From the NCBI GenBank assembly GCA_951813605.1, contig OX638379.1, forward strand, positions 1,870,471 through 1,934,470: a stretch of DNA of 64,000 nucleotides. The letters run 5' to 3'. The DNA is from an uncultured Bryobacterales bacterium (lineage in GTDB: Bacteria; Acidobacteriota; Terriglobia; Bryobacterales; UBA6623). Below the pieces are notes generated by a model, which searched no databases, was not told where the DNA came from, and saw only the letters and a program-made list of their open reading frames with translations. Shown here in pieces: positions 1 through 64,000 of the stretch. Position 1 is the stretch's first letter; each line of letters starts with the position of its first letter. Position numbers and translations under genes: made by a program.

Positions 1-4
1 AAAG

Positions 5-18
5 GGTGTCCTGACACC
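5..18. terminator. Short hairpin downstream of the DUF1549/DUF1553 gene
   Basis: GGTGTC and GACACC form a perfect 6-bp stem with a 2-nt loop. It lies about 100 bases past the stop codon of the leftward gene that ends at 118. Read leftward it is followed by only a short T run at the window edge, so terminator function is a weak guess. Confidence 0.2.
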
Positions 19-117
19 GTACGTACTAGGGGCCCCCTATTACAGATCCTGCCCAAGCCGAGTTCCTTGAGGAACCCACAGTGGTCCCGACCAACCGATC
101 GAGCTCCGTAGGCTGCG

Positions 118-2319
118 TCAGTGCACATAGATGAACTCGTTCAGGCTCATGACAGCATGGCAGTATTGCACCAACGGGCTCGGGGTATCCAAGGACCCCG
201 GCTCCTTGCCTGCCTCCAACCCGCCCGCGCGCCGTTGACCTAGATACGACAGGCCGATCTCGCGTTCTTCCACGGTCGGTGGCCGAGAAAGAGCAATCCG
301 GTATACCGACTCGACCTGTAGGCCGGGATCGCCTCCGGCTCTGTCCCGCACCCGTTGTGCAAAGCGTTCCGCTTGCTCCCACACGAATGGCGCATTCAGC
401 ATGAACGCCGTGCTGCTCGGTGTCGTGCTGACGTCACGAAGGCCGATGCTTTGCGTGTTGTCCGGCGGGTCGAAGATCTTGAGGACCGGATGGAGGTTGA
501 AACGCGGCGACATGAGGTAGACCGACCGGCGCCAGGTGTCGGGCGTGTCCTTGAAAGGTTTCTTGCGGTTGCCAATGGGTGTACTTGGCCCGTAAATGTT
601 CGTGCGCAGAGAGCCGGAGACGCTCAAAATGTGATCGCGGATGACTTCAGCCTCCATGCGCAAGGGCCTGCGGTGCCACAGGTACTCGTTGTAAGCATCG
701 TGCCGGGCCTGAGCCAAATTCGTGCTGGCCGTCTGTTTGTACACGGCGGTGTTCATGATCAGCCGGTGGATCGGTTTCAATTGCCAGCCCTCCCGGATGA
801 GCTGGGACGCTAGCCAATCAAGCAGAGCGGGGTGCGTGGGCTCGGTACCGAGCTTGCCGAAATCATTCGGGGTGCTGACGATGCCGCGCCCGAAATGATG
901 TTGCCAGAGACGATTGACGATCACCCGGGCCAGCAACGCACCGGCGCCATGCTCGACATCGGTGAGCCAGTTCGCAAGCATCCCAAGCTTCGATGACTCA
1001 AACTGCGCCTCGAGGCGATTGGTGGCCTCGGGACGGGGCCGCCAATCCTTCGGGCTGCGACCGTCGCGCATCAAGACGCGCAGGAATCCCGGCTCGACCG
1101 GCTTGACGGGGCGATCCCAACTGCCACCCGCCAGAAGATGGGGTGTAGTCACCTCCAGAGGGACGTACTTGCCCCCTGCGTCTGGCTTGACCTCGGCTTC
1201 GTCGAAGAACACAGCCGTCAACTGGTAATACTCTTCGGCCGTGATCGGGTCGATCTTGTGGTCGTGGCAACGCGCACACCCGACCGTGAGGGCAAGGAAC
1301 GCCTGGCCGGTCGCCGATACCATGTCGTCGAGGCGGTGAAACTTGCGATCGTTCGGGTTGTCCGTCTTGCTCAGGTTGGTTCCAATCTGAACGAACATGC
1401 CCAGGTCCCGCCGCCTGGCGGGAAAACCCTTCGGAGCGCCGGCAACCTGGTAGCGGACAAATTCGTCGTAAGGCAGGTCGTCATTGAAAGCACGAATCAC
1501 GGCATCGCGGTATCGATACGCGTCCTCTCGAATTGCGTTGTCCTGCTCGTGTGCTCCAAGGCTCTCGCCAAACCGAGCCGCATCCAACCAGTGCCGTCCC
1601 CACCGTTCACCGTAGTGCGGGCTGGTGAGCAACCGGTCAACGAGCTGACGAAACGGTGCCGCAGAGGAATCTCGAACGAATGCCTCGACTTCGTCAGGCA
1701 CCGGCGGCAGACCGATCAGATCGAAGTAGGCGCGGCGAATCAGGGTGGGCCGATCGGCCTCCTGCGAAGGGAGAAACTGCATCTCGCGCAGCTTGGCGAG
1801 GACGAAACGATCGATCGGCGAGCCAGTCCAAGCGGCCCCATCTGGACTTGCCGCCGATACCTGGGGAGGATCGACAGGACGCAGGGGCCGGAAGGCCCAG
1901 TGGCGACGTCCTGATTCGAGATCCATGGCCGCCGTATCAACAGCCTTCGCCTCTCTCGGATCAGGTGCTCCGAGGGCAACCCATTGGACGAAATTAGCGA
2001 TGACCGAGTCGGGCAGTTTGCCGCCGGGCGGCATCTGCAGGTTGCGGTTGGAGTACTTCAGGGCCTCGATCAGCATCGACTGATCGGGTTGCCCCGGCAC
2101 GACGGCGGGGCCCCGGGACCCGCCCTGCTGAACACCCTCCCGGGTGTCGAGCTGTAGCTTCCCCATCAGCATTCCCGTGCGGGCGGCTTCCGCCGAGTGA
2201 CACTGATAGCAGCGCTCCGCCAGCACCGGACGGATCTTCTTCTCGAAGAAGTCGATACGGTCTTGACCGAGTGCCTCGGGGACTCCGAGCAGGCTGACAG
2301 CGATTAAGAATGGGATCAC
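118..2319 (-). CDS. PSCyt1/DUF1549/DUF1553 domain protein (secreted, haem-binding)
   Basis: A 733-aa protein with a GTG start and a short signal peptide ending near ALGQ at residues 16-19. Next come a PSCyt1 module with the CxxCH haem site (CYQCH, near residues 38-42), the DUF1549 (PSCyt2) domain with a second CARCHDHK motif in the middle, and the C-terminal DUF1553 domain with the typical NRLWQHHFGRG and NDFGKLG motifs. The family is abundant in Planctomycetota and Acidobacteriota and is usually paired with a DUF1501 gene. Its function is not established; a periplasmic role linked to polymer degradation is commonly suggested. No DUF1501 start is visible in the 117 bases downstream, unlike the second copy at 49736-53465. 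The domain call is firm, the role is not. Confidence 0.93.
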   Translation of the reverse strand: MIPFLIAVSLLGVPEALGQDRIDFFEKKIRPVLAERCYQCHSAEAARTGMLMGKLQLDTREGVQQGGSRGPAVVPGQPDQSMLIEALKYSNRNLQMPPGGKLPDSVIANFVQWVALGAPDPREAKAVDTAAMDLESGRRHWAFRPLRPVDPPQVSAASPDGAAWTGSPIDRFVLAKLREMQFLPSQEADRPTLIRRAYFDLIGLPPVPDEVEAFVRDSSAAPFRQLVDRLLTSPHYGERWGRHWLDAARFGESLGAHEQDNAIREDAYRYRDAVIRAFNDDLPYDEFVRYQVAGAPKGFPARRRDLGMFVQIGTNLSKTDNPNDRKFHRLDDMVSATGQAFLALTVGCARCHDHKIDPITAEEYYQLTAVFFDEAEVKPDAGGKYVPLEVTTPHLLAGGSWDRPVKPVEPGFLRVLMRDGRSPKDWRPRPEATNRLEAQFESSKLGMLANWLTDVEHGAGALLARVIVNRLWQHHFGRGIVSTPNDFGKLGTEPTHPALLDWLASQLIREGWQLKPIHRLIMNTAVYKQTASTNLAQARHDAYNEYLWHRRPLRMEAEVIRDHILSVSGSLRTNIYGPSTPIGNRKKPFKDTPDTWRRSVYLMSPRFNLHPVLKIFDPPDNTQSIGLRDVSTTPSSTAFMLNAPFVWEQAERFAQRVRDRAGGDPGLQVESVYRIALSRPPTVEEREIGLSYLGQRRAGGLEAGKEPGSLDTPSPLVQYCHAVMSLNEFIYVH

Positions 2320-2712
2320 GCGACTACCCTACGCTTGTACTCGCAATTCTATGTCGGATGGTCGAATGAAATCCACTAGCCTGAATCCAACGCAGTGAAA
2401 TGATATGAACTATCTGCCTCTGACTCGGCCTGAATACGGGCCAAACCCCGCCTGTTGCACTCTTCTCTAGTCAAACGAAGCCCTTGATAGTACTTTGATA
2501 TCGAGGAATTAGGAATTAGCACCACTATATTAATGATTTTCCAGCCATCCTCACCTTCCCACGCCTGTTTCCCGTAAGTTATTGCAATCGCTGTACTTAT
2601 TTCCTTCTCTCCGAGCCTCTCCAGTCACGGCACCTGCTCCGGATGAGCCTCGCTTGCGCCTGTCCCATCTTCTTGGTGTTGCGGATATTCGTCTATAAGT
2701 CCTCAATTTTCT
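2320..2712. other. Intergenic stretch upstream of mobile-element debris
   Basis: No convincing coding region. The part from about 2440 to 2720 is visibly more AT-rich than the flanking genes and holds a small direct repeat (GGAATTA twice near 2505-2518). It could include the outer end of the truncated transposase element that follows, but no matching inverted end was found. Confidence 0.4.
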
Positions 2713-3260
2713 ATGCGAGACCTCGCCCCCCTCTTCCTCCAGCCGCGCAACACCAACCACCGCCAGTGCGAGGCTCTCCGCGCCCTCGCCGTCGACGGCC
2801 TCTCCCTCCAGCAGGCCGCTCAGCTGTTCGGCTACGCCCCGCAGTCCCTCCGCAACCTGTGCCGCGACTTCCGCAACCGCCCTTACCGCGACTTCTTCCT
2901 GCCTTCCATTCCCGGACGCAAGCCCCACGCCCCTCCCCAGCCCTCCATCGACCGCGACCGCCGCATCCTCGCCGCCAGCCCGCTCCGCGCTCCTCTCGCC
3001 GACCGCCGTCTTCCCGGCCTCCGCCCCCGCTCCTTCCGCACCGCCTCCGGCGGACTCTTCCTGTTCGCTCCCCGCCTCGCCAGCCTGCCCCTCAACGCCA
3101 TCCTCCGCCAGGCCAGCCTGCCCGGCAGCGACCTCATCCCGGCGCGCTCCGCCGTCCTTGCCCTGCTCTCCCACAAGCTCTACGGCATCGCTCGCAAGTC
3201 GCATGTCAGCGCCGATACCCTCGACTCCGGCCTGGCCCTGTTCTGCGGCTTGAGCCTGGT
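2713..3260 (+). pseudogene. 5' fragment of a helix-turn-helix transposase
   Basis: The first ~180 residues read as the N-terminus of a large transposase family. It begins with the RNTNHRQCEALRAL segment, then a HTH-like stretch DGLSLQQAAQLFGYAPQSLR. Later come GGLFLFAPRLASL and a block ending ARKSHVSADTLDSGLALFCGLS, which I recognise from full-length members that continue for several hundred more residues. Similarity stops at about 3255. Beyond that the open frame continues only as antisense to the neighbouring IS1595 transposase and has no family resemblance. The gene is therefore truncated, most simply by the adjacent insertion. Family assignment is from memory of conserved motifs; I cannot give the IS family name with confidence. 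Confidence 0.65.
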
Positions 3261-4520
3261 CACTGGCTTGGGTTTCTTGGAATTCTTCATCGAAGATCCT
3301 CCTGGCGCTGCGTTCCTGGTGCCCATGGCTTGCCCTCGGCGACGATCCGCTCGACACACTGATCGTCCCCCCGCTGCACCCAGTCAAGGTATTCGCCGTC
3401 GTCGAGCGTGTCCAGTTCCAAGGCGCTTATCCCCGTGCTCCGGAATCCAGCCCGTTGTCCCCGGTCAGGTCCTCGTACTCGAGCCGCTTCCCATCCCTGC
3501 CCAGCACGACCGCGCCCGGCATGTCGATGATGTCCTGATCGCGCAGGTTGTGACGGCCGGCGAACTCCTGCGCGTAGCGGTCCAGATGCTTCGGGCTGAG
3601 CTTGTGGAAGGTCCCGTAGTAGCCGCGCTTGAGCATGGACCAGAACGACTCGACTCCATTGGTGTGCGCTTGTCCGCGCACGTACTCGCTGACCGAGTGC
3701 TTCACGGACTCATGCTCGAACGGCAACGTCTCGGAGGCACTCGCCGCGTCCGTGTAGACTCTCGCTTGCCGGTCTGCGTGATCCTTCAGGAAGCCCTGCA
3801 GGGTTTGCTTGTCCGTGGCTGGCACCGCCTTGGCTGCCACTTGCTTCGTCGCGCGGTCTTGCGCACCCACCACCGCCGTCTTGCCCACCGGCCCGCGGCC
3901 CGTCAGTTGCTTGCGCACCGCGTTCGGCTTGTTCCTGCGCTTCCCGCCGAGGTAGGTCTCGTCCACTTCCAGCGGACCGGCGAAGCCTGGACCCCCTTGG
4001 CACAATGCGGCCCGGATGCGGTGACTGAGATGCCAGGCCGAGTTCTGCGCGATGTTCGGGTCCCGGTGCAGCTTCATGGACGAGACGGACTTCAGGCTGG
4101 TCATGAACAGATAGATGGCCATGGCCCACACCTGGCAGCCCAGGTTCGAGTGCTGCATGACGGTACCGCTGCGCACCGAGAAGCGCTTGCGGCAAGCGCG
4201 GCAGCGGAACGGCATCGTCTTGTGCTTGGCGCCCGACTGGACACGGCGGGAGCCGGCCCCGCAATGCGGGCACTGCGGTCCCTGCGGCCAGCGGACGCGG
4301 ATGAACCACTGCTCGGCCGCAGCGTCATCCGGGAACATCCTCATGGCCTGAATTATGCTGATGCCCTTGCGTCTGCTCTTGACCGGTGCTTTCTTGCTCG
4401 TGATCCCTATTCATCATCGCACCAAATGGTGCCCGTTGTTCCAATCGCAAGTAGCTTTTGTTTCATAGATTTACGAGAGAATCACGTCTGCTAGACGGGA
4501 CGCATTTTGGGCACCATCCC
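3260..4520. mobile_element. IS1595-family element, boundaries uncertain
   Basis: The approximate extent is inferred from the complete IS1595 transposase at 3427-4344 and from where the neighbouring transposase fragment loses similarity (about 3255). The only shared inverted 9-mer between the flanks is TGGTGCCCA (3317-3325) and its complement (4508-4516). The adjacent 8-mers do not match, so no target duplication supports these as the ends. A further near copy of the 9-mer sits at 4427-4435. Treat the coordinates as a working estimate. Confidence 0.35.
3427..4344 (-). CDS. IS1595-family transposase
   Basis: A 305-aa transposase of the ISXO2-like DDE type. The N-terminal zinc ribbon has CPHCG near residue 26 and CRAC near residue 49. 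This is followed by RFSVRSGTVMQHS and then the catalytic core starting with EVDETYLGGKRRNK around residue 128. A second acidic residue lies in VYTDAASA and the NGVESFWSMLKRG motif near residue 229 is typical of the family. Length and motifs indicate an intact protein. It lies directly against the truncated transposase at 2713-3260, indicating a nested insertion. The element's own inverted repeats were not found convincingly, in contrast to the second IS1595-type element at 29360. Confidence 0.9.
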   Translation of the reverse strand: MRMFPDDAAAEQWFIRVRWPQGPQCPHCGAGSRRVQSGAKHKTMPFRCRACRKRFSVRSGTVMQHSNLGCQVWAMAIYLFMTSLKSVSSMKLHRDPNIAQNSAWHLSHRIRAALCQGGPGFAGPLEVDETYLGGKRRNKPNAVRKQLTGRGPVGKTAVVGAQDRATKQVAAKAVPATDKQTLQGFLKDHADRQARVYTDAASASETLPFEHESVKHSVSEYVRGQAHTNGVESFWSMLKRGYYGTFHKLSPKHLDRYAQEFAGRHNLRDQDIIDMPGAVVLGRDGKRLEYEDLTGDNGLDSGARG

Positions 4521-4608
4521 TTATAATCCCCATTGAAAACAGGCTAGTTACGTTGCAAGTTGACGTGCCATCCGCGTAACACGCGAGCGATCAGGAAGGA
4601 CCGAGAAG

Positions 4609-5391
4609 CTACATTCGGCCGGCCACCGCCCGCACCGCGTCGAGTTCAGATACGAGGCCGGCACTGTAGATGCCAATGTCCGTGCTGTAGGAGATCAAAT
4701 TGAAACCCAACTCCATCCATTCTCTGGCTTGGGCCAAGTTGCCCGGCTGAATTCCGGCAAATAGCCCGCGAGCCCTGGCCGTGTGAGTCACTTTCTTCAT
4801 CGCGGCAAGGAACTCTGGATGCTGGAACTGCCCCACGATGCCCATTGATTGCGTGAGATCCATGTGACCGACCCACAGGCAGTCCACGCCTGGCACAGAT
4901 GCTATCTTGTCGAGATTCCGAATGGCAGTCCGGCTCTCGATCTGGCAAATCAAGATGTTGCTGGCGTTCGCTTCCGCCATGTATTTCTTCGAGTCAGGGC
5001 GGATGAAGTCGTTGTGGGACACGCCCAAGCCCAGACCGCGGTTGCCGTCGGGGGCATATCGCATCGCCTCGTTTAGCATTCGCGCCTGCTCCGGGGTGCG
5101 CACATTGGGTGCCATGATCCCTCCCGCGCCGGCATCCATCACTCGCGCGACGAAATGGTACTCCGACGCCGGAATGCGCACCACGGGGCTGATGGCAGTC
5201 GCCTTGAAGCGAGCGATCAAGCCTGCAACCTGGGAAATGCTCAGCGGGCCGTGCTCCATGTCAAGGATCACGAAGTCCAAGTCCGCCGTCTCGCAAAGCT
5301 TGGCAATGCCCGGCGTGTCGAACTCCATCAGCATGTGACCGAACGGCACTCGACCCTCGCCAGCCACTTGCCGGATGCGATTGGGCTTCAT
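4609..5391 (-). CDS. HpcH/HpaI family aldolase
   Basis: A 260-aa class II aldolase of the HpcH/HpaI (2-keto-3-deoxy-acid / 4-hydroxy-2-oxo-acid) type, expected to cleave a 2-oxo-4-hydroxy acid to pyruvate plus an aldehyde in a divalent-metal-dependent reaction. Visible motifs are VILDMEHGPLS near residues 37-47, QIESRTAI (metal-binding Glu) near 147 and VGHMDLTQSMG (metal-binding Asp) near 173. The start is placed at 5391 because its ATG overlaps the stop codon of the upstream dehydrogenase (ATGA, 5388-5391), a sign of translational coupling. A longer reading from 5502 would run deep into that gene and adds no family sequence. The pair suggests a catabolic step for sugar acids or other hydroxy-keto acids. 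The exact substrate is unknown. Confidence 0.9.
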   Translation of the reverse strand: MKPNRIRQVAGEGRVPFGHMLMEFDTPGIAKLCETADLDFVILDMEHGPLSISQVAGLIARFKATAISPVVRIPASEYHFVARVMDAGAGGIMAPNVRTPEQARMLNEAMRYAPDGNRGLGLGVSHNDFIRPDSKKYMAEANASNILICQIESRTAIRNLDKIASVPGVDCLWVGHMDLTQSMGIVGQFQHPEFLAAMKKVTHTARARGLFAGIQPGNLAQAREWMELGFNLISYSTDIGIYSAGLVSELDAVRAVAGRM

Positions 5392-6428
5392 GACGACCTC
5401 CATCGTGCAAGCTTGGCTTGCACTCCATCGCGCTCTGCTGCTTCCGGGTTCGCCAAGCATGGCGGTACCTCGCCCGAGGCGACGAGCAGCAGGTTTCGGC
5501 ACGCATCCCGGCTGTTACCTGCGAGCCCCTGCTGGGTCCACGCCATGCCGTGCGGCGACACGATGACGTTTTTCATGGCCAGGAGAGGATTGTCCTTGCC
5601 GGGAGGCTCACTCTCGAAGACATCTATGCCTGCACCGGCGATTCGGCCGTTACGCAGCGTTTCAATGAGGGCAGCCTCTTGCACGATTGGACCGCGGGCC
5701 GTGTTGACGAAGTAGGCCGTGGGCTTCATCAACGAGAATTCCCGCGATCCGATCATGCCGCGAGTCGACGAGTTGAGGAACGCGTTGATTGTGACGAAAT
5801 CTCCTTCGCTCATGACCGTGTCGAGATCCACTAGCTCGACTCCCGCTTCCCTGGCCCGAGATTCGGGGCAATAGGGGTCGTAGGCAATCAAGCGGCCGAA
5901 ACCGATCCCGCGGGCCATCTTGAACATCTCGGCGCCGATCCGGCCAAGTCCGACCGACGACAGCGTCTTGCCGACCACATCGATCCCGAGGATTGGCAGG
6001 TTCTGGTGCCACAGCCCCGCGCGGGTTCGCCTGTCAAGATCCGGCAGTCTCTTTGCGAGCGCGAAGATCAGGGCGATCTGAGCCTCGGCAACCGCTCTCT
6101 TGATCGCCTCGGGTGTCAGCGCAACCAAGACATCCGCGGCGTTGGCGGCAGCAATGTCGATCGCATCGAATCCCACGCCCCACCGGGCGATGCAAGCCAG
6201 GCGCTTGAGGCCGTCGAATGTCTCGGCGTTGAAGCGGCTTCCGAGGATGATCACACCGTCATAGCGGTCGACGACCTGCTGCGGCGCCACCCCTCCTGGA
6301 AACGGGTCCATGATTTCCCATTGGATCTCTTGGCGCGGGTCGAAGTACTGGCGGACGAACCCTCCCAAGGCAGATTCGAACGTGTCACCCCAGCCCGGAT
6401 CGATGCCAACACGGAAGACTTTATTCAT
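5388..6428 (-). CDS. D-isomer-specific 2-hydroxyacid dehydrogenase
   Basis: A 346-aa NAD-dependent dehydrogenase of the phosphoglycerate-dehydrogenase-like superfamily. The Rossmann motif is SVGLGRIGAEM near residue 157. The three catalytic residues are in NTARGP (Arg), DVFESEPP (Glu) and SPHGMAW (His). It would interconvert a 2-hydroxy acid and a 2-oxo acid. The start at 6428 (MNKVFRVG) is preferred over an upstream in-frame ATG at 6458 because the family similarity begins there. It is coupled by a 4-base overlap to the HpcH/HpaI aldolase and is divergent from the RraA-like gene at 6697, so the ~270 bases between should hold both promoters. Substrate is not determined. Confidence 0.9.
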   Translation of the reverse strand: MNKVFRVGIDPGWGDTFESALGGFVRQYFDPRQEIQWEIMDPFPGGVAPQQVVDRYDGVIILGSRFNAETFDGLKRLACIARWGVGFDAIDIAAANAADVLVALTPEAIKRAVAEAQIALIFALAKRLPDLDRRTRAGLWHQNLPILGIDVVGKTLSSVGLGRIGAEMFKMARGIGFGRLIAYDPYCPESRAREAGVELVDLDTVMSEGDFVTINAFLNSSTRGMIGSREFSLMKPTAYFVNTARGPIVQEAALIETLRNGRIAGAGIDVFESEPPGKDNPLLAMKNVIVSPHGMAWTQQGLAGNSRDACRNLLLVASGEVPPCLANPEAAERDGVQAKLARWRSS

Positions 6429-6696
6429 AATTGGCCCGAACCAATTGTAATTGGGCAAAGGACTCGTGCCGGTTCCAGCCTGCGTCGAGTGCCCTGCATC
6501 CGCCGCGGCCTTAACGGCTCAACTGCCGCTCCTCTCCTTCTCCTCCGTGGCCGGACCCATGGCAATGTCCGGCTGGCGTGCAGTCGTGTCCGGCCAGACG
6601 GCTCCTGATCGGGCCCTCCGACTCGATCTTGGCCCGCCGCGTTCGCATCTCGAACCTCCGAGGCAACTGTGGCCCGATTGTGATAGAGTCTCGTCC

Positions 6697-7578
6697 ATGC
6701 CGATCTTTCGATGGCTCGTAGCCTTCGCAATGGCGAGCTCGCTCTTCGCTCAAATCGATGGATTCGGCGAGGACCAGCGAGTTAAATACACGCGAAGCAA
6801 TCCCTTCGGACGTTTCGAGGATGGCAGGCCGAAGGTCCCCCAGCCGTTAATCGACTCGCTGCGGTCTGCCAGTTCGGAAATGCTCTGGGGCCCTCTGCGG
6901 CAGGCAGGCTTTGAACACCAATGGTCGGGCGGCTGGGAGATCGTTCATCCGGAAAAGAAACTTCTCGGACGAGCCGTCACGGCGGTCTTCATGCCGGTGC
7001 GGCCCGACCTAGACGAGATCATCGAGGAGGATGCCGCATCGAAGCGCCTAGGCGCCAACGACAACCAGCGCGTGATCGATGCGCTGGAGCCCGGGGACGT
7101 TCTAGTGGTTGATCTCTTCGGCAAGATCGAGGGAGGCACGTTCGCTGGGGACAACCTGGCGACGGCCATTCACGCCGCGACAGGCCAGGGCTTTGTAATA
7201 GACGGCGCGATCAGGGACCTCGACGGCGTCTATCCGCTCGACATCCCGATTTACGTCCGGGGCTTTCACGTGTCGGCAATCCGCGACGTCATGCTAGTGG
7301 GCATCAACGTTCCCGTTCGGATCGGCACCACGACGGTCATGCCCGGAGACTTGGTCGTCGGAGATCGCGAGGGTCTGACATTCGTGCCGCCACAGCTCGT
7401 CGAACGCGCGGTCAGGCAGGCAAAGATCACCGAACTGCACGATGTTTGGACGAAGGCCAAGCTCGCCACAGGGAAATACAAGGCAAGCGAACTCTATCCG
7501 AGCCCAGGAGACGAAGACTTGAGGAAGGAATACGCGGACTGGCTGGCAGCGAAGAAGCGTGAGTTGGGTCTCGAGTAG
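6697..7578 (+). CDS. RraA-family (HMG aldolase-like) protein with signal peptide
   Basis: A 293-aa protein of the RraA / 4-hydroxy-4-methyl-2-oxoglutarate aldolase family. The first ~20 residues (MPIFRWLVAFAMASSLFAQ) look like a signal peptide. The fold is marked by GDVLVVDLFGK near residue 131 and by GQGFVIDGAIRDLDGVY near 164-180, where the Arg-Asp pair corresponds to the catalytic site of family aldolases. Next come GTTTVMPGDLVVGDREGLTFVP and a long C-terminal extension. Family enzymes are normally cytosolic, so the apparent export is unusual. The start at 6697 is chosen because the signal peptide begins there. Neighbours are a dehydrogenase-aldolase pair and an OPT transporter, consistent with keto-acid metabolism. 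True RNase E regulation is unlikely. Confidence 0.85.
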   Translation: MPIFRWLVAFAMASSLFAQIDGFGEDQRVKYTRSNPFGRFEDGRPKVPQPLIDSLRSASSEMLWGPLRQAGFEHQWSGGWEIVHPEKKLLGRAVTAVFMPVRPDLDEIIEEDAASKRLGANDNQRVIDALEPGDVLVVDLFGKIEGGTFAGDNLATAIHAATGQGFVIDGAIRDLDGVYPLDIPIYVRGFHVSAIRDVMLVGINVPVRIGTTTVMPGDLVVGDREGLTFVPPQLVERAVRQAKITELHDVWTKAKLATGKYKASELYPSPGDEDLRKEYADWLAAKKRELGLE

Positions 7579-7850
7579 CCAGACGTCCCTCGCTGCAGTT
7601 TCGGTTGACACGACCGGCGGGCACGGGTCAGAGTTCATGCTGACGTGCAGCGGGCTCCCCAATTAGCGCATTTCGACGCAGGGGCGAGTCCACTCATAAC
7701 GAATGACTGAGGCCTCGGCTCGCGCGGGTCTGTCGCCACCAAGTTGCTGGCCCCTTTTCTCGCGAAACGCATGCGAGCGTCTGTCGCCTCCCTGCGGTGC
7801 TGTAGAATCTTACGTTCCTTGGGCCCTTGGGGCACATTGGCGATCGTCCT

Positions 7851-9713
7851 ATGCGACACGATTCACCTATCCGCGAGTTCACGATCCAAGCGCTCCTCAT
7901 CGGGCTCGTGATCGGCACGGTGCTGACCGCTGCCAGCACCTACCTCGGACTCTACGCCGGCATGACCGTGTCGGGCAGCATCCCCGCCGCCATCGTCTCA
8001 ATGGGAATCCTCCGCGGCATGCTCAAGCGAGGAACGATTCACGAGAACAACATCGTACAGACCATCGCTTCGGCGGGCGAGGCCGTCGCGGCCGGCATTA
8101 TCTTCACTGTGCCGGCCTTGATCATCACGGGGGTCTGGACCGACTTTCCATTCTGGAAGGTCTCGCTAATGGGCTTGCTAGGCGGCCTGCTCGGAGTCCT
8201 GTTCATGATCCCGCTGAGACGCGTCCTGATAGTCGAGGATAAAAGCCTAATCTATCCGGAGGGCGTCGCCTGCGCCCGTGTGCTCGAAGCCGGCGAGACC
8301 GGCGGCAGCACAATGCGGATGATTCTTTCCGCACTCGGCTGCGGCCTAGTCTTCAAGTCGCTCATCGGCCTCGTCGGTGTTTTCCGCGGTACGGCGGAAC
8401 ACGCATGGAGAGTGGCGGGGACGGTCCTATACGTCGGAACCGACGTCTCGGTCGCCCTGCTCGGCGTCGGTGTCATTGTCGGCTTGGAAATCGGCATCGC
8501 GGTGCTGGCCGGAAGCGCGATTGCCTGGGTTGTGGCGATACCGACCTACTACGCGCTGAATCCGATGCCCGAGGGGAGCGCCATGCAAGCCGCGTGGACG
8601 GCCTGGAGCGAGCAGATCCGCTACATGGGGGTCGGAGCGATGATCGTCGGAGGATTGTCCTCGATGTGGAAGATACGCCGAGGCATCGCGAAGGCGATGA
8701 AGCAGTTGCTGAGCGGTGTCGGGCGTGCGAGCCGCGCCGTGGCCCGCACTGAGCGGGACCTGCCGACTGTCGCCGTCGGGTCGACCCTCGGGCTGGTGGC
8801 GATCGGGACGTTCGTGCTGTACCGCATGGTGACGGGTTCAGTGTCGCTCGCGCTGATTGCAGGCGTTGTCATGCTCGTCGCCTCGCTGTTCTTTGTCGCG
8901 GTCTCGAGCTACATCTGCGGCTTGGTCGGTTCGTCCAACAACCCCATTTCGGGCATGACGATCTGCGCCCTGATGTTCTCCTCGATGGTCTTGCTGATCC
9001 TTGGGATGTCCGGGAGCGCCGGAATTCTCGGCACCCTGGGCGTCGCCAGCATTGTCTGCTGCGCCGCGGCGACTGGCGGCGACACGTCGCAGGACCTCAA
9101 GACCGGGTACTTGGTTGGCGCAACCCCGTGGAAGCAGCAGGTCGCCCAGTTCGTCGGGGTGCTGATACCGATTTTCACGATCGCACCGGTCCTGACGCTG
9201 CTTCACAATGCGTATGGCATCGGGACAGACGCTCCAGGCGCTTTACGAGCTCCTCAAGCCACACTCTTCGCATCGATCGCCAAGGCGCTGTTCGGCGATG
9301 CCGAGCTGCCTTGGGAGATGGTGTGGATGGGGGTTCTTGTCGCGGTCGGCCTCATCATTCTGGACAGCTCTCTCGAGCGGGCCGGCAGCCGCTTCCGGGC
9401 ACACGTCATGCCCGTCGCAGTCGGCATCTACCTGCCGATCGCACTGATGGTGCCTATTTTCCTAGGCGGTCTGATCTCCGAAAGGCTGAAGAATCGCTCG
9501 GAAGCCGCCGGCCAGAACGGTGTCCTGATCGCTTCGGGCCTGATTGCCGGCGAGGCGATCGCCGGTATCCTCATTGCCATTCCCAAGACGGTTGCGACCG
9601 GCATCGAGGTCCCGATTTCCGTCTTCGACAGCCTGGGTCTCTCGCTCGCGGGCGTCGCGGTCGCAATGTTCCTGATCCACCGCTTCGCGGCCAAGGACTC
9701 CGCCGCGAATTGA
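7851..9713 (+). CDS. OPT-family oligopeptide/metal-chelate transporter
   Basis: A protein of about 620 aa with some 14-16 hydrophobic segments, matching the bacterial OPT family (proton-coupled uptake of peptides or metal chelates across the inner membrane). Typical signs are FTIQALLIGLVIGTVLTAAS and STYLGLYAGMTVSGSIPAA at the N-terminus, the YPEGVACARVLEAGE motif near residue 130, and SSYICGLVGSSNNPISGMT in the second half. ATG at 7851 is preferred over an in-frame TTG at 7827, which adds only eight residues. It ends 212 bases before a convergent gene. The substrate cannot be read from sequence. Confidence 0.92.
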   Translation: MRHDSPIREFTIQALLIGLVIGTVLTAASTYLGLYAGMTVSGSIPAAIVSMGILRGMLKRGTIHENNIVQTIASAGEAVAAGIIFTVPALIITGVWTDFPFWKVSLMGLLGGLLGVLFMIPLRRVLIVEDKSLIYPEGVACARVLEAGETGGSTMRMILSALGCGLVFKSLIGLVGVFRGTAEHAWRVAGTVLYVGTDVSVALLGVGVIVGLEIGIAVLAGSAIAWVVAIPTYYALNPMPEGSAMQAAWTAWSEQIRYMGVGAMIVGGLSSMWKIRRGIAKAMKQLLSGVGRASRAVARTERDLPTVAVGSTLGLVAIGTFVLYRMVTGSVSLALIAGVVMLVASLFFVAVSSYICGLVGSSNNPISGMTICALMFSSMVLLILGMSGSAGILGTLGVASIVCCAAATGGDTSQDLKTGYLVGATPWKQQVAQFVGVLIPIFTIAPVLTLLHNAYGIGTDAPGALRAPQATLFASIAKALFGDAELPWEMVWMGVLVAVGLIILDSSLERAGSRFRAHVMPVAVGIYLPIALMVPIFLGGLISERLKNRSEAAGQNGVLIASGLIAGEAIAGILIAIPKTVATGIEVPISVFDSLGLSLAGVAVAMFLIHRFAAKDSAAN

Positions 9714-9782
9714 GACAATGCATTCCGCGCTAGCAAGTGAAATTCGTACCCGCAAGTTCCTTTGAACACGACAATTACAGAG

Positions 9783-9847
9783 TTTTCAACAACGAGTCTG
9801 GGGTTTTCCACAAAGTGCCCCGTTTTTTGCACAAATCGTGTGGAAAA
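9783..9847. other. Cluster of four DnaA-box-like 9-mers
   Basis: Between two convergent genes lie TTTTCAACA (9783-9791), TTTTCCACA (9804-9812), TTTTGCACA (9825-9833) and the inverted TTTTCCACA (9839-9847). The first three start exactly 21 bases apart, about two helical turns. TTTTCCACA is a known DnaA-box variant in some phyla. A GGGG...CCCCG stem of only 4 bp followed by TTTTTT overlaps the cluster, so a weak terminator for the OPT gene is a rival reading. No dnaA, dnaN or mnmG is in the window. Confidence 0.4.
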
Positions 9848-9925
9848 TTCGCACCAAGCCAGCCTCTTGGCAGGCCAGCCGCGGTTCATCTGCCGTTCGA
9901 GTCTAGGATGGTCCGATTGGTCGAC

Positions 9926-11365
<1,440 letters not shown>

Positions 11366-11471
11366 AGCTGCGTCCGTCTATCCGCCCCGGCCCTAGGAAG
11401 ACGCGGGTTCGACGGTTCACCCAAGTCGCTCCCACTGTAGCGCGGCCCGCAGGCCAGGCAGCTTGCGTCAC

Positions 11472-12416
11472 CTAAGCCTTGGGGTGGGCGTCGTCGTACA
11501 CCTTCATCAAGTGTTTCATGGAAAGTTGCGTGTATCTCTGTGTTGTAGAAAGGCTTGCATGTCCGAGCAATTCCTGGATCGCTCGCAGGTCGGCGCCCTC
11601 AGCAAGCAAGTGTGTCGCGAAAGCGTGGCGAAGCGAGTGGGGGTGCAATGACGGATCACCGTTGAACGCTCTGGCGTATTTCTTCAGTATCAAGCCGACA
11701 CTGCGAGCCGTGAGACGCCGTATGGAACCGCCCCAGCGATGTATGAGCAGGGCGCGCACCTTCGGCGGCGGCTTCAGCTTGGCACGCACCGCCAAGAAGC
11801 GCTCCAAGGCCTCGCCCGCCTTGGCGCCGTACGGAACTTGGCGTTCCTTCCGTCCCTTGCCCCGGACGCTGATCCAGCGCTCGGCCAAATCGAAATCGTC
11901 GACATTCAATCCCACGAGCTCACTGACTCGCAAGCCGGTTGCGTACAGCAGCTCGAAGATGAGGCGGTCGCGGACCACCTTCTCCGGGAAGCGGTCTCGC
12001 CCATCTTTGTATTCCACTTCGTCAACAAGGCGATTGGTTTCCTCGGCTGTCATTACCGTCGGAAGCTTCTTGGGAATCTTCGGCGCGCTGACGCTGCGGG
12101 CGGGATTGCTCGGCAGCCCCTCCTCGCGCACGAGATAGTCAAAGAAAGCCCGCAAGGCCGAGAGCCGCCGCGCTAGCGTGGCCTGCGTCAGGCCGCGCTG
12201 GCTGCCTTCCGCCATGAACTCGCGGATCGTCAGGCGCGTGATCTCGTCGAATCGGGCCTCGCGATCAGCACCCCGGGCAAGGTGGTCGGCGAACAGGGCC
12301 AAGTCCTTTCCGTAATTCCGGACGGTGTTCCGGGACGCATTCCGGACACGCAGGAAGTCCAGGAACCGCTTCGCCGCCGTGGCAAAGCTTCGTTCAGGCT
12401 GCCGCTCGGTCGACAT
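11472..12416 (-). CDS. xerC: Tyrosine recombinase XerC/XerD
   Basis: A 314-aa site-specific tyrosine recombinase of the Xer type, which resolves chromosome dimers at dif together with FtsK and, usually, a partner Xer. The N-terminal core-binding domain covers residues 10-105. Catalytic residues are visible: Arg163 (ATGLRVSEL), Lys187 (RGKGRK), His260 and Arg263 (PHSLRHAFATHLL), His286 (LGHASL) and Tyr295 (TQRYTQ). The start overlaps the end of trmFO by 23 bases, so the two are co-transcribed, the same pairing as gid-codV in Firmicutes. XerC and XerD cannot be separated with certainty from one copy. The symbol rests on the trmFO context. No dif-like site was identified. Confidence 0.9.
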   Translation of the reverse strand: MSTERQPERSFATAAKRFLDFLRVRNASRNTVRNYGKDLALFADHLARGADREARFDEITRLTIREFMAEGSQRGLTQATLARRLSALRAFFDYLVREEGLPSNPARSVSAPKIPKKLPTVMTAEETNRLVDEVEYKDGRDRFPEKVVRDRLIFELLYATGLRVSELVGLNVDDFDLAERWISVRGKGRKERQVPYGAKAGEALERFLAVRAKLKPPPKVRALLIHRWGGSIRRLTARSVGLILKKYARAFNGDPSLHPHSLRHAFATHLLAEGADLRAIQELLGHASLSTTQRYTQLSMKHLMKVYDDAHPKA

Positions 12417-13752
12417 CTAGGAATCCGTCCAAGGCGTCAAGGCCCAGTTGACATTGGTGCATGCGCCGTTTCCGCCTGCCGCGGCGACCTCGATACTTCC
12501 GCCGAAGCTCCAGTGACGGAGGAGGAAGCAGATCGAACGTGATGTTCGCAGGCTGGTAGTTCTTGGGGCTCGCCCCCGAAATGTATTGGCACAATGATCC
12601 GTGGGCCGTCTCCCGCGGCCAGACCAGCGGCGCTTCCCGCCGAGCCAGGCGAGTCGCGTTCCAGCCCGCGACAAGGCCGGTCGCCATCGACTCTACGTAG
12701 CCTTCGACTCCCGATATCTGGCCGGCGAAAAAAATATTCGGATGCTGCTTCCACTGCAGCGTTGGATGCAGCAGGGATGGAGCGTTGATGTAGGTGTTGC
12801 GGTGGATCTGGCCGTATCGCAAGAATTCCGCCCGTTCCAAGCCCGGAATCATCCGCAGCAGCCGCTTTTGCTCCCCGTACTTGAGGTGATTCTGGAATCC
12901 GACGATGTTGTAGGATCCCGCCCGGGCGTCCTCCTGCCGCAGCTGCACAGCAGCGTAAGCTGATTCCCCAGTGCGGGGGTCGCGCAGGCCGACCGGCTTC
13001 ATCGGGCCGAACCGCAACGTCTCGCGCCCCCTTCGCGCGAGTTCCTCGATCGGCAGACAGCCCTCGAAATAATTGGGATTGTCGAATTCTGGCGAGCGGT
13101 GCTGCTCGGCCTCTAGCAAGGACGAGAGAAACCTCTCGTATTGCTCGCGGTCGAAGGGGCAATTGACGTAGTCGGCACTGCCGTCGAGCGAGCGCCCGTA
13201 GCGGGATGCGCGATAGGCAACGCTCATGTCGATGGTTTCCGCATCAACAATCGGGCTGATTGCATCGTGGAAGAAGAGGCGTTCCCTGCCTGTCTGGCGG
13301 GCGATGGAATCAGCCAGGGCATCGCTCGTGAGCGGGCCGGTCGCGACAATCCAGATCTCGCCCGATTCGACGGGAAGTTCCTCGATCTCGCCGCGCTCGA
13401 TCCGCACGAGCGGTTCGGCTTCGACCGCCGCCGTGAGGCCGCGCGAAAATATCCTGCGATCCACCGTGAGCGCCGTGCCGCCCGGAATCCGCGCGGCGGA
13501 AGCCACCTTCATCGAGACGGAACCCAACCTGCGTAGTTCCTCCTTCAGCAGCCACGGGGCGCTGCCGCGCGACTCGGTTTTCAGCGAGTTGCTGCACACG
13601 AGTTCCCCAAGCTCGTCTGTCTGGTGCGCCGGAGTGCGCCGGCCGGGCCGCATCTCGTGCAGGACGACTGGCAGCCCGAATCGCGCGACCTGCATCGCGG
13701 CCTCAGGTCCCGCCAGGCCGGCCCCGATGACGTGAATTGATTTGGGAGTCAT
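12394..13752 (-). CDS. trmFO: tRNA (uracil-54-C5)-methyltransferase, folate/FAD-dependent (TrmFO)
   Basis: A 452-aa flavoprotein that uses methylenetetrahydrofolate and FADH2 to make ribothymidine at position 54 of tRNA. The dinucleotide-binding motif VIGAGLAGPEAAMQVAR is at residues 6-22. Family blocks LHEMRPGRRTPAHQTD, LGELVCSNSLKTE and a C-terminal FFAGQISGVEGYVESMATG segment are clear. The start at 13752 (MTPKSIHVIG) is chosen because similarity starts there; an ATG at 13782 adds ten unrelated residues. The 3' end overlaps xerC. The last ~25 residues are Arg-rich and probably a poorly conserved tail. Confidence 0.95.
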   Translation of the reverse strand: MTPKSIHVIGAGLAGPEAAMQVARFGLPVVLHEMRPGRRTPAHQTDELGELVCSNSLKTESRGSAPWLLKEELRRLGSVSMKVASAARIPGGTALTVDRRIFSRGLTAAVEAEPLVRIERGEIEELPVESGEIWIVATGPLTSDALADSIARQTGRERLFFHDAISPIVDAETIDMSVAYRASRYGRSLDGSADYVNCPFDREQYERFLSSLLEAEQHRSPEFDNPNYFEGCLPIEELARRGRETLRFGPMKPVGLRDPRTGESAYAAVQLRQEDARAGSYNIVGFQNHLKYGEQKRLLRMIPGLERAEFLRYGQIHRNTYINAPSLLHPTLQWKQHPNIFFAGQISGVEGYVESMATGLVAGWNATRLARREAPLVWPRETAHGSLCQYISGASPKNYQPANITFDLLPPPSLELRRKYRGRRGRRKRRMHQCQLGLDALDGFLDVDRAAA

Positions 13753-14160
13753 TTCGTCGCCCTCGAACGGCCGGCTGTCCAAGCGATCCGATGCCTGCTC
13801 TTGTCTTGGGTCCCAAGCGGAGCCACGTGCAACGGCTGCGTCGTCACGGAAACATTCTAGCGCGATGTGGTTTTGCGGCGGCGGGAAGCCTCCACGCTCA
13901 GCTGCCTAGAAGCGGTGTCTCCGCCTTGCAGCCGAGCCCGGTTCGATGACCTGGCAGTCTCCTGCCCCGAACGCGACGGCGGGAGAATCGAAACACGCTG
14001 TGAATTCGAACCACGCGATTCAAGGCCCGCTGCGCGGCGACGCACGATGAAAAAGCGCGTCGAATCCCTGCGGGAAGCGACTGGTCTCGGTTGTCGCAAA
14101 ACCGAAATTCCGCTCGGGCCGCTGAAGACCCATGCTGATGGAAGGCTAGCGCCGGAGCGG
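13753..14160. other. Intergenic, no recognised feature
   Basis: About 400 bases between the trmFO start and the tatA end. Open frames exist in several phases but none has a recognisable product. The promoter for trmFO-xerC is presumably near 13760-13860. No tRNA or clear terminator is visible. Confidence 0.4.
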
Positions 14161-14382
14161 CTAGGATGCCTTGCTGGGTTCCTCTTCCTTGGGTCCCGGC
14201 TGCCCGGCGTCGTCGCCCTTTAGGGACGATTTGAACTGGCGGATGCCATCGCCGAGTCCTTTTCCGAGTTCGGGAATCTTCTTGCCGCCGAAGATCACCA
14301 GCGCGATCACCAGAATGATTACCAGCTCTTGCATGCCCAGTGGGCCGATGAGCAAGGCGATGGGAGGTTCGGGGAGTGCCAT
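14161..14382 (-). CDS. tatA: Twin-arginine translocase subunit TatA/TatE
   Basis: A 73-aa protein with one N-terminal membrane helix (MQELVIILVIALVIFG, residues 17-32), the FGGKKIPELGKGLGDGIRQFK amphipathic hinge and helix, and a charged tail. This is the standard TatA architecture for forming the Tat export pore. tatB and tatC are not adjacent. Several proteins here carry twin-arginine signals (MsrP, a sulfatase, the enolase-superfamily enzyme, the DUF1501 protein), which would be its clients. The first ATG gives a 16-residue leader before the helix, as in related acidobacterial proteins; a start at residue 17 is possible. Confidence 0.92.
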   Translation of the reverse strand: MALPEPPIALLIGPLGMQELVIILVIALVIFGGKKIPELGKGLGDGIRQFKSSLKGDDAGQPGPKEEEPSKAS

Positions 14383-14517
14383 CTCTGTGTACCTACATTC
14401 TAGTACTCGGCAGCACGGCAGTCAACCGGATCACGCTTCTCCCGGGGAATCCCGCCTCGGGAAGCTCCGCCCGATCAAGCCGAGGGCCCCGCCGCCAACC
14501 TGGCCTTCAAGGGTCAG

Positions 14518-15303
14518 TCACTGCACCCAAGGGCCCTTGCCCTTTTCGCGATCCTTCATGTAAACCTCGAATTTTCGCCGCGCTTGCCGCAGGCGCCATT
14601 GGCGCAGGCGCGCCTCGATGTTCCACGAGGGAAGGCTCGGCAGGCCGGCCCGTCGCCGGACAAAGTAGTAGCCGAGGGCCATTCCCGCCAGGTGGACGGT
14701 GAAAGCCGTTCCCGTGGGATTTCCCCCGCGGGCAAGGTCCTGAACGGCTCCCAAGAGGTTGATGGCTCCGTAGGCCACGGCCAAGACCCACGCAGGAACG
14801 GGCAGAATGAATGAAATGAGGATTGGCGTGTTGGGGTACTTCACCGCAAATGCCGTGACCACTGCCAAGACAGCTCCGGAGGCTCCCACAGTTGCGACCG
14901 AGCCCGAACCCGTCAGCATTCGAACCGCAACGTCCACAATGCCTGCACCTGCCCCGCAGATGAAATAGAAATGCATGAACCGGCGGCTTCCCCAATCGCG
15001 GGCAAGCGTACCTCCAAACATCCAAAGCGCGAACAGGTTAAGCAGAACATGCCAAATCCCTCCAGGGTCGTGGAGAAACATGTAGCTAAGGGGCTGCCAG
15101 AGTGCTCCACTCAGAAAGCTCGACGGCGTCAGGCTAAGCCAACGGAAGAGTAGGACAAGCGGGCCGAAACCCGCTACGAAAGCCATTGCGAAGAAGAACC
15201 AGGCGATCGCATTCGCCCACAAGAGCTTTTTCAGAGCCCGGGGAGTCCGCGGCAGCATCCCGAAGCCGGAGGACATGCCGGGGCGCTGGTATACATAACG
15301 CAT
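14518..15303 (-). CDS. Rhomboid-family intramembrane serine protease
   Basis: A 261-aa membrane protein with about six hydrophobic segments. Catalytic Ser142 is in VGASGAV and His204 in FTVHLAGMALGY. His85 and Asn89 (WHVLLNLFALWMFGG) are the usual conserved residues of the second membrane helix. It is likely to cleave membrane-anchored substrates in the inner membrane. A basic C-terminal tail of ~45 residues (EARLRQWRLRQARRKFEVYMKD region) lies in the cytoplasm. Substrates are unknown. Confidence 0.92.
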   Translation of the reverse strand: MRYVYQRPGMSSGFGMLPRTPRALKKLLWANAIAWFFFAMAFVAGFGPLVLLFRWLSLTPSSFLSGALWQPLSYMFLHDPGGIWHVLLNLFALWMFGGTLARDWGSRRFMHFYFICGAGAGIVDVAVRMLTGSGSVATVGASGAVLAVVTAFAVKYPNTPILISFILPVPAWVLAVAYGAINLLGAVQDLARGGNPTGTAFTVHLAGMALGYYFVRRRAGLPSLPSWNIEARLRQWRLRQARRKFEVYMKDREKGKGPWVQ

Positions 15304-15606
15304 CTTCTCTTCTTGAGTCTATCTGACCCACGAACTCGCAGCTGTGGTCTGTTCAATTCCCCACGGTCAATGGAAACAAGCGATCGACCAGCGCCCGACT
15401 CAGCCCGCGAGCGAGTAGTTGTCCAACTCGAGTGGCACAAGCAGCGGTCCGACGACCGGGAAGGAGCGCACGAGGGAATCGAAGCCGCACGGCTACGCGA
15501 TGCCGCCGACAAGAACCGCTAGGTATTCGCGAACAACGCGGTCAATGCCCTGGACCTGCTCTATGGCGAGGTCGCCTTCGAATGGCAAGGCAGCGCCAGA
15601 ACCGAG
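15304..15606. other. Intergenic, no assigned feature
   Basis: About 300 bases between the rhomboid start and the tctA 3' end. A short plus-strand stretch near 15520-15600 could be read as coding but is interrupted by a stop and not recognisable. Nothing else is seen. Confidence 0.35.
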
Positions 15607-17109
15607 CTAGGCGCCGGTGGCACGCTCACTGAGTTCCTGCGCAAAACCGCGGCCCAGCATCGTCACAACGAGCAACGCCAGCATTGCCAGAGCCGCCGGT
15701 CGTTCCAGCAGGTAGGTCCACTGCCCGCCACTGATCTGATACAGGTGAATGGTCGCTTCCTCGGCCATGCCGCCGAGCAGAATGCCGACGACTGCAGCAG
15801 CGACCGAGTACTCGAAGCGCTTGAAAAGCCAGCCAACTGCAGAGAACGCCATGACCGTCAGCGGCCCTGACAGATCTCCCGTCAGCCCAAAGGCGCCGAA
15901 CACAGCCATGGCGAGGACAGTGGGAGCCAAGTAGTCCATGGGAATTTTCACGACGTTGGCGAGCAACGGCACAAGGACCAAGCCCAGCCCGATCAACAGG
16001 ATCGCCTGGCCTAGATTGGCGAGGATGATCGCGTAGACCACCTCGGTTTCTTCCCGAAGGAACTGCGGCCCGCCGGTGATGTTGTGCATCGCGAACGCGG
16101 CCAGCATCACAGCTGTCGCACCGCCGCCTGGAATTCCTAAAGCAAGGAGGGTGGCGAGAGATCCCGCTTCCTAAGTGCTGTTCGCGGATTCGGAAGCGAC
16201 GATTCCGGCGGGGTCACCCTTCCCGAACGAGTCCGGGTCCGGCTGCGTTCTCTTTGCCTCGACATAGGAAAGCAGGTTCGCGATCGACGAGCCGACGCCC
16301 GGCAGGGCTCCGACGAACACCCCGATCAAACAGCCGCGCACCAATACCAACGGGTACGCAACGACAAGTCGGAAGCCTGCCAACGTGGCCCGCATGCTGA
16401 CGCGTCGCCCGGCATCGTCTGCCACGACGTAACGGCGGTTCGCGAGGCGGAAGAGCTCGGAGGCGGCGAACAGGCCGAGCATGGCGGGAACGACCGGGAC
16501 CCCGCCAGTCAGGTAAACGCTGCCGAACGTGCCGCGCGGGACGCCGGCCTCGCCGTAACCGATCGTGCCAACGAGTAATCCGAACAATCCGGAGAGCGTT
16601 CCCTTGAGCAACCTAGCCCCCGCTCGAGCGCCAATCAACGTGATTCCCCAAAAGACCACGACGGCCATCTCGGCGGGGCCGACACGCAGCACGAGTTGCG
16701 AGATGGGCATGATGAGCAAGAGCAGAATGCTGTAACCGATCATCACGCCGATGCAGGAAGACGCCAACGCAATGCCGAGGGCGGTGTTCTGCTGCCCGCT
16801 CTGGGCCATCGGAAAGCCGTCGAAGGCTGTCGCAACGGACGACGCCGTGCCCGGAATGTTCATGAGGACCGCCGGGATGCTGCTACCAAACGCACCTCCG
16901 GTGAAGATCGCGGTGAGAAAGAGCATCGCCTGCATGAAGTCCATGTACAGCGTCATCGGCAGGAAGACCGCCATTGCTGTCGAGATCTGCAGCCCCGGTA
17001 TGGCCCCGAACACCAAGCCGACCAGAATGCCCGGTATCACGACGAGCCACGGCGTCAGGTCGACGAGAAGCAATTCGAGGCCGGCCCCGAGCGCAGCAAC
17101 ATCGAACAT
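15607..17109 (-). pseudogene. tctA: Tripartite tricarboxylate transporter large permease TctA, interrupted by an in-frame amber codon
   Basis: Read through one TAG codon at 16171-16173, this is a normal-length ~500-residue TctA. It starts MFDVAALGAGLELLL, contains IPGILVGLVFGAIPGLQ and VLMNIPGTASSVATAFDGFPMA, and has the second signature LALGIPGGGATAVMLA after the stop. The frame is the same on both sides, so this is a nonsense substitution and not an indel. It lies between ...SESANST and EAGSLATLL, at a variable position of the family loop. Without read-through, the protein ends at 312 residues and loses about a third of its membrane segments. Sequencing error, pseudogenisation and suppression are all possible. 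The neighbouring tctC also appears damaged, which favours decay of the locus. Confidence 0.85.
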
Positions 17110-17168
17110 GGCGTCCCGCCTTACGCACCCGCAGGGAAAATCAGCAGCGGCATCCGGTATGGCAGCAT

Positions 17169-17588
17169 TTAGGAAAAGAACGCCGACAGCAGCGCGGCCA
17201 CGGCCAGCCCGTACGCTAGCGCCCAGTGCCAGCGGCGCTGTCCAAAGAAACGCAGGTGCAGAGTGATGAAGGCGCACGTGCCAACGTCGAAGCCCCGCCA
17301 GTTGAGCGACAAGACATAGCCAGCGAACAGTCCGACCAGCGGCGCGGCGTTCTTGGCCGGCTGGGCACGCACGACAGGGCTCGATCTTCCCGCGATGTGC
17401 GAGGCGCACTCCAATGCGCAAAGGACGAGCGCGACTCCCGCGACCGGAAGGACGAAAATCAGGTTCGACCAGTGCGTGGACGCACCAATTGCATCGTGTG
17501 CGTACCAGGCGACTAGAGCTGCCAGTGTCAGCAGCAAAGCGAGATCCGCCGCGCGGCTTGTGGATAGACGCGTCCGCGGCGTACCCAT
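17169..17588 (-). CDS. tctB: Tripartite tricarboxylate transporter small permease TctB
   Basis: A 139-aa protein with four hydrophobic segments in the TctB arrangement: an N-terminal helix around residues 15-28, a second around 42-60, then FAGYVLSLNWRGFDVGTCAFI near 88-108 and a terminal helix. It would form the inner-membrane complex with TctA. It lies between tctC (4-base gap upstream) and tctA (59-base gap downstream) on the same strand. The gene itself looks intact, but its partners are not, so the complex is probably non-functional. Confidence 0.85.
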   Translation of the reverse strand: MGTPRTRLSTSRAADLALLLTLAALVAWYAHDAIGASTHWSNLIFVLPVAGVALVLCALECASHIAGRSSPVVRAQPAKNAAPLVGLFAGYVLSLNWRGFDVGTCAFITLHLRFFGQRRWHWALAYGLAVAALLSAFFS

Positions 17589-17592
17589 CAGA

Positions 17593-18438
17593 TCACCAGT
17601 TCGAGAGGTGCGAGTAGTTTTCGAATATCGCGAATGTAGTCGTCATTGTGCGTTTGGACCGCTCCGGTCCGATCCACCGCCGCCCGATGCCGGCACGATC
17701 GAGCGGCTGTTGAAGCTCTTTGTCCTGGAGCACCCTAGCTAGGGCCCTCGCCAGCAGCTGAAACCGCCGAGGATAGACACGCTTGACGTTTCTGCTGGTG
17801 GCAAATCCGCGGATCGAGCCCGGCAGCACCGGCGCTTCGAGACCCAGAGGATCCAGCGCTTCGTTCAGAGTGGGCACATCCCAGCCCTCGTTGCGACGGT
17901 CGCTGACGATGGCCAGCGGCTCGATGTAGTCGCGTATCCCCTCCGAGCCGCGTGCGCTTATCACAATGAAATCGACGACGCCTCCGGCCACGGCGGCGCG
18001 CACCTGACCGCCGCTGTTGTAAGTCACCAGGTTTAGGTTGTCCCTCGGAATGCCGTTGACCTCTAGCAGGAGATTTGCCATCAGATGCCCTGCCGAGCCC
18101 CGCACGACCGAGGCGCGCACGGTCTTGGGCTTGTTGCGGATCGCTACAAGCAGAGCCGCGAGGCCTGAGTACTTCGAGCGCTTGCTGAGGGCAATAAGAT
18201 CCTCATCGAACCACTGCAAGTTCAGATAGGCAAAGCTTTCGATCGTGTAGGACGCTTGGCCTCCCAGTATTGTGTTGGACAAGTTCGGCGAGAAGGCGGA
18301 TGCAAAGATTGTGTACCCGTCTTCCGGGCGGTCGAGAACGTAGTTGGCCGCCAGCAGCGTGCCAGCCCCCTGCCGGTTGATCACCTGAACGGGCTGGCCA
18401 AGTTCGGCAGCAAGGTAGCCGGACATCGCCCGGGCCAT
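17593..18438 (-). pseudogene. tctC: TctC/Bug-family solute-binding protein lacking its 5' end
   Basis: 281 codons from the first ATG show a Bug-type periplasmic binding protein. Visible blocks are LGQPVQVINRQGAGTLLAANYVL, EDGYTIFASAFSPNLSN, the YNSGGQVRAAVAGGVVDF segment and a closing set of helices. The signal peptide and first beta strand (the usual PSKPI...PGGG...D block) are missing. In frame, similarity extends back only to a few residues before the ATG (ADRMARAM) and a TAG stop lies nine codons upstream. No other frame restores the missing part before the divergent serine-hydrolase gene. Without a signal peptide it would not reach the periplasm. The C-terminal ~30 residues also diverge. 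This is most likely a 5'-truncated remnant. Confidence 0.75.
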
Positions 18439-18592
18439 CCGGTCTGCCCAGAATTTTGCTTGCTAATAGCGCGCTCGCGCGGGCTGTCATGAAACCAAAA
18501 GGGACTGGCGGGCCTTTGTTCCCGGCTAGCAGCAGAAGCGGGGGGGCGTGAACTAGTCAACTCGGCTGCGATGCCCTCGGATACCATTAGTC

Positions 18593-19873
18593 ATGCCCAA
18601 GACCAAACTCCGCGTCCTAGTGCTCGCCTGGTGCCTCGTCGCGGTACTGAGCGGATTCTGCCTAGCGGAGGCGCAAGACCTCGCACCTGCAGTTCCTGAA
18701 TCTGTTGCGGTTTCTTCTGACCGTCTCGAACGCCTTGACTCGGTGCTGCAGCAGTACGTTAGCGACAAGCGCCTGGCTGGCGTCGTCGCCCTAGTCGCTC
18801 GACATGGCCGAGTCGTTTATAAGGAAGCCTTCGGAATGCGTGACATCGAGTCGAGCGAGCCGATGCGGAAGGACTCCATCTTTCGAATCGCTTCTCAGAC
18901 CAAGGCGCTCGCCAGCGTAGCGGTCATGGCGCTGCAAGAGCAGGGCAAGCTCCTGATCGCCGACCCTCTATCTAAGTATCTTCCGGAATTCAAGACGACG
19001 ACCGTGGCTATCGAGAAAGACGAAGGCGAATACGACGTCGTGCCGGGGCGCCGCCCGATCACTCTCCGGCACCTGCTGACCCACACCGCGGGCATCGGTT
19101 ATGGCAACGGTCCGGCCAAGGACCGCTGGGCTGAAGCTGGTATCCAAGGCTGGTACTTTGCTAACCGCAGCGAGCCGGTGAATCATACGGTGGCCAGGAT
19201 GGCGGAGCTGCCGTTTGACGCGCACCCGGGCGAACGCTGGGTTTATGGCTACAACACGGACATCTTGGGCGCTGTGGTCGAGCGAGCCAGCGGCCAGAAG
19301 TTGGACGAGTTTGTCCGGGAGACGATTCTCGAGCCGCTGGGGATGCGCGACACCCACTTCTACCTTCCCCCGAGCAAGGCTGACCGGCTGGCGACGGTCT
19401 ATTCCGCCACTGAGGATGGCATCGAGCGCGCCCCGGACCCGGGCCTTGGCGTCGGTCAAGGCCACTACGTCAAAGGCCCGCGCGTCAGCTTCTCAGGCGG
19501 AGCCGGTCTGCTCTCAACGGCTGAAGACTACGCGCGATTCCTGCAGATGATGCTGAACGGCGGCACGCTGGACGGACACCGCATTCTGAGCCGAAAGAGT
19601 GTCGAACTGATGACTGTGGACCACCTTCAGGGGATCGAATTCAACCCCGGACAGGGCTTTGGCCTGGGGTTTTCGATCGTCACCGATGTCGGCGCCCGGG
19701 GAGTGCCGGGCACCGTTGGGGAGTTCGGTTGGGGCGGCGCCTATCATTCGACTTACTGGGCGGACCCGCAGGAAGGAATCGTTGTGGTCTATTTCACCCA
19801 GCTGCTCCCCGCGGGCGGGCTCGATGACCACGCAAAGCTCCGGGCGCTCGTCTACCAAGCGCTTATGGACTAG
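18593..19873 (+). CDS. Secreted serine hydrolase, beta-lactamase class C family
   Basis: A 426-aa protein with a signal peptide (residues 1-27, ending AEAQ) and a penicillin-binding-like hydrolase domain. The SxxK nucleophile motif is Ser101-Gln-Thr-Lys104. The YxN motif is YGYNTD near residue 220. A GWGGAYHS segment near 378 takes the place of the KTG box. The [13 protein letters not shown] region is typical of esterase or peptidase members of this family. Whether it is an esterase, a D-amino-acid peptidase or a lactamase cannot be read from sequence; esterase-like activity is the commonest in such secreted members. It is divergent from the damaged tctC. Confidence 0.92.
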
Positions 19874-19940
19874 GCCTGCCGCTAGCGAAGCAGTGCGGCC
19901 GGGCTACAATTCACTCTCTGATTTGCCTCCACCTCCAAAG

Positions 19941-20408
19941 ATGTACTCCGCATTGGCCGCAATATCACTCCTATCCGACAAGAACTCCGCTATGGGCGAC
20001 GGCCAAGTCGCCTCCGGGGCAGTCGAGGAGGTGAAAGCGACTTGCCAAGAGCCTCTTTTTCTCGGGGCTGGCATCGACCACCCGCGCATGCCCCCGTGCA
20101 TCCCGAAATTCCATTCCGATAGGCACAGGCTTGAACAGATCCAGCCGACGACAACGATACGGAATGATCTCGACGAGCCCGGACCGCTGCGTTACGCTCC
20201 GAGTCAGCGGGTCCATCAGTGGATGCCCGAGGCTAGCAAGTGGCGCCAGGGCTTCGAAGAACATTTGCCACGCGTCAGCATTGCCGACGCCATGGGGCGT
20301 CGGCTGCTCGAGGCGCCGGACCCCATTGGACGCGCGGGCCGAGCCATCTTCGTACTGCTTTCCGACCACGGGTTCCATCTCGGCGAAACGGGCCAGTGGC
20401 CGCTGCGG
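19941..20408 (+). pseudogene. Sulfatase middle fragment (decayed)
   Basis: One open frame holds the middle part of an iduronate-sulfatase-like protein without its N- and C-termini. It runs from SAMGDGQVASGAVEE through EPLFLGAGIDHPRMP and a diverged LEQIQPTTTIRNDLDEPG. It ends with VSIADAMGRRLLEA and the strongly conserved FVLLSDHGFHLGETGQW. The CxPSR active site is absent, and similarity stops right after the DHG block. The same blocks occur in intact form in the sulfatase at 43758-45176 (DGQVSRWAVRQL, PFFLAVGIYRPHDP, ILFSDHGYHIGEKQK). A C-terminal sulfatase fragment lies 3 kb away on the other strand at 23562-23843. Confidence 0.75.
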
Positions 20409-20649
20409 CCGTTATGCAGACGATGGCGAAGAGCCCCACGGCCATTGCAAAGACTCTCAAGAGTGGTGCAGTCTAGCCTCGTGTCCCGACCCCGCGGAGC
20501 TCAAGAAACAGCGGTCAGCGATGCTGCCGGAGGTCACTCTGAAGCCGCTTGGCCCTCCCGCAAGGAGAGGCAGTCGAGGTGGTCGAGCGTCGCAGTCTGC
20601 GAGATAAAACTAGCAGAGAACCCTTTGGACTGAAAGGAGAACCTTTGAA

Positions 20650-22050
20650 ATGACCATTGCCCTCGTCCGTCTAGCCCCACTCGTCTGCGGCATTGCACTT
20701 GCCACCTCGCCCCTACCCGCCCAGCGCGGAGAAAGCGGGCAAAGGTCTCGCTTGGATCCCACGGTCACCGACTTCGCCTATGGCAGCCATGAGAGGCAGG
20801 TGCTGGATTTTTACCAGGCAGACTCTTCCGTGCTGACGCCTTTGGTCCTTTACATCCACGGAGGCGGTTTCACAAGGGGCGACAAGAATTCTGTCGATCA
20901 AGAAACCCTTCAGCAGCTCCTGGCCGCCCGTATCTCCGTCGCCGCGATCAACTACCGCCTGGCCGGGCAAGTGCCGCTGCCGGCAGCCCATCATGACGCG
21001 CAGCGAGCGCTGCAGACGTTGCGGTCAAAGGCGAACGAGTGGAATTTCGACAAGACCAAGGTGGGCGCGTTCGGCGGATCCGCCGGCGCCCAGCTGTGCA
21101 TGTGGTTGGCATACCAAGATGACCAAGCGGATCCGTCAAGCAGCGATCCCATCGCGCGCGAGTCGACTAGGCTGGCCTATGTAGCGCCGCTTCGCGGACA
21201 GATCACGAATGACTTCGATTGGTGGCTGAAAAACCTTCCGGGTTACGACGAGATCCATCGCGACCCGGCAGAAATCTTCGGCACCAGCGACCCCGCCAAG
21301 AAATCCGCCATCGTCGAGACGATCTCGGTGATTTCGCTTGTGTCGGCTGACGATCCTCCCACGTTCATGAGCTACCGCATGGCTCCGGGTGATCCTGTTC
21401 CCGAAGGCGACAGTGCGACATCGTGGAAAGTCCACCACGTGACATTCGGGCTGGCGCTCAAGAAGCGGCTTGACGCTGTCGGCGTAGAGAATCACCTGCA
21501 CTATCCGGGTGCGGATTCGACGCACGCATCGGCGGCCGACTTCTTCATTCACAAGTTCGGCAAGTCGGATGTCCTGCATCTGACGGCGAAGGCTCTTTTG
21601 GACCATCACCTGAAGCTCGTCGGGCTGCTTGAGCAAAATCCGAACCAGACCGGCGAAGTCTATCGCCAAGGCGTTTCGGGCGGAGTTGGCGGCTGGACGC
21701 CCTTGCCGGAGTCCCAAGACCGCAACCACTACATGTCCATCGTGCATCGCGGGGGCAATAGCTGGGCGGAATCCCATGACCAGAAGGCGGATTTCTACAT
21801 CATGCTCGAGGGTTCCGGCACGCTCCTGCTTGGCGGCAAGATGGTGGGTGCCATCCAGGCCGATGGCCGACCCGGCGAGTGGAGGGCACCGCGAATCAAG
21901 GGCCCCCGGCGCATTGAAGCGCGCAAGGGCGATTTGATCAACATTCCCGTAAAGACGCCTCACCAATGGGATCTCACCGAGGGGGAGTCGGTGACTTATG
22001 TGATCCTGAAGGTGGTCAAGCGGGACGAGGAGATTCGCGAAGATCCCTAG
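20650..22050 (+). CDS. Secreted alpha/beta-hydrolase (esterase) fused to a cupin-like domain
   Basis: A 466-aa protein with a signal peptide ending near residue 24. An alpha/beta-hydrolase domain follows, with oxyanion-hole HGGG (residues 70-73), nucleophile elbow GGSAG with Ser144, and a likely late His in the DSTHASAADF block. This resembles the BD-FAE/carboxylesterase type. From about residue 340 a second domain has cupin features: HYMSIVHRGG, DFYIMLEGSGTLLLGG and a C-terminal TPHQWDLTEGESVTYVILKV. A good ribosome-binding site (AAAGGAG) lies 10 bases before the ATG. The fusion is unusual; an ester-containing sugar or lactone substrate is a guess. Confidence 0.85.
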   Translation: MTIALVRLAPLVCGIALATSPLPAQRGESGQRSRLDPTVTDFAYGSHERQVLDFYQADSSVLTPLVLYIHGGGFTRGDKNSVDQETLQQLLAARISVAAINYRLAGQVPLPAAHHDAQRALQTLRSKANEWNFDKTKVGAFGGSAGAQLCMWLAYQDDQADPSSSDPIARESTRLAYVAPLRGQITNDFDWWLKNLPGYDEIHRDPAEIFGTSDPAKKSAIVETISVISLVSADDPPTFMSYRMAPGDPVPEGDSATSWKVHHVTFGLALKKRLDAVGVENHLHYPGADSTHASAADFFIHKFGKSDVLHLTAKALLDHHLKLVGLLEQNPNQTGEVYRQGVSGGVGGWTPLPESQDRNHYMSIVHRGGNSWAESHDQKADFYIMLEGSGTLLLGGKMVGAIQADGRPGEWRAPRIKGPRRIEARKGDLINIPVKTPHQWDLTEGESVTYVILKVVKRDEEIREDP

Positions 22051-22184
22051 CCACGCGACCAGGGGAGGCCGTTTCGACTGGCCGACAGATAGAACAAACG
22101 AATCTTGAAGGTCGATCTCCTCGAAAAGGTCTTCGGGGACGTGAACTGGAACCGACGCCGACGCGCAAGTCTATCTGCGCCTAG

Positions 22185-22283
22185 GACATCGCCGTCAATT
22201 CGCATGGGAACATCTATGTCGCGGAGATCCAGAACTGGCGTGCCGGGAAGTTCGTCAAGCTGCAGCAGCGGGACCCATCATGA
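22185..22283 (+). pseudogene. C-terminal remnant of an NHL-repeat beta-propeller gene
   Basis: A 32-codon stretch reads DIAVNSHGNIYVAEIQNW followed by RAGKFVKLQQRDPS and a stop. This is the typical last blade of NHL-type propellers. A TAG codon directly precedes it and no other blades are visible upstream. Its TGA overlaps the ATG of the next gene (ATGA at 22280-22283), which suggests the lost gene was once translationally coupled to the MBL-fold gene. Confidence 0.6.
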
Positions 22284-23254
22284 GTACTAATTCTTCGGCA
22301 TGGCGACTTGCCGCGGTCTGGTTTTGCGTGCTGTGCGCCGGACTGGCGGCACCCGAAGCCTCCGATGCGCAGTCCCTCCGGGTCACTCTGCTGGGTACTG
22401 GGACTCCGAATCCACACCCGGAGAGATTCGGTCCCGCAACTCTGGTCGAAGCGGACTCTCAGCGGCTGCTGTTCGACGTAGGGCGAGGCGCCACGATTCG
22501 CCTGAACCAACTCGGTATTTCCATGCGCGAGGTTTCAGCGGTATTTATCACGCATTTCCACTCCGATCACCTAGTCGGCCTCGCAGACTTGTGGCTCATC
22601 GGCTGGTTGCCGCCGAACTACGGCCGTCGCCAAAAGCCGCTTCGCATTTGGGGACCAGCCGGCTTGCGCCGGATCACGTCGGGCATGGAGCAAGCGTATG
22701 CGACGGACATCGAGATCCGAGTCAAGGACGAGGGTTTGTCGCTGTCGGCCGCCAAGTTCGACGTGACGGAGTTCAGCGAGGACGGAGTGATCTATGAGCA
22801 AGACGGCGTTGCCGTGACCGCGTTCGAGGTCAATCACGGCGAGTTGATCAAGCCGGCCTACGGCTATCGCGTTGATTACGCTGGGCGTTCCGTCGTGATC
22901 TCAGGCGATACCCGGTACGACCAGAACCTGATCGAAGTTGCCAAGGGAGCGGACCTACTTGTACACGAAGTCGTGGCAATTCCTGAGAAACTCTTCGAGG
23001 TCAACCCGGCGATGAAGCGGGTCGAGGCGCATCACACCACCGCCGAAGAGGTTGGCGCTGTATTTTCCAAAGCCCAGCCGAGGCTGGGAGTTTTAACTCA
23101 CTACGTTTTGACGGCGGGTCCCGGAATACCCCCCGTGACGAAGGATGAAGTCCTTGCGCGCGTCAAATCCAACTACTCCGGTCCCGTCGTCGCGGGACGG
23201 GACTTGATGACCATCGATGTTGGAGACTCCGTCGCTGTTGCGGACGAGAGATAA
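22280..23254 (+). CDS. Secreted MBL-fold metallohydrolase (RNase Z-like fold)
   Basis: A 324-aa protein with a signal peptide (residues 1-31) and a metallo-beta-lactamase domain. The HxHxDH metal site is THFHSDHL (His92, His94, Asp96, His97). Further ligands are in FEVNHGE, ISGDTRYDQN and VEAHHTTAEE, and a late His in VLTHYVL. The layout (LLGTGTPNPHPERFGPATLV at the start) fits the RNase Z / arylsulfatase AtsA-like branch. Export argues against tRNA processing; a phosphodiester, sulfate ester or lactone substrate in the periplasm is more likely. The start codon overlaps the stop of the upstream NHL remnant. Confidence 0.9.
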   Translation: MSTNSSAWRLAAVWFCVLCAGLAAPEASDAQSLRVTLLGTGTPNPHPERFGPATLVEADSQRLLFDVGRGATIRLNQLGISMREVSAVFITHFHSDHLVGLADLWLIGWLPPNYGRRQKPLRIWGPAGLRRITSGMEQAYATDIEIRVKDEGLSLSAAKFDVTEFSEDGVIYEQDGVAVTAFEVNHGELIKPAYGYRVDYAGRSVVISGDTRYDQNLIEVAKGADLLVHEVVAIPEKLFEVNPAMKRVEAHHTTAEEVGAVFSKAQPRLGVLTHYVLTAGPGIPPVTKDEVLARVKSNYSGPVVAGRDLMTIDVGDSVAVADER

Positions 23255-23561
23255 CCTGCCTGCGAGACAATCCGCATAGCAAATCCAGCGGAGGAGCGAG
23301 AGCGATCCTGATCGGTCCGCAAGGCCGGTGACTTCATCCGGATGATCGCGCTGGAGCCGCAAGCCCCTGCTCTGAGTGTTGGCCGTCAGGCGACTGCTGT
23401 TGCTTCGGATCAAGGAATCGTTCGTTTCGGATTCTTGTGGGGAGATCTTCGCCCGCCGAGATGCGTGAGGGGACGCCCGGCACGACCACGCTGCTCGCCC
23501 TGAAGATTCTGTTGTGCCCAGCGAGTATCACCTGATCGAACCGGGGACGATATCGATCAAT

Positions 23562-23843
23562 CTATCCAGTCGGCGGCCCATTCCATGCTGGCATTCCTTC
23601 GGCAAGAGGGATAGACGTCCCTAGGTGCGGGCTTGCCGCTCGCGGCGGGTCGCCGAACTCGGCCAAACGCTCCATGAACTGATCGTTCAGCGGCTTCACC
23701 TGGCTTGCGGTTGCAGGCTCTGCTGCACTGTTGCGCAGCTGTCCGGGGTTCTCACGCAGATCTTAGACCCATTGCTCCGGCCGAGTTCTGAATAAGACCG
23801 GCCTCCAGGCCTGGGAGGCAACTCGGGGTTGTTCGTGAAGCAT
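23562..23843 (-). pseudogene. Sulfatase C-terminal fragment (decayed)
   Basis: Ninety-three codons with one internal TAA read as the end of a sulfatase. VASQAWRPVLFRTRPEQWV is followed by the stop and then DLRENPGQLRNSAAEPA, matching the family's conserved 'YDLRxDPGQLxNLA' block, and QFMERLAEFGDPP. The internal stop stands where Tyr is expected, a one-base change. Nothing of the catalytic N-terminal domain lies upstream; the next gene begins 15 bases away. Together with the middle fragment at 19941-20408 on the other strand it may derive from a single gene broken by rearrangement. Confidence 0.65.
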
Positions 23844-23857
23844 GCCCGGAATTCCCG

Positions 23858-24907
23858 TCACAGGTCTCCGTTTGCAACGGACCACGCGATGTCCGCCGTC
23901 GAAGCGACCTCCCGTCCTAGTTCCAAGGCGCTGGCGGAGCTAGCGTTGCCATCCAACCCGCGCTTGTAGACGCCTTGGCCGATAGCAGCGGACCGAAACA
24001 TCGAAAACGACAGATAGAAGTTCCAGTGCTTCATTGCATCACGCCCGCTAAGACTGCAATAAAACGAGAGTTGAGATTCCCACGAGGGTATTCCTGTCAC
24101 GGCGGGGTCGTTGCCGAGAAGAGTCGGATTGCGCCGGCTGGGCAGGTAGTAGGTCATTAGGTTGTAGGCGAGGTCGGCCAGCGGATCCCCCAAGGTGGAT
24201 AGTTCCCAATCGAGAACCGCCACGATGCGGGGTTCGCTAGGGTGCAGAATCACATTGCCGAGGCGATAGTCTCCGTGGACTAGCCGAGTCTCTTCCTCGT
24301 CCGGTATGTTGTCCGGAAGCCATTCGACGAGCCTGTCCATCGAGACAATCCCTTGCGTCTCGGATGCCTTGTACTGCCGGGACCATCGGCTGATCTGGCG
24401 AGCGTAGTAGTTGCCCGGTTTGCCGAATCCGTCAAGACCCACATCACTGGGTGCCACTCGGTGCAGCGCTGCCAGCACTCTCATGTTGTGCTCGTACACT
24501 GCGGTCCGGTCGAAAGCATCCATTCCAGGCAGCGTGGGATCGTGGAAGACCCTTCCCTCCACGTGCTCCATCACGATGAAGGGCGTGCCGATGATGCTGC
24601 TGTCTTCGCACAACAGGAGCATCGAGCAGACCGGCACATCGGTGTTGGAGAGAGCGTCCATCACGCGATACTCGCGCTCGACAGCGTGAGCGGACGGCAG
24701 CAGGCGCCCCGGCGGCTTCTTCCGCACCACATAGTTCCCGCCGCCGCTCTCAAACAAGAACGTCGGATTGGACTGTCCGCCTTCGAATTGGCAGATAGAG
24801 CAAGGTTCTCTGAAATCGGACAGCTTTGCCGTGAGATAAGCCTTCAATGCCCCTTCGTCGAAGCGGTGCGCCTCGCGGACGGGAGTCGTGATGGGTCGCG
24901 AATGCAT
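23858..24907 (-). CDS. Aminoglycoside-phosphotransferase-like kinase (ACAD10/11-type)
   Basis: A 349-aa protein of the APH-like kinase superfamily, close to the phosphotransferases that accompany acyl-CoA dehydrogenases. It has a glycine-rich segment FEGGQSNPTF (near 42-51) and VVRKKPPGRLLPSAHAVERE with the ATP-contacting Lys. The catalytic HGDYRLGNVIL (near 214) and the metal-binding VLDWELSTLGDPLADLA follow. Such enzymes are thought to phosphorylate a 4-hydroxy-acyl-CoA or similar hydroxylated compound before dehydrogenation. A short-chain dehydrogenase lies nearby in the opposite direction (25915). No signal peptide, so cytosolic. Confidence 0.88.
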   Translation of the reverse strand: MHSRPITTPVREAHRFDEGALKAYLTAKLSDFREPCSICQFEGGQSNPTFLFESGGGNYVVRKKPPGRLLPSAHAVEREYRVMDALSNTDVPVCSMLLLCEDSSIIGTPFIVMEHVEGRVFHDPTLPGMDAFDRTAVYEHNMRVLAALHRVAPSDVGLDGFGKPGNYYARQISRWSRQYKASETQGIVSMDRLVEWLPDNIPDEEETRLVHGDYRLGNVILHPSEPRIVAVLDWELSTLGDPLADLAYNLMTYYLPSRRNPTLLGNDPAVTGIPSWESQLSFYCSLSGRDAMKHWNFYLSFSMFRSAAIGQGVYKRGLDGNASSASALELGREVASTADIAWSVANGDL

Positions 24908-25914
24908 CTCTGCGGATTCTTTAGTGGAGCGATTGTAGCGAATAAGCTCCTGCGCTCAGCTAGCCGACAGAAACAGTCTGCAGAAGCGTGGCAAGGGGCC
25001 GGCCGTCCATGGCCCAGACATGCGAACTTCAAGTCCGATTGCACCCATGACCCGTCTGGTCCGTCCCCAACAAGAGTCCTATGTGGCCCAAATCGTAAAC
25101 GCCGTTTGCAGGCAATCCCATGAAGCACGTCTCGGACACGGCGTTCTCGCCCAGTAGCGGTGTGTTGTGTTGGGCGGAACGACTTAGCCGAGCGTCGGTA
25201 GCCGCTGCACCCGACAGTTGGTGTGAATGCTACTGCCCGTCCAGGAGGGCTCGAACTGATTCCAGCACGAGACGAGTCCTCCGGGCGATCTCGAAGCGCA
25301 TTGAGAAGTCGGAGCATCGCACAAACAGTTCCCACCGACAAGACTCTAGGCAGAGCTAGGTTCTAGCAGGAGCTGGTCGAGACCGGTGTCTTTCCATCGC
25401 CCGCGAGCGTGAGTGAGCGGCCAACACGGCCGCTTCCGTCCGACCTCGCGCTCCCCCGCTGGCCGATTGGAGTTCGACAGTGCGGCCAATTGCTGGTACC
25501 CGCTGCGCCTCATGATCGTTCCAACGCGATGGGCATTTGCTCCAAGTCTCTGGCAACCAACATGGACCGGAGACCGCATCGATCCATTACGCGATCCCCC
25601 GAACCAGCTAGGTGGCTGTGGCCGGACGACGCACGGATGGACCTAGTGCATCACTTGGCCAAGCAAGCCGGCGCGATCCCTCCAGGCGATTTGCTCCGCT
25701 AAGGGAAATCTCTGAAACGAGTGGGCGCCGGAGGAGGAGTGGGGGGGGGTAGCACGTCTCCGGAATTTGTAAACAATGAACGGTGTTGCATGTTTCATGG
25801 CGTAGCTCAAGAATGGTGCTACAGTACCGGCTCGTCAGGGGGCGACTTGCGAAGAACCTGAGGCGAGTGCATTGAGGGATACTGTGAAATTCTCGAAAGG
25901 AGGCTCGTCAAGGA
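24908..25914. other. Kilobase without a recognised gene
   Basis: Several GC-driven open frames cross this stretch on both strands, but none shows a domain, a signal peptide or a ribosome-binding site with plausible product. There is a run of nine G at 25741-25749. Between it and the SDR gene the sequence becomes more AT-rich and presumably holds the SDR promoter. The stretch may be residue of a decayed gene. Confidence 0.4.
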
Positions 25915-26673
25915 ATGAGCTTTAGTTTGGAAGGCAAGGTCGCTCTCGTGACTGGCGGCGGCCGCGGGATTGGCAAGGAGATCGCCAGGCGCTTCGTGGC
26001 AGCCGGCGCAGATGTCATCATCGCCAGCAGGAAGCTGGAGAACCTTCACAAGACCGCGGAGGAGTTTTCTTCACTCAGCGGGCGGATTCTACCGGTACGC
26101 TGCCACATCGGCAAGGCCGATCAAGTCGAATCGGCCGTGGCCGCCGCCGAGGAGCAGTTCGGCACTATCGACATCATGGTCAACAACGGTGCCACCAATC
26201 TCGAGCAGGGGCCCTCGCTGAGCGTGAGCGACGCCGCCGTGATGAAGATGGTCGAGATAAACGTCCTATCGGCGGTTCGCTTCCTGCGCCTCACCGTTCC
26301 CAAGATGATCGAGAAGGGCGGTGGCTCCATCATCAACATCGCGTCGATAGCAGGTTTGCGGCCCCAGCGGGAGGGCCTCCTGTACAGCTTCACCAAGTCC
26401 GGACTGATCATGATGACCCGGACATGGGCAGACGAATGGGGCCAGCACGGGATTCGAGTCAACGCTATCGCGCCCGGACTAGTCCGCACCGACTTCAGCT
26501 CTTTCTTCTGGAAAAGGCTTGACGAGAACGCACAATACCCGCCGACACAACCGATCAAACGCCTCGGGGAGACGAGCGATATCGGCGGCATCGCACTGTA
26601 CCTCGCCTCAGACGAGTCGACCTGGGTCACCGGCCAAGTCATGGTCATTGACGGGGGGGCCACCGCCCGCTAA
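25915..26673 (+). CDS. Short-chain dehydrogenase/reductase (SDR)
   Basis: A 252-aa classical SDR. The cofactor motif is TGGGRGIG (residues 13-20), with NNGA at 90-93 and Asn116. The catalytic triad is Ser144, Tyr157 and Lys161 (YSFTKS). The C-terminal block ends with [10 protein letters not shown]. The sequence around [18 protein letters not shown] resembles DHRS4-like carbonyl reductases. A strong Shine-Dalgarno (AAAGGAGG) lies upstream of the ATG. Substrate unknown; the nearby phosphotransferase of the acyl-CoA dehydrogenase-associated type suggests fatty-acid or steroid-like oxidation. It converges with the CehA-type gene. Confidence 0.93.
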
Positions 26674-26707
26674 TCGCGATCGCAAACGAGAACCCGCACC
26701 TTGCAAA

Positions 26708-28957
26708 TCAGGGAATGGGAGACTCGGCAATCAAGCGCCGATACACCGATCGTGCGTGCTCGTAGGCCTCGCGCGCGGTCTCCCGTTCCTCCGCGCGTAT
26801 TTGTGGGGCTTTCTGCGACCAGCACTGGTCGACTGCGGCGAGGCACCATTCCGCGCTGCGTCTAGACGCCCGGATGGGCTCGCCATCGACAGCTACGAAG
26901 ATCGGATTCGTGTGCGAGGACATCGGAACTCTCAGCGCAATCCAGGAACTGCGCATTGGATGGATGACGAATTCGAGTTCGTGCATGGTACCGTCCGCCA
27001 TGATCGGAGTAGTGTCGGCTACTCGGCCGTTGACGACTAGTTCCACGGGCACGTACCGCGTACCGGGAATGCGCGCCCGCTCCACGTCCCAATACGGCTT
27101 TTCGTCGGAGCGGAGCCCGTCAAACCTCGGGTCCGGAAGCCGAGGCAACATCGCGGTGGCGCTCACTCGCACCAGCACTTCCTCGCCAGCATCCACTCGC
27201 AGGTCCGGCTGGCCCGACCCCAAGGCGACCCCGTTGGCCGCGAAGTCGATTAAGTGGCTCTTGCCATCGCTCACGTAGGCAGCGCCCTTGCGGATGCCTT
27301 CGACCCATCCGGCGTATGTCAGTTCGTCCAACTTCACGTAGCTGCGGCCCAGCCCGACCTTCTCTTGGTATATGCAGGGAAAATCAGTCTCGCCCGAGAT
27401 GCGAGTCCGAAACCCGACGTTCAACGCGTGGTACCAAATGTTCATCTCCCAGAAATATGGCGTGTCCACGGCGGAGATAAAGTCGATCACGCCGGGGTGT
27501 GTTACATCCACGATGTACTCGTTGGCACCGATGCCGTCGAATCCCGGCATCTCGTAAGTCGGCAGCGTTTCCGCACCCACTTGCAGGCCCCATCCCGAAT
27601 GCGAGAAGCCGGTGACTGCACCTTGGGACTTGGCCCAACGCAGCACGGGCAAGTCCCATGAAGGCCACTCCTCGATCCTGGTCGTTCCCGGATAGTCGTC
27701 TTCGCTCAGGCCGAGAAGCACCAAGTGGCCGGCGTGGCTGGACGGAAATCCGGACACTTCGACGTCATAATGCATCACCCGCTTCTCACGCGAGAGCGGA
27801 TGATCGATGCTCGAAAAATACTGCTTCTGGAAGTACCAAGACGGACCCCAGGTCAGAACAGCGCCGATGTTGAGGTTCTCGCCAAGGATCTGGCGCAGCA
27901 TCGCCATCGGCCCCACACCTTCTGTCGGGTTCTTGTAGTGCGCGCAGCCCGAGGCATGCACGTGATGGTCTCCTGACCACCATCCGTAGCTGCCTGGATT
28001 GATCCACCGCTCCAGCCGCGCGGCAATTTCGGTCGGTCCGTCGGCATCGACCGGGAACTCTTTCGTGCGCGTGCGGAATTCCGGGCCGCCGCCGAACTCG
28101 ACTGTGTAGTACCCCGCGGGCAGCCGGATGTCCTCGCCGTCGAAACGATAGATGTGCTGCTGGAACGGAAAGTCGGGCTCGAGACGCTTCGATGGGTTCG
28201 GATACACCCTGCCCTGCCGGTCCTTGAAGAGAAACGAAGCGACGCCCGACTCGCCGTTCTCATCGCTTACCCGTAGCGGAATCGAGCGCGTCGGCGCAAT
28301 GTCGAAGACCACGAGCATGTCGTTGCGGAATCCGATGTCCTGGGTTCCCTGCCCGACATCCATGGCGATCTTGGCGGATCGCTGGCCGCGGTCCCGGCTG
28401 TAGACTTGGAGGATTTCGTACTCCACCGGCAGGCCCGTCAAGCGTGGGGCCATCGGCGGGTCGCTGTAGATCGTTATATCGGCCCAGCGTTCCCGCACCT
28501 CCACGCTGCCGAGTTCCATGGCGGGCTCGTGCTCGCCGCGGGAGCGGAGCGACGTCGGTCCGCTGTTCGGGCTGAACACCCGAAGCGGTGCGGTGACCCC
28601 GGCTTGATTCAGCACCTTGACAAGAAAAAGTCGCGTTCCCTGCTCTACCAGTGCGGGACGAGCCGCACCCTGTCTGACCTTGACGCGGCTTTCCGGGTTG
28701 ATTTCGACTTCAACGAGAACCAGCTTGTCCAAGACGCGCTGGATTTCCCTCACGGCAGCGCTCTCGTCCGCCAGGCCCACGGCCGCGTTGATCGCCTTGG
28801 TGGCATCCGGCGAAAGTGGCTGGCCAAGGTAGAAGAGCGCCTGTTCGAGGCGTCGGGTCTGCTGGGCGAGAGGTTGCAGGTCGACCTCCGCCTGGGCCCA
28901 CAGGCCGCTAGGTGCTCCGCACGCCAATACAAAAGTTGCCAAGACACCAAGTTTCAT
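26708..28957 (-). CDS. Secreted CehA/McbA-family metallohydrolase
   Basis: A 749-aa protein with a signal peptide (residues 1-21). There is an N-terminal region with helical and beta segments (to ~330), then a PHP-like metallohydrolase domain of the CehA/McbA type. The first metal motif is WWSGDHHVHASG near residue 337; GFSHSGWGL and SGETDFPC lie further on. Family members include the carbaryl hydrolase CehA, but most secreted relatives have unknown ester, amide or phosphoester substrates. A clear ribosome-binding site (GGGAGG) precedes the ATG. The N-terminal ~120 residues look coiled-coil-like, rich in Leu, Gln and Glu. No substrate can be assigned. Confidence 0.88.
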   Translation of the reverse strand: MKLGVLATFVLACGAPSGLWAQAEVDLQPLAQQTRRLEQALFYLGQPLSPDATKAINAAVGLADESAAVREIQRVLDKLVLVEVEINPESRVKVRQGAARPALVEQGTRLFLVKVLNQAGVTAPLRVFSPNSGPTSLRSRGEHEPAMELGSVEVRERWADITIYSDPPMAPRLTGLPVEYEILQVYSRDRGQRSAKIAMDVGQGTQDIGFRNDMLVVFDIAPTRSIPLRVSDENGESGVASFLFKDRQGRVYPNPSKRLEPDFPFQQHIYRFDGEDIRLPAGYYTVEFGGGPEFRTRTKEFPVDADGPTEIAARLERWINPGSYGWWSGDHHVHASGCAHYKNPTEGVGPMAMLRQILGENLNIGAVLTWGPSWYFQKQYFSSIDHPLSREKRVMHYDVEVSGFPSSHAGHLVLLGLSEDDYPGTTRIEEWPSWDLPVLRWAKSQGAVTGFSHSGWGLQVGAETLPTYEMPGFDGIGANEYIVDVTHPGVIDFISAVDTPYFWEMNIWYHALNVGFRTRISGETDFPCIYQEKVGLGRSYVKLDELTYAGWVEGIRKGAAYVSDGKSHLIDFAANGVALGSGQPDLRVDAGEEVLVRVSATAMLPRLPDPRFDGLRSDEKPYWDVERARIPGTRYVPVELVVNGRVADTTPIMADGTMHELEFVIHPMRSSWIALRVPMSSHTNPIFVAVDGEPIRASRRSAEWCLAAVDQCWSQKAPQIRAEERETAREAYEHARSVYRRLIAESPIP

Positions 28958-29351
28958 AACAATTCGCCTCCCTCGAGCGGCTCTAGGATAGCTCTAGTCG
29001 GCTATCCGTAGCGGAGGAATTCAGGTTTCTCGGTCACCGCGCTCGCTTTGGGCGTCCAGGCAAGGCTGGTTAAGCCCGCCTCGGAAAGGGGCAGCAAGAG
29101 TCGGTCCCCGACTGCAAAGGCCCCATCGACACAAAGGAGCGGCCACGGCGACCGTCGAGGAATCGCCGCCTTGCAACGACGCTTCCAAATTCCATCGAGC
29201 GCGAGAAGTCACTGGCGATCGCCCGTCACCTTGGAGCGCACCGCGAACAGTCGATCGCAACTGAAAAACCACGTCCTCACTCGTTGCCCCGCCAATTCTT
29301 GATGCCTGAAAATCTCGCGGTTCGACCCTGAGATCGGCATTAATACGATAT
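28958..29351. other. Intergenic stretch before the IS insertion
   Basis: Promoter region of the CehA-type gene near 28960-29000, then about 350 bases without a recognisable gene. The last ~40 bases before the insertion are AT-rich and provide the target site TAAATGAA. Confidence 0.4.
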
Positions 29352-29359
29352 TAAATGAA
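29352..29359 (+). repeat. 8-bp target-site duplication, left copy
   Basis: TAAATGAA, identical to 30398-30405 on the far side of the element; 8 bp is the usual duplication length for IS1595. Confidence 0.93.
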
Positions 29360-29385
29360 GGCTCAATTAGCGAAACGTATGCATT
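29360..29385 (+). repeat. Left terminal inverted repeat of the IS1595 element
   Basis: 26 bp beginning GGCTCAATTAGCG, exact reverse complement of 30372-30397. It includes the stop codon and last few codons of the transposase gene. Confidence 0.95.
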
Positions 29386-30322
29386 GGGGTGTCATTGAGG
29401 CCACCAAGCAGCTACGAGGGGACGCCTCTCGCACCAATCCGACCTGCTGAAACCAGCGCAGGTAGCTGTCCAAGTACTTCGTCGCTACCCCCCGAAACGG
29501 TTGCAGAAACGCTTTCAATTGTTGGTGCCGATTGTTCACCGTTTGGATGTGATAGCTCCCGCGCACCCGCAGGCCCGCCGACACGTTCACCGCCTCGTGC
29601 TGGACCCCCAGCCGCCGGGCACAGCCCGGATACGCTCGACCGCCGTCGCTCAGCATCACCGCGTCGCTAGCCAGCAGCGGCTCCAGCGCGGCCTGCAAAC
29701 TCGCCTGGCTCACTCGCTTCAGCACTTGGCCCGCGGTCGCGCCCCCGCGCGCGGCGGCCAGCAGCACCGGCACCTGCTGCTTGGACGGGCCCCGCTGCCG
29801 GGCCCGCCCGCCCCGCCGCCGGGCCTTCCGCTCCAGCTTCCGCTCGCCCTTGCGGCTCTCCAGCACATACGTTTCGTCCGCTTCCACCAGCCCTTCCAGC
29901 CGCCCCGCCAACTGTCCCGCCTGCGCCATGAAGCGATGCCGCCAGCGAAACGCGGTCGTGACCGCCACCCCGCAGCGCTGCGCCGACTGCCGGACCGATT
30001 CCCGCTCCACCAACGAGCGCCCCAACGCCAGCCAGCGCTCCTTGTGATGCAATCCAGACAGCGCCGTGCCGCTCAAGGCATTGAACGTCTTGCCGCACTG
30101 CTTGCAACTGTAGCGGCGCAACCCGCGCGTCTTGCCGCGGCGCACTGCCCCGCCGGCCTGGCTGTGCCGACAGCGCCGCTGGGCGTCAATTTGCAGTTCA
30201 ATCGCGGCCACCGCCGCAGCCCCTTCGCTGCGCTCTTGCACGGCCTGCTCGAGTTGCCACCACTGCGCTTCTGATAAGCGGTCCAACCCCGCCAGCCAAC
30301 TCTGGAATCTCTCGTTCGTCAT
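29363..30322 (-). CDS. IS1595-family transposase
   Basis: A 319-aa DDE transposase. The start at 30322 (MTNERFQSWLAG) lies inside the inverted repeats; an in-frame ATG at 30442 lies outside the element and is discarded. The N-terminal zinc-ribbon-like segment has a reduced first half (RRCRHSQ) and an intact YSCKQCGKTFN. A HTH follows, then the catalytic block EADETYVLESRKGERKLER near residue 150, SDGGRAY near 228 and HIQTVNNRHQQLK near 262. Its last codons run into the left inverted repeat. It belongs to a different subgroup from the transposase at 3427. The lack of the first zinc-knuckle Cys pair is odd but may not matter. Confidence 0.92.
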   Translation of the reverse strand: MTNERFQSWLAGLDRLSEAQWWQLEQAVQERSEGAAAVAAIELQIDAQRRCRHSQAGGAVRRGKTRGLRRYSCKQCGKTFNALSGTALSGLHHKERWLALGRSLVERESVRQSAQRCGVAVTTAFRWRHRFMAQAGQLAGRLEGLVEADETYVLESRKGERKLERKARRRGGRARQRGPSKQQVPVLLAAARGGATAGQVLKRVSQASLQAALEPLLASDAVMLSDGGRAYPGCARRLGVQHEAVNVSAGLRVRGSYHIQTVNNRHQQLKAFLQPFRGVATKYLDSYLRWFQQVGLVREASPRSCLVASMTPQCIRFAN

Positions 30323-30371
30323 GGGACACGATCCTCCTGCACCTAAAGGAATTATACCAAATATCGAACAA

Positions 30372-30397
30372 AATGCATACGTTTCGCTAATTGAGCC
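30372..30397 (-). repeat. Right terminal inverted repeat of the IS1595 element
   Basis: 26 bp, exact reverse complement of 29360-29385; it lies 49 bases upstream of the transposase start, where the element's promoter would sit. Confidence 0.95.
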
Positions 30398-30405
30398 TAA
30401 ATGAA
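30398..30405 (+). repeat. 8-bp target-site duplication, right copy
   Basis: TAAATGAA, identical to 29352-29359. Confidence 0.93.
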
Positions 30406-30755
30406 ATATAAATAGAATATTTAGTTGGATAGCTTGACACACCGCAATAACTGTCCGAAGCTCTATTCAGGGTCGGTCTCGTGCCATTGCCGGTCGTCGC
30501 GCGCAGGGCATACGCCGCGGTCGGACACCGCGGTTATACAGCGCACCCGAATCGCCTGCCTTTCGATCTGCAACTCACTACCATCTTTGAAGCTCCGAGC
30601 CTCCGGCATGATCGCCGTGTGCCCGTTGTCCGTGCAAGAATGAGGGGGTCAGGCGACAAGGCCGGTACCGGCTTGGTGGATGCGAGGGCTAGGGGCTTCG
30701 GTCTGCACGGGGGAATTGCATTGCTGCGAGTCGCCGATCAGATACAGAGGTCACT
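30406..30755. other. Region upstream of the ABC exporter operon
   Basis: About 350 bases with no recognised gene. TTGACA occurs at 30434 but no good -10 element stands at the right distance. The operon's promoter should be here. Confidence 0.35.
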
Positions 30756-31916
30756 ATGGGAAAACACCTGTTCCTCGTTTGGAAGAATCTGCTGCGCAAC
30801 AAGCGAAGAACGGTTCTAACCGTTTTCAGCAGCGCGATTTCCGTGTTCTTGATTGGTGCGCTGATCTCCGTTTACGCGTTGATGTACGCCCAAGACCCTC
30901 CCGAAGAGTCGGCGATGCGCCTTGTAACACGCCACAAGGTGTCGCTGACTCAGGCGCTGCCGTACTACTACGGTTCCCGCATAGCGACGGTTGACGGCGT
31001 TGAGAACATGGTGCCGATGAATTGGTTCGGCGGAACCTACATCGACCAACGCCCAGAAAACTTCTTCGCACGATTCGCCGTCGACCCGGATCAGGTCTTC
31101 GACATCTACTCCGAATACACGGTTGCGCCCGAGCAGTTGGAAGCGTTCCAACGCGACCGGCAGGGGATGGCGATCGGCAAGACCATCGCCGAGCGCGTCG
31201 GCCTTGAACTCGGCCAGCGCATCACCATCAAGGGCGACATCTACTCGTTCGACCCGGAACTCACGGTCCGTGCGATTTTTGAAGGCCCGGATGATCTTCA
31301 AGCATTCTTTCATTTCAAATACTTGGAAGAAGGTCTCAAGGAATCCGTCGGAACCGAATATGCATCGCAGGTAGGGGTCTACGCTATCCGCCTCCGTTCA
31401 GTTGAAGACGCTCCGCGGGTGGCGAAGGCAATCGACGACATGTTCCGCAACTCGCCGGAACCGACGAAGACTGAAACGGAAGCCGCGTTCCAGTTGGGGT
31501 TCATCAACCAGATGGGAAACATCAAGCTATTCCTGCTGTCGATTGCGGCCGCGATCGTCTTCACGATGCTCATGGTTTCTGCCAACACCGTGGCGATGTC
31601 GGTCCGCGAGCGCACCCGCGAAATCGGGGTTCTCAAGACGCTGGGCTTCCGGAGACGCTCGGTGATGGGGCTCGTGCTGGGAGAGGCGGTCTTGATCGCG
31701 CTCCTAGGCGGAGCTGTCGGCGTGACGATTACCGTAGCGGTCACCACTGCCATGCAGGACATGGCGGTGCAGTGGTTCACAGGATTCACGCTGCCGCCAT
31801 GGGGTATCGGCATGTGCTTTGCAATGGCGGTTGTGGTTGGCTTGGGAAGTTCCACGGTACCCGCCCTTATCGCGTCCCGTACCAAGATCGTGGATGCATT
31901 GCGCCACACGGGCTGA
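30756..31916 (+). CDS. ABC transporter permease, FtsX/MacB type (first copy)
   Basis: A 386-aa permease with an N-terminal membrane helix (residues ~20-45), a periplasmic MacB-PCD-like domain to about residue 260, and three C-terminal helices of the FtsX domain. The cytoplasmic coupling segment is MSVRERTREIGVLKTLGFRRRSVMGLVLGE, near 285-314. It is the first gene of a four-gene operon: two permeases, adaptor, ATPase. Proteins of this layout export antibiotics, peptides, lipids or siderophores, or act in lipoprotein release. The periplasmic part has no recognisable substrate-specific feature. Confidence 0.92.
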   Translation: MGKHLFLVWKNLLRNKRRTVLTVFSSAISVFLIGALISVYALMYAQDPPEESAMRLVTRHKVSLTQALPYYYGSRIATVDGVENMVPMNWFGGTYIDQRPENFFARFAVDPDQVFDIYSEYTVAPEQLEAFQRDRQGMAIGKTIAERVGLELGQRITIKGDIYSFDPELTVRAIFEGPDDLQAFFHFKYLEEGLKESVGTEYASQVGVYAIRLRSVEDAPRVAKAIDDMFRNSPEPTKTETEAAFQLGFINQMGNIKLFLLSIAAAIVFTMLMVSANTVAMSVRERTREIGVLKTLGFRRRSVMGLVLGEAVLIALLGGAVGVTITVAVTTAMQDMAVQWFTGFTLPPWGIGMCFAMAVVVGLGSSTVPALIASRTKIVDALRHTG

Positions 31917-31933
31917 TGTCCTAGAGTTCACCA

Positions 31934-33100
31934 ATGCCGGTACCTATCTCTTACAACATCCGCAACCTACGGGTCCGAAAGACCACCACCCTCATGACCG
32001 CGCTAGGCGTCGCGCTGACCGTGGCCGTGCTCCTTGGAATCGGAACCTTGGTCGAAGGATTGCGCGCGTCCCTGCAATCGAGCGGGAATCCGTTGCACCT
32101 GATTGTGATGCGACAGGGATCGACATCCGAGCTCGTGAGCATCGTTTCGAAGGAGAGCTTCGACGTGTTGAAGTTCGACGACGGAATCGCCCAGCACGAC
32201 GGCGAGCCAATGATCTCTCACGAGGTGCTTTCGGTCGTCAACCTGCCGCTACGGAGCGACCCGACTTCCGTCGCCAACATCAGCGTCAGAGGATTGCAGC
32301 AAATTGGGATCACGATGCGCGATGGCGTCGCACTGCAAGAGGGCCGCTGGTTCGAGCCCGGCAAGCGGGAAATGGTCGTCGGCGCGGGCGTCCACCGCAT
32401 TCGTGACGGCACGTCGATCGGAGACAGGATCTATTTCGGGCGCGACGACTGGGAAGTTGTCGGCGTGTTCTCGGCCGGGTCTTCCCCGTTCAACAGCGAG
32501 ATTTGGTTGGATGCCAATCTAGCCGGCTCCGATCTCGGGCGCGGCAGCGCGCGCAGCTGCATTCTGGTGCGTGCCGTGGACGAGGCTGCGGCGACCGCGA
32601 TTCTGAACCGCCTGGGAGACGATCAGCGCCTGGGGCTGGAGGCCGAGCGCGAGAGCGAGTACTACGCGAAGCAGATGTCCTCGGCGGAGCCGGTGCGATA
32701 CCTAGGCGTCTTCGTGGCGATCATAATGGCCATCGGCAGCTGCTTCGCCGCGATGAACACAATGTTCGCCGCTATCGCGAACCGATCTAGGGAGATTGGT
32801 GTCCTCCGTCTGCTCGGTTTCTCGCGCTTCAGCATCCTGACAAGTTTCATGCTCGAGTCGCTGCTCCTGTCGCTGCTTGGCGGAGTGCTGGGCTGTATCC
32901 TAGTCCTCCCGCTCAACGGTTTGCAGGGCCGGATCGGCAATTTCGTAACGTTCGCGGAAACAACGTTTCAATTCAGGGTTACCATTGACTACATACTTAT
33001 AGGGCTGGCGTTCGCCGCGACTATGGGCGTGTTCGGAGGCTTCCTCCCCGCCAGGATGGCGGCCCGAAAGGAAGTGCTCCAGTCGCTGGGCGACGGCTGA
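31934..33100 (+). CDS. ABC transporter permease, FtsX/MacB type (second copy)
   Basis: A 388-aa permease, paralogue of the previous gene and separated from it by 17 bases. An N-terminal helix (LMTALGVALTVAVLLGIGTL, residues ~18-38), a periplasmic domain and three C-terminal helices are visible. The coupling segment IANRSREIGVLRLLGFSRFSILTSF is near residue 280. The two permeases probably form a heterodimer with the ATPase encoded at 34471. It ends nine bases before the adaptor gene. Confidence 0.92.
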   Translation: MPVPISYNIRNLRVRKTTTLMTALGVALTVAVLLGIGTLVEGLRASLQSSGNPLHLIVMRQGSTSELVSIVSKESFDVLKFDDGIAQHDGEPMISHEVLSVVNLPLRSDPTSVANISVRGLQQIGITMRDGVALQEGRWFEPGKREMVVGAGVHRIRDGTSIGDRIYFGRDDWEVVGVFSAGSSPFNSEIWLDANLAGSDLGRGSARSCILVRAVDEAAATAILNRLGDDQRLGLEAERESEYYAKQMSSAEPVRYLGVFVAIIMAIGSCFAAMNTMFAAIANRSREIGVLRLLGFSRFSILTSFMLESLLLSLLGGVLGCILVLPLNGLQGRIGNFVTFAETTFQFRVTIDYILIGLAFAATMGVFGGFLPARMAARKEVLQSLGDG

Positions 33101-33109
33101 TGACGTGAG

Positions 33110-34474
33110 ATGGCCAACTCCCCCGATTTCAATCGCGAGCTCGACGGGTTACGCATCGACCCCTCGGATCGCGCGGAGCGCCGCAAGCCGAGGAAACTAG
33201 CTACCGGCTGGATCGTTGCCGGCGTTGCGATCTTAGCGGCCTTGGGTGCGTGGCGCATCTCGACGGCGCTGTTCGCCGCCATCGAGGTCGACGTGCACCG
33301 GGTTGTCCTTCCGCGAGCCGGCTCGTCTGGTCCGGCGATCGTCCTTCAGGCGGCGGGGTATGTCGTGCCGCATTACCGGATCGAAGTCGCCTCCAAGGTC
33401 GTCGGCCGGGTGAAGTGGATGGGTGTCGAGAAGGGCGACAAGGTGCAGGGCGGGCAGCCTATCGTCAGGCTTGAAGACGAGGAGTACCAAGCGAGGCTCA
33501 CGGAGTCCGTCGGGTCGCTGCAGTCTTGGACAGCGCGTCTAGCCGAGCTTGAAGCAGGGTCGCGACCCGAGGAAATCGAAAGAGCCGCGGCAGACCTAGA
33601 GGAAGCGCAAGCCCAGCTCCAGCAGGCGCGAATCGAATTCGACCGCGCGAACGGACTTAATGACGAGGAATTGATCTCGAAGTCCGAATTCGATCAGGCG
33701 CGTTACCGTTGGGACGGTCTAGTCAATCGCGTCGCCTCTCTGAGAAAGACGTTGGAATTGCTCAGGATCGGTCCCCGCCAAGAGGAAATCGATTCAACCG
33801 CCGCTGAGGTGAAGCGGGCCGAAGGGATGGTCGCCTACAACCGGATCATCGTCGATGCGACCGTGATTCGGGCGCCCGTCACGGGCACGGTGCTCGAGCG
33901 GAACGTAGAGGTGGGGGAACTCGTGACAACAGGCTTTGTGGGCGAGCGCGGGGCCAAGGGATACGTCATTGCGATGGCCGATCTGAACGACATTCAGGTT
34001 GAGCTCGACATCAGCCAGGACGACTTTGCGCGGATCTTCATGAACCAGAAAGCGATCGTCGCGACCGACGCCTACCGGGATCGCGATTACACCGGCGAAG
34101 TGGTCGAGATTTCTCCGGAAGCGGACAGGCAGAAGGCGACGGTACAGGTCAAGGTGCAGATTCTGGAGCCGGACGAGCTGATCCGGCCCGAAATGAACGC
34201 CAATGTCTCATTCCTAGCCGCGTCGGAGGATCGGCGGGCAGGAACGGCTCCGGCCTCTGCGCCGCGCCTGCGTATCCCCTCCGTCGCGATCGTGGACGGA
34301 AACAGCGTCTTCGTGCTAGTGCAGGGCAAGGCGGTTCGCCGTCCGATTCGCGTGATGCGAACGACCTCGGAAGGGGTGGAAATCGAGCAGGGCCTCTCCG
34401 GCGGCGAGGACTTGATCCTGTCGCCTCCGGCAGAACTTCAGGACGGGGATCGAGTCACGAGGAAGGAATCATGA
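33110..34474 (+). CDS. Periplasmic adaptor (membrane fusion) protein, HlyD/MacA type
   Basis: A 454-aa adaptor. It has a cytoplasmic N-terminal tail, one membrane anchor ([19 protein letters not shown], ~33-51) and a lipoyl half-motif ([21 protein letters not shown], ~87-107). A long coiled-coil hairpin follows (residues ~130-230, rich in Glu, Ala, Gln), then the second lipoyl half ([19 protein letters not shown]) and beta-barrel and membrane-proximal domains. It would link the inner-membrane ABC permeases to an outer-membrane channel; no TolC-like gene is nearby. Its stop overlaps the ATPase start (ATGA, 34471-34474). Confidence 0.92.
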
Positions 34475-35169
34475 TAGACGCGGCGGTTTCACTGCGAAGC
34501 ATCCACAAGGAATACAGGCGGGCTGACTTTTTGGTCGTCGCCCTCGACGACATAACCATTGACATTCCGATAGGCGAGTTCTTCTGTCTGATGGGGCCGT
34601 CGGGGTCCGGGAAGTCGACGCTTTTGCACTTGGTGGCCGGCATCGACCGCCCTACCAAGGGGCAAATCCGCGTGCTCGGAGACGACATCGGCGAATTGAA
34701 CGAGAGCGAACTGGCCGGCTGGCGCAGCGAGAACATTGGATACGTGTTCCAGACGTTCAACCTGATTCCCGTGCTGACCGCCTGGGAGAACGTCGAGCTG
34801 CCGTTGCTGTTAACGAGCCTGTCCAAGAAGGATCGCCTGCGCCGCGCGCGCACCGCGCTGGAGATTGTAGGGTTAGCAGACCGTCTCGAGCATCTACCCA
34901 AGCAGCTTTCCGGAGGGCAGGAGCAGCGCGTAGCGATCGCGCGTGCGCTGGTGACCGATCCGTCGATCATTCTCGCGGACGAGCCAACCGGGGAACTGGA
35001 CGCGGGCTCCGCCGACGACGTGCTGGCAATCCTGTCGACTCTCAACAAGCAGCACGGAAAGACAATCCTCATGGTCACCCACGACCCCCGTGCCCAGCAG
35101 TACGCCCGGACAAGCCGCTATCTGGACAAGGGCCGGATGACGGAGATGCCCCACGCCGTACCCGCCTGA
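34471..35169 (+). CDS. ABC transporter ATP-binding protein, MacB/LolD type
   Basis: A 232-aa ATPase. The Walker A is GPSGSGKST (residues 42-50), the Q-loop is near Gln94, the signature is LSGGQ (146-150), and the Walker B is [13 protein letters not shown] with catalytic Glu171. The H-loop His is in MVTHDPR. It powers the two FtsX-type permeases of the same operon. Separation of ATPase and permease is as in LolCDE, while the adaptor is as in MacA. The operon is therefore a MacAB-like tripartite exporter with split and duplicated permease. Confidence 0.95.
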
Positions 35170-35318
35170 CGGCGGCTTCGGAACCCAGCGCCATGGCGGT
35201 TCCGTGATCGCATCGGGCAGGGCTCACGCTTCTGTTCCAGGCACTTTGAAGCCAGGCCGGAAGTATCCGCCCGCCAAGCGCCTCGGCGTCGACGCCTCGG
35301 CGGCAACAGTTCAGCACT

Positions 35319-36566
35319 ATGCCAGTCCGGTACCGAGCGCTCGCCTTCCTGTTCGTGCTGATGATGATCACCTACCTCGACAGGGTGTGTTTCAGCACGA
35401 CCGCAGGTGCGATATCAGCGGAGCTGGAGCTCTCGCTTGAGCAAATCGGCATAGCCGGCTCGTGCTTCGTGCTCGGATACGTGCTGTTCGAGATTCCCGG
35501 AGGATGGCTCGCTGACCGCTTCGGCGCACGGGCCATGCTAACCCGCATCGTGATCTGGTGGTCTGCCTTCACTGCCCTGACGGGCACGGCCTGGAATCTC
35601 GGTTCGTTGATCGCGATCCGGTTCCTGTTCGGCTGCGGCGAGGCAGGGGCGTTCCCCGGTGCAACGTCGGCGATCGCGCGATGGTTCCCCCGGAACGAGC
35701 TGGCGAGAGCGCAGTCGATCGTCATGTTCGGAAGCCGGATCGGGTTCGCAATGACATCGTGGATCGTCATTGCGCTGATGACAAGCTACGGATGGCGTTC
35801 GGTCTATTGGATCTTTGCCGTGCTCGGTATCGCTTGGGCCGCCGGTTGGGCGCGCTGGTACCGCGACACCCCCGAGCGGCACCGCTCGGTCGCACCAGAC
35901 GAACTCGCCCTAATCCGAGATCAACGCTCGGCATCGGGCCACGGAGCCCGGGTCCCGTGGGGGGCGCTGGCGACCAGCCGGAACGTGTGGGCGCTTTGCG
36001 GCATGTATTCCGGGTACACCTGGGGCTTGTACTTCTACATCCAGTGGCTGCCGACTTATCTGGAGCAGGCCCGCGGTCTTGAACTACCGGAGATCGGCCC
36101 TACGGCAGCAGCGGTCCTGCTGTCCGGGGCCTTCGCGAATCTAGCAGGCGGGTGGCTGAGCGACCGACTCGCCCATCGAGTGGGTATCCGAGCGGCGCGG
36201 CGCATTCCGGCGATGGCCGGATTGATTTCCGCCGGGATCTTCCTCGCGCTGTCGGCAAAGGTCGCCGACGACACGATCGCGCTAGTATGCCTTGCCATCA
36301 GTTTCGGCTGCGCCGAGCTGATCCTCGCGGTGACGTGGGCCACATGTCTCGATATCGGGGGGTCGGCCGCAGGAGTGGTATCCGGCACAATGAACTCTTT
36401 GGGACAGGTAGGCGGTGCGCTGGCGCCGTGGCTGATCGGATTAATGGTTGACAGGACAGGAAGCTGGGAACTTCCACTCCTCGTCTCGGCAGGTTATTAC
36501 GGAATCAGCGCGACTCTGTGGCTGGCGATCGAGCCTGAGAAGCGACTTGGGGAAGCGAATGACTAG
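35319..36566 (+). CDS. MFS transporter, anion:cation symporter (ACS) type
   Basis: A 415-aa protein with 12 predicted membrane segments. The YLDRVCFSTTAGAISAEL start, the GGWLADRFGARAML loop between helices 2 and 3, and FLFGCGEAGAFPGATSAIARWFPRNE are typical of the ACS family (hexuronates, galactonate, glucarate, phthalate, vitamins). Import of a sugar acid would fit the many sugar-acid enzymes in the window, but substrate is inference. The gene is 150 bases after the ABC operon, so it may have its own promoter. Its last codons overlap the start of a small gene. Confidence 0.92.
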   Translation: MPVRYRALAFLFVLMMITYLDRVCFSTTAGAISAELELSLEQIGIAGSCFVLGYVLFEIPGGWLADRFGARAMLTRIVIWWSAFTALTGTAWNLGSLIAIRFLFGCGEAGAFPGATSAIARWFPRNELARAQSIVMFGSRIGFAMTSWIVIALMTSYGWRSVYWIFAVLGIAWAAGWARWYRDTPERHRSVAPDELALIRDQRSASGHGARVPWGALATSRNVWALCGMYSGYTWGLYFYIQWLPTYLEQARGLELPEIGPTAAAVLLSGAFANLAGGWLSDRLAHRVGIRAARRIPAMAGLISAGIFLALSAKVADDTIALVCLAISFGCAELILAVTWATCLDIGGSAAGVVSGTMNSLGQVGGALAPWLIGLMVDRTGSWELPLLVSAGYYGISATLWLAIEPEKRLGEAND

Positions 36567-36825
36567 GGCATACTTCGAAGACGCACCCTACCCAGAAGCT
36601 CCCGACGAGACCGATGTGAACCTCCGCGCCTATTTCGACTCGCTGAGCGACGACAGACTCGATGAAGTGGATCTGGGCTGGAGCGATTCGGAATTGCGCG
36701 AATGGGACGGAAACTTCCGTAGCGACGGGTCGCTGATGATGGTCTGCTGCGACCGAGACGTGGGGGTCGCAGAGTATCGTCGGGTCCTCGCCGAGTTCCT
36801 TCGGTTCAGGGGTTCGAATAGCTAG
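36559..36825 (+). CDS. Small acidic protein of unknown function
   Basis: An 88-aa protein starting with ATG inside the last codons of the MFS gene (8-base overlap). The sequence is markedly acidic (DDRLDEVDLGWSDSELREWDG) with two adjacent Cys (MMVCCDRD), and no signal peptide or membrane helix. Composition looks like a real soluble protein rather than a frame shadow, but I do not recognise the family. Coupling to the transporter suggests a related role. Confidence 0.5.
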   Translation: MTRAYFEDAPYPEAPDETDVNLRAYFDSLSDDRLDEVDLGWSDSELREWDGNFRSDGSLMMVCCDRDVGVAEYRRVLAEFLRFRGSNS

Positions 36826-37355
36826 CGATCGCGTGCGTCCGCCGAAACATCGGTAGATCGCCGGTTGAGGCAGCTTTGGCAGGTCGTTCCCGGGCGCTCG
36901 ATGCGACGGACGCCTTGACCGCAGCGACCGATTCGAAGGCTTCGCGGGCCCTGGGCCCGTCGAGTGGGGACCCGCGGCTCCCGGCGAATTGGCGGTAAAG
37001 CCCGGGCAATCGTACTCATCAAAGGGGAATCCACGCAATGCCGGACTTGCCCGCCACCTCGCATCCAGCCATTCGAAACCGAGGCCGTTTTGGCGAAGGA
37101 AGCGTTTCTGGGTAGGGATCGGTGCCTAAGAGGACAGCGGCCACGGAACTGCCAGGGCGGCATGCCGCCCAACCTTGAGCGAACGGCGTTCAGCTCAAGA
37201 AGGGACTTACGCACGTAACGCTGAAGGCCCCTTGCGAGCAGGGTTAGACTACGTTTAGTCGGTTTCCAACCCGGCTGAGCTTGGATCGCCGGACAAAGCC
37301 CCCCGGATGGGCTTCGTACGGACTTTGCCAAGATCTTGAGCCGCTTTATCTCTCG
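36826..37355. other. Intergenic, no recognised feature
   Basis: About 530 bases before dsbD. Open frames on the minus strand are Arg/Ser-rich and unconvincing. No RNA gene or clear terminator is visible. It presumably holds the dsbD promoter. Confidence 0.4.
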
Positions 37356-39278
37356 ATGAACAATCCCACTCTGTGTACCATCTGCCGCTGGGCGACAGTG
37401 CTCGGCTTCCTCCTAGGAACCGCTGCAGTCTCGGATGGCCAGATTTACGATCCCGTGCAGTGGCGGCTCGAACTCCACCCCGCCGAGACTTCTCCGAAAT
37501 CCACAGTACTGGGTCGCTTGACCGCCACGATCGAAGAAGGCTGGCACGTCTATTCGACCACAACACCCGAGGGTATCGCTCTTGACTTGAGCGTCGCCGA
37601 CTCGGATGCAATCTCGGACTGGAGAGCCTATCAGCCAGATCCGGAAATCGTTTACGACCCCAACTTTCAAGCCGAGGTCGAGTGGTATACCGGCAAGGTC
37701 GAGTTCTTGCTCGAGCTGGACGTGTCCGATGCGGCGTCGGGGACACAGACGATCGAAGCCCGGGTTCGCTACGGTGCATGCGATCCCCGGCAATGCCTGC
37801 CACCGAAGCGCAAGAGCGCTAGCGCTGCTCTGAGGATTTCGCCAGGCTTCTCGGCAGCGGCAATCGAAATCCCGGACGGGTACCAGCCCGCAAGAAGAAA
37901 CGAAGTAGCCCAATCGGCTACGAATCGAGCCGATGTGGCCACTCGCAGCGCCCAAACAGCGGACTACCAGTCAGAGGATCGGGGCTTGGTGGGGTTTTCC
38001 CTGCTGGCCCTTGTGGCCGGCATTGCAGCAATCTTGACCCCATGCGTGTTTCCGATGATCCCGATCTACATGGGGTCCTTCATGAGCGGCGGCGAACGAC
38101 CCTGGGGTGCAGTCCTGAAGCAGGCAGGCGTGTTTTGCCTTGGCGTGATTGTGTTGTTCACCGCTATCGGAGGAGCAATGAGTGCGTTTCTCGGCCCCTT
38201 CGGACTGAGCCAGATCGGATCCAATGCCTGGGTCAATTTGCTTATCGCCGGCGTGATGTTCACTTTCGCGTTCAGCATGCTCGGGGCGTTTGAAATCACC
38301 CTTCCCAGCAGCTGGACGACCGGTGCTAGCGCGCGGTCGACTGGTAGCGGAGTCATCGCGACGCTGATGCTAAGCCTTGTGTTCACGCTCGCGTCGTTCG
38401 CATGCACGGGCCCGTTCATCGGTTCGGTGCTGGCAGGGTCGGTGGCGACGGGCGGCGCGGCCTTCCCAGTAATCGGGATGGCAATGTTCTCGACGGGACT
38501 GTCCGCGCCGTTCTTCGTGCTCGCGCTCTTTCCGGCCTTGATGAACAGGCTGCCGCGAAGCGGAGGTTGGCTAGCCACTTCCAAGCGAGCCGCGGGAATT
38601 GTGATTGTGGCCATCGGGTTGAAGTACCTGGGCAATGTCGACCAAGTCTTCGGATGGGGATTCCTCACGCGAGAGCGCTTCCTCGCGATATGGATTGTGC
38701 TTTTCGCTGCGGCGGGCCTGTATCTGTGGGGCATCATTCGGCTGGCGGACGACGGACCAATGCAAGGGATCGGTCTGGTGAGGCTCGGTATCGGCGGGGC
38801 GCTGCTAGCGCTCGCTATCACCTTGATACCGGGAATGTTCGGCGGTCGCCTTGGGGAACTCGACGCGCATGTCCCGGAAGCGTCCAGTGCAGGCGCCCTT
38901 GCGAGCGGAGGCGGCGGCGGTCTCTCGTGGATGAAAGACGATCTTGACGGGGCGACTGCCACGGCGCGCGCCGAGGGAAAGACGCTGCTCATCAGCTTCA
39001 CGGGCTATGCTTGCTCGAACTGCAAGTGGATGAAATCGAATATGTTCACGAAGCCGGAGGTGATTGAACTTCTGCAGGATATGGTCTTGGTGGAACTCTA
39101 CACCGACGGACTCGACGAGAAGAGCGCGCTACACCAAGAGCTGCAGATATCGAAGTTCCGTTCGTCAAGCATCCCTTTCTACGCCCTTGTTAGGCTCGAC
39201 GGGTCCGTGGCAGCTACATTCTCGGGGCAGACTAGGGACACTGAGGAGTTCGTCGGATTCCTTTCGAGCGCTTCCTAA
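37356..39278 (+). CDS. dsbD: Thiol:disulfide interchange protein DsbD
   Basis: A 640-aa protein with a signal peptide. The N-terminal periplasmic domain has the Cys pair ACDPRQC (Cys142, Cys147). The eight-helix membrane domain has the paired Cys of TPCVFPMIP (Cys230) and FACTGPF. The C-terminal thioredoxin domain has YACSNCKW (Cys553, Cys556). It passes electrons from cytoplasmic thioredoxin to periplasmic partners, supporting cytochrome c maturation or disulfide repair. The c-type cytochrome downstream (70-base gap) would be a natural beneficiary. The start at 37356 begins the signal peptide; an earlier in-frame ATG at 37281 is rejected. Confidence 0.95.
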   Translation: MNNPTLCTICRWATVLGFLLGTAAVSDGQIYDPVQWRLELHPAETSPKSTVLGRLTATIEEGWHVYSTTTPEGIALDLSVADSDAISDWRAYQPDPEIVYDPNFQAEVEWYTGKVEFLLELDVSDAASGTQTIEARVRYGACDPRQCLPPKRKSASAALRISPGFSAAAIEIPDGYQPARRNEVAQSATNRADVATRSAQTADYQSEDRGLVGFSLLALVAGIAAILTPCVFPMIPIYMGSFMSGGERPWGAVLKQAGVFCLGVIVLFTAIGGAMSAFLGPFGLSQIGSNAWVNLLIAGVMFTFAFSMLGAFEITLPSSWTTGASARSTGSGVIATLMLSLVFTLASFACTGPFIGSVLAGSVATGGAAFPVIGMAMFSTGLSAPFFVLALFPALMNRLPRSGGWLATSKRAAGIVIVAIGLKYLGNVDQVFGWGFLTRERFLAIWIVLFAAAGLYLWGIIRLADDGPMQGIGLVRLGIGGALLALAITLIPGMFGGRLGELDAHVPEASSAGALASGGGGGLSWMKDDLDGATATARAEGKTLLISFTGYACSNCKWMKSNMFTKPEVIELLQDMVLVELYTDGLDEKSALHQELQISKFRSSSIPFYALVRLDGSVAATFSGQTRDTEEFVGFLSSAS

Positions 39279-39347
39279 AGCAGATCAGGCCGTCCCGGGA
39301 GGGTCCAATCGCCTTGATTCACTGATGGCCGGTATGGATATCTAAGG

Positions 39348-39914
39348 ATGACGACTCGTGCCCGATCACGCCCTCGGCCTAGAGCGGCGATTCGCTGCGC
39401 GTTGCTGTGCGGAGCATTGCGAGCCGAACACGGCTCATTTCGTCGTCTGGCACTGTGGATATCCAAGAGCGCCAGTCTCCCGGCCCGCTCGGCGCTGATT
39501 GTTGCGATCGCCGCGCTCAGCGCCGGCGCGCAGGATGAATTGCCAACCGAAGGTCAGCGCTTGTTCGAGAGCTATTGCTCCGCATGCCATCAATACGATG
39601 AACAAGGCATGGGCGAGGCACCGCCCCTCGACAAGTCGCCTTGGGTGACCGGCCCGTCGGAGCGCCTTGTCCGCATCGTGCTGCACGGTGTCAAGGGCCG
39701 AATCGAAATCGGCGGCAGAGTGTATGACCGCGAAATGCCGGGGTTCGGGCGGGTTCTGTCCGACGAGGAGGCGGCGCGGCTCGCTTCCTACACACGCTTG
39801 CGGTTCGGTTCCCATGATCCGAAGGTCACGGCAAGCGAAGTGGAGCGGGTCAGGCGGGAAAACGCCGACAGGACCGAATACTGGCAAGCGGACGAGCTGC
39901 TTCGCCTCCACTAG
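39348..39914 (+). CDS. Mono-haem cytochrome c
   Basis: A 188-aa exported protein with one haem site CSACH (Cys77, Cys80, His81) and a likely Met axial ligand in DREMPGFGRVLSDEEAA. The pattern GQRLFESYCSACHQYDEQG...PPLDKSPWV resembles the cytochrome c domains of dehydrogenase-associated electron carriers. The hydrophobic export segment begins only near residue 46, so the true start may be downstream of the ATG at 39348, but no better ATG exists. It is probably co-transcribed with dsbD. Confidence 0.87.
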   Translation: MTTRARSRPRPRAAIRCALLCGALRAEHGSFRRLALWISKSASLPARSALIVAIAALSAGAQDELPTEGQRLFESYCSACHQYDEQGMGEAPPLDKSPWVTGPSERLVRIVLHGVKGRIEIGGRVYDREMPGFGRVLSDEEAARLASYTRLRFGSHDPKVTASEVERVRRENADRTEYWQADELLRLH

Positions 39915-40398
39915 CACTTCCTCCGTTGCAGCGTATGCCCCTTAGCGACTCACGCCGGGTTTGATTCCCCCGCAGTCCGAACCGCTCCGACTCGCGTCGC
40001 GTGGCCCTAGCCCCGCGCCTTGCTCGGCACGCATCACTCGGCCTGAGACCTGCCGTGCTCGATCCGCATGCAGTGCTGGCTGGGCATGCCACGACGACTC
40101 TCCAACAGAGCGAACCGTTCGCCAAATATCCGGTTAGCAATCTACTGAGACCGGCTTCAATTTTTCGAGCGATACAGTCACAGCCCAGGAGCGTCTGGCA
40201 TCACTGAAAGAGCCTTGCGGTCCAGATCGCGACTTGCGAACAAATGGCACCGACACCCATCGCAGCCACGAGTCGCAGCAACGCGCTCTCGGCTAGTAGC
40301 GCCGCTACTTAATCGTCGGGTTGCGGCCGTAAAGGCGAACCCGCTAGGGCCGCAGGCACGCCCACAATACGATTCCGCCTCCAGCGGGCGGCGGAACC
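39915..40398. other. Intergenic between convergent genes
   Basis: About 480 bases between the cytochrome and the convergent beta-propeller gene. No recognised gene, repeat or strong hairpin. Confidence 0.4.
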
Positions 40399-41487
40399 TC
40401 AGTCCGAGTGCTTGCGACCTAGCCCGAACTCGTGACCGATTCGAACGACCTTGCCGTCCTGCATATGGACTTCGACAAACTTGGATCCGCTGACCGGCAT
40501 GCCGGTCTCGTCCCGCAATGTCGCCACCAGCTTCTTGGTCTTGACATCGAACACGTCAGGTGTATGTGACCAGGCGTACTTCCCGTCCAAGCTGAAAGTG
40601 ACCCATCCGTGGCCGCCTTGAGACAGATTCACATGCCCTTTCGGGGCCGGAGGCATCTGGGTCGCGTCGAAGATGAACAACTTCTGCCCTCTCTGGTCGC
40701 TGATCCAGAGCTCCGTCTCATCCGGGGTCAAGCCCGCCCCGTGCGTGCGGTGCGGGATTTTCTCTTCCCCGGCGAAAACCCGATGAATCGCCTTGCCGGC
40801 CTTTAGATCCACTACATCGAATCCGACGTGGTTGCCGAGGCAGACGTACGCATAGCGCTCTTGGCTGTCGATCGTGTACGGAAATATTCCCCGCTCGCCC
40901 ACATCCTTCACCTGCATCAGAAGTTCGTCCGTTGCGGTGTCGAACACGGAGAGCATCGTCGTCGTTCCCAGATAGACCTTCGTGCCTGACAGGTTAACTA
41001 TGCTGTTGTGCGCCTGAGGTCCGACCTTGATGCGCTTGATGAGTTCGCCGGTCTCGCCGTCAACCACCAGAAAGCCGCTGTCTTCGCCCTTGTACCACCA
41101 GCCGGTGGGGGCGTAAATCTTCTTGCCGTCCAGGGTCACGGACGAGCGGTCGCAGCCCGCGTCATAGACTCTCTCCCAGACTTTCTTCTCACTCTCGATG
41201 TCAAAGCGGCCGAGACGATGATTGGTCGAGGAGTAGTAGACGCTGTGCTTCGCTAGGTTCCCGGCGAACCCGCGCAGCCCCTCCTCGAAGATCGGCATGT
41301 CGATCCGCCGGACGAACTTGTGCCCATTGTCGATGTCGAAGATCAGGATTCCGGGCTTGGAGCGCCCTTCCTTTTGCGCGCCGTCGGGCATGCTGAGGTA
41401 GAGCAAACGCTGGACCTTACCGGAATCCGCCAAGCCGGACATTGGAAGGCCCAAGCAAAGTGCAAGGATGAACTTAAGCCGTCTCAT
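40399..41487 (-). CDS. Secreted YncE/amine-dehydrogenase-like beta-propeller protein
   Basis: A 362-aa protein with a signal peptide (residues 1-20) and repeated short beta segments of a seven-bladed propeller. Examples are GILIFDIDNGHKFV, GFLVVDGETGELIKRIKVG, TMLSVFDTATDELL, VGFDVVDLKAGKAIHRVF and KLFIFDATQ. This is the YVTN/YncE and methylamine-dehydrogenase heavy-chain-like fold. No tryptophan-derived cofactor partner gene is adjacent, so enzymatic activity is doubtful. It may be a binding or scaffold protein. Start at 41487 begins the signal peptide. It is the last gene of a same-strand run with the ferredoxin and sulfatase. Confidence 0.82.
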   Translation of the reverse strand: MRRLKFILALCLGLPMSGLADSGKVQRLLYLSMPDGAQKEGRSKPGILIFDIDNGHKFVRRIDMPIFEEGLRGFAGNLAKHSVYYSSTNHRLGRFDIESEKKVWERVYDAGCDRSSVTLDGKKIYAPTGWWYKGEDSGFLVVDGETGELIKRIKVGPQAHNSIVNLSGTKVYLGTTTMLSVFDTATDELLMQVKDVGERGIFPYTIDSQERYAYVCLGNHVGFDVVDLKAGKAIHRVFAGEEKIPHRTHGAGLTPDETELWISDQRGQKLFIFDATQMPPAPKGHVNLSQGGHGWVTFSLDGKYAWSHTPDVFDVKTKKLVATLRDETGMPVSGSKFVEVHMQDGKVVRIGHEFGLGRKHSD

Positions 41488-41584
41488 GCCAAGAATGGTA
41501 CAGGCCGCTAGCGACCAGGTCAACTCGCGGAGAACAACAGAGCAAGCTCTCGGTCAATGCAATAGCCGAAATCTTCCGGCCCGG

Positions 41585-41974
41585 CTATTCGACCTCGTTC
41601 CCTTCCCTGTCTAAGTTCTCGGGCACCGGCAGAGGGTTTCTTGCAAAGACATACTCTTCGACCGGCTTACCGCCTTGCACGTGCTCCACGAGGATCCTCT
41701 CCAAGACTTCGCTGGTCGCCGAGTGGTACCACGTGCCGTCGGGGTAGACGACCGCGATAGGGCCCCTGTCGCACACACGAAGGCAATTCACCTTCGTCCG
41801 ATAAACGCACCCTTCGCCGTGAGCTAGGCCCAACTCCTTCAATCGATCCTTGAGGAACGTCCAAGCGGGTATAGTGATCTCGCGTGCGGCGCACTTCGGC
41901 TTCGTCTGGTCAGCGCACAGCAAGATGTGGCGTGAGTATCTGCCGGTCGGGATGCGGAGATCGCCCGGCATCAT
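41585..41974 (-). CDS. Thioredoxin-like [2Fe-2S] ferredoxin
   Basis: A 129-aa protein of the thioredoxin-like 2Fe-2S ferredoxin family (Shethna I / NuoE-like fold). Four Cys ligands are seen: LLCADQTKPKC (near residues 19 and 27) and KVNCLRVCDRGP (near 63 and 67), followed by AVVYPDGTWYHS. It carries electrons in the cytoplasm. The start overlaps the sulfatase stop (ATGA), so translation is coupled. Why a cytosolic ferredoxin follows an exported sulfatase is unclear. Confidence 0.88.
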   Translation of the reverse strand: MMPGDLRIPTGRYSRHILLCADQTKPKCAAREITIPAWTFLKDRLKELGLAHGEGCVYRTKVNCLRVCDRGPIAVVYPDGTWYHSATSEVLERILVEHVQGGKPVEEYVFARNPLPVPENLDREGNEVE

Positions 41975-43422
41975 CCCACTCCGATCATCGCGTGCATTGT
42001 CTGGGTCAGCCGTTGGACATCGCTCAATGCCCGTTTCGCGAGGTCCGTGTTTTCCAAAGTGTCTTCTTGAATGTCATACAGAAGCGGTTCCACCCCGGAA
42101 TCCCCCTCGGGATAGACCGGAAGGCCGCTTCCCACCGAGCGTCCGCCCGCATAGCCGCGAATCAGCTTGAGTCGACCGTCTGTGATGCACCGCCAAGGAT
42201 CGAGTCCGCTCAGTAGGAATTCGCGGTGGGACTCAGTCGATCCGTCCAAGACGGGGCGGAGCGACCGACTGTCCATGCTGTCCGGCGCTGCGATGCCGGC
42301 GTAATCGAGAAATGTCGCGGCAAGATCGATCAAGCTCACCAGCGCCCCGGTCGCGGCTCCCTGGCGGACACCAGGGCCGGCCGCTACGAGCGGGATGCCC
42401 ACGGATCCCTGCTGGGGGAGGCGCTTCATCCAGAGACCGTGGTCGCCTAGCATTTCGCCGTGGTCGCTTGTGAAAACGACTAGCGTGTTGTCCAGCTCTC
42501 CCCTCTCGTCGACCTCGGTAAGCAGTTTTCCAAGCCAACCGTCAATGTTCTCGATCATGGCCGCGTAATTGCGGCGGATCTCCAGGTGCTTCTGGGGTGT
42601 GAACTCCGTATTGCGATTGGGTTGCGGAAAGTCCACGTCGCGGTAGAGGCCATCCATTCGCGTCGTGACGTCGACGGGCTCGTGTGGCCCGGCAAAGTTG
42701 ACTGCCAAGTGCCACGGGGTGCCTCGAGGGGCCTCCCGCAGCAAACGCAAGCCTTGCGCGGCGATCCAGTTGTCACAGTACGACTCCTCGGGCAGCGGCG
42801 TGGGGAAGGTGGCGGCAAAAGTTCCTTCCTCACGCCGCCGGCCAAAGTCTTTCCGATGGGTCTCGACGCGCCCGGTCGCGTGCAGGTGAGCCGTATAGGG
42901 GTCACAAGGCTCGTCCATTCCCCAGCGGATCGCGTCCCACTTGCCGGCACTGTCGATTCCTGCGGAGAAACCCCACTCGGGCAGGAGGTGCTGGCCTTCC
43001 ACACCCCAGCTAGGTTCGGGCTTGTGCAGATCGAATTTGCCGCATCCCATCACGTGATAGCCCGCTTCCCGAAGCAGAGAGTAGTAGGTGGTCCGGGCGA
43101 GCGGGTAGTTCAAGCTGTTGTCCGGGACGCCGCACCGCTGATACTCCATGCCTCCGGCGAGGCAGGCCCTCGACGGGGCGCATAAGGGTGACGCGCAGTA
43201 GCAGTTTTCAAAGTTCACGCCACGGGCTGCAAGGGCATCTAGGTTCGGGGTCCGCACGGGAATTGCCGGATTCATGCCGGTCCAGTCATAGCGCAATTGA
43301 TCCGGCACGACCAGCAGGATGTTGGGGGGATTGCTGCGAGCCGACCGGTCAGCGGCACCGCAAGCCGCGGCAACTGCGGCGACCGAGCCGGCAAGGAGGT
43401 CGCGACGCGATAGCTCGGGCAT
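41971..43422 (-). CDS. Exported sulfatase (Cys type), Tat/lipoprotein signal
   Basis: A 483-aa sulfatase. The N-terminus has twin arginines (LSRRDLLAGS) and a lipobox-like AAACG with Cys21, suggesting Tat export and lipid anchoring. The active-site motif is CAPSR (Cys81 converted to formylglycine, Arg85). The metal site includes Asp41 and the later FTSDHGEMLGDHGLW. It would remove sulfate from a polysaccharide or aromatic ester. It is followed by a translationally coupled ferredoxin. No sulfatase-maturating enzyme gene is in the window. Exact substrate is unknown. Confidence 0.93.
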   Translation of the reverse strand: MPELSRRDLLAGSVAAVAAACGAADRSARSNPPNILLVVPDQLRYDWTGMNPAIPVRTPNLDALAARGVNFENCYCASPLCAPSRACLAGGMEYQRCGVPDNSLNYPLARTTYYSLLREAGYHVMGCGKFDLHKPEPSWGVEGQHLLPEWGFSAGIDSAGKWDAIRWGMDEPCDPYTAHLHATGRVETHRKDFGRRREEGTFAATFPTPLPEESYCDNWIAAQGLRLLREAPRGTPWHLAVNFAGPHEPVDVTTRMDGLYRDVDFPQPNRNTEFTPQKHLEIRRNYAAMIENIDGWLGKLLTEVDERGELDNTLVVFTSDHGEMLGDHGLWMKRLPQQGSVGIPLVAAGPGVRQGAATGALVSLIDLAATFLDYAGIAAPDSMDSRSLRPVLDGSTESHREFLLSGLDPWRCITDGRLKLIRGYAGGRSVGSGLPVYPEGDSGVEPLLYDIQEDTLENTDLAKRALSDVQRLTQTMHAMIGVG

Positions 43423-43757
43423 CGCCTACGAGTGTAGCGTTACAGGATCGCTCGCAAGGAGGCAGCCATCGAGGAGGGCATGGCCTTCTCGCTTGCTGTT
43501 GGTCGGTTCCCGCAGCACCCTCTTGGCGCGCGCAGGATCTGTGTTCTTCACAAGGGCGTTCAGCAAAGGTCGAGCCCGGGCGGGAAGATCCAGTTCGGTT
43601 TAACGGGACGGGCGGGTTTTACGGGAATCCTCCAAGGTCTGGACCAGCAGTCGGCGCGCCGCTTGCTGGTCGAACTCGAAGCGACCAAGGCGAAATCGGA
43701 TCCAAGGCCGTTGCGCTGCGACTCAGAGGCCGGGAGGGAGGCCCCTAGAATGGGGCG
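43423..43757. other. Divergent promoter region between two sulfatase genes
   Basis: About 335 bases separate two divergently transcribed sulfatase genes. Both promoters must lie here. No gene or clear operator was recognised. Confidence 0.4.
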
Positions 43758-45176
43758 ATGCTTTCGCGAATCGTATTGCTATGCGGCTTCTTGGCGGCGC
43801 TGCCGCTTTTTTCCCAAGACAGGCCCAACGTGCTGTTCATCGCCGTGGACGACCTCAACGATTGGGTCGGCTGCCTTGGAGGGCACCCCCAAGCGAAGAC
43901 TCCTAACATTGACGGGCTCGCCGCAAGGGGCGTATTGTTCGCCAACGCGCACTGCGCCGCCCCCTTGTGCAATCCGTCTCGGACTGCCCTGCTATTCGGG
44001 AAGCGTCCAACGACTACCGGCGTGGTCGGCAACATGGACGATTGGCGCAAGTTCGACTCGCTCCAAGGCTCGGAGTCGCTGCCGCAATTCTTCCGGCGGC
44101 ACGGCTACTTCACGGCGGCGGCAGGAAAGATCTTCCATGCCAACCACGGAGGCTGGCGCGGCGCTCTTACGCATGCTGAGGGTGCGCCGTACGCCGGACG
44201 GAGCGGATTCGGCCAGCCGGAAGCGTGGGACGAGCGATTTCCGGCTAAGACCATCCAGCTTCCGATGGCGCCTGTGCTGATCGATTCCCATCGAAATGGC
44301 ATCAACCATCACTGGGACTGGGGGCCGATCGACTTCAAGGCGGACGTAACAGAAGACGGTCAGGTATCGCGATGGGCCGTGCGCCAGTTACGTGCCGAAC
44401 ATTCGAAGCCGTTCTTTCTCGCGGTCGGAATATACCGGCCTCACGACCCGCAGTACGCACCGAGCGAATACTTCGACGAACACCCCTTGGCGAATGTCGA
44501 GCTGCCGACGATACTTGCATCGGACTTAGACGACATTCCCGCGATCGCCAAGCGTTACACGCGAGCCGCCAACAACTACGAGGCCATGATCCGCAAGCAC
44601 AATGCGCTGCAATCGGCAACCAGAGGGTATTTGGCGTCCGTCACATTCGCCGACGACATGATCGGACGGGTGCTGAAGGCCTTGGAGGCCAGCCGATACG
44701 CAGACAACACCGTCGTGATCCTGTTTTCCGATCACGGGTATCACATCGGCGAGAAGCAGAAGTATCACAAGAGCACGCTCTGGGAAGAGTCAACGCGAGT
44801 GCCGCTGATCGTATCGGCCCCTGGGGTTGCCGTGCCGGGAGGCTTATCGGCCCGGGCGGTAAGCCTGATAGACATTTATCCGACCCTAGCTCAATTGGCG
44901 TCATTGGATGCTCCGGAAGATCTGGACGGCGAGAGCCTTGTGCCCCTCTTGCGAGATCCGGCAGCGCCCCGCAGCGCACCGGCTCTAACTACCCGCCAAG
45001 GCCGCCATCACGCGGTCCGGACGGATCGATGGCGCTACATACGATACAGCGATGGAAGCGAAGAGCTTTACGACCACGAGGCGGATCGAATGGAGTGGAA
45101 TAATCTGGCGAACGATGCCGCCCACGCGGTGACCAAGCAACGACTGGCCGACGAGCTAGGTCGGATGCTCAACTAG
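43758..45176 (+). CDS. Secreted iduronate-2-sulfatase-like sulfatase
   Basis: A 472-aa sulfatase with a Sec signal peptide (residues 1-20). The metal-binding pair is Asp31-Asp32 (AVDDLNDW). The active site is CNPSRTAL (Cys71, Arg75). Family blocks GKIFHANHGG, PFFLAVGIYRPHDP, ILFSDHGYHIGEKQKYHKSTLWEE and a C-terminal ELYDHEADRMEWNNLA match iduronate-2-sulfatase-like enzymes. It probably acts on sulfated polysaccharide fragments in the periplasm. The two decayed sulfatase fragments at 19941 and 23562 are of the same general type. Confidence 0.94.
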   Translation: MLSRIVLLCGFLAALPLFSQDRPNVLFIAVDDLNDWVGCLGGHPQAKTPNIDGLAARGVLFANAHCAAPLCNPSRTALLFGKRPTTTGVVGNMDDWRKFDSLQGSESLPQFFRRHGYFTAAAGKIFHANHGGWRGALTHAEGAPYAGRSGFGQPEAWDERFPAKTIQLPMAPVLIDSHRNGINHHWDWGPIDFKADVTEDGQVSRWAVRQLRAEHSKPFFLAVGIYRPHDPQYAPSEYFDEHPLANVELPTILASDLDDIPAIAKRYTRAANNYEAMIRKHNALQSATRGYLASVTFADDMIGRVLKALEASRYADNTVVILFSDHGYHIGEKQKYHKSTLWEESTRVPLIVSAPGVAVPGGLSARAVSLIDIYPTLAQLASLDAPEDLDGESLVPLLRDPAAPRSAPALTTRQGRHHAVRTDRWRYIRYSDGSEELYDHEADRMEWNNLANDAAHAVTKQRLADELGRMLN

Positions 45177-45238
45177 CCGCACAGGATTGCGCGCCTGAGC
45201 GGGAGCTGGCGTCGCAATTGACGGTTCGAAAACGACAG

Positions 45239-45529
45239 TTAGTGAATCTCGAAGTCTGGCGGGTCGTCGGACCGGTAAGGGTCTTCGGATTCCCGTTGCT
45301 TCCTGGCGATCATCCCGAGAATTGCCGCGACAGCGAGGATTCCAACGACCAGCGTGATATGCCTGATTCCTCTCAAGGCGAGAAACACGCTACCCAGTAG
45401 CGAGAACAACAGCAACAGGGCTACCGCCCGAATCACGAACTGCCTGATGGTCTGACGGGACCCCTCGGCCGAACCGCCTTCGTCGTGTGGGTTGCGGACG
45501 TAGGGACTGCCGTCTTCCCAGTCACTCAT
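45239..45529 (-). CDS. Small membrane protein downstream of msrP
   Basis: A 96-aa protein. A hydrophilic acidic N-terminal region is followed by two membrane helices (around residues 30-52 and 57-74) and an acidic cytoplasmic or periplasmic tail (RKQRESEDPYRSDDPPDF). The start at 45529 (MSDWEDGSPYVRN) is chosen over 45556, which adds nine weak residues. It follows msrP on the same strand after 66 bases. I do not recognise a family. It sits where the haem protein MsrQ is often found but is far too small to be MsrQ. Confidence 0.6.
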   Translation of the reverse strand: MSDWEDGSPYVRNPHDEGGSAEGSRQTIRQFVIRAVALLLLFSLLGSVFLALRGIRHITLVVGILAVAAILGMIARKQRESEDPYRSDDPPDFEIH

Positions 45530-45595
45530 CCCTGTGAATGCCAACCCCCGTCCCAAGCCCGCGCGACCAGCCTCCGGCCTTGGATCAAGCGACGC

Positions 45596-46537
45596 TCAGT
45601 ACTCGTTTCCGGTATACAGTTCCGCGACGAACGACTCGTACCCGTTGTACATCAGAGTCGGTCGAACCTCCCCCGTGGGAACAATCCGCTCGTGGGCCTG
45701 TGACCAACGAGGATGGGGCTTCTTGGGGTTCACATTGGAATACCATCCGTACTCGGTCGGGGCCGCCTTGTTCCACAGGGTCGGGGGTCGCTTCTTCGTG
45801 AATTCGATCTCGACGATCGACTTGATGTTCTTCAGCCCGTACTTCCAAGGAATGATCGCGCGAATCGGCGCGCCGTTTTGCTTCGGAAGCGGCTTCCCGT
45901 AAATACCCGTGCCGAAGAGCGCCAGCTCGTTCATCGCCTCGTCGAGCGTCATGGCTTCCTCGTAAGGCCAATCGTAATGAGGCTGCGAGACAATGCCGGG
46001 CATCTCCCTAGGGCGATACGCCGTCACCATGCGGATGTAGTTGGCGTCGGGCTTGGGGTCTGACTCGCGGATGAGGGTCGACATAGGGAATCCGGTCCAA
46101 GGAACCGCCATCGACCAAGCCTCGACGCATCGGAAACGATAGAGTCGCTCTTCCAGTGGGAATTTCCGAACTAGATCGTCAATGTCGTAAGTCTTGGGAT
46201 TGTTGATCCGTCCGTGGACCTTGACAGCCCACGGATTGATCTTGAACCTGTCAACCCGAAAGCGCACTTGCTGCTTGTCGAGAGTGAATTCGTAAAAGTT
46301 GTTGTAGCCAGTGGCTACCTGCTCCATCGTCAACGGGCGATCAAGCGTGTACTTGGCATTCCGCTTCGCCGGGTACAGCGCTCCCTCCTCGGCCGCGCCA
46401 AGCAACGCCCGAGGCAGCATCCCACCCATGCCCACGAATCCCATGGACCGCAGTACATTCCGCCTAGTGTGGTATTGATCCTCGCGGATCGCCTCTCGCT
46501 CCGGAACTTCCCAACCTCGGGGAACCTTAATGAGCAT
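45596..46537 (-). CDS. msrP: Protein-methionine-sulfoxide reductase catalytic subunit MsrP (YedY)
   Basis: A 313-aa periplasmic molybdoenzyme that repairs oxidised methionines in envelope proteins. It has a twin-arginine signal (TRRNVLRSMGF, residues 24-34). The molybdenum-coordinating Cys137 is in YRFRCVEAWSMAVPWTGF, and GAPIRAIIPWKYGLKNIKSI is near 230. A clear GGAGG Shine-Dalgarno precedes the ATG. No msrQ follows; a small two-helix protein does. A strong palindrome lies about 200 bases upstream. Confidence 0.94.
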   Translation of the reverse strand: MLIKVPRGWEVPEREAIREDQYHTRRNVLRSMGFVGMGGMLPRALLGAAEEGALYPAKRNAKYTLDRPLTMEQVATGYNNFYEFTLDKQQVRFRVDRFKINPWAVKVHGRINNPKTYDIDDLVRKFPLEERLYRFRCVEAWSMAVPWTGFPMSTLIRESDPKPDANYIRMVTAYRPREMPGIVSQPHYDWPYEEAMTLDEAMNELALFGTGIYGKPLPKQNGAPIRAIIPWKYGLKNIKSIVEIEFTKKRPPTLWNKAAPTEYGWYSNVNPKKPHPRWSQAHERIVPTGEVRPTLMYNGYESFVAELYTGNEY

Positions 46538-46738
46538 TCCTGCCTCCTAGAACCGCACCACAACGCTACCCGACGGACCGGGAGCGTCGCCGCAGCCTCA
46601 ATGTAACACAGGCCGAATCACGAAATCCGGCATAGAGCGCCGTGAAGAGCCACAGCTCGGATCGCGAGCGACTATTCCGTCGCTCGCCAGAACACTCGGT
46701 GAACTTGAGTAGCAGATGTCACGCTTCTCGCTTAGCGT

Positions 46739-46760
46739 TTCAGGCGTCATCACGCCTGAA
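46739..46760. promoter_or_regulatory. Perfect 8-bp-stem palindrome upstream of msrP
   Basis: TTCAGGCG and its exact complement CGCCTGAA are separated by a 6-base loop. No T run follows on either strand, so it is unlikely to be an intrinsic terminator. It lies about 200 bases before the msrP start and could be an operator or a structured leader. Function is inferred from position only. Confidence 0.4.
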
Positions 46761-47655
46761 GGAAATACAGGGGCGCGACCTCTAGCGAGACAGCGTATTT
46801 CGCAAGGATCCGGGAGTGTCGCTCGGCAGGACCTTTGTCTTGCACCTCGAAACGGCATTGACGGCTTCGCCGATTCGCCATCAAAGGAAACGCGTGATGT
46901 GGAGCCCGATTTTGAGCGACTTCTTAGTTAAGGTCCTCCATACATTCGCTTTCATCGATTAAAGAGATTTACAGATTATTAAATTCGCTTTTGAACGATA
47001 GAGTTGTCAAGAATATCGTAGAATCATTCATCAAAGTAATGTTGCAATATTTCTGCAACTCGAGTACGAAATATGGTCGATAATTATGAATGTCATACCT
47101 CACGAATCGTAGAATAGAATACGATAATGGCAAGAATTGCGTCAATCTCTACATCAAAGACTCTGATTCCCTGTCGCATTCCTGCGTGTCCGACAATGCG
47201 CTCGTACGCAGCAAACCGACAAGGAGAACCATCCGTCGAGATCGTATTCGGCTTGCGAAGGACACTTTCAAATCAAACGGCTGCTGTATGTCGGCTGCGA
47301 AGAGCCATGCTTCCGGTCTCCTAATGGAGTGCGCCAGCATATCGCGACAAGATATTGAAGATGTTGCTCTTTTGGATCACGCGTCGGGCGATGGTGATCT
47401 TACCCACTGTAAAGCGCGCAAGCAGAATCCCGGATCAGAAAGGACGCTTTCAGAAGCCCTGTATGGAACCATCACGTGCCTCTGCGGACGATATGCAGCC
47501 ATTCCACAGAGCATTTTGCCGTCTCCCACGATGGAGATTTCCCTTGTTGGCCAAACTCGTTGATGGACTGACTAAACCTATGATTGCTTTTCCAGAAGCA
47601 ATGAATCGCCCATATTTCGGCAGAGAATCTCTTCGATGGATTTGCGATCTGTCTC

Positions 47656-47778
47656 CTAGTTCCAGAACAAATAACAGGCAAGGGTGTCGCCAGACTCTTT
47701 CGCACCCTGATAATAAAGCCAATCATATGTTCCTGCATAGTCCCATTCCATCCCAAGTTCCAACGACAGCCAAATGAG
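47656..47778 (-). pseudogene. Possible remnant of a small protein gene
   Basis: A 40-codon stretch between two stops, rich in aromatic residues (MEWDYAGTYDWLYYQGAKE, DTLACYLFWN), reads like true protein in an otherwise non-coding AT-rich area. It vaguely recalls DUF4274-type proteins (acidic and aromatic, ending in an FW-type helix), but this is not firm. Confidence 0.25.
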
Positions 47779-48316
47779 CTAGTTTGTGCCCCGAGCGCTT
47801 TGGTTTTTCAGTATTCCGCCCGGATCAACAGGACACTCAAATGCGCTGCTACCTTCGAGTTCATCGATCCGGCACCTTCGCCGACAGATTCGAACGTCTT
47901 AGGCTCGGGATACGCGCGTGCGGAGCAGCCGTAGCAGGATGATTGCAGCTCCGCTCGACAAACCTCATGCGGGAGAGAACTACTTTCGGTTCCCAGACAG
48001 ACTACGCTTGACGGATTCCAGGGGACAGCATTGAGTCGACAACGACACCTCGGAGTTGGCCTGTGCCGTTGCTGGCCGGCCCGGACTTCGAGTCCGAAGC
48101 GGTAGCGTACTCCCACAACGGATGAGGCCTAGGCAAGGATGCTCACCGCCTTGAAAACGAGCGGACGAGGAGTTGGCGAACGAATCGAATTGCTTCACAA
48201 GATCTCCATTCGACGACCGAGCAGGATTCGGTGCGGTACCGATGATGGCCCGGCAGGATCGAGCATTTACATGCACCGAGTCACGGAGTCAATCTCGAAC
48301 CTTCCTCTACGGGGCC

Positions 48317-49474
48317 CTAAACCTTGAATTTCTTCACCATGGCCGGATCGGGGTCGATCCCTAGCCCAGGAGTCTGAGGCATCGTGATGAAACCGTCCTG
48401 CACGGGATACAGCGGCAGTGCCGGATTGTACCTGCTCTGGACCCCTGGATAGGTTTCCATGATTAGAGCGTTCGGCGTCGATGCCAGCAGGTGCGCCGCC
48501 ATGTGCGGCGAGCCGTGCGGAGCGACCGGGATGTGGTACGCCGAAGCTAGAGCGGAGATCTTCCTGTGCTCTGTGATGCCGCCTGCCCTGACGGTGTCGA
48601 GATTGAGTATGTCGCAAGAGCGATGTTCGATGAGGTCGCGGGTACCCCACCGCGTATACTCGTTCTCGCCAGCCACGATTGGGATGTCGAGGGCTCGCTT
48701 GACTTCGGCGCAGCCTTGGAAGTCGTCCGCTACTACCGGCTCCTCAAACCAGAACGGTTCGTACTTTTCCACTTTCCGCCCAAAACGTATGGCGTCATAG
48801 GCGAGCCAGCGGTTATTCGCGTCAAGGAGAAGGTCGATGTCCGGTCCGATTGCCTCGCGAACGGCACTGACACGCTCCGCGTCTACATTCATGGCCTCGC
48901 CGCCGACCTTCATCTTGACTGCACGAAATCCTTCGCCAACGTAACCTTCCATTTCCGCCACTAGGTCGGCGGTGCTCTTGTCGTCACGGTAGTAGCCCCC
49001 CGCGGCGTACACGCGCAAAGTGTCCGTATGGGCACCAAGCACCTTGTAGACCGGCATGTCCAACGCCTTGCCGATGATGTCCCACACCGCGATGTCAACG
49101 GATCCCATCGCCTCGATGTAGTCGCCCTTGGCTACAGGCTTGCGGTTATGCCGGTACATGCGATCCCAGATTCGCTCAACGTAGAACGGATTCTCGCCCT
49201 TGACGCGATGGAATAGGTGCTCGATGAGGTCGCGTGATCTCGGCAAGCTTCGTCCGATGATTCCGGCGTCCGTGTGCAGCTCGAGCTGCGTCATTCCGGC
49301 CTGTCCGCCTCCGCTCCAGATCGTGGCGTTGCGTTTGCGCGGCATCATTTCGGAAAACCGCAAGCGCAGAAACCCGAAACCCGTGATTCGAATCGACGGC
49401 GGGTTGGCGACCACCGGAGCCGTTATTGCCGTACCGAGAGAGGAACCAAGGAAGGCACGTCGCGAAATCCTCAT
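48317..49474 (-). CDS. Exported enolase-superfamily enzyme (mandelate racemase/muconate lactonizing type)
   Basis: A 385-aa protein with a Tat signal (ISRRAFLGSSLG). The enolase-superfamily barrel shows Lys187 and Lys189 (VKMKVGG), metal ligands Asp218 (LLLDANN), Glu244 (FWFEEP) and Glu270 (GENEY), and His320 (APHGSPH). Such proteins are usually sugar-acid dehydratases, racemases or cycloisomerases in the cytosol. A twin-arginine leader on a family member is unusual, though it recurs in acidobacterial and planctomycete genomes. Specific substrate unknown; a sugar-acid dehydratase would fit the neighbourhood. Confidence 0.9.
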   Translation of the reverse strand: MRISRRAFLGSSLGTAITAPVVANPPSIRITGFGFLRLRFSEMMPRKRNATIWSGGGQAGMTQLELHTDAGIIGRSLPRSRDLIEHLFHRVKGENPFYVERIWDRMYRHNRKPVAKGDYIEAMGSVDIAVWDIIGKALDMPVYKVLGAHTDTLRVYAAGGYYRDDKSTADLVAEMEGYVGEGFRAVKMKVGGEAMNVDAERVSAVREAIGPDIDLLLDANNRWLAYDAIRFGRKVEKYEPFWFEEPVVADDFQGCAEVKRALDIPIVAGENEYTRWGTRDLIEHRSCDILNLDTVRAGGITEHRKISALASAYHIPVAPHGSPHMAAHLLASTPNALIMETYPGVQSRYNPALPLYPVQDGFITMPQTPGLGIDPDPAMVKKFKV

Positions 49475-49735
49475 AGAGCTGATCCAGAATCAGTGTATAC
49501 GCCGGTCCCGGAAGAATTCGGCCAAGTACAATAATCTTCCAAGACAGTGTGACGGCGAATTCAGGGAAGTTGGCAAGAATCCAGCCGAATTCAGGTCTCG
49601 TTCGATTGGACCGGCGGCCCGCGGACTTGCAGTCTGACATTGGGCAAAGCATGCGGGTAAGGCTGAAGCATAAGAACTGTGGCGATTGATCCGCGAGCGG
49701 CTGGGCTCTTGTCAAAACGACCGGAAAGGAAGCCG

Positions 49736-52051
49736 GTGATCCGCTTCCCTGTCTCGGCGTTAACTCTCATGGTTCTTTTCACCGCGACACCGCGGGCGGA
49801 GACCCAGAACTCAGTCGCCGAATCTGCTCGGAGCATACTGGACTCGCATTGCATTACCTGCCACGGCGAAGCGGCCATGTCTGCCTTGGACCTTCGCACC
49901 CGCAACGGGATCTTGCGGGGCGGCAATCGAGGCCCCGCCATCGTCCCGGGAAACTCCGCCGGAAGCCTGTTGATACGGGCAATCAGGCGCGAGGGCGATC
50001 TGAAGATGCCGCCTGGGGACGCTGCGCTGAGCCCTTCGCAAGTAAGGCTAGTTGCCGGTTGGATTGACGCCGGAGCCGAATGGCGGGAGATCGCCGATCG
50101 CGCCAGCACTCGCGCCTGGTGGTCGTTCCAAGGGCCGACTCGCCCAGCCGTTCCCGCTGTTTCCGATCATGACAGGGTCCGCAACCCGGTTGACGCCTTC
50201 GTGCTAGCGAAGCTGGAAGAGCGTGGGCTGGAGCTCTCGCCCCCCGCTAATCGCGCGACCCTCGCAAGGCGTGCGTACTTCGACCTGCACGGCTTGCCCC
50301 CGTCCGCCGAAGATGTGCGCCAGTTCGTCGAAGACGAGTCCGACGATGCTTTCGAACAATTGGTGGACCGCCTCCTCGAGTCTGATCGATACGGCGAGCG
50401 CTGGGGGCGCTACTGGCTTGATCTTGTGCGTTACGCCGATACATCCGGTTTCGAGACAGACCATTACTACACGACGGCCTGGCGCTACCGCGATTACGTC
50501 ATTGAGTCGTTCAACCGCGACAAGCCGTATTCGACCTTCGTCAGGGAACAGATCGCGGCAGACGAGCTTTGGCCCGTGGACACAGATCTCGAAGGCACGC
50601 TGAATCTCTCTCCGGAGAAGCGGCGAAACATGAATCGGCGCGTCGGGACGAGCCTGTTCACTCTCGGAGCATTCCCGATCGAGTACACATACTACGGAGA
50701 CCTATACCGAGCCGAATGGAGCGCAGAAGCTGTCGACTTGATCGGCGCTGCATTTCTCGGCCTGACGCTAGAGTGCGCTCGCTGCCATGACCACAAGTCC
50801 GACCCAATCAGCCAACGCGACTATTACCGTCTGGCCGCCTTCTTCGCGGGCAGCGCCGAGCGCGAAATCCCCCTGGGCAGCCTCTTCGACGTGCAGACTA
50901 GCACTCGATCGTTCCCCCTGCTGGAGCACGCCCGCGCTCTCAAGAGGATGGCGAAGCAGTCCAAGGGCCTGGACGAGCAGCAGCGGCGCAAAATGCTCGA
51001 ACGGCTCGGCAAGGCCTACCTAGCTGCGCCGGAGCCGCTCCCCACAGCCAAGGTGCTGGGTCATGAGGCGTCGGTCCCCGCGACGTTCGTGCTGGCCCAC
51101 GGCGACTTCAAGAAGCGGGGCGAGCGAGTTGATCCGGGATTCCCGGCTGCTATCGCCGCCGCTCGTTCGCTTTCAGCGAGCGAAATCGCCCGGTTCCCGC
51201 CCCGTCGCAGGGCTGCGCTCGCGCAATGGCTCACATCGGAGGATCATCCTCTCGTCGGACGCGTCATGGTAAACCGCATCTGGCAGCATCACTTCGGAGC
51301 GGGTCTCGTTCGAACGCCCAATGACTTCGGTCGACAAGGGGACCCGCCGACCCATCCGCTGCTCCTCGACTGGCTGGCGGCGGAGTTCGCAGAGCGGGGC
51401 TGGAGCGTCAAGCAGATGCACCGCTTGATCATGCTCTCGAGCGTTTACCGAGCTTCCAGTCTCGCGTCGGAGCGCGGCATGGAACTCGATCCCGACAATC
51501 GCTACCTAGGTCGAATGAACCGACGCCGGCTTGACGCCGACGCAATTCGGGACTCCGTCCTCAACGTGTCCGGAAGCCTCAATCTCAAGATGGGCGGCGT
51601 GGGTGTGATCCCGCCGCTGACCGGCGAAGAAATCCTAGCCGCACGCATGCCACACCTGTGGCCGGCTCACCCGGACCCAGGCGAACACGCTCGCCGCAGT
51701 GTCTACCTGCAGGTGAAGCGCTCCATGTCGCTACCCATGCTTCAGATTTTCGATGCGCCCGACACGTCCAGGAGCTGTGCCCGCCGGGAATCGTCGACCG
51801 TGGCACCGCAGGCCCTGGCCATGATGAACAGCGACTTCGCGCTGCGAGAGGCCCAGGCATTCGCGGAACGACTACGGCGCGAAACGGACGGTCGGCCCGA
51901 GTCGCTTGTCAATGCGGGGTGGCTGCTTGCTATGAGTCGCTCCCCCACGTCCCTCGAGCGGCGGACCGCGCTAGACTACCTTGCGAGGAACTCCCTAGCC
52001 GACCTCTGTCGAATGCTGTTCAATCTGAACGAGTTCATCTATGTGGACTAA
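49736..52051 (+). CDS. PSCyt1/DUF1549/DUF1553 domain protein, second copy
   Basis: A 771-aa protein starting at a GTG preceded by AAGGAAG. The new start gives a clean signal peptide (to about residue 24), whereas an upstream GTG at 49679 does not. The PSCyt1 haem motif is CITCHGEA. DUF1549 has FDLHGLPPSAEDVRQFV and the second motif CARCHDHKSDPI. DUF1553 has NRIWQHHFGAGLVRTPNDFG. It is followed by a DUF1501 gene with an 11-base overlap, the standard pairing. Function is unknown; an envelope system linked to polymer breakdown is often proposed. Confidence 0.93.
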   Translation: MIRFPVSALTLMVLFTATPRAETQNSVAESARSILDSHCITCHGEAAMSALDLRTRNGILRGGNRGPAIVPGNSAGSLLIRAIRREGDLKMPPGDAALSPSQVRLVAGWIDAGAEWREIADRASTRAWWSFQGPTRPAVPAVSDHDRVRNPVDAFVLAKLEERGLELSPPANRATLARRAYFDLHGLPPSAEDVRQFVEDESDDAFEQLVDRLLESDRYGERWGRYWLDLVRYADTSGFETDHYYTTAWRYRDYVIESFNRDKPYSTFVREQIAADELWPVDTDLEGTLNLSPEKRRNMNRRVGTSLFTLGAFPIEYTYYGDLYRAEWSAEAVDLIGAAFLGLTLECARCHDHKSDPISQRDYYRLAAFFAGSAEREIPLGSLFDVQTSTRSFPLLEHARALKRMAKQSKGLDEQQRRKMLERLGKAYLAAPEPLPTAKVLGHEASVPATFVLAHGDFKKRGERVDPGFPAAIAAARSLSASEIARFPPRRRAALAQWLTSEDHPLVGRVMVNRIWQHHFGAGLVRTPNDFGRQGDPPTHPLLLDWLAAEFAERGWSVKQMHRLIMLSSVYRASSLASERGMELDPDNRYLGRMNRRRLDADAIRDSVLNVSGSLNLKMGGVGVIPPLTGEEILAARMPHLWPAHPDPGEHARRSVYLQVKRSMSLPMLQIFDAPDTSRSCARRESSTVAPQALAMMNSDFALREAQAFAERLRRETDGRPESLVNAGWLLAMSRSPTSLERRTALDYLARNSLADLCRMLFNLNEFIYVD

Positions 52052-53465
52052 CGACTCTCGGAGAAGATTTCTCAAGCATTCGGGCCTCGGTCTGGGGTGG
52101 CTGGCGGCGATGGATCTGTTGCGGTCCACCGGTTCCGCAGCCGACCCGCTCTCGGCGCGCCCTGCTCCGCTTCCCGCGACGGCGAAGAGCGTGATCCACC
52201 TGTTCATGCAGGGCGGCCCCAGTCATATCGACACATTCGATCCCAAGCCCTTGCTCGGCCGCCTGGACGGGCAGAATCCCCCGCCTAGCTTCGGCGACGA
52301 GGATTTTCAAAACGGGAAGTTTCTTCAGCAGACGCTTCTCGGTTCCAAGAGGACATTCGCCCGGCACGGCCAGTCAGGGCTAGAAATTTCAGACCTGTTC
52401 CCACACGTGGCGCGGCATGCCGACGACCTCGCGGTCATCCGCTCCAACTTCCACGAGGGCTTCACTCACTCGCAGGCGCAATTCCTGATTCACAACGGCT
52501 GGCCGAGAATCGGTCGGCCGAGCCTTGGTTCGTGGATCCTGTACGGCCTCGGCAGCGACAACCGAGACCTGCCGGGTTTCGTCGTGCTCTTGCAGGGCGG
52601 CGTGCGATCCGGCCCCGATGTCTATGGCGAAGGATTCCTGCCAGCCGCTTTCCAAGGCACTTCGTTCCGCCCGGGTCCCGAACCCATTCTGTACCTCAAG
52701 CCTCCCGCAGGCAAGACGTGGGCGCAGCAGCGGGACATGCTCGACACCCTGCAAGCGCTGAACGAACGGCACTTGGAAGAAAGGGATTTCGATTCGGACC
52801 TCTCGGCACGCTTGAAATCCTACGAACTTGCCTTCCGCATGCAGATGGCCGCGCCCGAGGCAACCGACATATCCGGCGAGACCGAGGCCACGAAGAGGCT
52901 CTACGGGCTGGACAACCCGGTCAGCGCGGATTTCGGGGGACGCTGCCTGTTGGCGCGACGACTCGTGGAGCGGGGCGTTCGCTTCGTGCAAGTCTGGTCC
53001 GGCAACGGCAAGAACTCCATCGATTGGGACGGACATACGGGATGCGACCAAAACCACCTGGACAGGGCCGCGGAGACCGACAAGGCGGTGGCCGGCCTGC
53101 TGGCAGACTTGAAGTCCAGAGGGCTGCTGGAATCGACACTGGTGATTTGGGGCGGCGAATTCGGCCGGACACCGACATCCGACGGCGGCAAGGGGCGCAC
53201 CGAAGGCCGCGACCATAACCCATATGGCTTCACGCTTTGGATGGCCGGCGGCGGGGTGCGCGGAGGCAAGGTTATCGGAGCGACCGACGAACTAGGGCTC
53301 CGCGCAAGCGAGGACCTCGTCCACCTGAACGATCTGCACGCCTCGATACTGTCGCTGCTTGGCTTGGATCACAAGAAGCTGACATACCGCCATACCGGCC
53401 GGGATTTCCGCCTCACGGATATTGGGGGCTCGACGGATTTAGCCGACCGCCTGCGTCAAGCCTAG
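52041..53465 (+). CDS. DUF1501 protein (sulfatase-like fold, Tat-exported)
   Basis: A 474-aa protein with a twin-arginine-like signal (DSRRRFLKHSGLGLG). The DUF1501 domain shows LFMQGGPSHIDTFDPKP near 55-71 and metal-site-like blocks FVQVWSGNGKNSIDWDGH and VIWGGEFGRTP. It belongs to the alkaline-phosphatase-like superfamily but is not assigned an activity. Its start lies inside the last codons of the DUF1549/DUF1553 gene, so the two are translationally coupled and probably function together. Confidence 0.93.
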   Translation: MWTNDSRRRFLKHSGLGLGWLAAMDLLRSTGSAADPLSARPAPLPATAKSVIHLFMQGGPSHIDTFDPKPLLGRLDGQNPPPSFGDEDFQNGKFLQQTLLGSKRTFARHGQSGLEISDLFPHVARHADDLAVIRSNFHEGFTHSQAQFLIHNGWPRIGRPSLGSWILYGLGSDNRDLPGFVVLLQGGVRSGPDVYGEGFLPAAFQGTSFRPGPEPILYLKPPAGKTWAQQRDMLDTLQALNERHLEERDFDSDLSARLKSYELAFRMQMAAPEATDISGETEATKRLYGLDNPVSADFGGRCLLARRLVERGVRFVQVWSGNGKNSIDWDGHTGCDQNHLDRAAETDKAVAGLLADLKSRGLLESTLVIWGGEFGRTPTSDGGKGRTEGRDHNPYGFTLWMAGGGVRGGKVIGATDELGLRASEDLVHLNDLHASILSLLGLDHKKLTYRHTGRDFRLTDIGGSTDLADRLRQA

Positions 53466-53588
53466 CCGGCACCCGATCAAATCAACCGCGCGAGTCGCTC
53501 GGGATAAGAGCGCATCGGCGTGGCAGGTTGAAACTGGCTGCTTCGTAACCCCATGGCGTACCTTACAGGGTGCGATTTTGAGAGCGGG

Positions 53589-53989
53589 ATGTCGCGGTTT
53601 CGCGTTGCAGATTACGTGAACCTAATCGAAGACGGAGGGGGGCGATTTCGAGCGCTATCGAATGATCATCCACGACCTGCCACGACGCTTCGCGCGACAT
53701 CCATGCGTTTGCGTTGAAGACTCCGCCGAAGCTGACGGGGACGCGCTGGGAGGCCTTGCTGGCCGCGACAGTCGAACACATCGCAATGCTGCACGATCAG
53801 CGCATCCCGGACTGGTGCGAAGAGCCGGAACGCTGCTTGTCCCGGGAGATCCGATTCCGAAACGGTCGTTGGAAAACGTTAGGAACTTTCTCCCCAAACT
53901 CTGGCCGGAGGATCGCTTGCTCGGCTCCCGCGGCGAAGCTGAGCCTTCGCGCTAATCTGCGCTCGACGAAGTTGGCTGGATGGCTGTAG
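53589..53989 (+). pseudogene. Frameshifted gene of an uncharacterised family
   Basis: Three consecutive segments in three different frames join into one plausible protein: MSRFRVADYVNLIEDGG (from 53589), GDFERYRMIIHDLPRRFAR (53641-53697), and DIHAFALKTPPKLTGTRWEALLAATVEH onward (from 53696). The first shift falls at a run of six G (53637-53642). I recognise the ADxVNL..DFERYRMIxHDLPxRFARxxHAFAL..PP.LTG pattern from a conserved hypothetical family, but have no firm functional name. The C-terminal third after PDWCEEPERC is not clearly family-like. It is dead unless sequencing errors are involved. Confidence 0.65.
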
Positions 53990-54014
53990 CGGGCCAAGAA
54001 CAGTCAAGGGCCGT

Positions 54015-57000
54015 CTATTCGAACGGCTGCGCTCCGATTGAGCCTTCCAAAAAGCCGATATATCCCGGATCGCTCACGCGCTCTAACCCCTCTTGGGCGC
54101 GCGCCGCAATTTCGTCCAGCCCCATCCTTGCGGAGATCTCGCCGGTCGAGTCTTGCAAGCGAGCGGCCGAGACGTGCTTGATCAGCCTCCCACAGCGGCG
54201 GATGGCCTGCGATTGAGCGGCCTCGAGCCGTTCCCGATACCAATCGCTCGTTAGCACTGACTCCCTGGTAAACATCGATCGGAATTCAGTAAAGTCCGCC
54301 GTCAGCCCGTCGTAATCGCCGAACGCCATGATCGACAGCAATGCCTTCACGGGAGGGCAAACCGCATCGGCGGAACCGTCCTCGAAATACAGGCGAGCAG
54401 TCGTCTGATGCGCCTCGGCGATGTAGCGGATGCCGTCAGCGAATGCCGCCGCATCCTGGGTCTCGGGTCGCAGGATCGGTCCGTCGAACACCATCGTCGG
54501 ATTGTCGAAGACGCGCGCAACGAAGCGCCGAACGAACGGTGCGTTGATACGGTAGCCGAGACGGCTCGCCAGTACTGGACCGTCGTCGTCTTCGTAGTCT
54601 TCCAGCTTTTCTAAAAGCCCCTCGGATATAAGAAACGATGGGTCGCGCTCTTCCGGCGACATGCGGCACCAAATCTCCGGAACCAGCAAGCTAATGTCAT
54701 GCATCATCTTGACATCCGGGCCAATGTGCCCGGCGGCCGTGGAGAATCCTCCGAGTCCCGTTAGCGCGTAGGATACGAAGGCCGCATTCAGGTCCGCGGC
54801 GGGCCGCAAGGCGTTGAACGGTCCCTTTGTCAGCGCGCCTTCGCTTCCGAACCCCGTCGTCGATGGACTCTTGCCCGTGAGGGAGGCGATGAAGTCCATG
54901 AACAATTCCGGCAGTTCCTGGTAGTGGATGGGATTGTAGACCGCCAGCCCGCGGACCCCGCTCTTCGGGTCGGGACGATTGTTCCTCCGTCCGACCAGCA
55001 CGGCGTTTACTGGAAGATGCACGGGCCTGTCGGCCGGAATCCTGCGGAAGAGGCGAACGCCCATCCGCGCCGCGTGGCGCTCCATCGGCGCCTCGATGTC
55101 GGGACGGTCCTGCAAGTAGCGAGGATTCTTGGTCGGAACGCCATCGACGAGCCTAGGATTCGCCGAGCACACAGCATACCTGTGATCCGACTTGCCGACA
55201 TTGGACAGGAAGCTCTTCATGGGCGCGCTGAATTGGTCGAATTCCGCCACCCTCTTTGTCATCTGGACGACTTGTTCCTTCCGCAATGGCTCGAAATTCG
55301 AAAGAAAGACCCCTCCCCCGGCCAAGTCTGACTCCGTGCGCTCGTCGAGTCCGCGGTAGATCGCGTCGTCAGGGCGCTGGAACAGCCGGAATTCGCAGTT
55401 TTCTACAAACTTGACGCTGAGTGCAGCGCCTGGGGCGAGCCCGGTCAGGTGCCGGGCGGGAACGACTGTCGAAGCACTGATGTCGTCCTCGGTTTGGATC
55501 TTCTCGGCCGAGACGAAGTCTTGCCGGCACTTGAATGTCCGCCAGGTGTGCTCTCCGATCAGCCCGACCCGGAGGTACGTTCCAACCAATTTGCGATCTT
55601 CGTACTTGAGCTCGTGCCCCGACTGACCGTTCAGGATGTCGACATGGAAGTGCTGGCGCCAATTCTGGTCCCATTCGGGCTTGTAGAAGCGCTTGATGAT
55701 GAGCACGATCGCGTACACGTGGTTGGGCATTCGCGCCAGCCAGTCGTTGAAATCGTCCGTGTAGCCGATCGAAGGTGTCAGCAGCTTGATCACGCTCCCT
55801 AGGGACCGGTCGGCGCTCAGGATCGGCCGGCTCGGCCGTTCTTCGTAAACCTTGCGAATCGGCGAATCCTCGGGCCAGCGATCGGTGTAATCCCGGTTGA
55901 ATATCTCCTCTGCGGCGTCCAAGTCGCGCTCCACATCGGCAACGAACACCGGTCCATACAGCATGTAGTCCCGGAGCGACTTGCTGATTTCGCTCTTCCC
56001 GCCACCGCTAACCGTGCAAGGCTTGTGGCATAACACGCCTTCGGGAACGGTGCCCCGCAATCGCCAGGACGGCGCGGCGGGATGCTTTTCGAGTCGTATG
56101 CGAAAGCCCGAAGGGGCCATGTAGACCTTGCCCGGCATCAGCCGGATGGATTGCCGCGACCCGTTGTGGAACCAGCGGATGTCTTGCGTCCGAAGGCTCA
56201 CCTCAGCGTCTTCCCGTATGTAATACAGATCCGGGAAAGCTCGGTCCCGGCCGTAGCCTTCAGGCTTCAGGTCGATCGTCTCCGGGTACTCGCGGGCCGC
56301 GTCCGCCAGCGTCAGCGGCGTGTACTTCCGCGAGTTGAGGTGGAACTCGTCACCGAGGCTGTGGCTCGGAAAGGCGATAGCGCCGCCGGCATGCTCCTCT
56401 TCGGCGTTTCCGAGCAGGTTCGCCGCAAAACTCAGCTGTGTCTTGATTTCCTTCTTGCAATAGCCGTAGTAATTGTCGGAAATCAACGTGACGATGACCC
56501 CTTCGCCCGTGCGGCAGGTCACCTTGAACGGATTCCCGTCGTTGTAGATCTCGGACTCGTCTCGCCAGCACATCCCGTCGCAACGCTGGCGTTCGGTCGC
56601 GTCGTCGAAGTGCGGCAACCCGACACGCTTTTTCGTGACGTGCTCCAAGTGCGGGGCAAGGATCACGGCCCCTGTGTGACCGCTCCATCCGTCCACGTCC
56701 AAGCCGGCATCGTTTTCCGGGAGGAACGGGTCCCCGGCGTTGCCGAATATCGATTCGACGAAATCCAGATTGCTGACGAGTCCCCCGGGCGCGAAGAATC
56801 GCGTCTCCATTCGAAGTTCGGGAGAGCATCCGGGCACTTCGGGCGAGACTAGCGGACGAAGCAGCAGCGAGACGATGCACTTCGCATTCGAATCGAACGG
56901 CAACCGGCGCGAATCGTCGGGAGGGTCGAGCCCGATACGGAGCAACTTCGCGAAGGTCCTCTTGGGGACCGCCTTCTTGTCCGCAGGGATCGGTAGGCCG

Positions 57001-57455
57001 CCTTCGGCGATATGAAAGGTTCCGCCGGTCGTCCGCCGGTCGTTTCGAGGATTGTTCAGGACGCCGTTGGCGACGCGGTAGGAACTCACGTACCCGGACT
57101 CGAACTCGTAACCGTCGGCGGGCAAGGAGAGTGCCCTGGCCATCCCGTGCCGGTCGAGAACCAAGGTTCGTCCCGGGAGCCAGCGCCTATTTCCCATCCC
57201 GGCGTCGGCGAAGTGCTCCGACAAGAAATCCTCGATGCGTTTATCGGCCCCGCAGCGATGGTCCAGCAGCAATCGAGATTGCTCGCGGTGGTTCGCCAGC
57301 AGGCCTGCGGCCGCTTCGGCCAGGCCCCCGCCTTCCGGCACGAGCCCGCTCGCAACCAGGCGCAGCCCGACATACTCCCTGATGTTTCGCCGGTCCTCCG
57401 CCCGGCTTTCCGCGCTGGATTGCGGGTCGTAGCCGAATGCGCGCTTCAAGTCCAT
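54015..57455 (-). CDS. Very large protein resembling PPi-type phosphoenolpyruvate carboxykinase
   Basis: A 1146-aa cytosolic protein without signal peptide or membrane helices. Size and conserved blocks match, from memory, the family later identified as diphosphate-dependent PEP carboxykinase (EC 4.1.1.38; about 1130-1190 residues), which is often annotated hypothetical in Acidobacteriota. Notable blocks are LPADGYEFESGYVSSYRV and FHIAEGGLPIPADKKAVPKR in the first quarter. CHKPCTVSGGGKSEISKSL, near residues 474-492, is P-loop-like. VHLPVNAVLVGRRNN, HYQELPELFMDFIASLTGKSPSTTG and GSEGALTKGPFNAL lie near 820-875. Such an enzyme would interconvert oxaloacetate plus PPi with PEP, CO2 and phosphate. 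The assignment is inference by similarity recall; a homology search would decide. An AGGTG ribosome site precedes the ATG. Confidence 0.7.
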   Translation of the reverse strand: MDLKRAFGYDPQSSAESRAEDRRNIREYVGLRLVASGLVPEGGGLAEAAAGLLANHREQSRLLLDHRCGADKRIEDFLSEHFADAGMGNRRWLPGRTLVLDRHGMARALSLPADGYEFESGYVSSYRVANGVLNNPRNDRRTTGGTFHIAEGGLPIPADKKAVPKRTFAKLLRIGLDPPDDSRRLPFDSNAKCIVSLLLRPLVSPEVPGCSPELRMETRFFAPGGLVSNLDFVESIFGNAGDPFLPENDAGLDVDGWSGHTGAVILAPHLEHVTKKRVGLPHFDDATERQRCDGMCWRDESEIYNDGNPFKVTCRTGEGVIVTLISDNYYGYCKKEIKTQLSFAANLLGNAEEEHAGGAIAFPSHSLGDEFHLNSRKYTPLTLADAAREYPETIDLKPEGYGRDRAFPDLYYIREDAEVSLRTQDIRWFHNGSRQSIRLMPGKVYMAPSGFRIRLEKHPAAPSWRLRGTVPEGVLCHKPCTVSGGGKSEISKSLRDYMLYGPVFVADVERDLDAAEEIFNRDYTDRWPEDSPIRKVYEERPSRPILSADRSLGSVIKLLTPSIGYTDDFNDWLARMPNHVYAIVLIIKRFYKPEWDQNWRQHFHVDILNGQSGHELKYEDRKLVGTYLRVGLIGEHTWRTFKCRQDFVSAEKIQTEDDISASTVVPARHLTGLAPGAALSVKFVENCEFRLFQRPDDAIYRGLDERTESDLAGGGVFLSNFEPLRKEQVVQMTKRVAEFDQFSAPMKSFLSNVGKSDHRYAVCSANPRLVDGVPTKNPRYLQDRPDIEAPMERHAARMGVRLFRRIPADRPVHLPVNAVLVGRRNNRPDPKSGVRGLAVYNPIHYQELPELFMDFIASLTGKSPSTTGFGSEGALTKGPFNALRPAADLNAAFVSYALTGLGGFSTAAGHIGPDVKMMHDISLLVPEIWCRMSPEERDPSFLISEGLLEKLEDYEDDDGPVLASRLGYRINAPFVRRFVARVFDNPTMVFDGPILRPETQDAAAFADGIRYIAEAHQTTARLYFEDGSADAVCPPVKALLSIMAFGDYDGLTADFTEFRSMFTRESVLTSDWYRERLEAAQSQAIRRCGRLIKHVSAARLQDSTGEISARMGLDEIAARAQEGLERVSDPGYIGFLEGSIGAQPFE

Positions 57456-57998
57456 GGTTCACCTGCCTCGCCGCGACGATTCCTAGAAGCTGCCGGCCGG
57501 ACACTGCCTCGAATGCAATCGCAATGACCTGTGCAACTCCGTCGCCAGGCGGCTGACCACAGCTGGCACGCCTGTCTCAAGTCGAACCGACTGCTGCGAC
57601 GGAGTCCCTACATGGGACGTTGGGAATCGGAGACTGCTTGGCCCGCTTCCGTACCGGCGCTTCGTTGCAGGTGCGAGTTCGGTGCCCTCTCGCGACCAAG
57701 AGACTCCTCCTACATTGTAGTTAGACGCTTCGGCAAGAGTTTCCGGACAAGAATTCCGGGCGACAGCAGCCAACGCGTCAAATTGCCTGTAACAAGTCTG
57801 ATCGATGGGAGAATCCGCTGATGGAATAGAGCCGACAATCGGAAGGGCGAGCCGGTCCGAAGCGAACTGCGACCGGGAACTCAGTCGATGCAAGGGCCCC
57901 GCGATCTGCCAACGCTTTTCTTCACGGAGCCGAGGCACCAGCCGGCCTATGGCCCTCTGATCGAGGCAAGACGGATCCCGGATCCGACCTAGCCTCGT
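57456..57998. other. Intergenic, no recognised feature
   Basis: About 540 bases between the PEPCK-like gene start and the SMP-30 gene end. No coding region, repeat or RNA is convincing. It should hold the promoter of the PEPCK-like gene. Confidence 0.4.
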
Positions 57999-59099
57999 TC
58001 ACCTCCGATATTGCCGGTGGTAGCCGCGTACCTTGAGACGGATGCGATACAGGCTCATGTCGACGGTCACATAAAGAACATTGCTGTCCGAGCCCAGCCC
58101 GAATTCCACATTGCTCGGCAACCCGGACGGTGCCGGGGGAGGAGTCTCCAAGCCCTTGGCTTCTTGCTCCGTCAACGGAGTCTCCTCGACCCTCGCCCCG
58201 CTCGATGTCGGAAGGAATCCTACCTCCTCCCCGTCCGGATCTAGCACGAGAACCCCGGGCTTCGAGGGCTCGCGGGCGGTCAAGTACAAGTTGCCGCGCT
58301 CGTCCACGGTCATGCCGTCGCATCCGAAGTGCGGGCCGAAGTCGTAGAACAGCCGGCGAGGGCCGGAAACCAGCCCGTCGTCACCAAGAGGGAAGGCGTA
58401 AATCCGCATTGGGCCGCGGTTGCCCGGCTCGACCCCAGGCATGCCATCGCTGCCGTTGTTGGTCTCGGCAACATAAAGAGTCTTCCCGTCGGGACTGAGC
58501 GCTATTCCGTTCGGCTTCGTCACTTCGCGAGTGATCTCGGCGACCTCGCCAGCCGGCGTCACTCTATACACGGCCCGGTACGCGAGTTCGCGCGGCTCGT
58601 GCCCCGTGTAGCGCGGATCGGTGAAATAGAGGTTGCCCTTGGCGTCGACGCAAATGTCGTTGGGGGAGTTGAAGCGCTTGCCGCCGAAGTTGTCCGCCAC
58701 GAGCGTCCGCTCCTTGGTAGCCACGTTCCAGCGCGAGATTCGCCGACCGCCGTAGTCGGCGCCTTCGGCAGCGTACAGGAATCCATCCGGTCCGAAGATC
58801 AGGCCGTTGGACTTGCGACTGTCGTCGGCAAAGATCTCGACCTGTTTCGTCGACGGGTCAAATCGGTGGATCCGACCGTTGTTTTCCCCTCGCAAGATGT
58901 CCGAGAAGTAAATCGATCCGTCCGGCCCGACGGCCGGGCCCTCTGTCAAGCCCCCCTTGTCCGTCTCGCCCCGCGTGAAAAGGACTTCAAACCGGGCATC
59001 CGGGTCGACGATAGAATCGCCGCTGGGTGCGGGAAAGTCCTGCCCGGACAAGCCCGATGCGCAAACCAGGACAGCTGCGAGTGCTGTTCCACGTCCCAT
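57999..59099 (-). CDS. Secreted SMP-30/gluconolactonase-family protein
   Basis: A 366-aa protein with a signal peptide (residues 1-19) and a six-bladed SMP-30/LRE propeller. It has LTEGPAVGPDGSIYFSDI with the metal-binding Glu, RFNSPNDICVDAKGNLYFTDPRY with the conserved Asn-Asp, TKPNGIALSPDGKTLYVAETN and a CDGMTVDERGNLYLTA blade. It is likely to hydrolyse an aldonolactone in the periplasm. It is 4 bases downstream of the aldose-1-epimerase-type gene, so the two are probably co-expressed for sugar and lactone handling. Confidence 0.92.
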   Translation of the reverse strand: MGRGTALAAVLVCASGLSGQDFPAPSGDSIVDPDARFEVLFTRGETDKGGLTEGPAVGPDGSIYFSDILRGENNGRIHRFDPSTKQVEIFADDSRKSNGLIFGPDGFLYAAEGADYGGRRISRWNVATKERTLVADNFGGKRFNSPNDICVDAKGNLYFTDPRYTGHEPRELAYRAVYRVTPAGEVAEITREVTKPNGIALSPDGKTLYVAETNNGSDGMPGVEPGNRGPMRIYAFPLGDDGLVSGPRRLFYDFGPHFGCDGMTVDERGNLYLTAREPSKPGVLVLDPDGEEVGFLPTSSGARVEETPLTEQEAKGLETPPPAPSGLPSNVEFGLGSDSNVLYVTVDMSLYRIRLKVRGYHRQYRR

Positions 59100-59103
59100 C
59101 GGC

Positions 59104-60252
59104 CTATCTCGCGTAGAACCGGTACACGGTCGAGGTCGAATAGGTCTCGTCAGGTCGCAGCACGGTGGACGGGAAGTCCGGCTGGTTCGGCGAGTCCGGA
59201 TAGTGCTGGGTCTCTAGGCACAGGCCGCTTCGGTGCTGGTAGGCGACGCCGCCCTTGCCAACGTGGTGGCCATCGAGAAAGTTCCCGCTGTAGAACTGCA
59301 CGCCGGGCTCTTCGGTGAGCACGTCCATCGCGCGCCCGCTGTGCGGGTCGTACACGGTCGCGGCGAGCGATAGCGCGTCATCGTCCCGATTCAGCACGTA
59401 ATTGTGGTCGTACCCAGCACCAAAGCCGATTTGCTCGTGGTCGTCGCCGATACGAGCGCCGATTGCGGTCGCCGTCCGGAAATCCAACGGCGTTCCGTCC
59501 AGAGAAGCAATCTCCCCTGTCGGGATGGATGTCGCGTCGACGGGCGTGTACATGCCGGCATTGATCATCATCTCGTGATCCAAGATCGGGCTCGCCCCGC
59601 CGTCTTTGAGGTTGAAGTAGGAATGGTTGGTGAGGTTTATCACGGTGGGCTTGTCCGTCGTCGCCTCGTAATCGATCTGCAGCTCGTTGTCATCCGTCCA
59701 TGTGTAGGTAACCTTCGAGCTGAGTTCCCCCGGATACCCTTCTTCTCCGTCGGCGCTGACATAGACCATTTCGACACCGTCGCCGGAGGCCGTCGGCGTG
59801 CCTTTCCAAATGACCTTGTCAAAGCCTTTGATTCCGCCGTGCAATGAGTTCGGTTCGTTGTTGACGGGCAGTTCATAGGCCGTCCCGTCAATCTCGAAAC
59901 GCCCTTTGGCGATACGATTCGCGTAGCGGCCCGTGATGGCTCCGAAGTAAGGCGTGTCGGCAACATAAGCGTCGAGAGTGTCGTAACCCAGAACCACGTC
60001 GCCTACGTTGCCGTCACGGTCCGGCACCTCGAGGCTGACGACGATGCCTCCGTATTCGATAATGCCCACCTTTGCCCCTGAGTCGTTCGTCAGCGTGAAC
60101 AGCGCTACGGTCTGGCCGTCGACCGATCCGAAATCGGAGGCTTCGAGCGCCCGCATGCTGGTAGGCTCAGTCTCCGTCGGGCCGCAAGCCCACACCAGGA
60201 GGCTCACGGCGGCTAGGCCGGCTAGCCAGGTGGGCGAGAATTTGAACTGCAT
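59104..60252 (-). CDS. Lipoprotein aldose 1-epimerase (galactose mutarotase family)
   Basis: A 382-aa protein with a lipoprotein signal (SLLVWACGP; lipid-attached Cys near residue 23). A mutarotase domain follows with NEPNSLHGGIKGFDK (His), INLTNHSYFNL (catalytic His) and LCLETQHYPDSPN (catalytic Glu). It interconverts alpha and beta anomers of aldoses. Start at 60252 is chosen because AAGGAG lies seven bases before that ATG; an ATG six codons upstream is less well placed. Periplasmic anchoring suggests action on imported or released sugars, together with the lactonase gene downstream. Confidence 0.92.
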   Translation of the reverse strand: MQFKFSPTWLAGLAAVSLLVWACGPTETEPTSMRALEASDFGSVDGQTVALFTLTNDSGAKVGIIEYGGIVVSLEVPDRDGNVGDVVLGYDTLDAYVADTPYFGAITGRYANRIAKGRFEIDGTAYELPVNNEPNSLHGGIKGFDKVIWKGTPTASGDGVEMVYVSADGEEGYPGELSSKVTYTWTDDNELQIDYEATTDKPTVINLTNHSYFNLKDGGASPILDHEMMINAGMYTPVDATSIPTGEIASLDGTPLDFRTATAIGARIGDDHEQIGFGAGYDHNYVLNRDDDALSLAATVYDPHSGRAMDVLTEEPGVQFYSGNFLDGHHVGKGGVAYQHRSGLCLETQHYPDSPNQPDFPSTVLRPDETYSTSTVYRFYAR

Positions 60253-60321
60253 GGAGGAACTCCTTTCCATACACAGTGTAATCCGGCGCGGCTCTGCCGC
60301 ATCGGAACGAGAGAGCGGTCC

Positions 60322-61323
60322 ATGATCCTGGTCACTGGAGCCACCGGCTTCGTGGGCAACCATGTCGCCCGGTTTCTCGCAAGGCGCGGAGAGCGCCTCC
60401 GCGTCTTGGTGCGCGAATCAAGCGACCGCGCCACTCTCGAGGGCCTTGAAGCGGAGCCATGCGTCGGCGATCTTCTGGACGAGTCGTCACTGCGTCGCGC
60501 CGTCCGCGGGTGCTCCGCAGTCTTCCACGTCGCCGCCGAGTACAAGCTGTGGAGCGCCGACCCGGCCCATGTGTACACCGTGAACGTGGATGGAACACGC
60601 AACATGCTGGAAGCCGCAAGGCACGCTTCGATCGAGCGGTTCGTCTACACCAGCTCGGTGGGAACCATCGCACCGGCGAGGGACGGAACGCCGGTTACCG
60701 AGAAGTCCCCATCGGGTCTCCACGACATGACGGGGGAATACAAGCGGTCAAAATACCTAGCGGAACAATTGGCGCGCCGTGCCGCAAACAGCTTGGACAT
60801 CGTGATAGTGAACCCCACCGCACCGGTAGGCGAGCGGGACTTCAAGCCGACGCCCACGGGCAAGATCGTCCTTGACTTCCTCGAAGGCCGGATGCCTGCC
60901 TATCTCGACACCGGGCTCAATTTGGTTGATGTGCGCGACGTCGCGCGCGGCCATTGGCTGGCCGCCCAGCGCGGTCGAGTCGGAGAGCGCTATCCGCTAG
61001 GAGCGGAGAATATGTCCCTGCGCAGGATCCTCGAGACGCTGGCTGAAATCAGCGGACGGGATGCGCCGCAAGTTCGGCTGCCCTACCTCTTCGCATGGAT
61101 GGCCGGGGCTACGTGCTCGCTTTGGTCGGGGATTTCTGGAAAGCCGCCAGCAATACCCATAGACGGGGTTCGGATGGCTCGACGGTCGATGTACGCGGAT
61201 TGCGACAAGGCACGCCGGGAACTGGGCTTCAACCCCTCGCCCGTGCGAGATGCCCTCTTACGCGCCGTCAAGTGGTTTGAGGAGCAAGCGGCACGACGCC
61301 TTCGGAACCGGCAGCTTCGATGA
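60322..61323 (+). CDS. hpnA: Hopanoid-associated sugar epimerase HpnA
   Basis: A 333-aa extended SDR of the dihydroflavonol-reductase-like type. It has the cofactor motif GATGFVGNHVARF (residues 6-18), the VFHVAAEYKLWSADP block, and the catalytic YKRSK (near 138-142). NPTAPVGERDFKPTPTGKI and the DTGLNLVDVRDVARGHWLA segment are characteristic of HpnA. In hopanoid clusters HpnA is predicted to act on the polyol side chain sugar. Here it is alone, divergent from the mutarotase gene, and 50 kb from hpnJ. Confidence 0.87.
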   Translation: MILVTGATGFVGNHVARFLARRGERLRVLVRESSDRATLEGLEAEPCVGDLLDESSLRRAVRGCSAVFHVAAEYKLWSADPAHVYTVNVDGTRNMLEAARHASIERFVYTSSVGTIAPARDGTPVTEKSPSGLHDMTGEYKRSKYLAEQLARRAANSLDIVIVNPTAPVGERDFKPTPTGKIVLDFLEGRMPAYLDTGLNLVDVRDVARGHWLAAQRGRVGERYPLGAENMSLRRILETLAEISGRDAPQVRLPYLFAWMAGATCSLWSGISGKPPAIPIDGVRMARRSMYADCDKARRELGFNPSPVRDALLRAVKWFEEQAARRLRNRQLR

Positions 61324-61352
61324 GACACACGGCCGCGAACAAGACTCGGAGG

Positions 61353-61676
61353 CTATTGCGTGCGCCTGCGGAGGATGTATAGCCCGCCTTCACAGCGCTC
61401 GAAGAGATACTTCATTGCCGGGTGATGGATCGGATCCCCCGAGCGGTCCTTTTCGAGGTTTCGCTCGGCCACGTAGGTCTCGTGGCGAGCGCCGTGGACG
61501 AGCACGCGGTACCAGGGACGATCCTTCGGGGGACGTGATTTGGCGACTTCTTGGTACCATTCCTCGCTGCCGCTGAAGACCGGGTCCACATCGTAAACCA
61601 CCCCTCGGTAATCGAACAGCAAGTGGTGGACCACTTCGCCGATCGCAAACCGAGCTTCGCTGCCTTGCGGTTTCAC
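61353..61676 (-). CDS. hspQ: Heat shock protein HspQ
   Basis: A 107-aa protein of the HspQ (YccV-like, hemimethylated-DNA-binding) family. ARFAIGEVVHHLLFDYRGVVYDVDP, then PWYRVLVHGARHETYVAERNLE, are the diagnostic blocks. In enterobacteria it modulates Lon-dependent proteolysis and is heat-induced. It follows htpG by 5 bases on the same strand, so the pair is a small heat-shock operon. Confidence 0.92.
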   Translation of the reverse strand: MKPQGSEARFAIGEVVHHLLFDYRGVVYDVDPVFSGSEEWYQEVAKSRPPKDRPWYRVLVHGARHETYVAERNLEKDRSGDPIHHPAMKYLFERCEGGLYILRRRTQ

Positions 61677-61681
61677 GACAA

Positions 61682-63652
61682 TCAGGACTGCGGGCCGGGA
61701 GCCTGCACCGCTCGGACCATTATGCCCTCCAAGGCTTTGTTGAACGGCCCGGGATTCTCCATCTCTGAACCTTCGGCCAGCATGGCGTAGCCGTAGAGCA
61801 ATTGGGCGTAGTCCGGCAGGGAAGGGTCGGTCTTATCCTTTTCGAATCGCTGCTGCAGCCCTTTGACGACCTCGTGGGATCCGTTGACCTCCAGAATCCG
61901 CTTCTGTTTTGGAGCGTTCGGACCGGCCATTCGCAGAATGCGCTCCATCTGGGGGCTCATGTCATGCTCGTCAGAAGTCAGGCAGGAAGGAGAGATCGTC
62001 AGTCGGGTCGAGAGCTGCACTCGCTTGACATTCTCCTCAAGGTGCTTGCCCAGCATCCCGAACAGGTCGCGGTAGAGTTCCTCTTGACTCTTCCGTTCGC
62101 TCTCGGCGTCGGCCTGCTCATCCTCGTCGTCAAGGTCGAGATCTCCCTTAGCCGCCGACTGGAGCTTCTTGCCGTCGTATTCCGGCAAGCGATCCACGAG
62201 GAACTCGTCGACAGGATCGGTCAGGTAGAGCACTTCGAGGCTTCTCTTGCCAAAGGCCTCGAGAAGAGGCGAGCTCTCGACAATGGAGCGCGACTCGCCG
62301 GTGATGTAGTAAATCGATTCCTGGCCGTCCTTCATGCGCAAGACATAGTCGGCAAGAGTCGTTCTCTTTTCGGGGTCCGCTGAAGATTCGAACAGGAGCA
62401 AGGGAAGGATGCGGTCTTTCTGGTCGAAGTTCGTGACAACGCCTTCCTTCAGGGCGCGGCCGAACTGCTTCCAGAATCCGAGGTACTTCTCCTCGTCTTC
62501 GCGCTGCATTGCGACGAACTTGTCCAGCGCCTTTCTGGTAAGGAAGTTGCGGATCCGCTCCACGTGCCGGTTTTCTTGAAGCGCCTGGCGAGAGATGTTG
62601 AGCGGAAGGTCCGAAGAGTCAACCACCCCGCGCATGAAGCGTAGAAAATGCGGCAGCGCGGCGTCGCAACGCTCCATGATCATGACGCGGCGCGCGTACA
62701 GCTGCAATCCGTACTCGGCGTCTGAGACGTACAGGTCCGGTGGCGTGTCCGCCGGCACGAAGAGAACCGATTCGTACTCGGAAATCCCCTCAGCCTTGCA
62801 TCGCAGGTGGAGCATCGGATCCTTCCAGTCGGTCGCGATGTGCTTGTAGAACTCACTGTACTCCTCCTCGTCCACCTCGGACTCGGGTCGCGTCCAAATG
62901 GGCTTCATGGAGTTGAGGGTCTTGTCCTCGAAGACAACCGTGGTCTTGCCATCCGGCTTGACGATGCCCTTCTCGTCGGTGTCCTGCTTTTCCCTGCGCA
63001 CCTTGTGGCGGATCGGATGGGCTATGAAGTTCGAGTAGCGCTTAATCACTGTCTCCAGCACCCACTCGTCGCTAAAGTCCGCGATGCCGGCATCGCGGTC
63101 CACCGGTTTCAGCTGAAGGGTGATGCTAGTGCCCTGGGATTTCTTGGATCCTTCGGAGATCGTGTATGTTCCGTCCGCTTCCGAACTCCAGTGAGTGGCA
63201 GCCTCCTCGCCCGCCTTGCGCGTCACGAGAACTACCTTGTCGGCAACCATGAACGAAGAGTAGAATCCCACGCCGAAGCGTCCGATCAACTCGGGTATCG
63301 CATCCTTGCCGCCGTCCTTTCCAAGGCTCTTTAGCATTTCCTGGGTCCCGGAGCGGGCAATAGAGCCAATGTTGTCGATGACTTCCTGACGCGACATGCC
63401 GATGCCGTTGTCATGAATCGTAAGAAGGCGCTTGTCGGAGTCTGGATCGATCCGAATCTCAAGTTCCTCGCCCTCGGGCAAGAGTTCTGGCGCTGTGAGC
63501 GCGCTGAACCGAAGCTTGTCGAGAGCGTCTGAGGCGTTGGAAATGAGTTCGCGCAGGAAAATATCCTTGTCGGTATAGAGCGAGTGGATCATCAAGTCCA
63601 GCAGTTGCTTGGTTTCTGCTTCAAATGCTCGAGTTTCCTTTGAAATTGACAT
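61682..63652 (-). CDS. htpG: Chaperone HtpG (Hsp90 family)
   Basis: A 656-aa bacterial Hsp90. The N-terminal ATPase domain has DIFLRELISNASDALDK, the ATP-lid region with DNGIGM and IGRFGVGFYSSFMVADKV. The middle domain has LPLNISRQALQENR, and the C-terminal dimerisation part ends with the SEMENPGPFNKALEG block. Start at 63652 (MSISKETRAFEAET) is supported by GGAGG four bases upstream; an upstream in-frame ATG at 63691 is rejected. It is co-transcribed with hspQ. No CIRCE-type element was recognised. Confidence 0.96.
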   Translation of the reverse strand: MSISKETRAFEAETKQLLDLMIHSLYTDKDIFLRELISNASDALDKLRFSALTAPELLPEGEELEIRIDPDSDKRLLTIHDNGIGMSRQEVIDNIGSIARSGTQEMLKSLGKDGGKDAIPELIGRFGVGFYSSFMVADKVVLVTRKAGEEAATHWSSEADGTYTISEGSKKSQGTSITLQLKPVDRDAGIADFSDEWVLETVIKRYSNFIAHPIRHKVRREKQDTDEKGIVKPDGKTTVVFEDKTLNSMKPIWTRPESEVDEEEYSEFYKHIATDWKDPMLHLRCKAEGISEYESVLFVPADTPPDLYVSDAEYGLQLYARRVMIMERCDAALPHFLRFMRGVVDSSDLPLNISRQALQENRHVERIRNFLTRKALDKFVAMQREDEEKYLGFWKQFGRALKEGVVTNFDQKDRILPLLLFESSADPEKRTTLADYVLRMKDGQESIYYITGESRSIVESSPLLEAFGKRSLEVLYLTDPVDEFLVDRLPEYDGKKLQSAAKGDLDLDDEDEQADAESERKSQEELYRDLFGMLGKHLEENVKRVQLSTRLTISPSCLTSDEHDMSPQMERILRMAGPNAPKQKRILEVNGSHEVVKGLQQRFEKDKTDPSLPDYAQLLYGYAMLAEGSEMENPGPFNKALEGIMVRAVQAPGPQS

Positions 63653-63962
63653 GGTTCCTCCGAATTGGAAAGTTTCGGCAAGCCGGTCCACGGCTTGCCC
63701 TTTGCAATCCCCTTTCTACTTTGAATCTATTGGGAATTCCTCAGGGTCGTCAAGTCGGCCTTCCGCAAGCCCCGCGCCAACCCGCCGGCAACTGTCCGGC
63801 CATAGACGCTTTACATGCAGCAGACTCGCGCCAAGGCTGGCGGCAGATGGTTCGGCCGATCCACTGCTACCGGTTCAGGGCGGCTGCAATTTGCATTTGA
63901 CCGGGCGGTGCCGCGGTTGCTAGGTTAGGAGTTCTCTGGCAAGTTCGGCCGAGATTCCAACC
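63653..63962. other. Promoter side of htpG and divergent upstream region
   Basis: About 310 bases without a recognised gene. It should carry the htpG promoter; no heat-shock element was identified with confidence. Confidence 0.35.
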
Positions 63963-64000
63963 ATGAGCAGACAAACCAATTTGATGGGCAACCCTCTCGA
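63963..64000 (+). CDS. Possible start of a gene running off the right edge
   Basis: An ATG at 63963 opens a frame reading MSRQTNLMGNPL to the edge. The GNPL pattern recalls the N-terminus of thiol peroxidase (Tpx)-like peroxiredoxins, but twelve residues are far too few to call, and no Shine-Dalgarno is visible. Confidence 0.2.
   Translation, partial: MSRQTNLMGNPL

Follow-up and report, generated by a model that had tools for sequence, protein, structure and literature searches.

The in-frame TAG codon found in a tctA gene of an uncultured Bryobacterales bacterium is very probably one lesion of a recently decaying, horizontally acquired tctCBA operon, and is most simply read as ordinary gene decay, not as a new reading of the genetic code. 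The operon lies on the minus strand of the window (the 64,000-nucleotide stretch of contig OX638379.1 analysed here), inside a segment of about 8.5 kb flanked by a rhomboid-protease gene and an APH-like gene. The operon carries several inactivating lesions, and each of its three genes is damaged: tctC by a 5′ truncation, tctB by a premature TAA and tctA by the TAG. A sequence-only reading of this DNA had considered a young pseudogene, a sequencing error and a suppressed or recoded TAG as explanations of the interruption; the first of these gains support from the presence of lesions in three adjacent genes, two of them different stop codons.

The tctA pseudogene (15607-17109, minus strand) would encode the large membrane subunit of a tripartite tricarboxylate transporter. 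Its frame runs from an ATG at 17107-17109 to its own TAG terminator at 15607-15609, spanning 501 codons including that terminator, and contains stops solely at codons 313 and 501, the former being the in-frame TAG at 16171-16173. The PF01970 profile matched this frame with 379.9 bits over profile positions 2-422 of 423, spanning the stop with the one TAG inside. A search of NCBIfam returned no family for TctC or TctA. In the alignments shown for ten relatives the similarity extended as one piece across the stop (478-556 columns, 63-73% identity), and on this comparison the homology across the stop is judged to be far beyond chance. The interruption with TctA on both sides, which the sequence-only reading had reported, was therefore confirmed, as was the LGIPGGGATAV signature that it had placed in the same frame downstream of the TAG. 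It had also proposed a comparison with close relatives. Of 78 relative loci found, three partial ones were dropped, and in all 75 remaining full-length TctA sequences the column occupied by the TAG holds a serine.

TctA keeps 215 of 235 near-invariant residues. Its 20 differences are the highest count among 76 sequences; nonetheless, an uninterrupted divergent relative (L136) comes close, differing at 17 of 237 such columns, and many of the changes in the window sequence are conservative. Given this degree of preservation, relaxed selection on tctA is not demonstrated by the substitutions. Because so many near-invariant residues are retained, the decay of the operon looks recent, and tctA was probably under selection until a short time ago. 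With the TAG at codon 313 of 501, the gene as it stands does not specify the full-length TctA of a functional TctABC system; ribosomes would be expected to halt at codon 313, so that 312 of the 500 residues of the permease would be released as a fragment.

In the relatives, tctC, tctB and tctA follow each other consecutively, and the same tctC-tctB-tctA order is found in the window. The locus therefore resembles known TctABC systems (PF03401, PF07331 and PF01970) in its gene order and in its Pfam matches, which lie above the cut-off for all three subunits, but differs from them in that each gene is damaged. The tctB pseudogene (17121-17588, minus strand), whose product type is the small membrane subunit, gave 32.9 bits with PF07331 over the portion preceding the premature stop and was aligned with 76 relatives. 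Its natural stop is the TAA at 17121-17123; beyond the premature in-frame TAA at 17169-17171 (minus strand), MLPYRMPLLIFP can be read as a tail that relatives conserve. Since 75 of the 76 relatives extend at least 10 residues past the column of the premature stop, a full-length TctB is not encoded either. No frameshift was found in tctA or tctB. The 5′-truncated tctC (17593-18447, minus strand), corresponding to the periplasmic binding protein, matched PF03401 only over positions 2-162 of 274 (36.2 bits), and its homology to relatives begins at about 18447, in the stretch ADRMARAMS. It has neither a signal peptide nor the conserved beginning of the mature protein, and several stops stand in the upstream frame. 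When the missing start was sought across the window, 75 N-terminal queries produced 300 HSPs, of which 75 fell at the place of tctC; the other 225 were weak and were taken as chance, the best of them (E 1e-4, with composition correction off) lying within the rhomboid gene, and the idea that the tctC start had moved to another place in the window was accordingly rejected. The binding protein would not be exportable as such, and the transporter would presumably be dead even if the TAG in tctA were read through. The description of tctA as otherwise intact in the sequence-only reading, which gave no strand (it is the minus strand), thus holds for tctA taken alone and fails for the operon, in which tctB has its TAA and tctC has lost its 5′ end.

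The distribution of TctA suggests a foreign origin. No close tctA was detected in 17 other genomes of the family, where full-length matches were only 30-32% identical; these genomes are 74-99% complete and include some incomplete drafts, making the absence less than absolute. An intact tctA paralogue in the organism's own genome (C1:5224934-5226325) belongs to the same 30-32% identity class. When 396 genomes of the phylum were drawn, 38 had any TctA match, own genome included, and none of the matches listed outside this locus exceeded 35% identity. The absence from close relatives covers the 17 family genomes and six genus members. By comparison, 78 TctA relatives with 52-75% identity in the best segment were found in named genomes of other groups, the nearest full-length one being about 71% identical. 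We take these relatives to belong mainly to the Gammaproteobacteria (Halomonas, Vreelandella, Billgrantia, Vibrio and others), and some presumably to Opitutales and to Sulfurospirillum- or Arcobacter-like genomes. A search of plasmids with TctA returned 811 records, the best row reaching 65.9% (Vibrio pelagius), with no match covering 80% of a query that includes about 100 non-coding codons. On this distribution in the family, in the phylum, at the genus locus and in relatives elsewhere, we infer that the tct operon was acquired by horizontal transfer. A foreign base composition was not seen in tctA, tctB or tctC, whose GC content by codon position is like that of neighbouring genes, and this native-like composition does not support a very recent arrival of the operon.

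The segment that carries the operon (15330-23865, approximate borders, unstranded) was not present between the rhomboid and APH-like genes of six genus members. Both flanking genes were readable in these six of ten genus members, the stretches of the other four (G001, G003, G006 and G010) being too short to tell. In four of the six (G002, G004, G007 and G008) the homologue of window 23.86-24.94 kb lies within about 60-75 bases after the rhomboid gene; in the remaining two (G005 and G009) the flanking genes stand about 3 kb apart, and the different DNA between them has no blastn match to window 8-26 kb. The rhomboid/APH-like interval is a variable site, occupied by the segment here and lacking it in those six genus members. 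The operon would have arrived by horizontal transfer in this segment, after which selection on it would have been lost. Flanking repeats of an insertion were limited to short imperfect ones, none of them at the segment borders. The region 3′ of tctA (about 15292-15640, in one plus-strand frame only) and the segment's esterase and metallo-lactamase-like proteins had no match in the relatives' loci examined. The segment also carries a serine hydrolase (PF00144) with 72-77% homologues in genus members, which in nine of the ten lie on contigs other than that of the rhomboid gene. Some 1.5 kb past tctC, with the serine hydrolase and esterase genes on either side, the remnant of a truncated sulfatase (19986-20438 on the plus strand, as delimited by the best blastp match) was recognized by blastp to the own-genome sulfatase L226 (152 columns, 29% identity, E 3e-17). 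It also matched an iduronate-2-sulfatase (E 2e-5) and, far below the cut-off of 433.45, the choline-sulfatase model TIGR03417 (E 3e-5, 23.1 bits); no Pfam match was obtained.

Decoding of the TAG as a sense codon, through a suppressor tRNA, pyrrolysine machinery or partial reassignment, would yield a full-length TctA, and is compatible with the in-frame continuation of tctA homology beyond the stop. The components that such decoding would call for were sought in the genome, a single contig of 6.19 Mb that is 98.61% complete. None of the 45 tRNAs, found with the Rfam model and each typed by ARAGORN, has a CTA, TCA or TTA anticodon (CUA, UCA, UUA in the tRNA), and the suppressor and pyrrolysine tRNA genes whose possible presence the sequence-only reading had brought up did not come to light. 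No PylS match exceeded the TIGR02367 cut-off of 178.15, the best two reaching 29.1 and 21.2 bits, and this model also matches 13 of 14 control genomes, one of them above the cut-off. Release factor 1 is present (496 bits). Avoidance of TAG as a terminator, as would accompany reassignment, was not observed: TAG ends tctA itself and, apart from the tctA fragment, 12 of 36 gene-like ORFs (at least 200 codons, within the window), among them ORF 11472-12416, which we take to be xerC-like. Calculated from the codon usage of the window, one-step nonsense changes would give TAG in 52-55% of cases, TGA in 22-28% and TAA in 19-24%, so that an amber codon is the stop most readily supplied by mutation. 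A TAG decoder, moreover, could cure neither the tctB TAA nor the tctC truncation. Pyrrolysine or suppressor decoding was rejected on the tRNA, PylS and RF1 results, and we regard amino acid decoding of this TAG in any of its forms as very improbable, with the sulfatase TAGs described below keeping a slight opening for it. Nor did the 120 nucleotides 3′ of the tctA TAG suggest a readthrough structure, as they fold no better than shuffled sequences (z 0.74; 157 of the 200 shuffles were equally or more stable).

An error of sequencing or assembly behind the TAG, with tctA itself intact, would agree with the open remainder of the tctA frame, and this is the least improbable of the alternatives to decay, though still unlikely. 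It would have to account not only for the TAG but also for a second nonsense codon, that of tctB, and for the lost start of tctC; the single, nearly complete contig also argues against it, as does the lack of the frameshifts that would be expected of long-read errors, if long reads were the method used. Separate translation of two TctA chains that together form a working permease draws on the open and conserved state of both parts, and is the least credible of these readings. In the ORF downstream of the TAG no start codon (ATG, GTG or TTG) occurs before 16110, 20 codons on, and a restart there would skip 17 columns that do not vary among 75 relatives and that take in most of LGIPGGGATA. A split permease was rejected on this ground; tctC as it stands would in any case supply no exported binding protein. 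Decay of an acquired operon, in comparison, accounts for the lesions of all three genes together, and what appeared to be a recoding candidate is settled as most likely ordinary decay.

The scan for in-frame stops elsewhere in the genome, which the sequence-only reading had suggested for TAG, covered few families (TctA, TctC, PF00005 and PF00884) and brought to light two full-length sulfatases with a TAG and one apparently broken ATPase fragment. Among 41 PF00005 matches, one has internal stops, a TGA and a TAG in an ABC-transporter ATPase fragment (L199, C1:5731938-5732294); this gene is apparently broken and would be another pseudogene. The sulfatases (PF00884) gave at least 151 matches, 150 of 250 first-look candidates having been scored. 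Two of them, otherwise full-length, carry one TAG each (L209, C1:2094012-2094980; L210, C1:275235-276323), in both cases in the variable loop after the SDNG motif and with homology on both sides when aligned with 18 other sulfatases of the same genome. No TGA or TAA interruptions occurred among the sulfatase matches listed. Because these two full-length genes carry a TAG, TAG interruptions are not confined to the tct operon, which counts against a reading by decay alone, and from their alignment the sulfatase TAGs would count somewhat in favour of readthrough. Low-level readthrough of some genic TAGs, in tctA and the two sulfatases, by near-cognate decoding for example and with no dedicated tRNA, would let these genes keep some function while TAG stays a regular terminator; we give it only a slim chance, a little below that of an error and above that of dedicated decoding. 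Over tctA, tctB, the two sulfatases and the ATPase fragment, the in-frame stops met are TAG four times and TAA and TGA once each. With TAG expected from 52-55% of one-step nonsense changes, this mix is about what mutation supplies, in a sample that is small and uneven. As an observation apart, the sulfatase family is very large for a genome of 6.19 Mb, with 100 further first-look candidates beyond those scored.

The decaying tct operon fits the picture drawn in PMC2275313 and PMC2916853, in which acquired genes come and go and young pseudogenes are rapidly removed. It is like the pseudogenes of acquired bacterial genes treated there in its absence from close relatives, in having its nearest relatives in other groups and in its few lesions, which make it probably young; there is no difference in kind, the present case involving a whole operon and more than one lesion type. 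Among the titles listed in literature searches, none concerns this particular operon. Belinky and colleagues (PMC7918605) argue for possible readthrough of in-frame stops that species have in common where dN/dS is below 1, and find that such stops tend to last only short evolutionary times. The tctA TAG is like those cases in lying within an otherwise conserved gene; unlike the orthologous stops described there, in at least two species with dN/dS under 1, it has no stop-sharing relative among those found, and its neighbours are broken. The case teaches that neighbouring genes and the mutational supply of stop codons should be checked before TAG readthrough is proposed, and a young foreign operon hit in every gene is a modest example of the gain and loss of uptake genes.

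In-frame stops were also encountered in other genomes. Distant TctA matches in other members of the phylum were listed with a TAG (G331:C14:21059-22516 and G156:C11:7189-8661), a TGA (G068:C38:11279-13027) or a TGA and a TAA (G188:C137:11395-12960), and these stops may stem from the ends of the alignments or from the query's non-coding head. Among the rhomboid matches, rows with a TGA or TAG also occurred in other genomes. Four rows in which a genus relative has an in-frame TAG in a second rhomboid copy were discarded as candidates; in the three inspected, the TAG is the C-terminal end of the protein.
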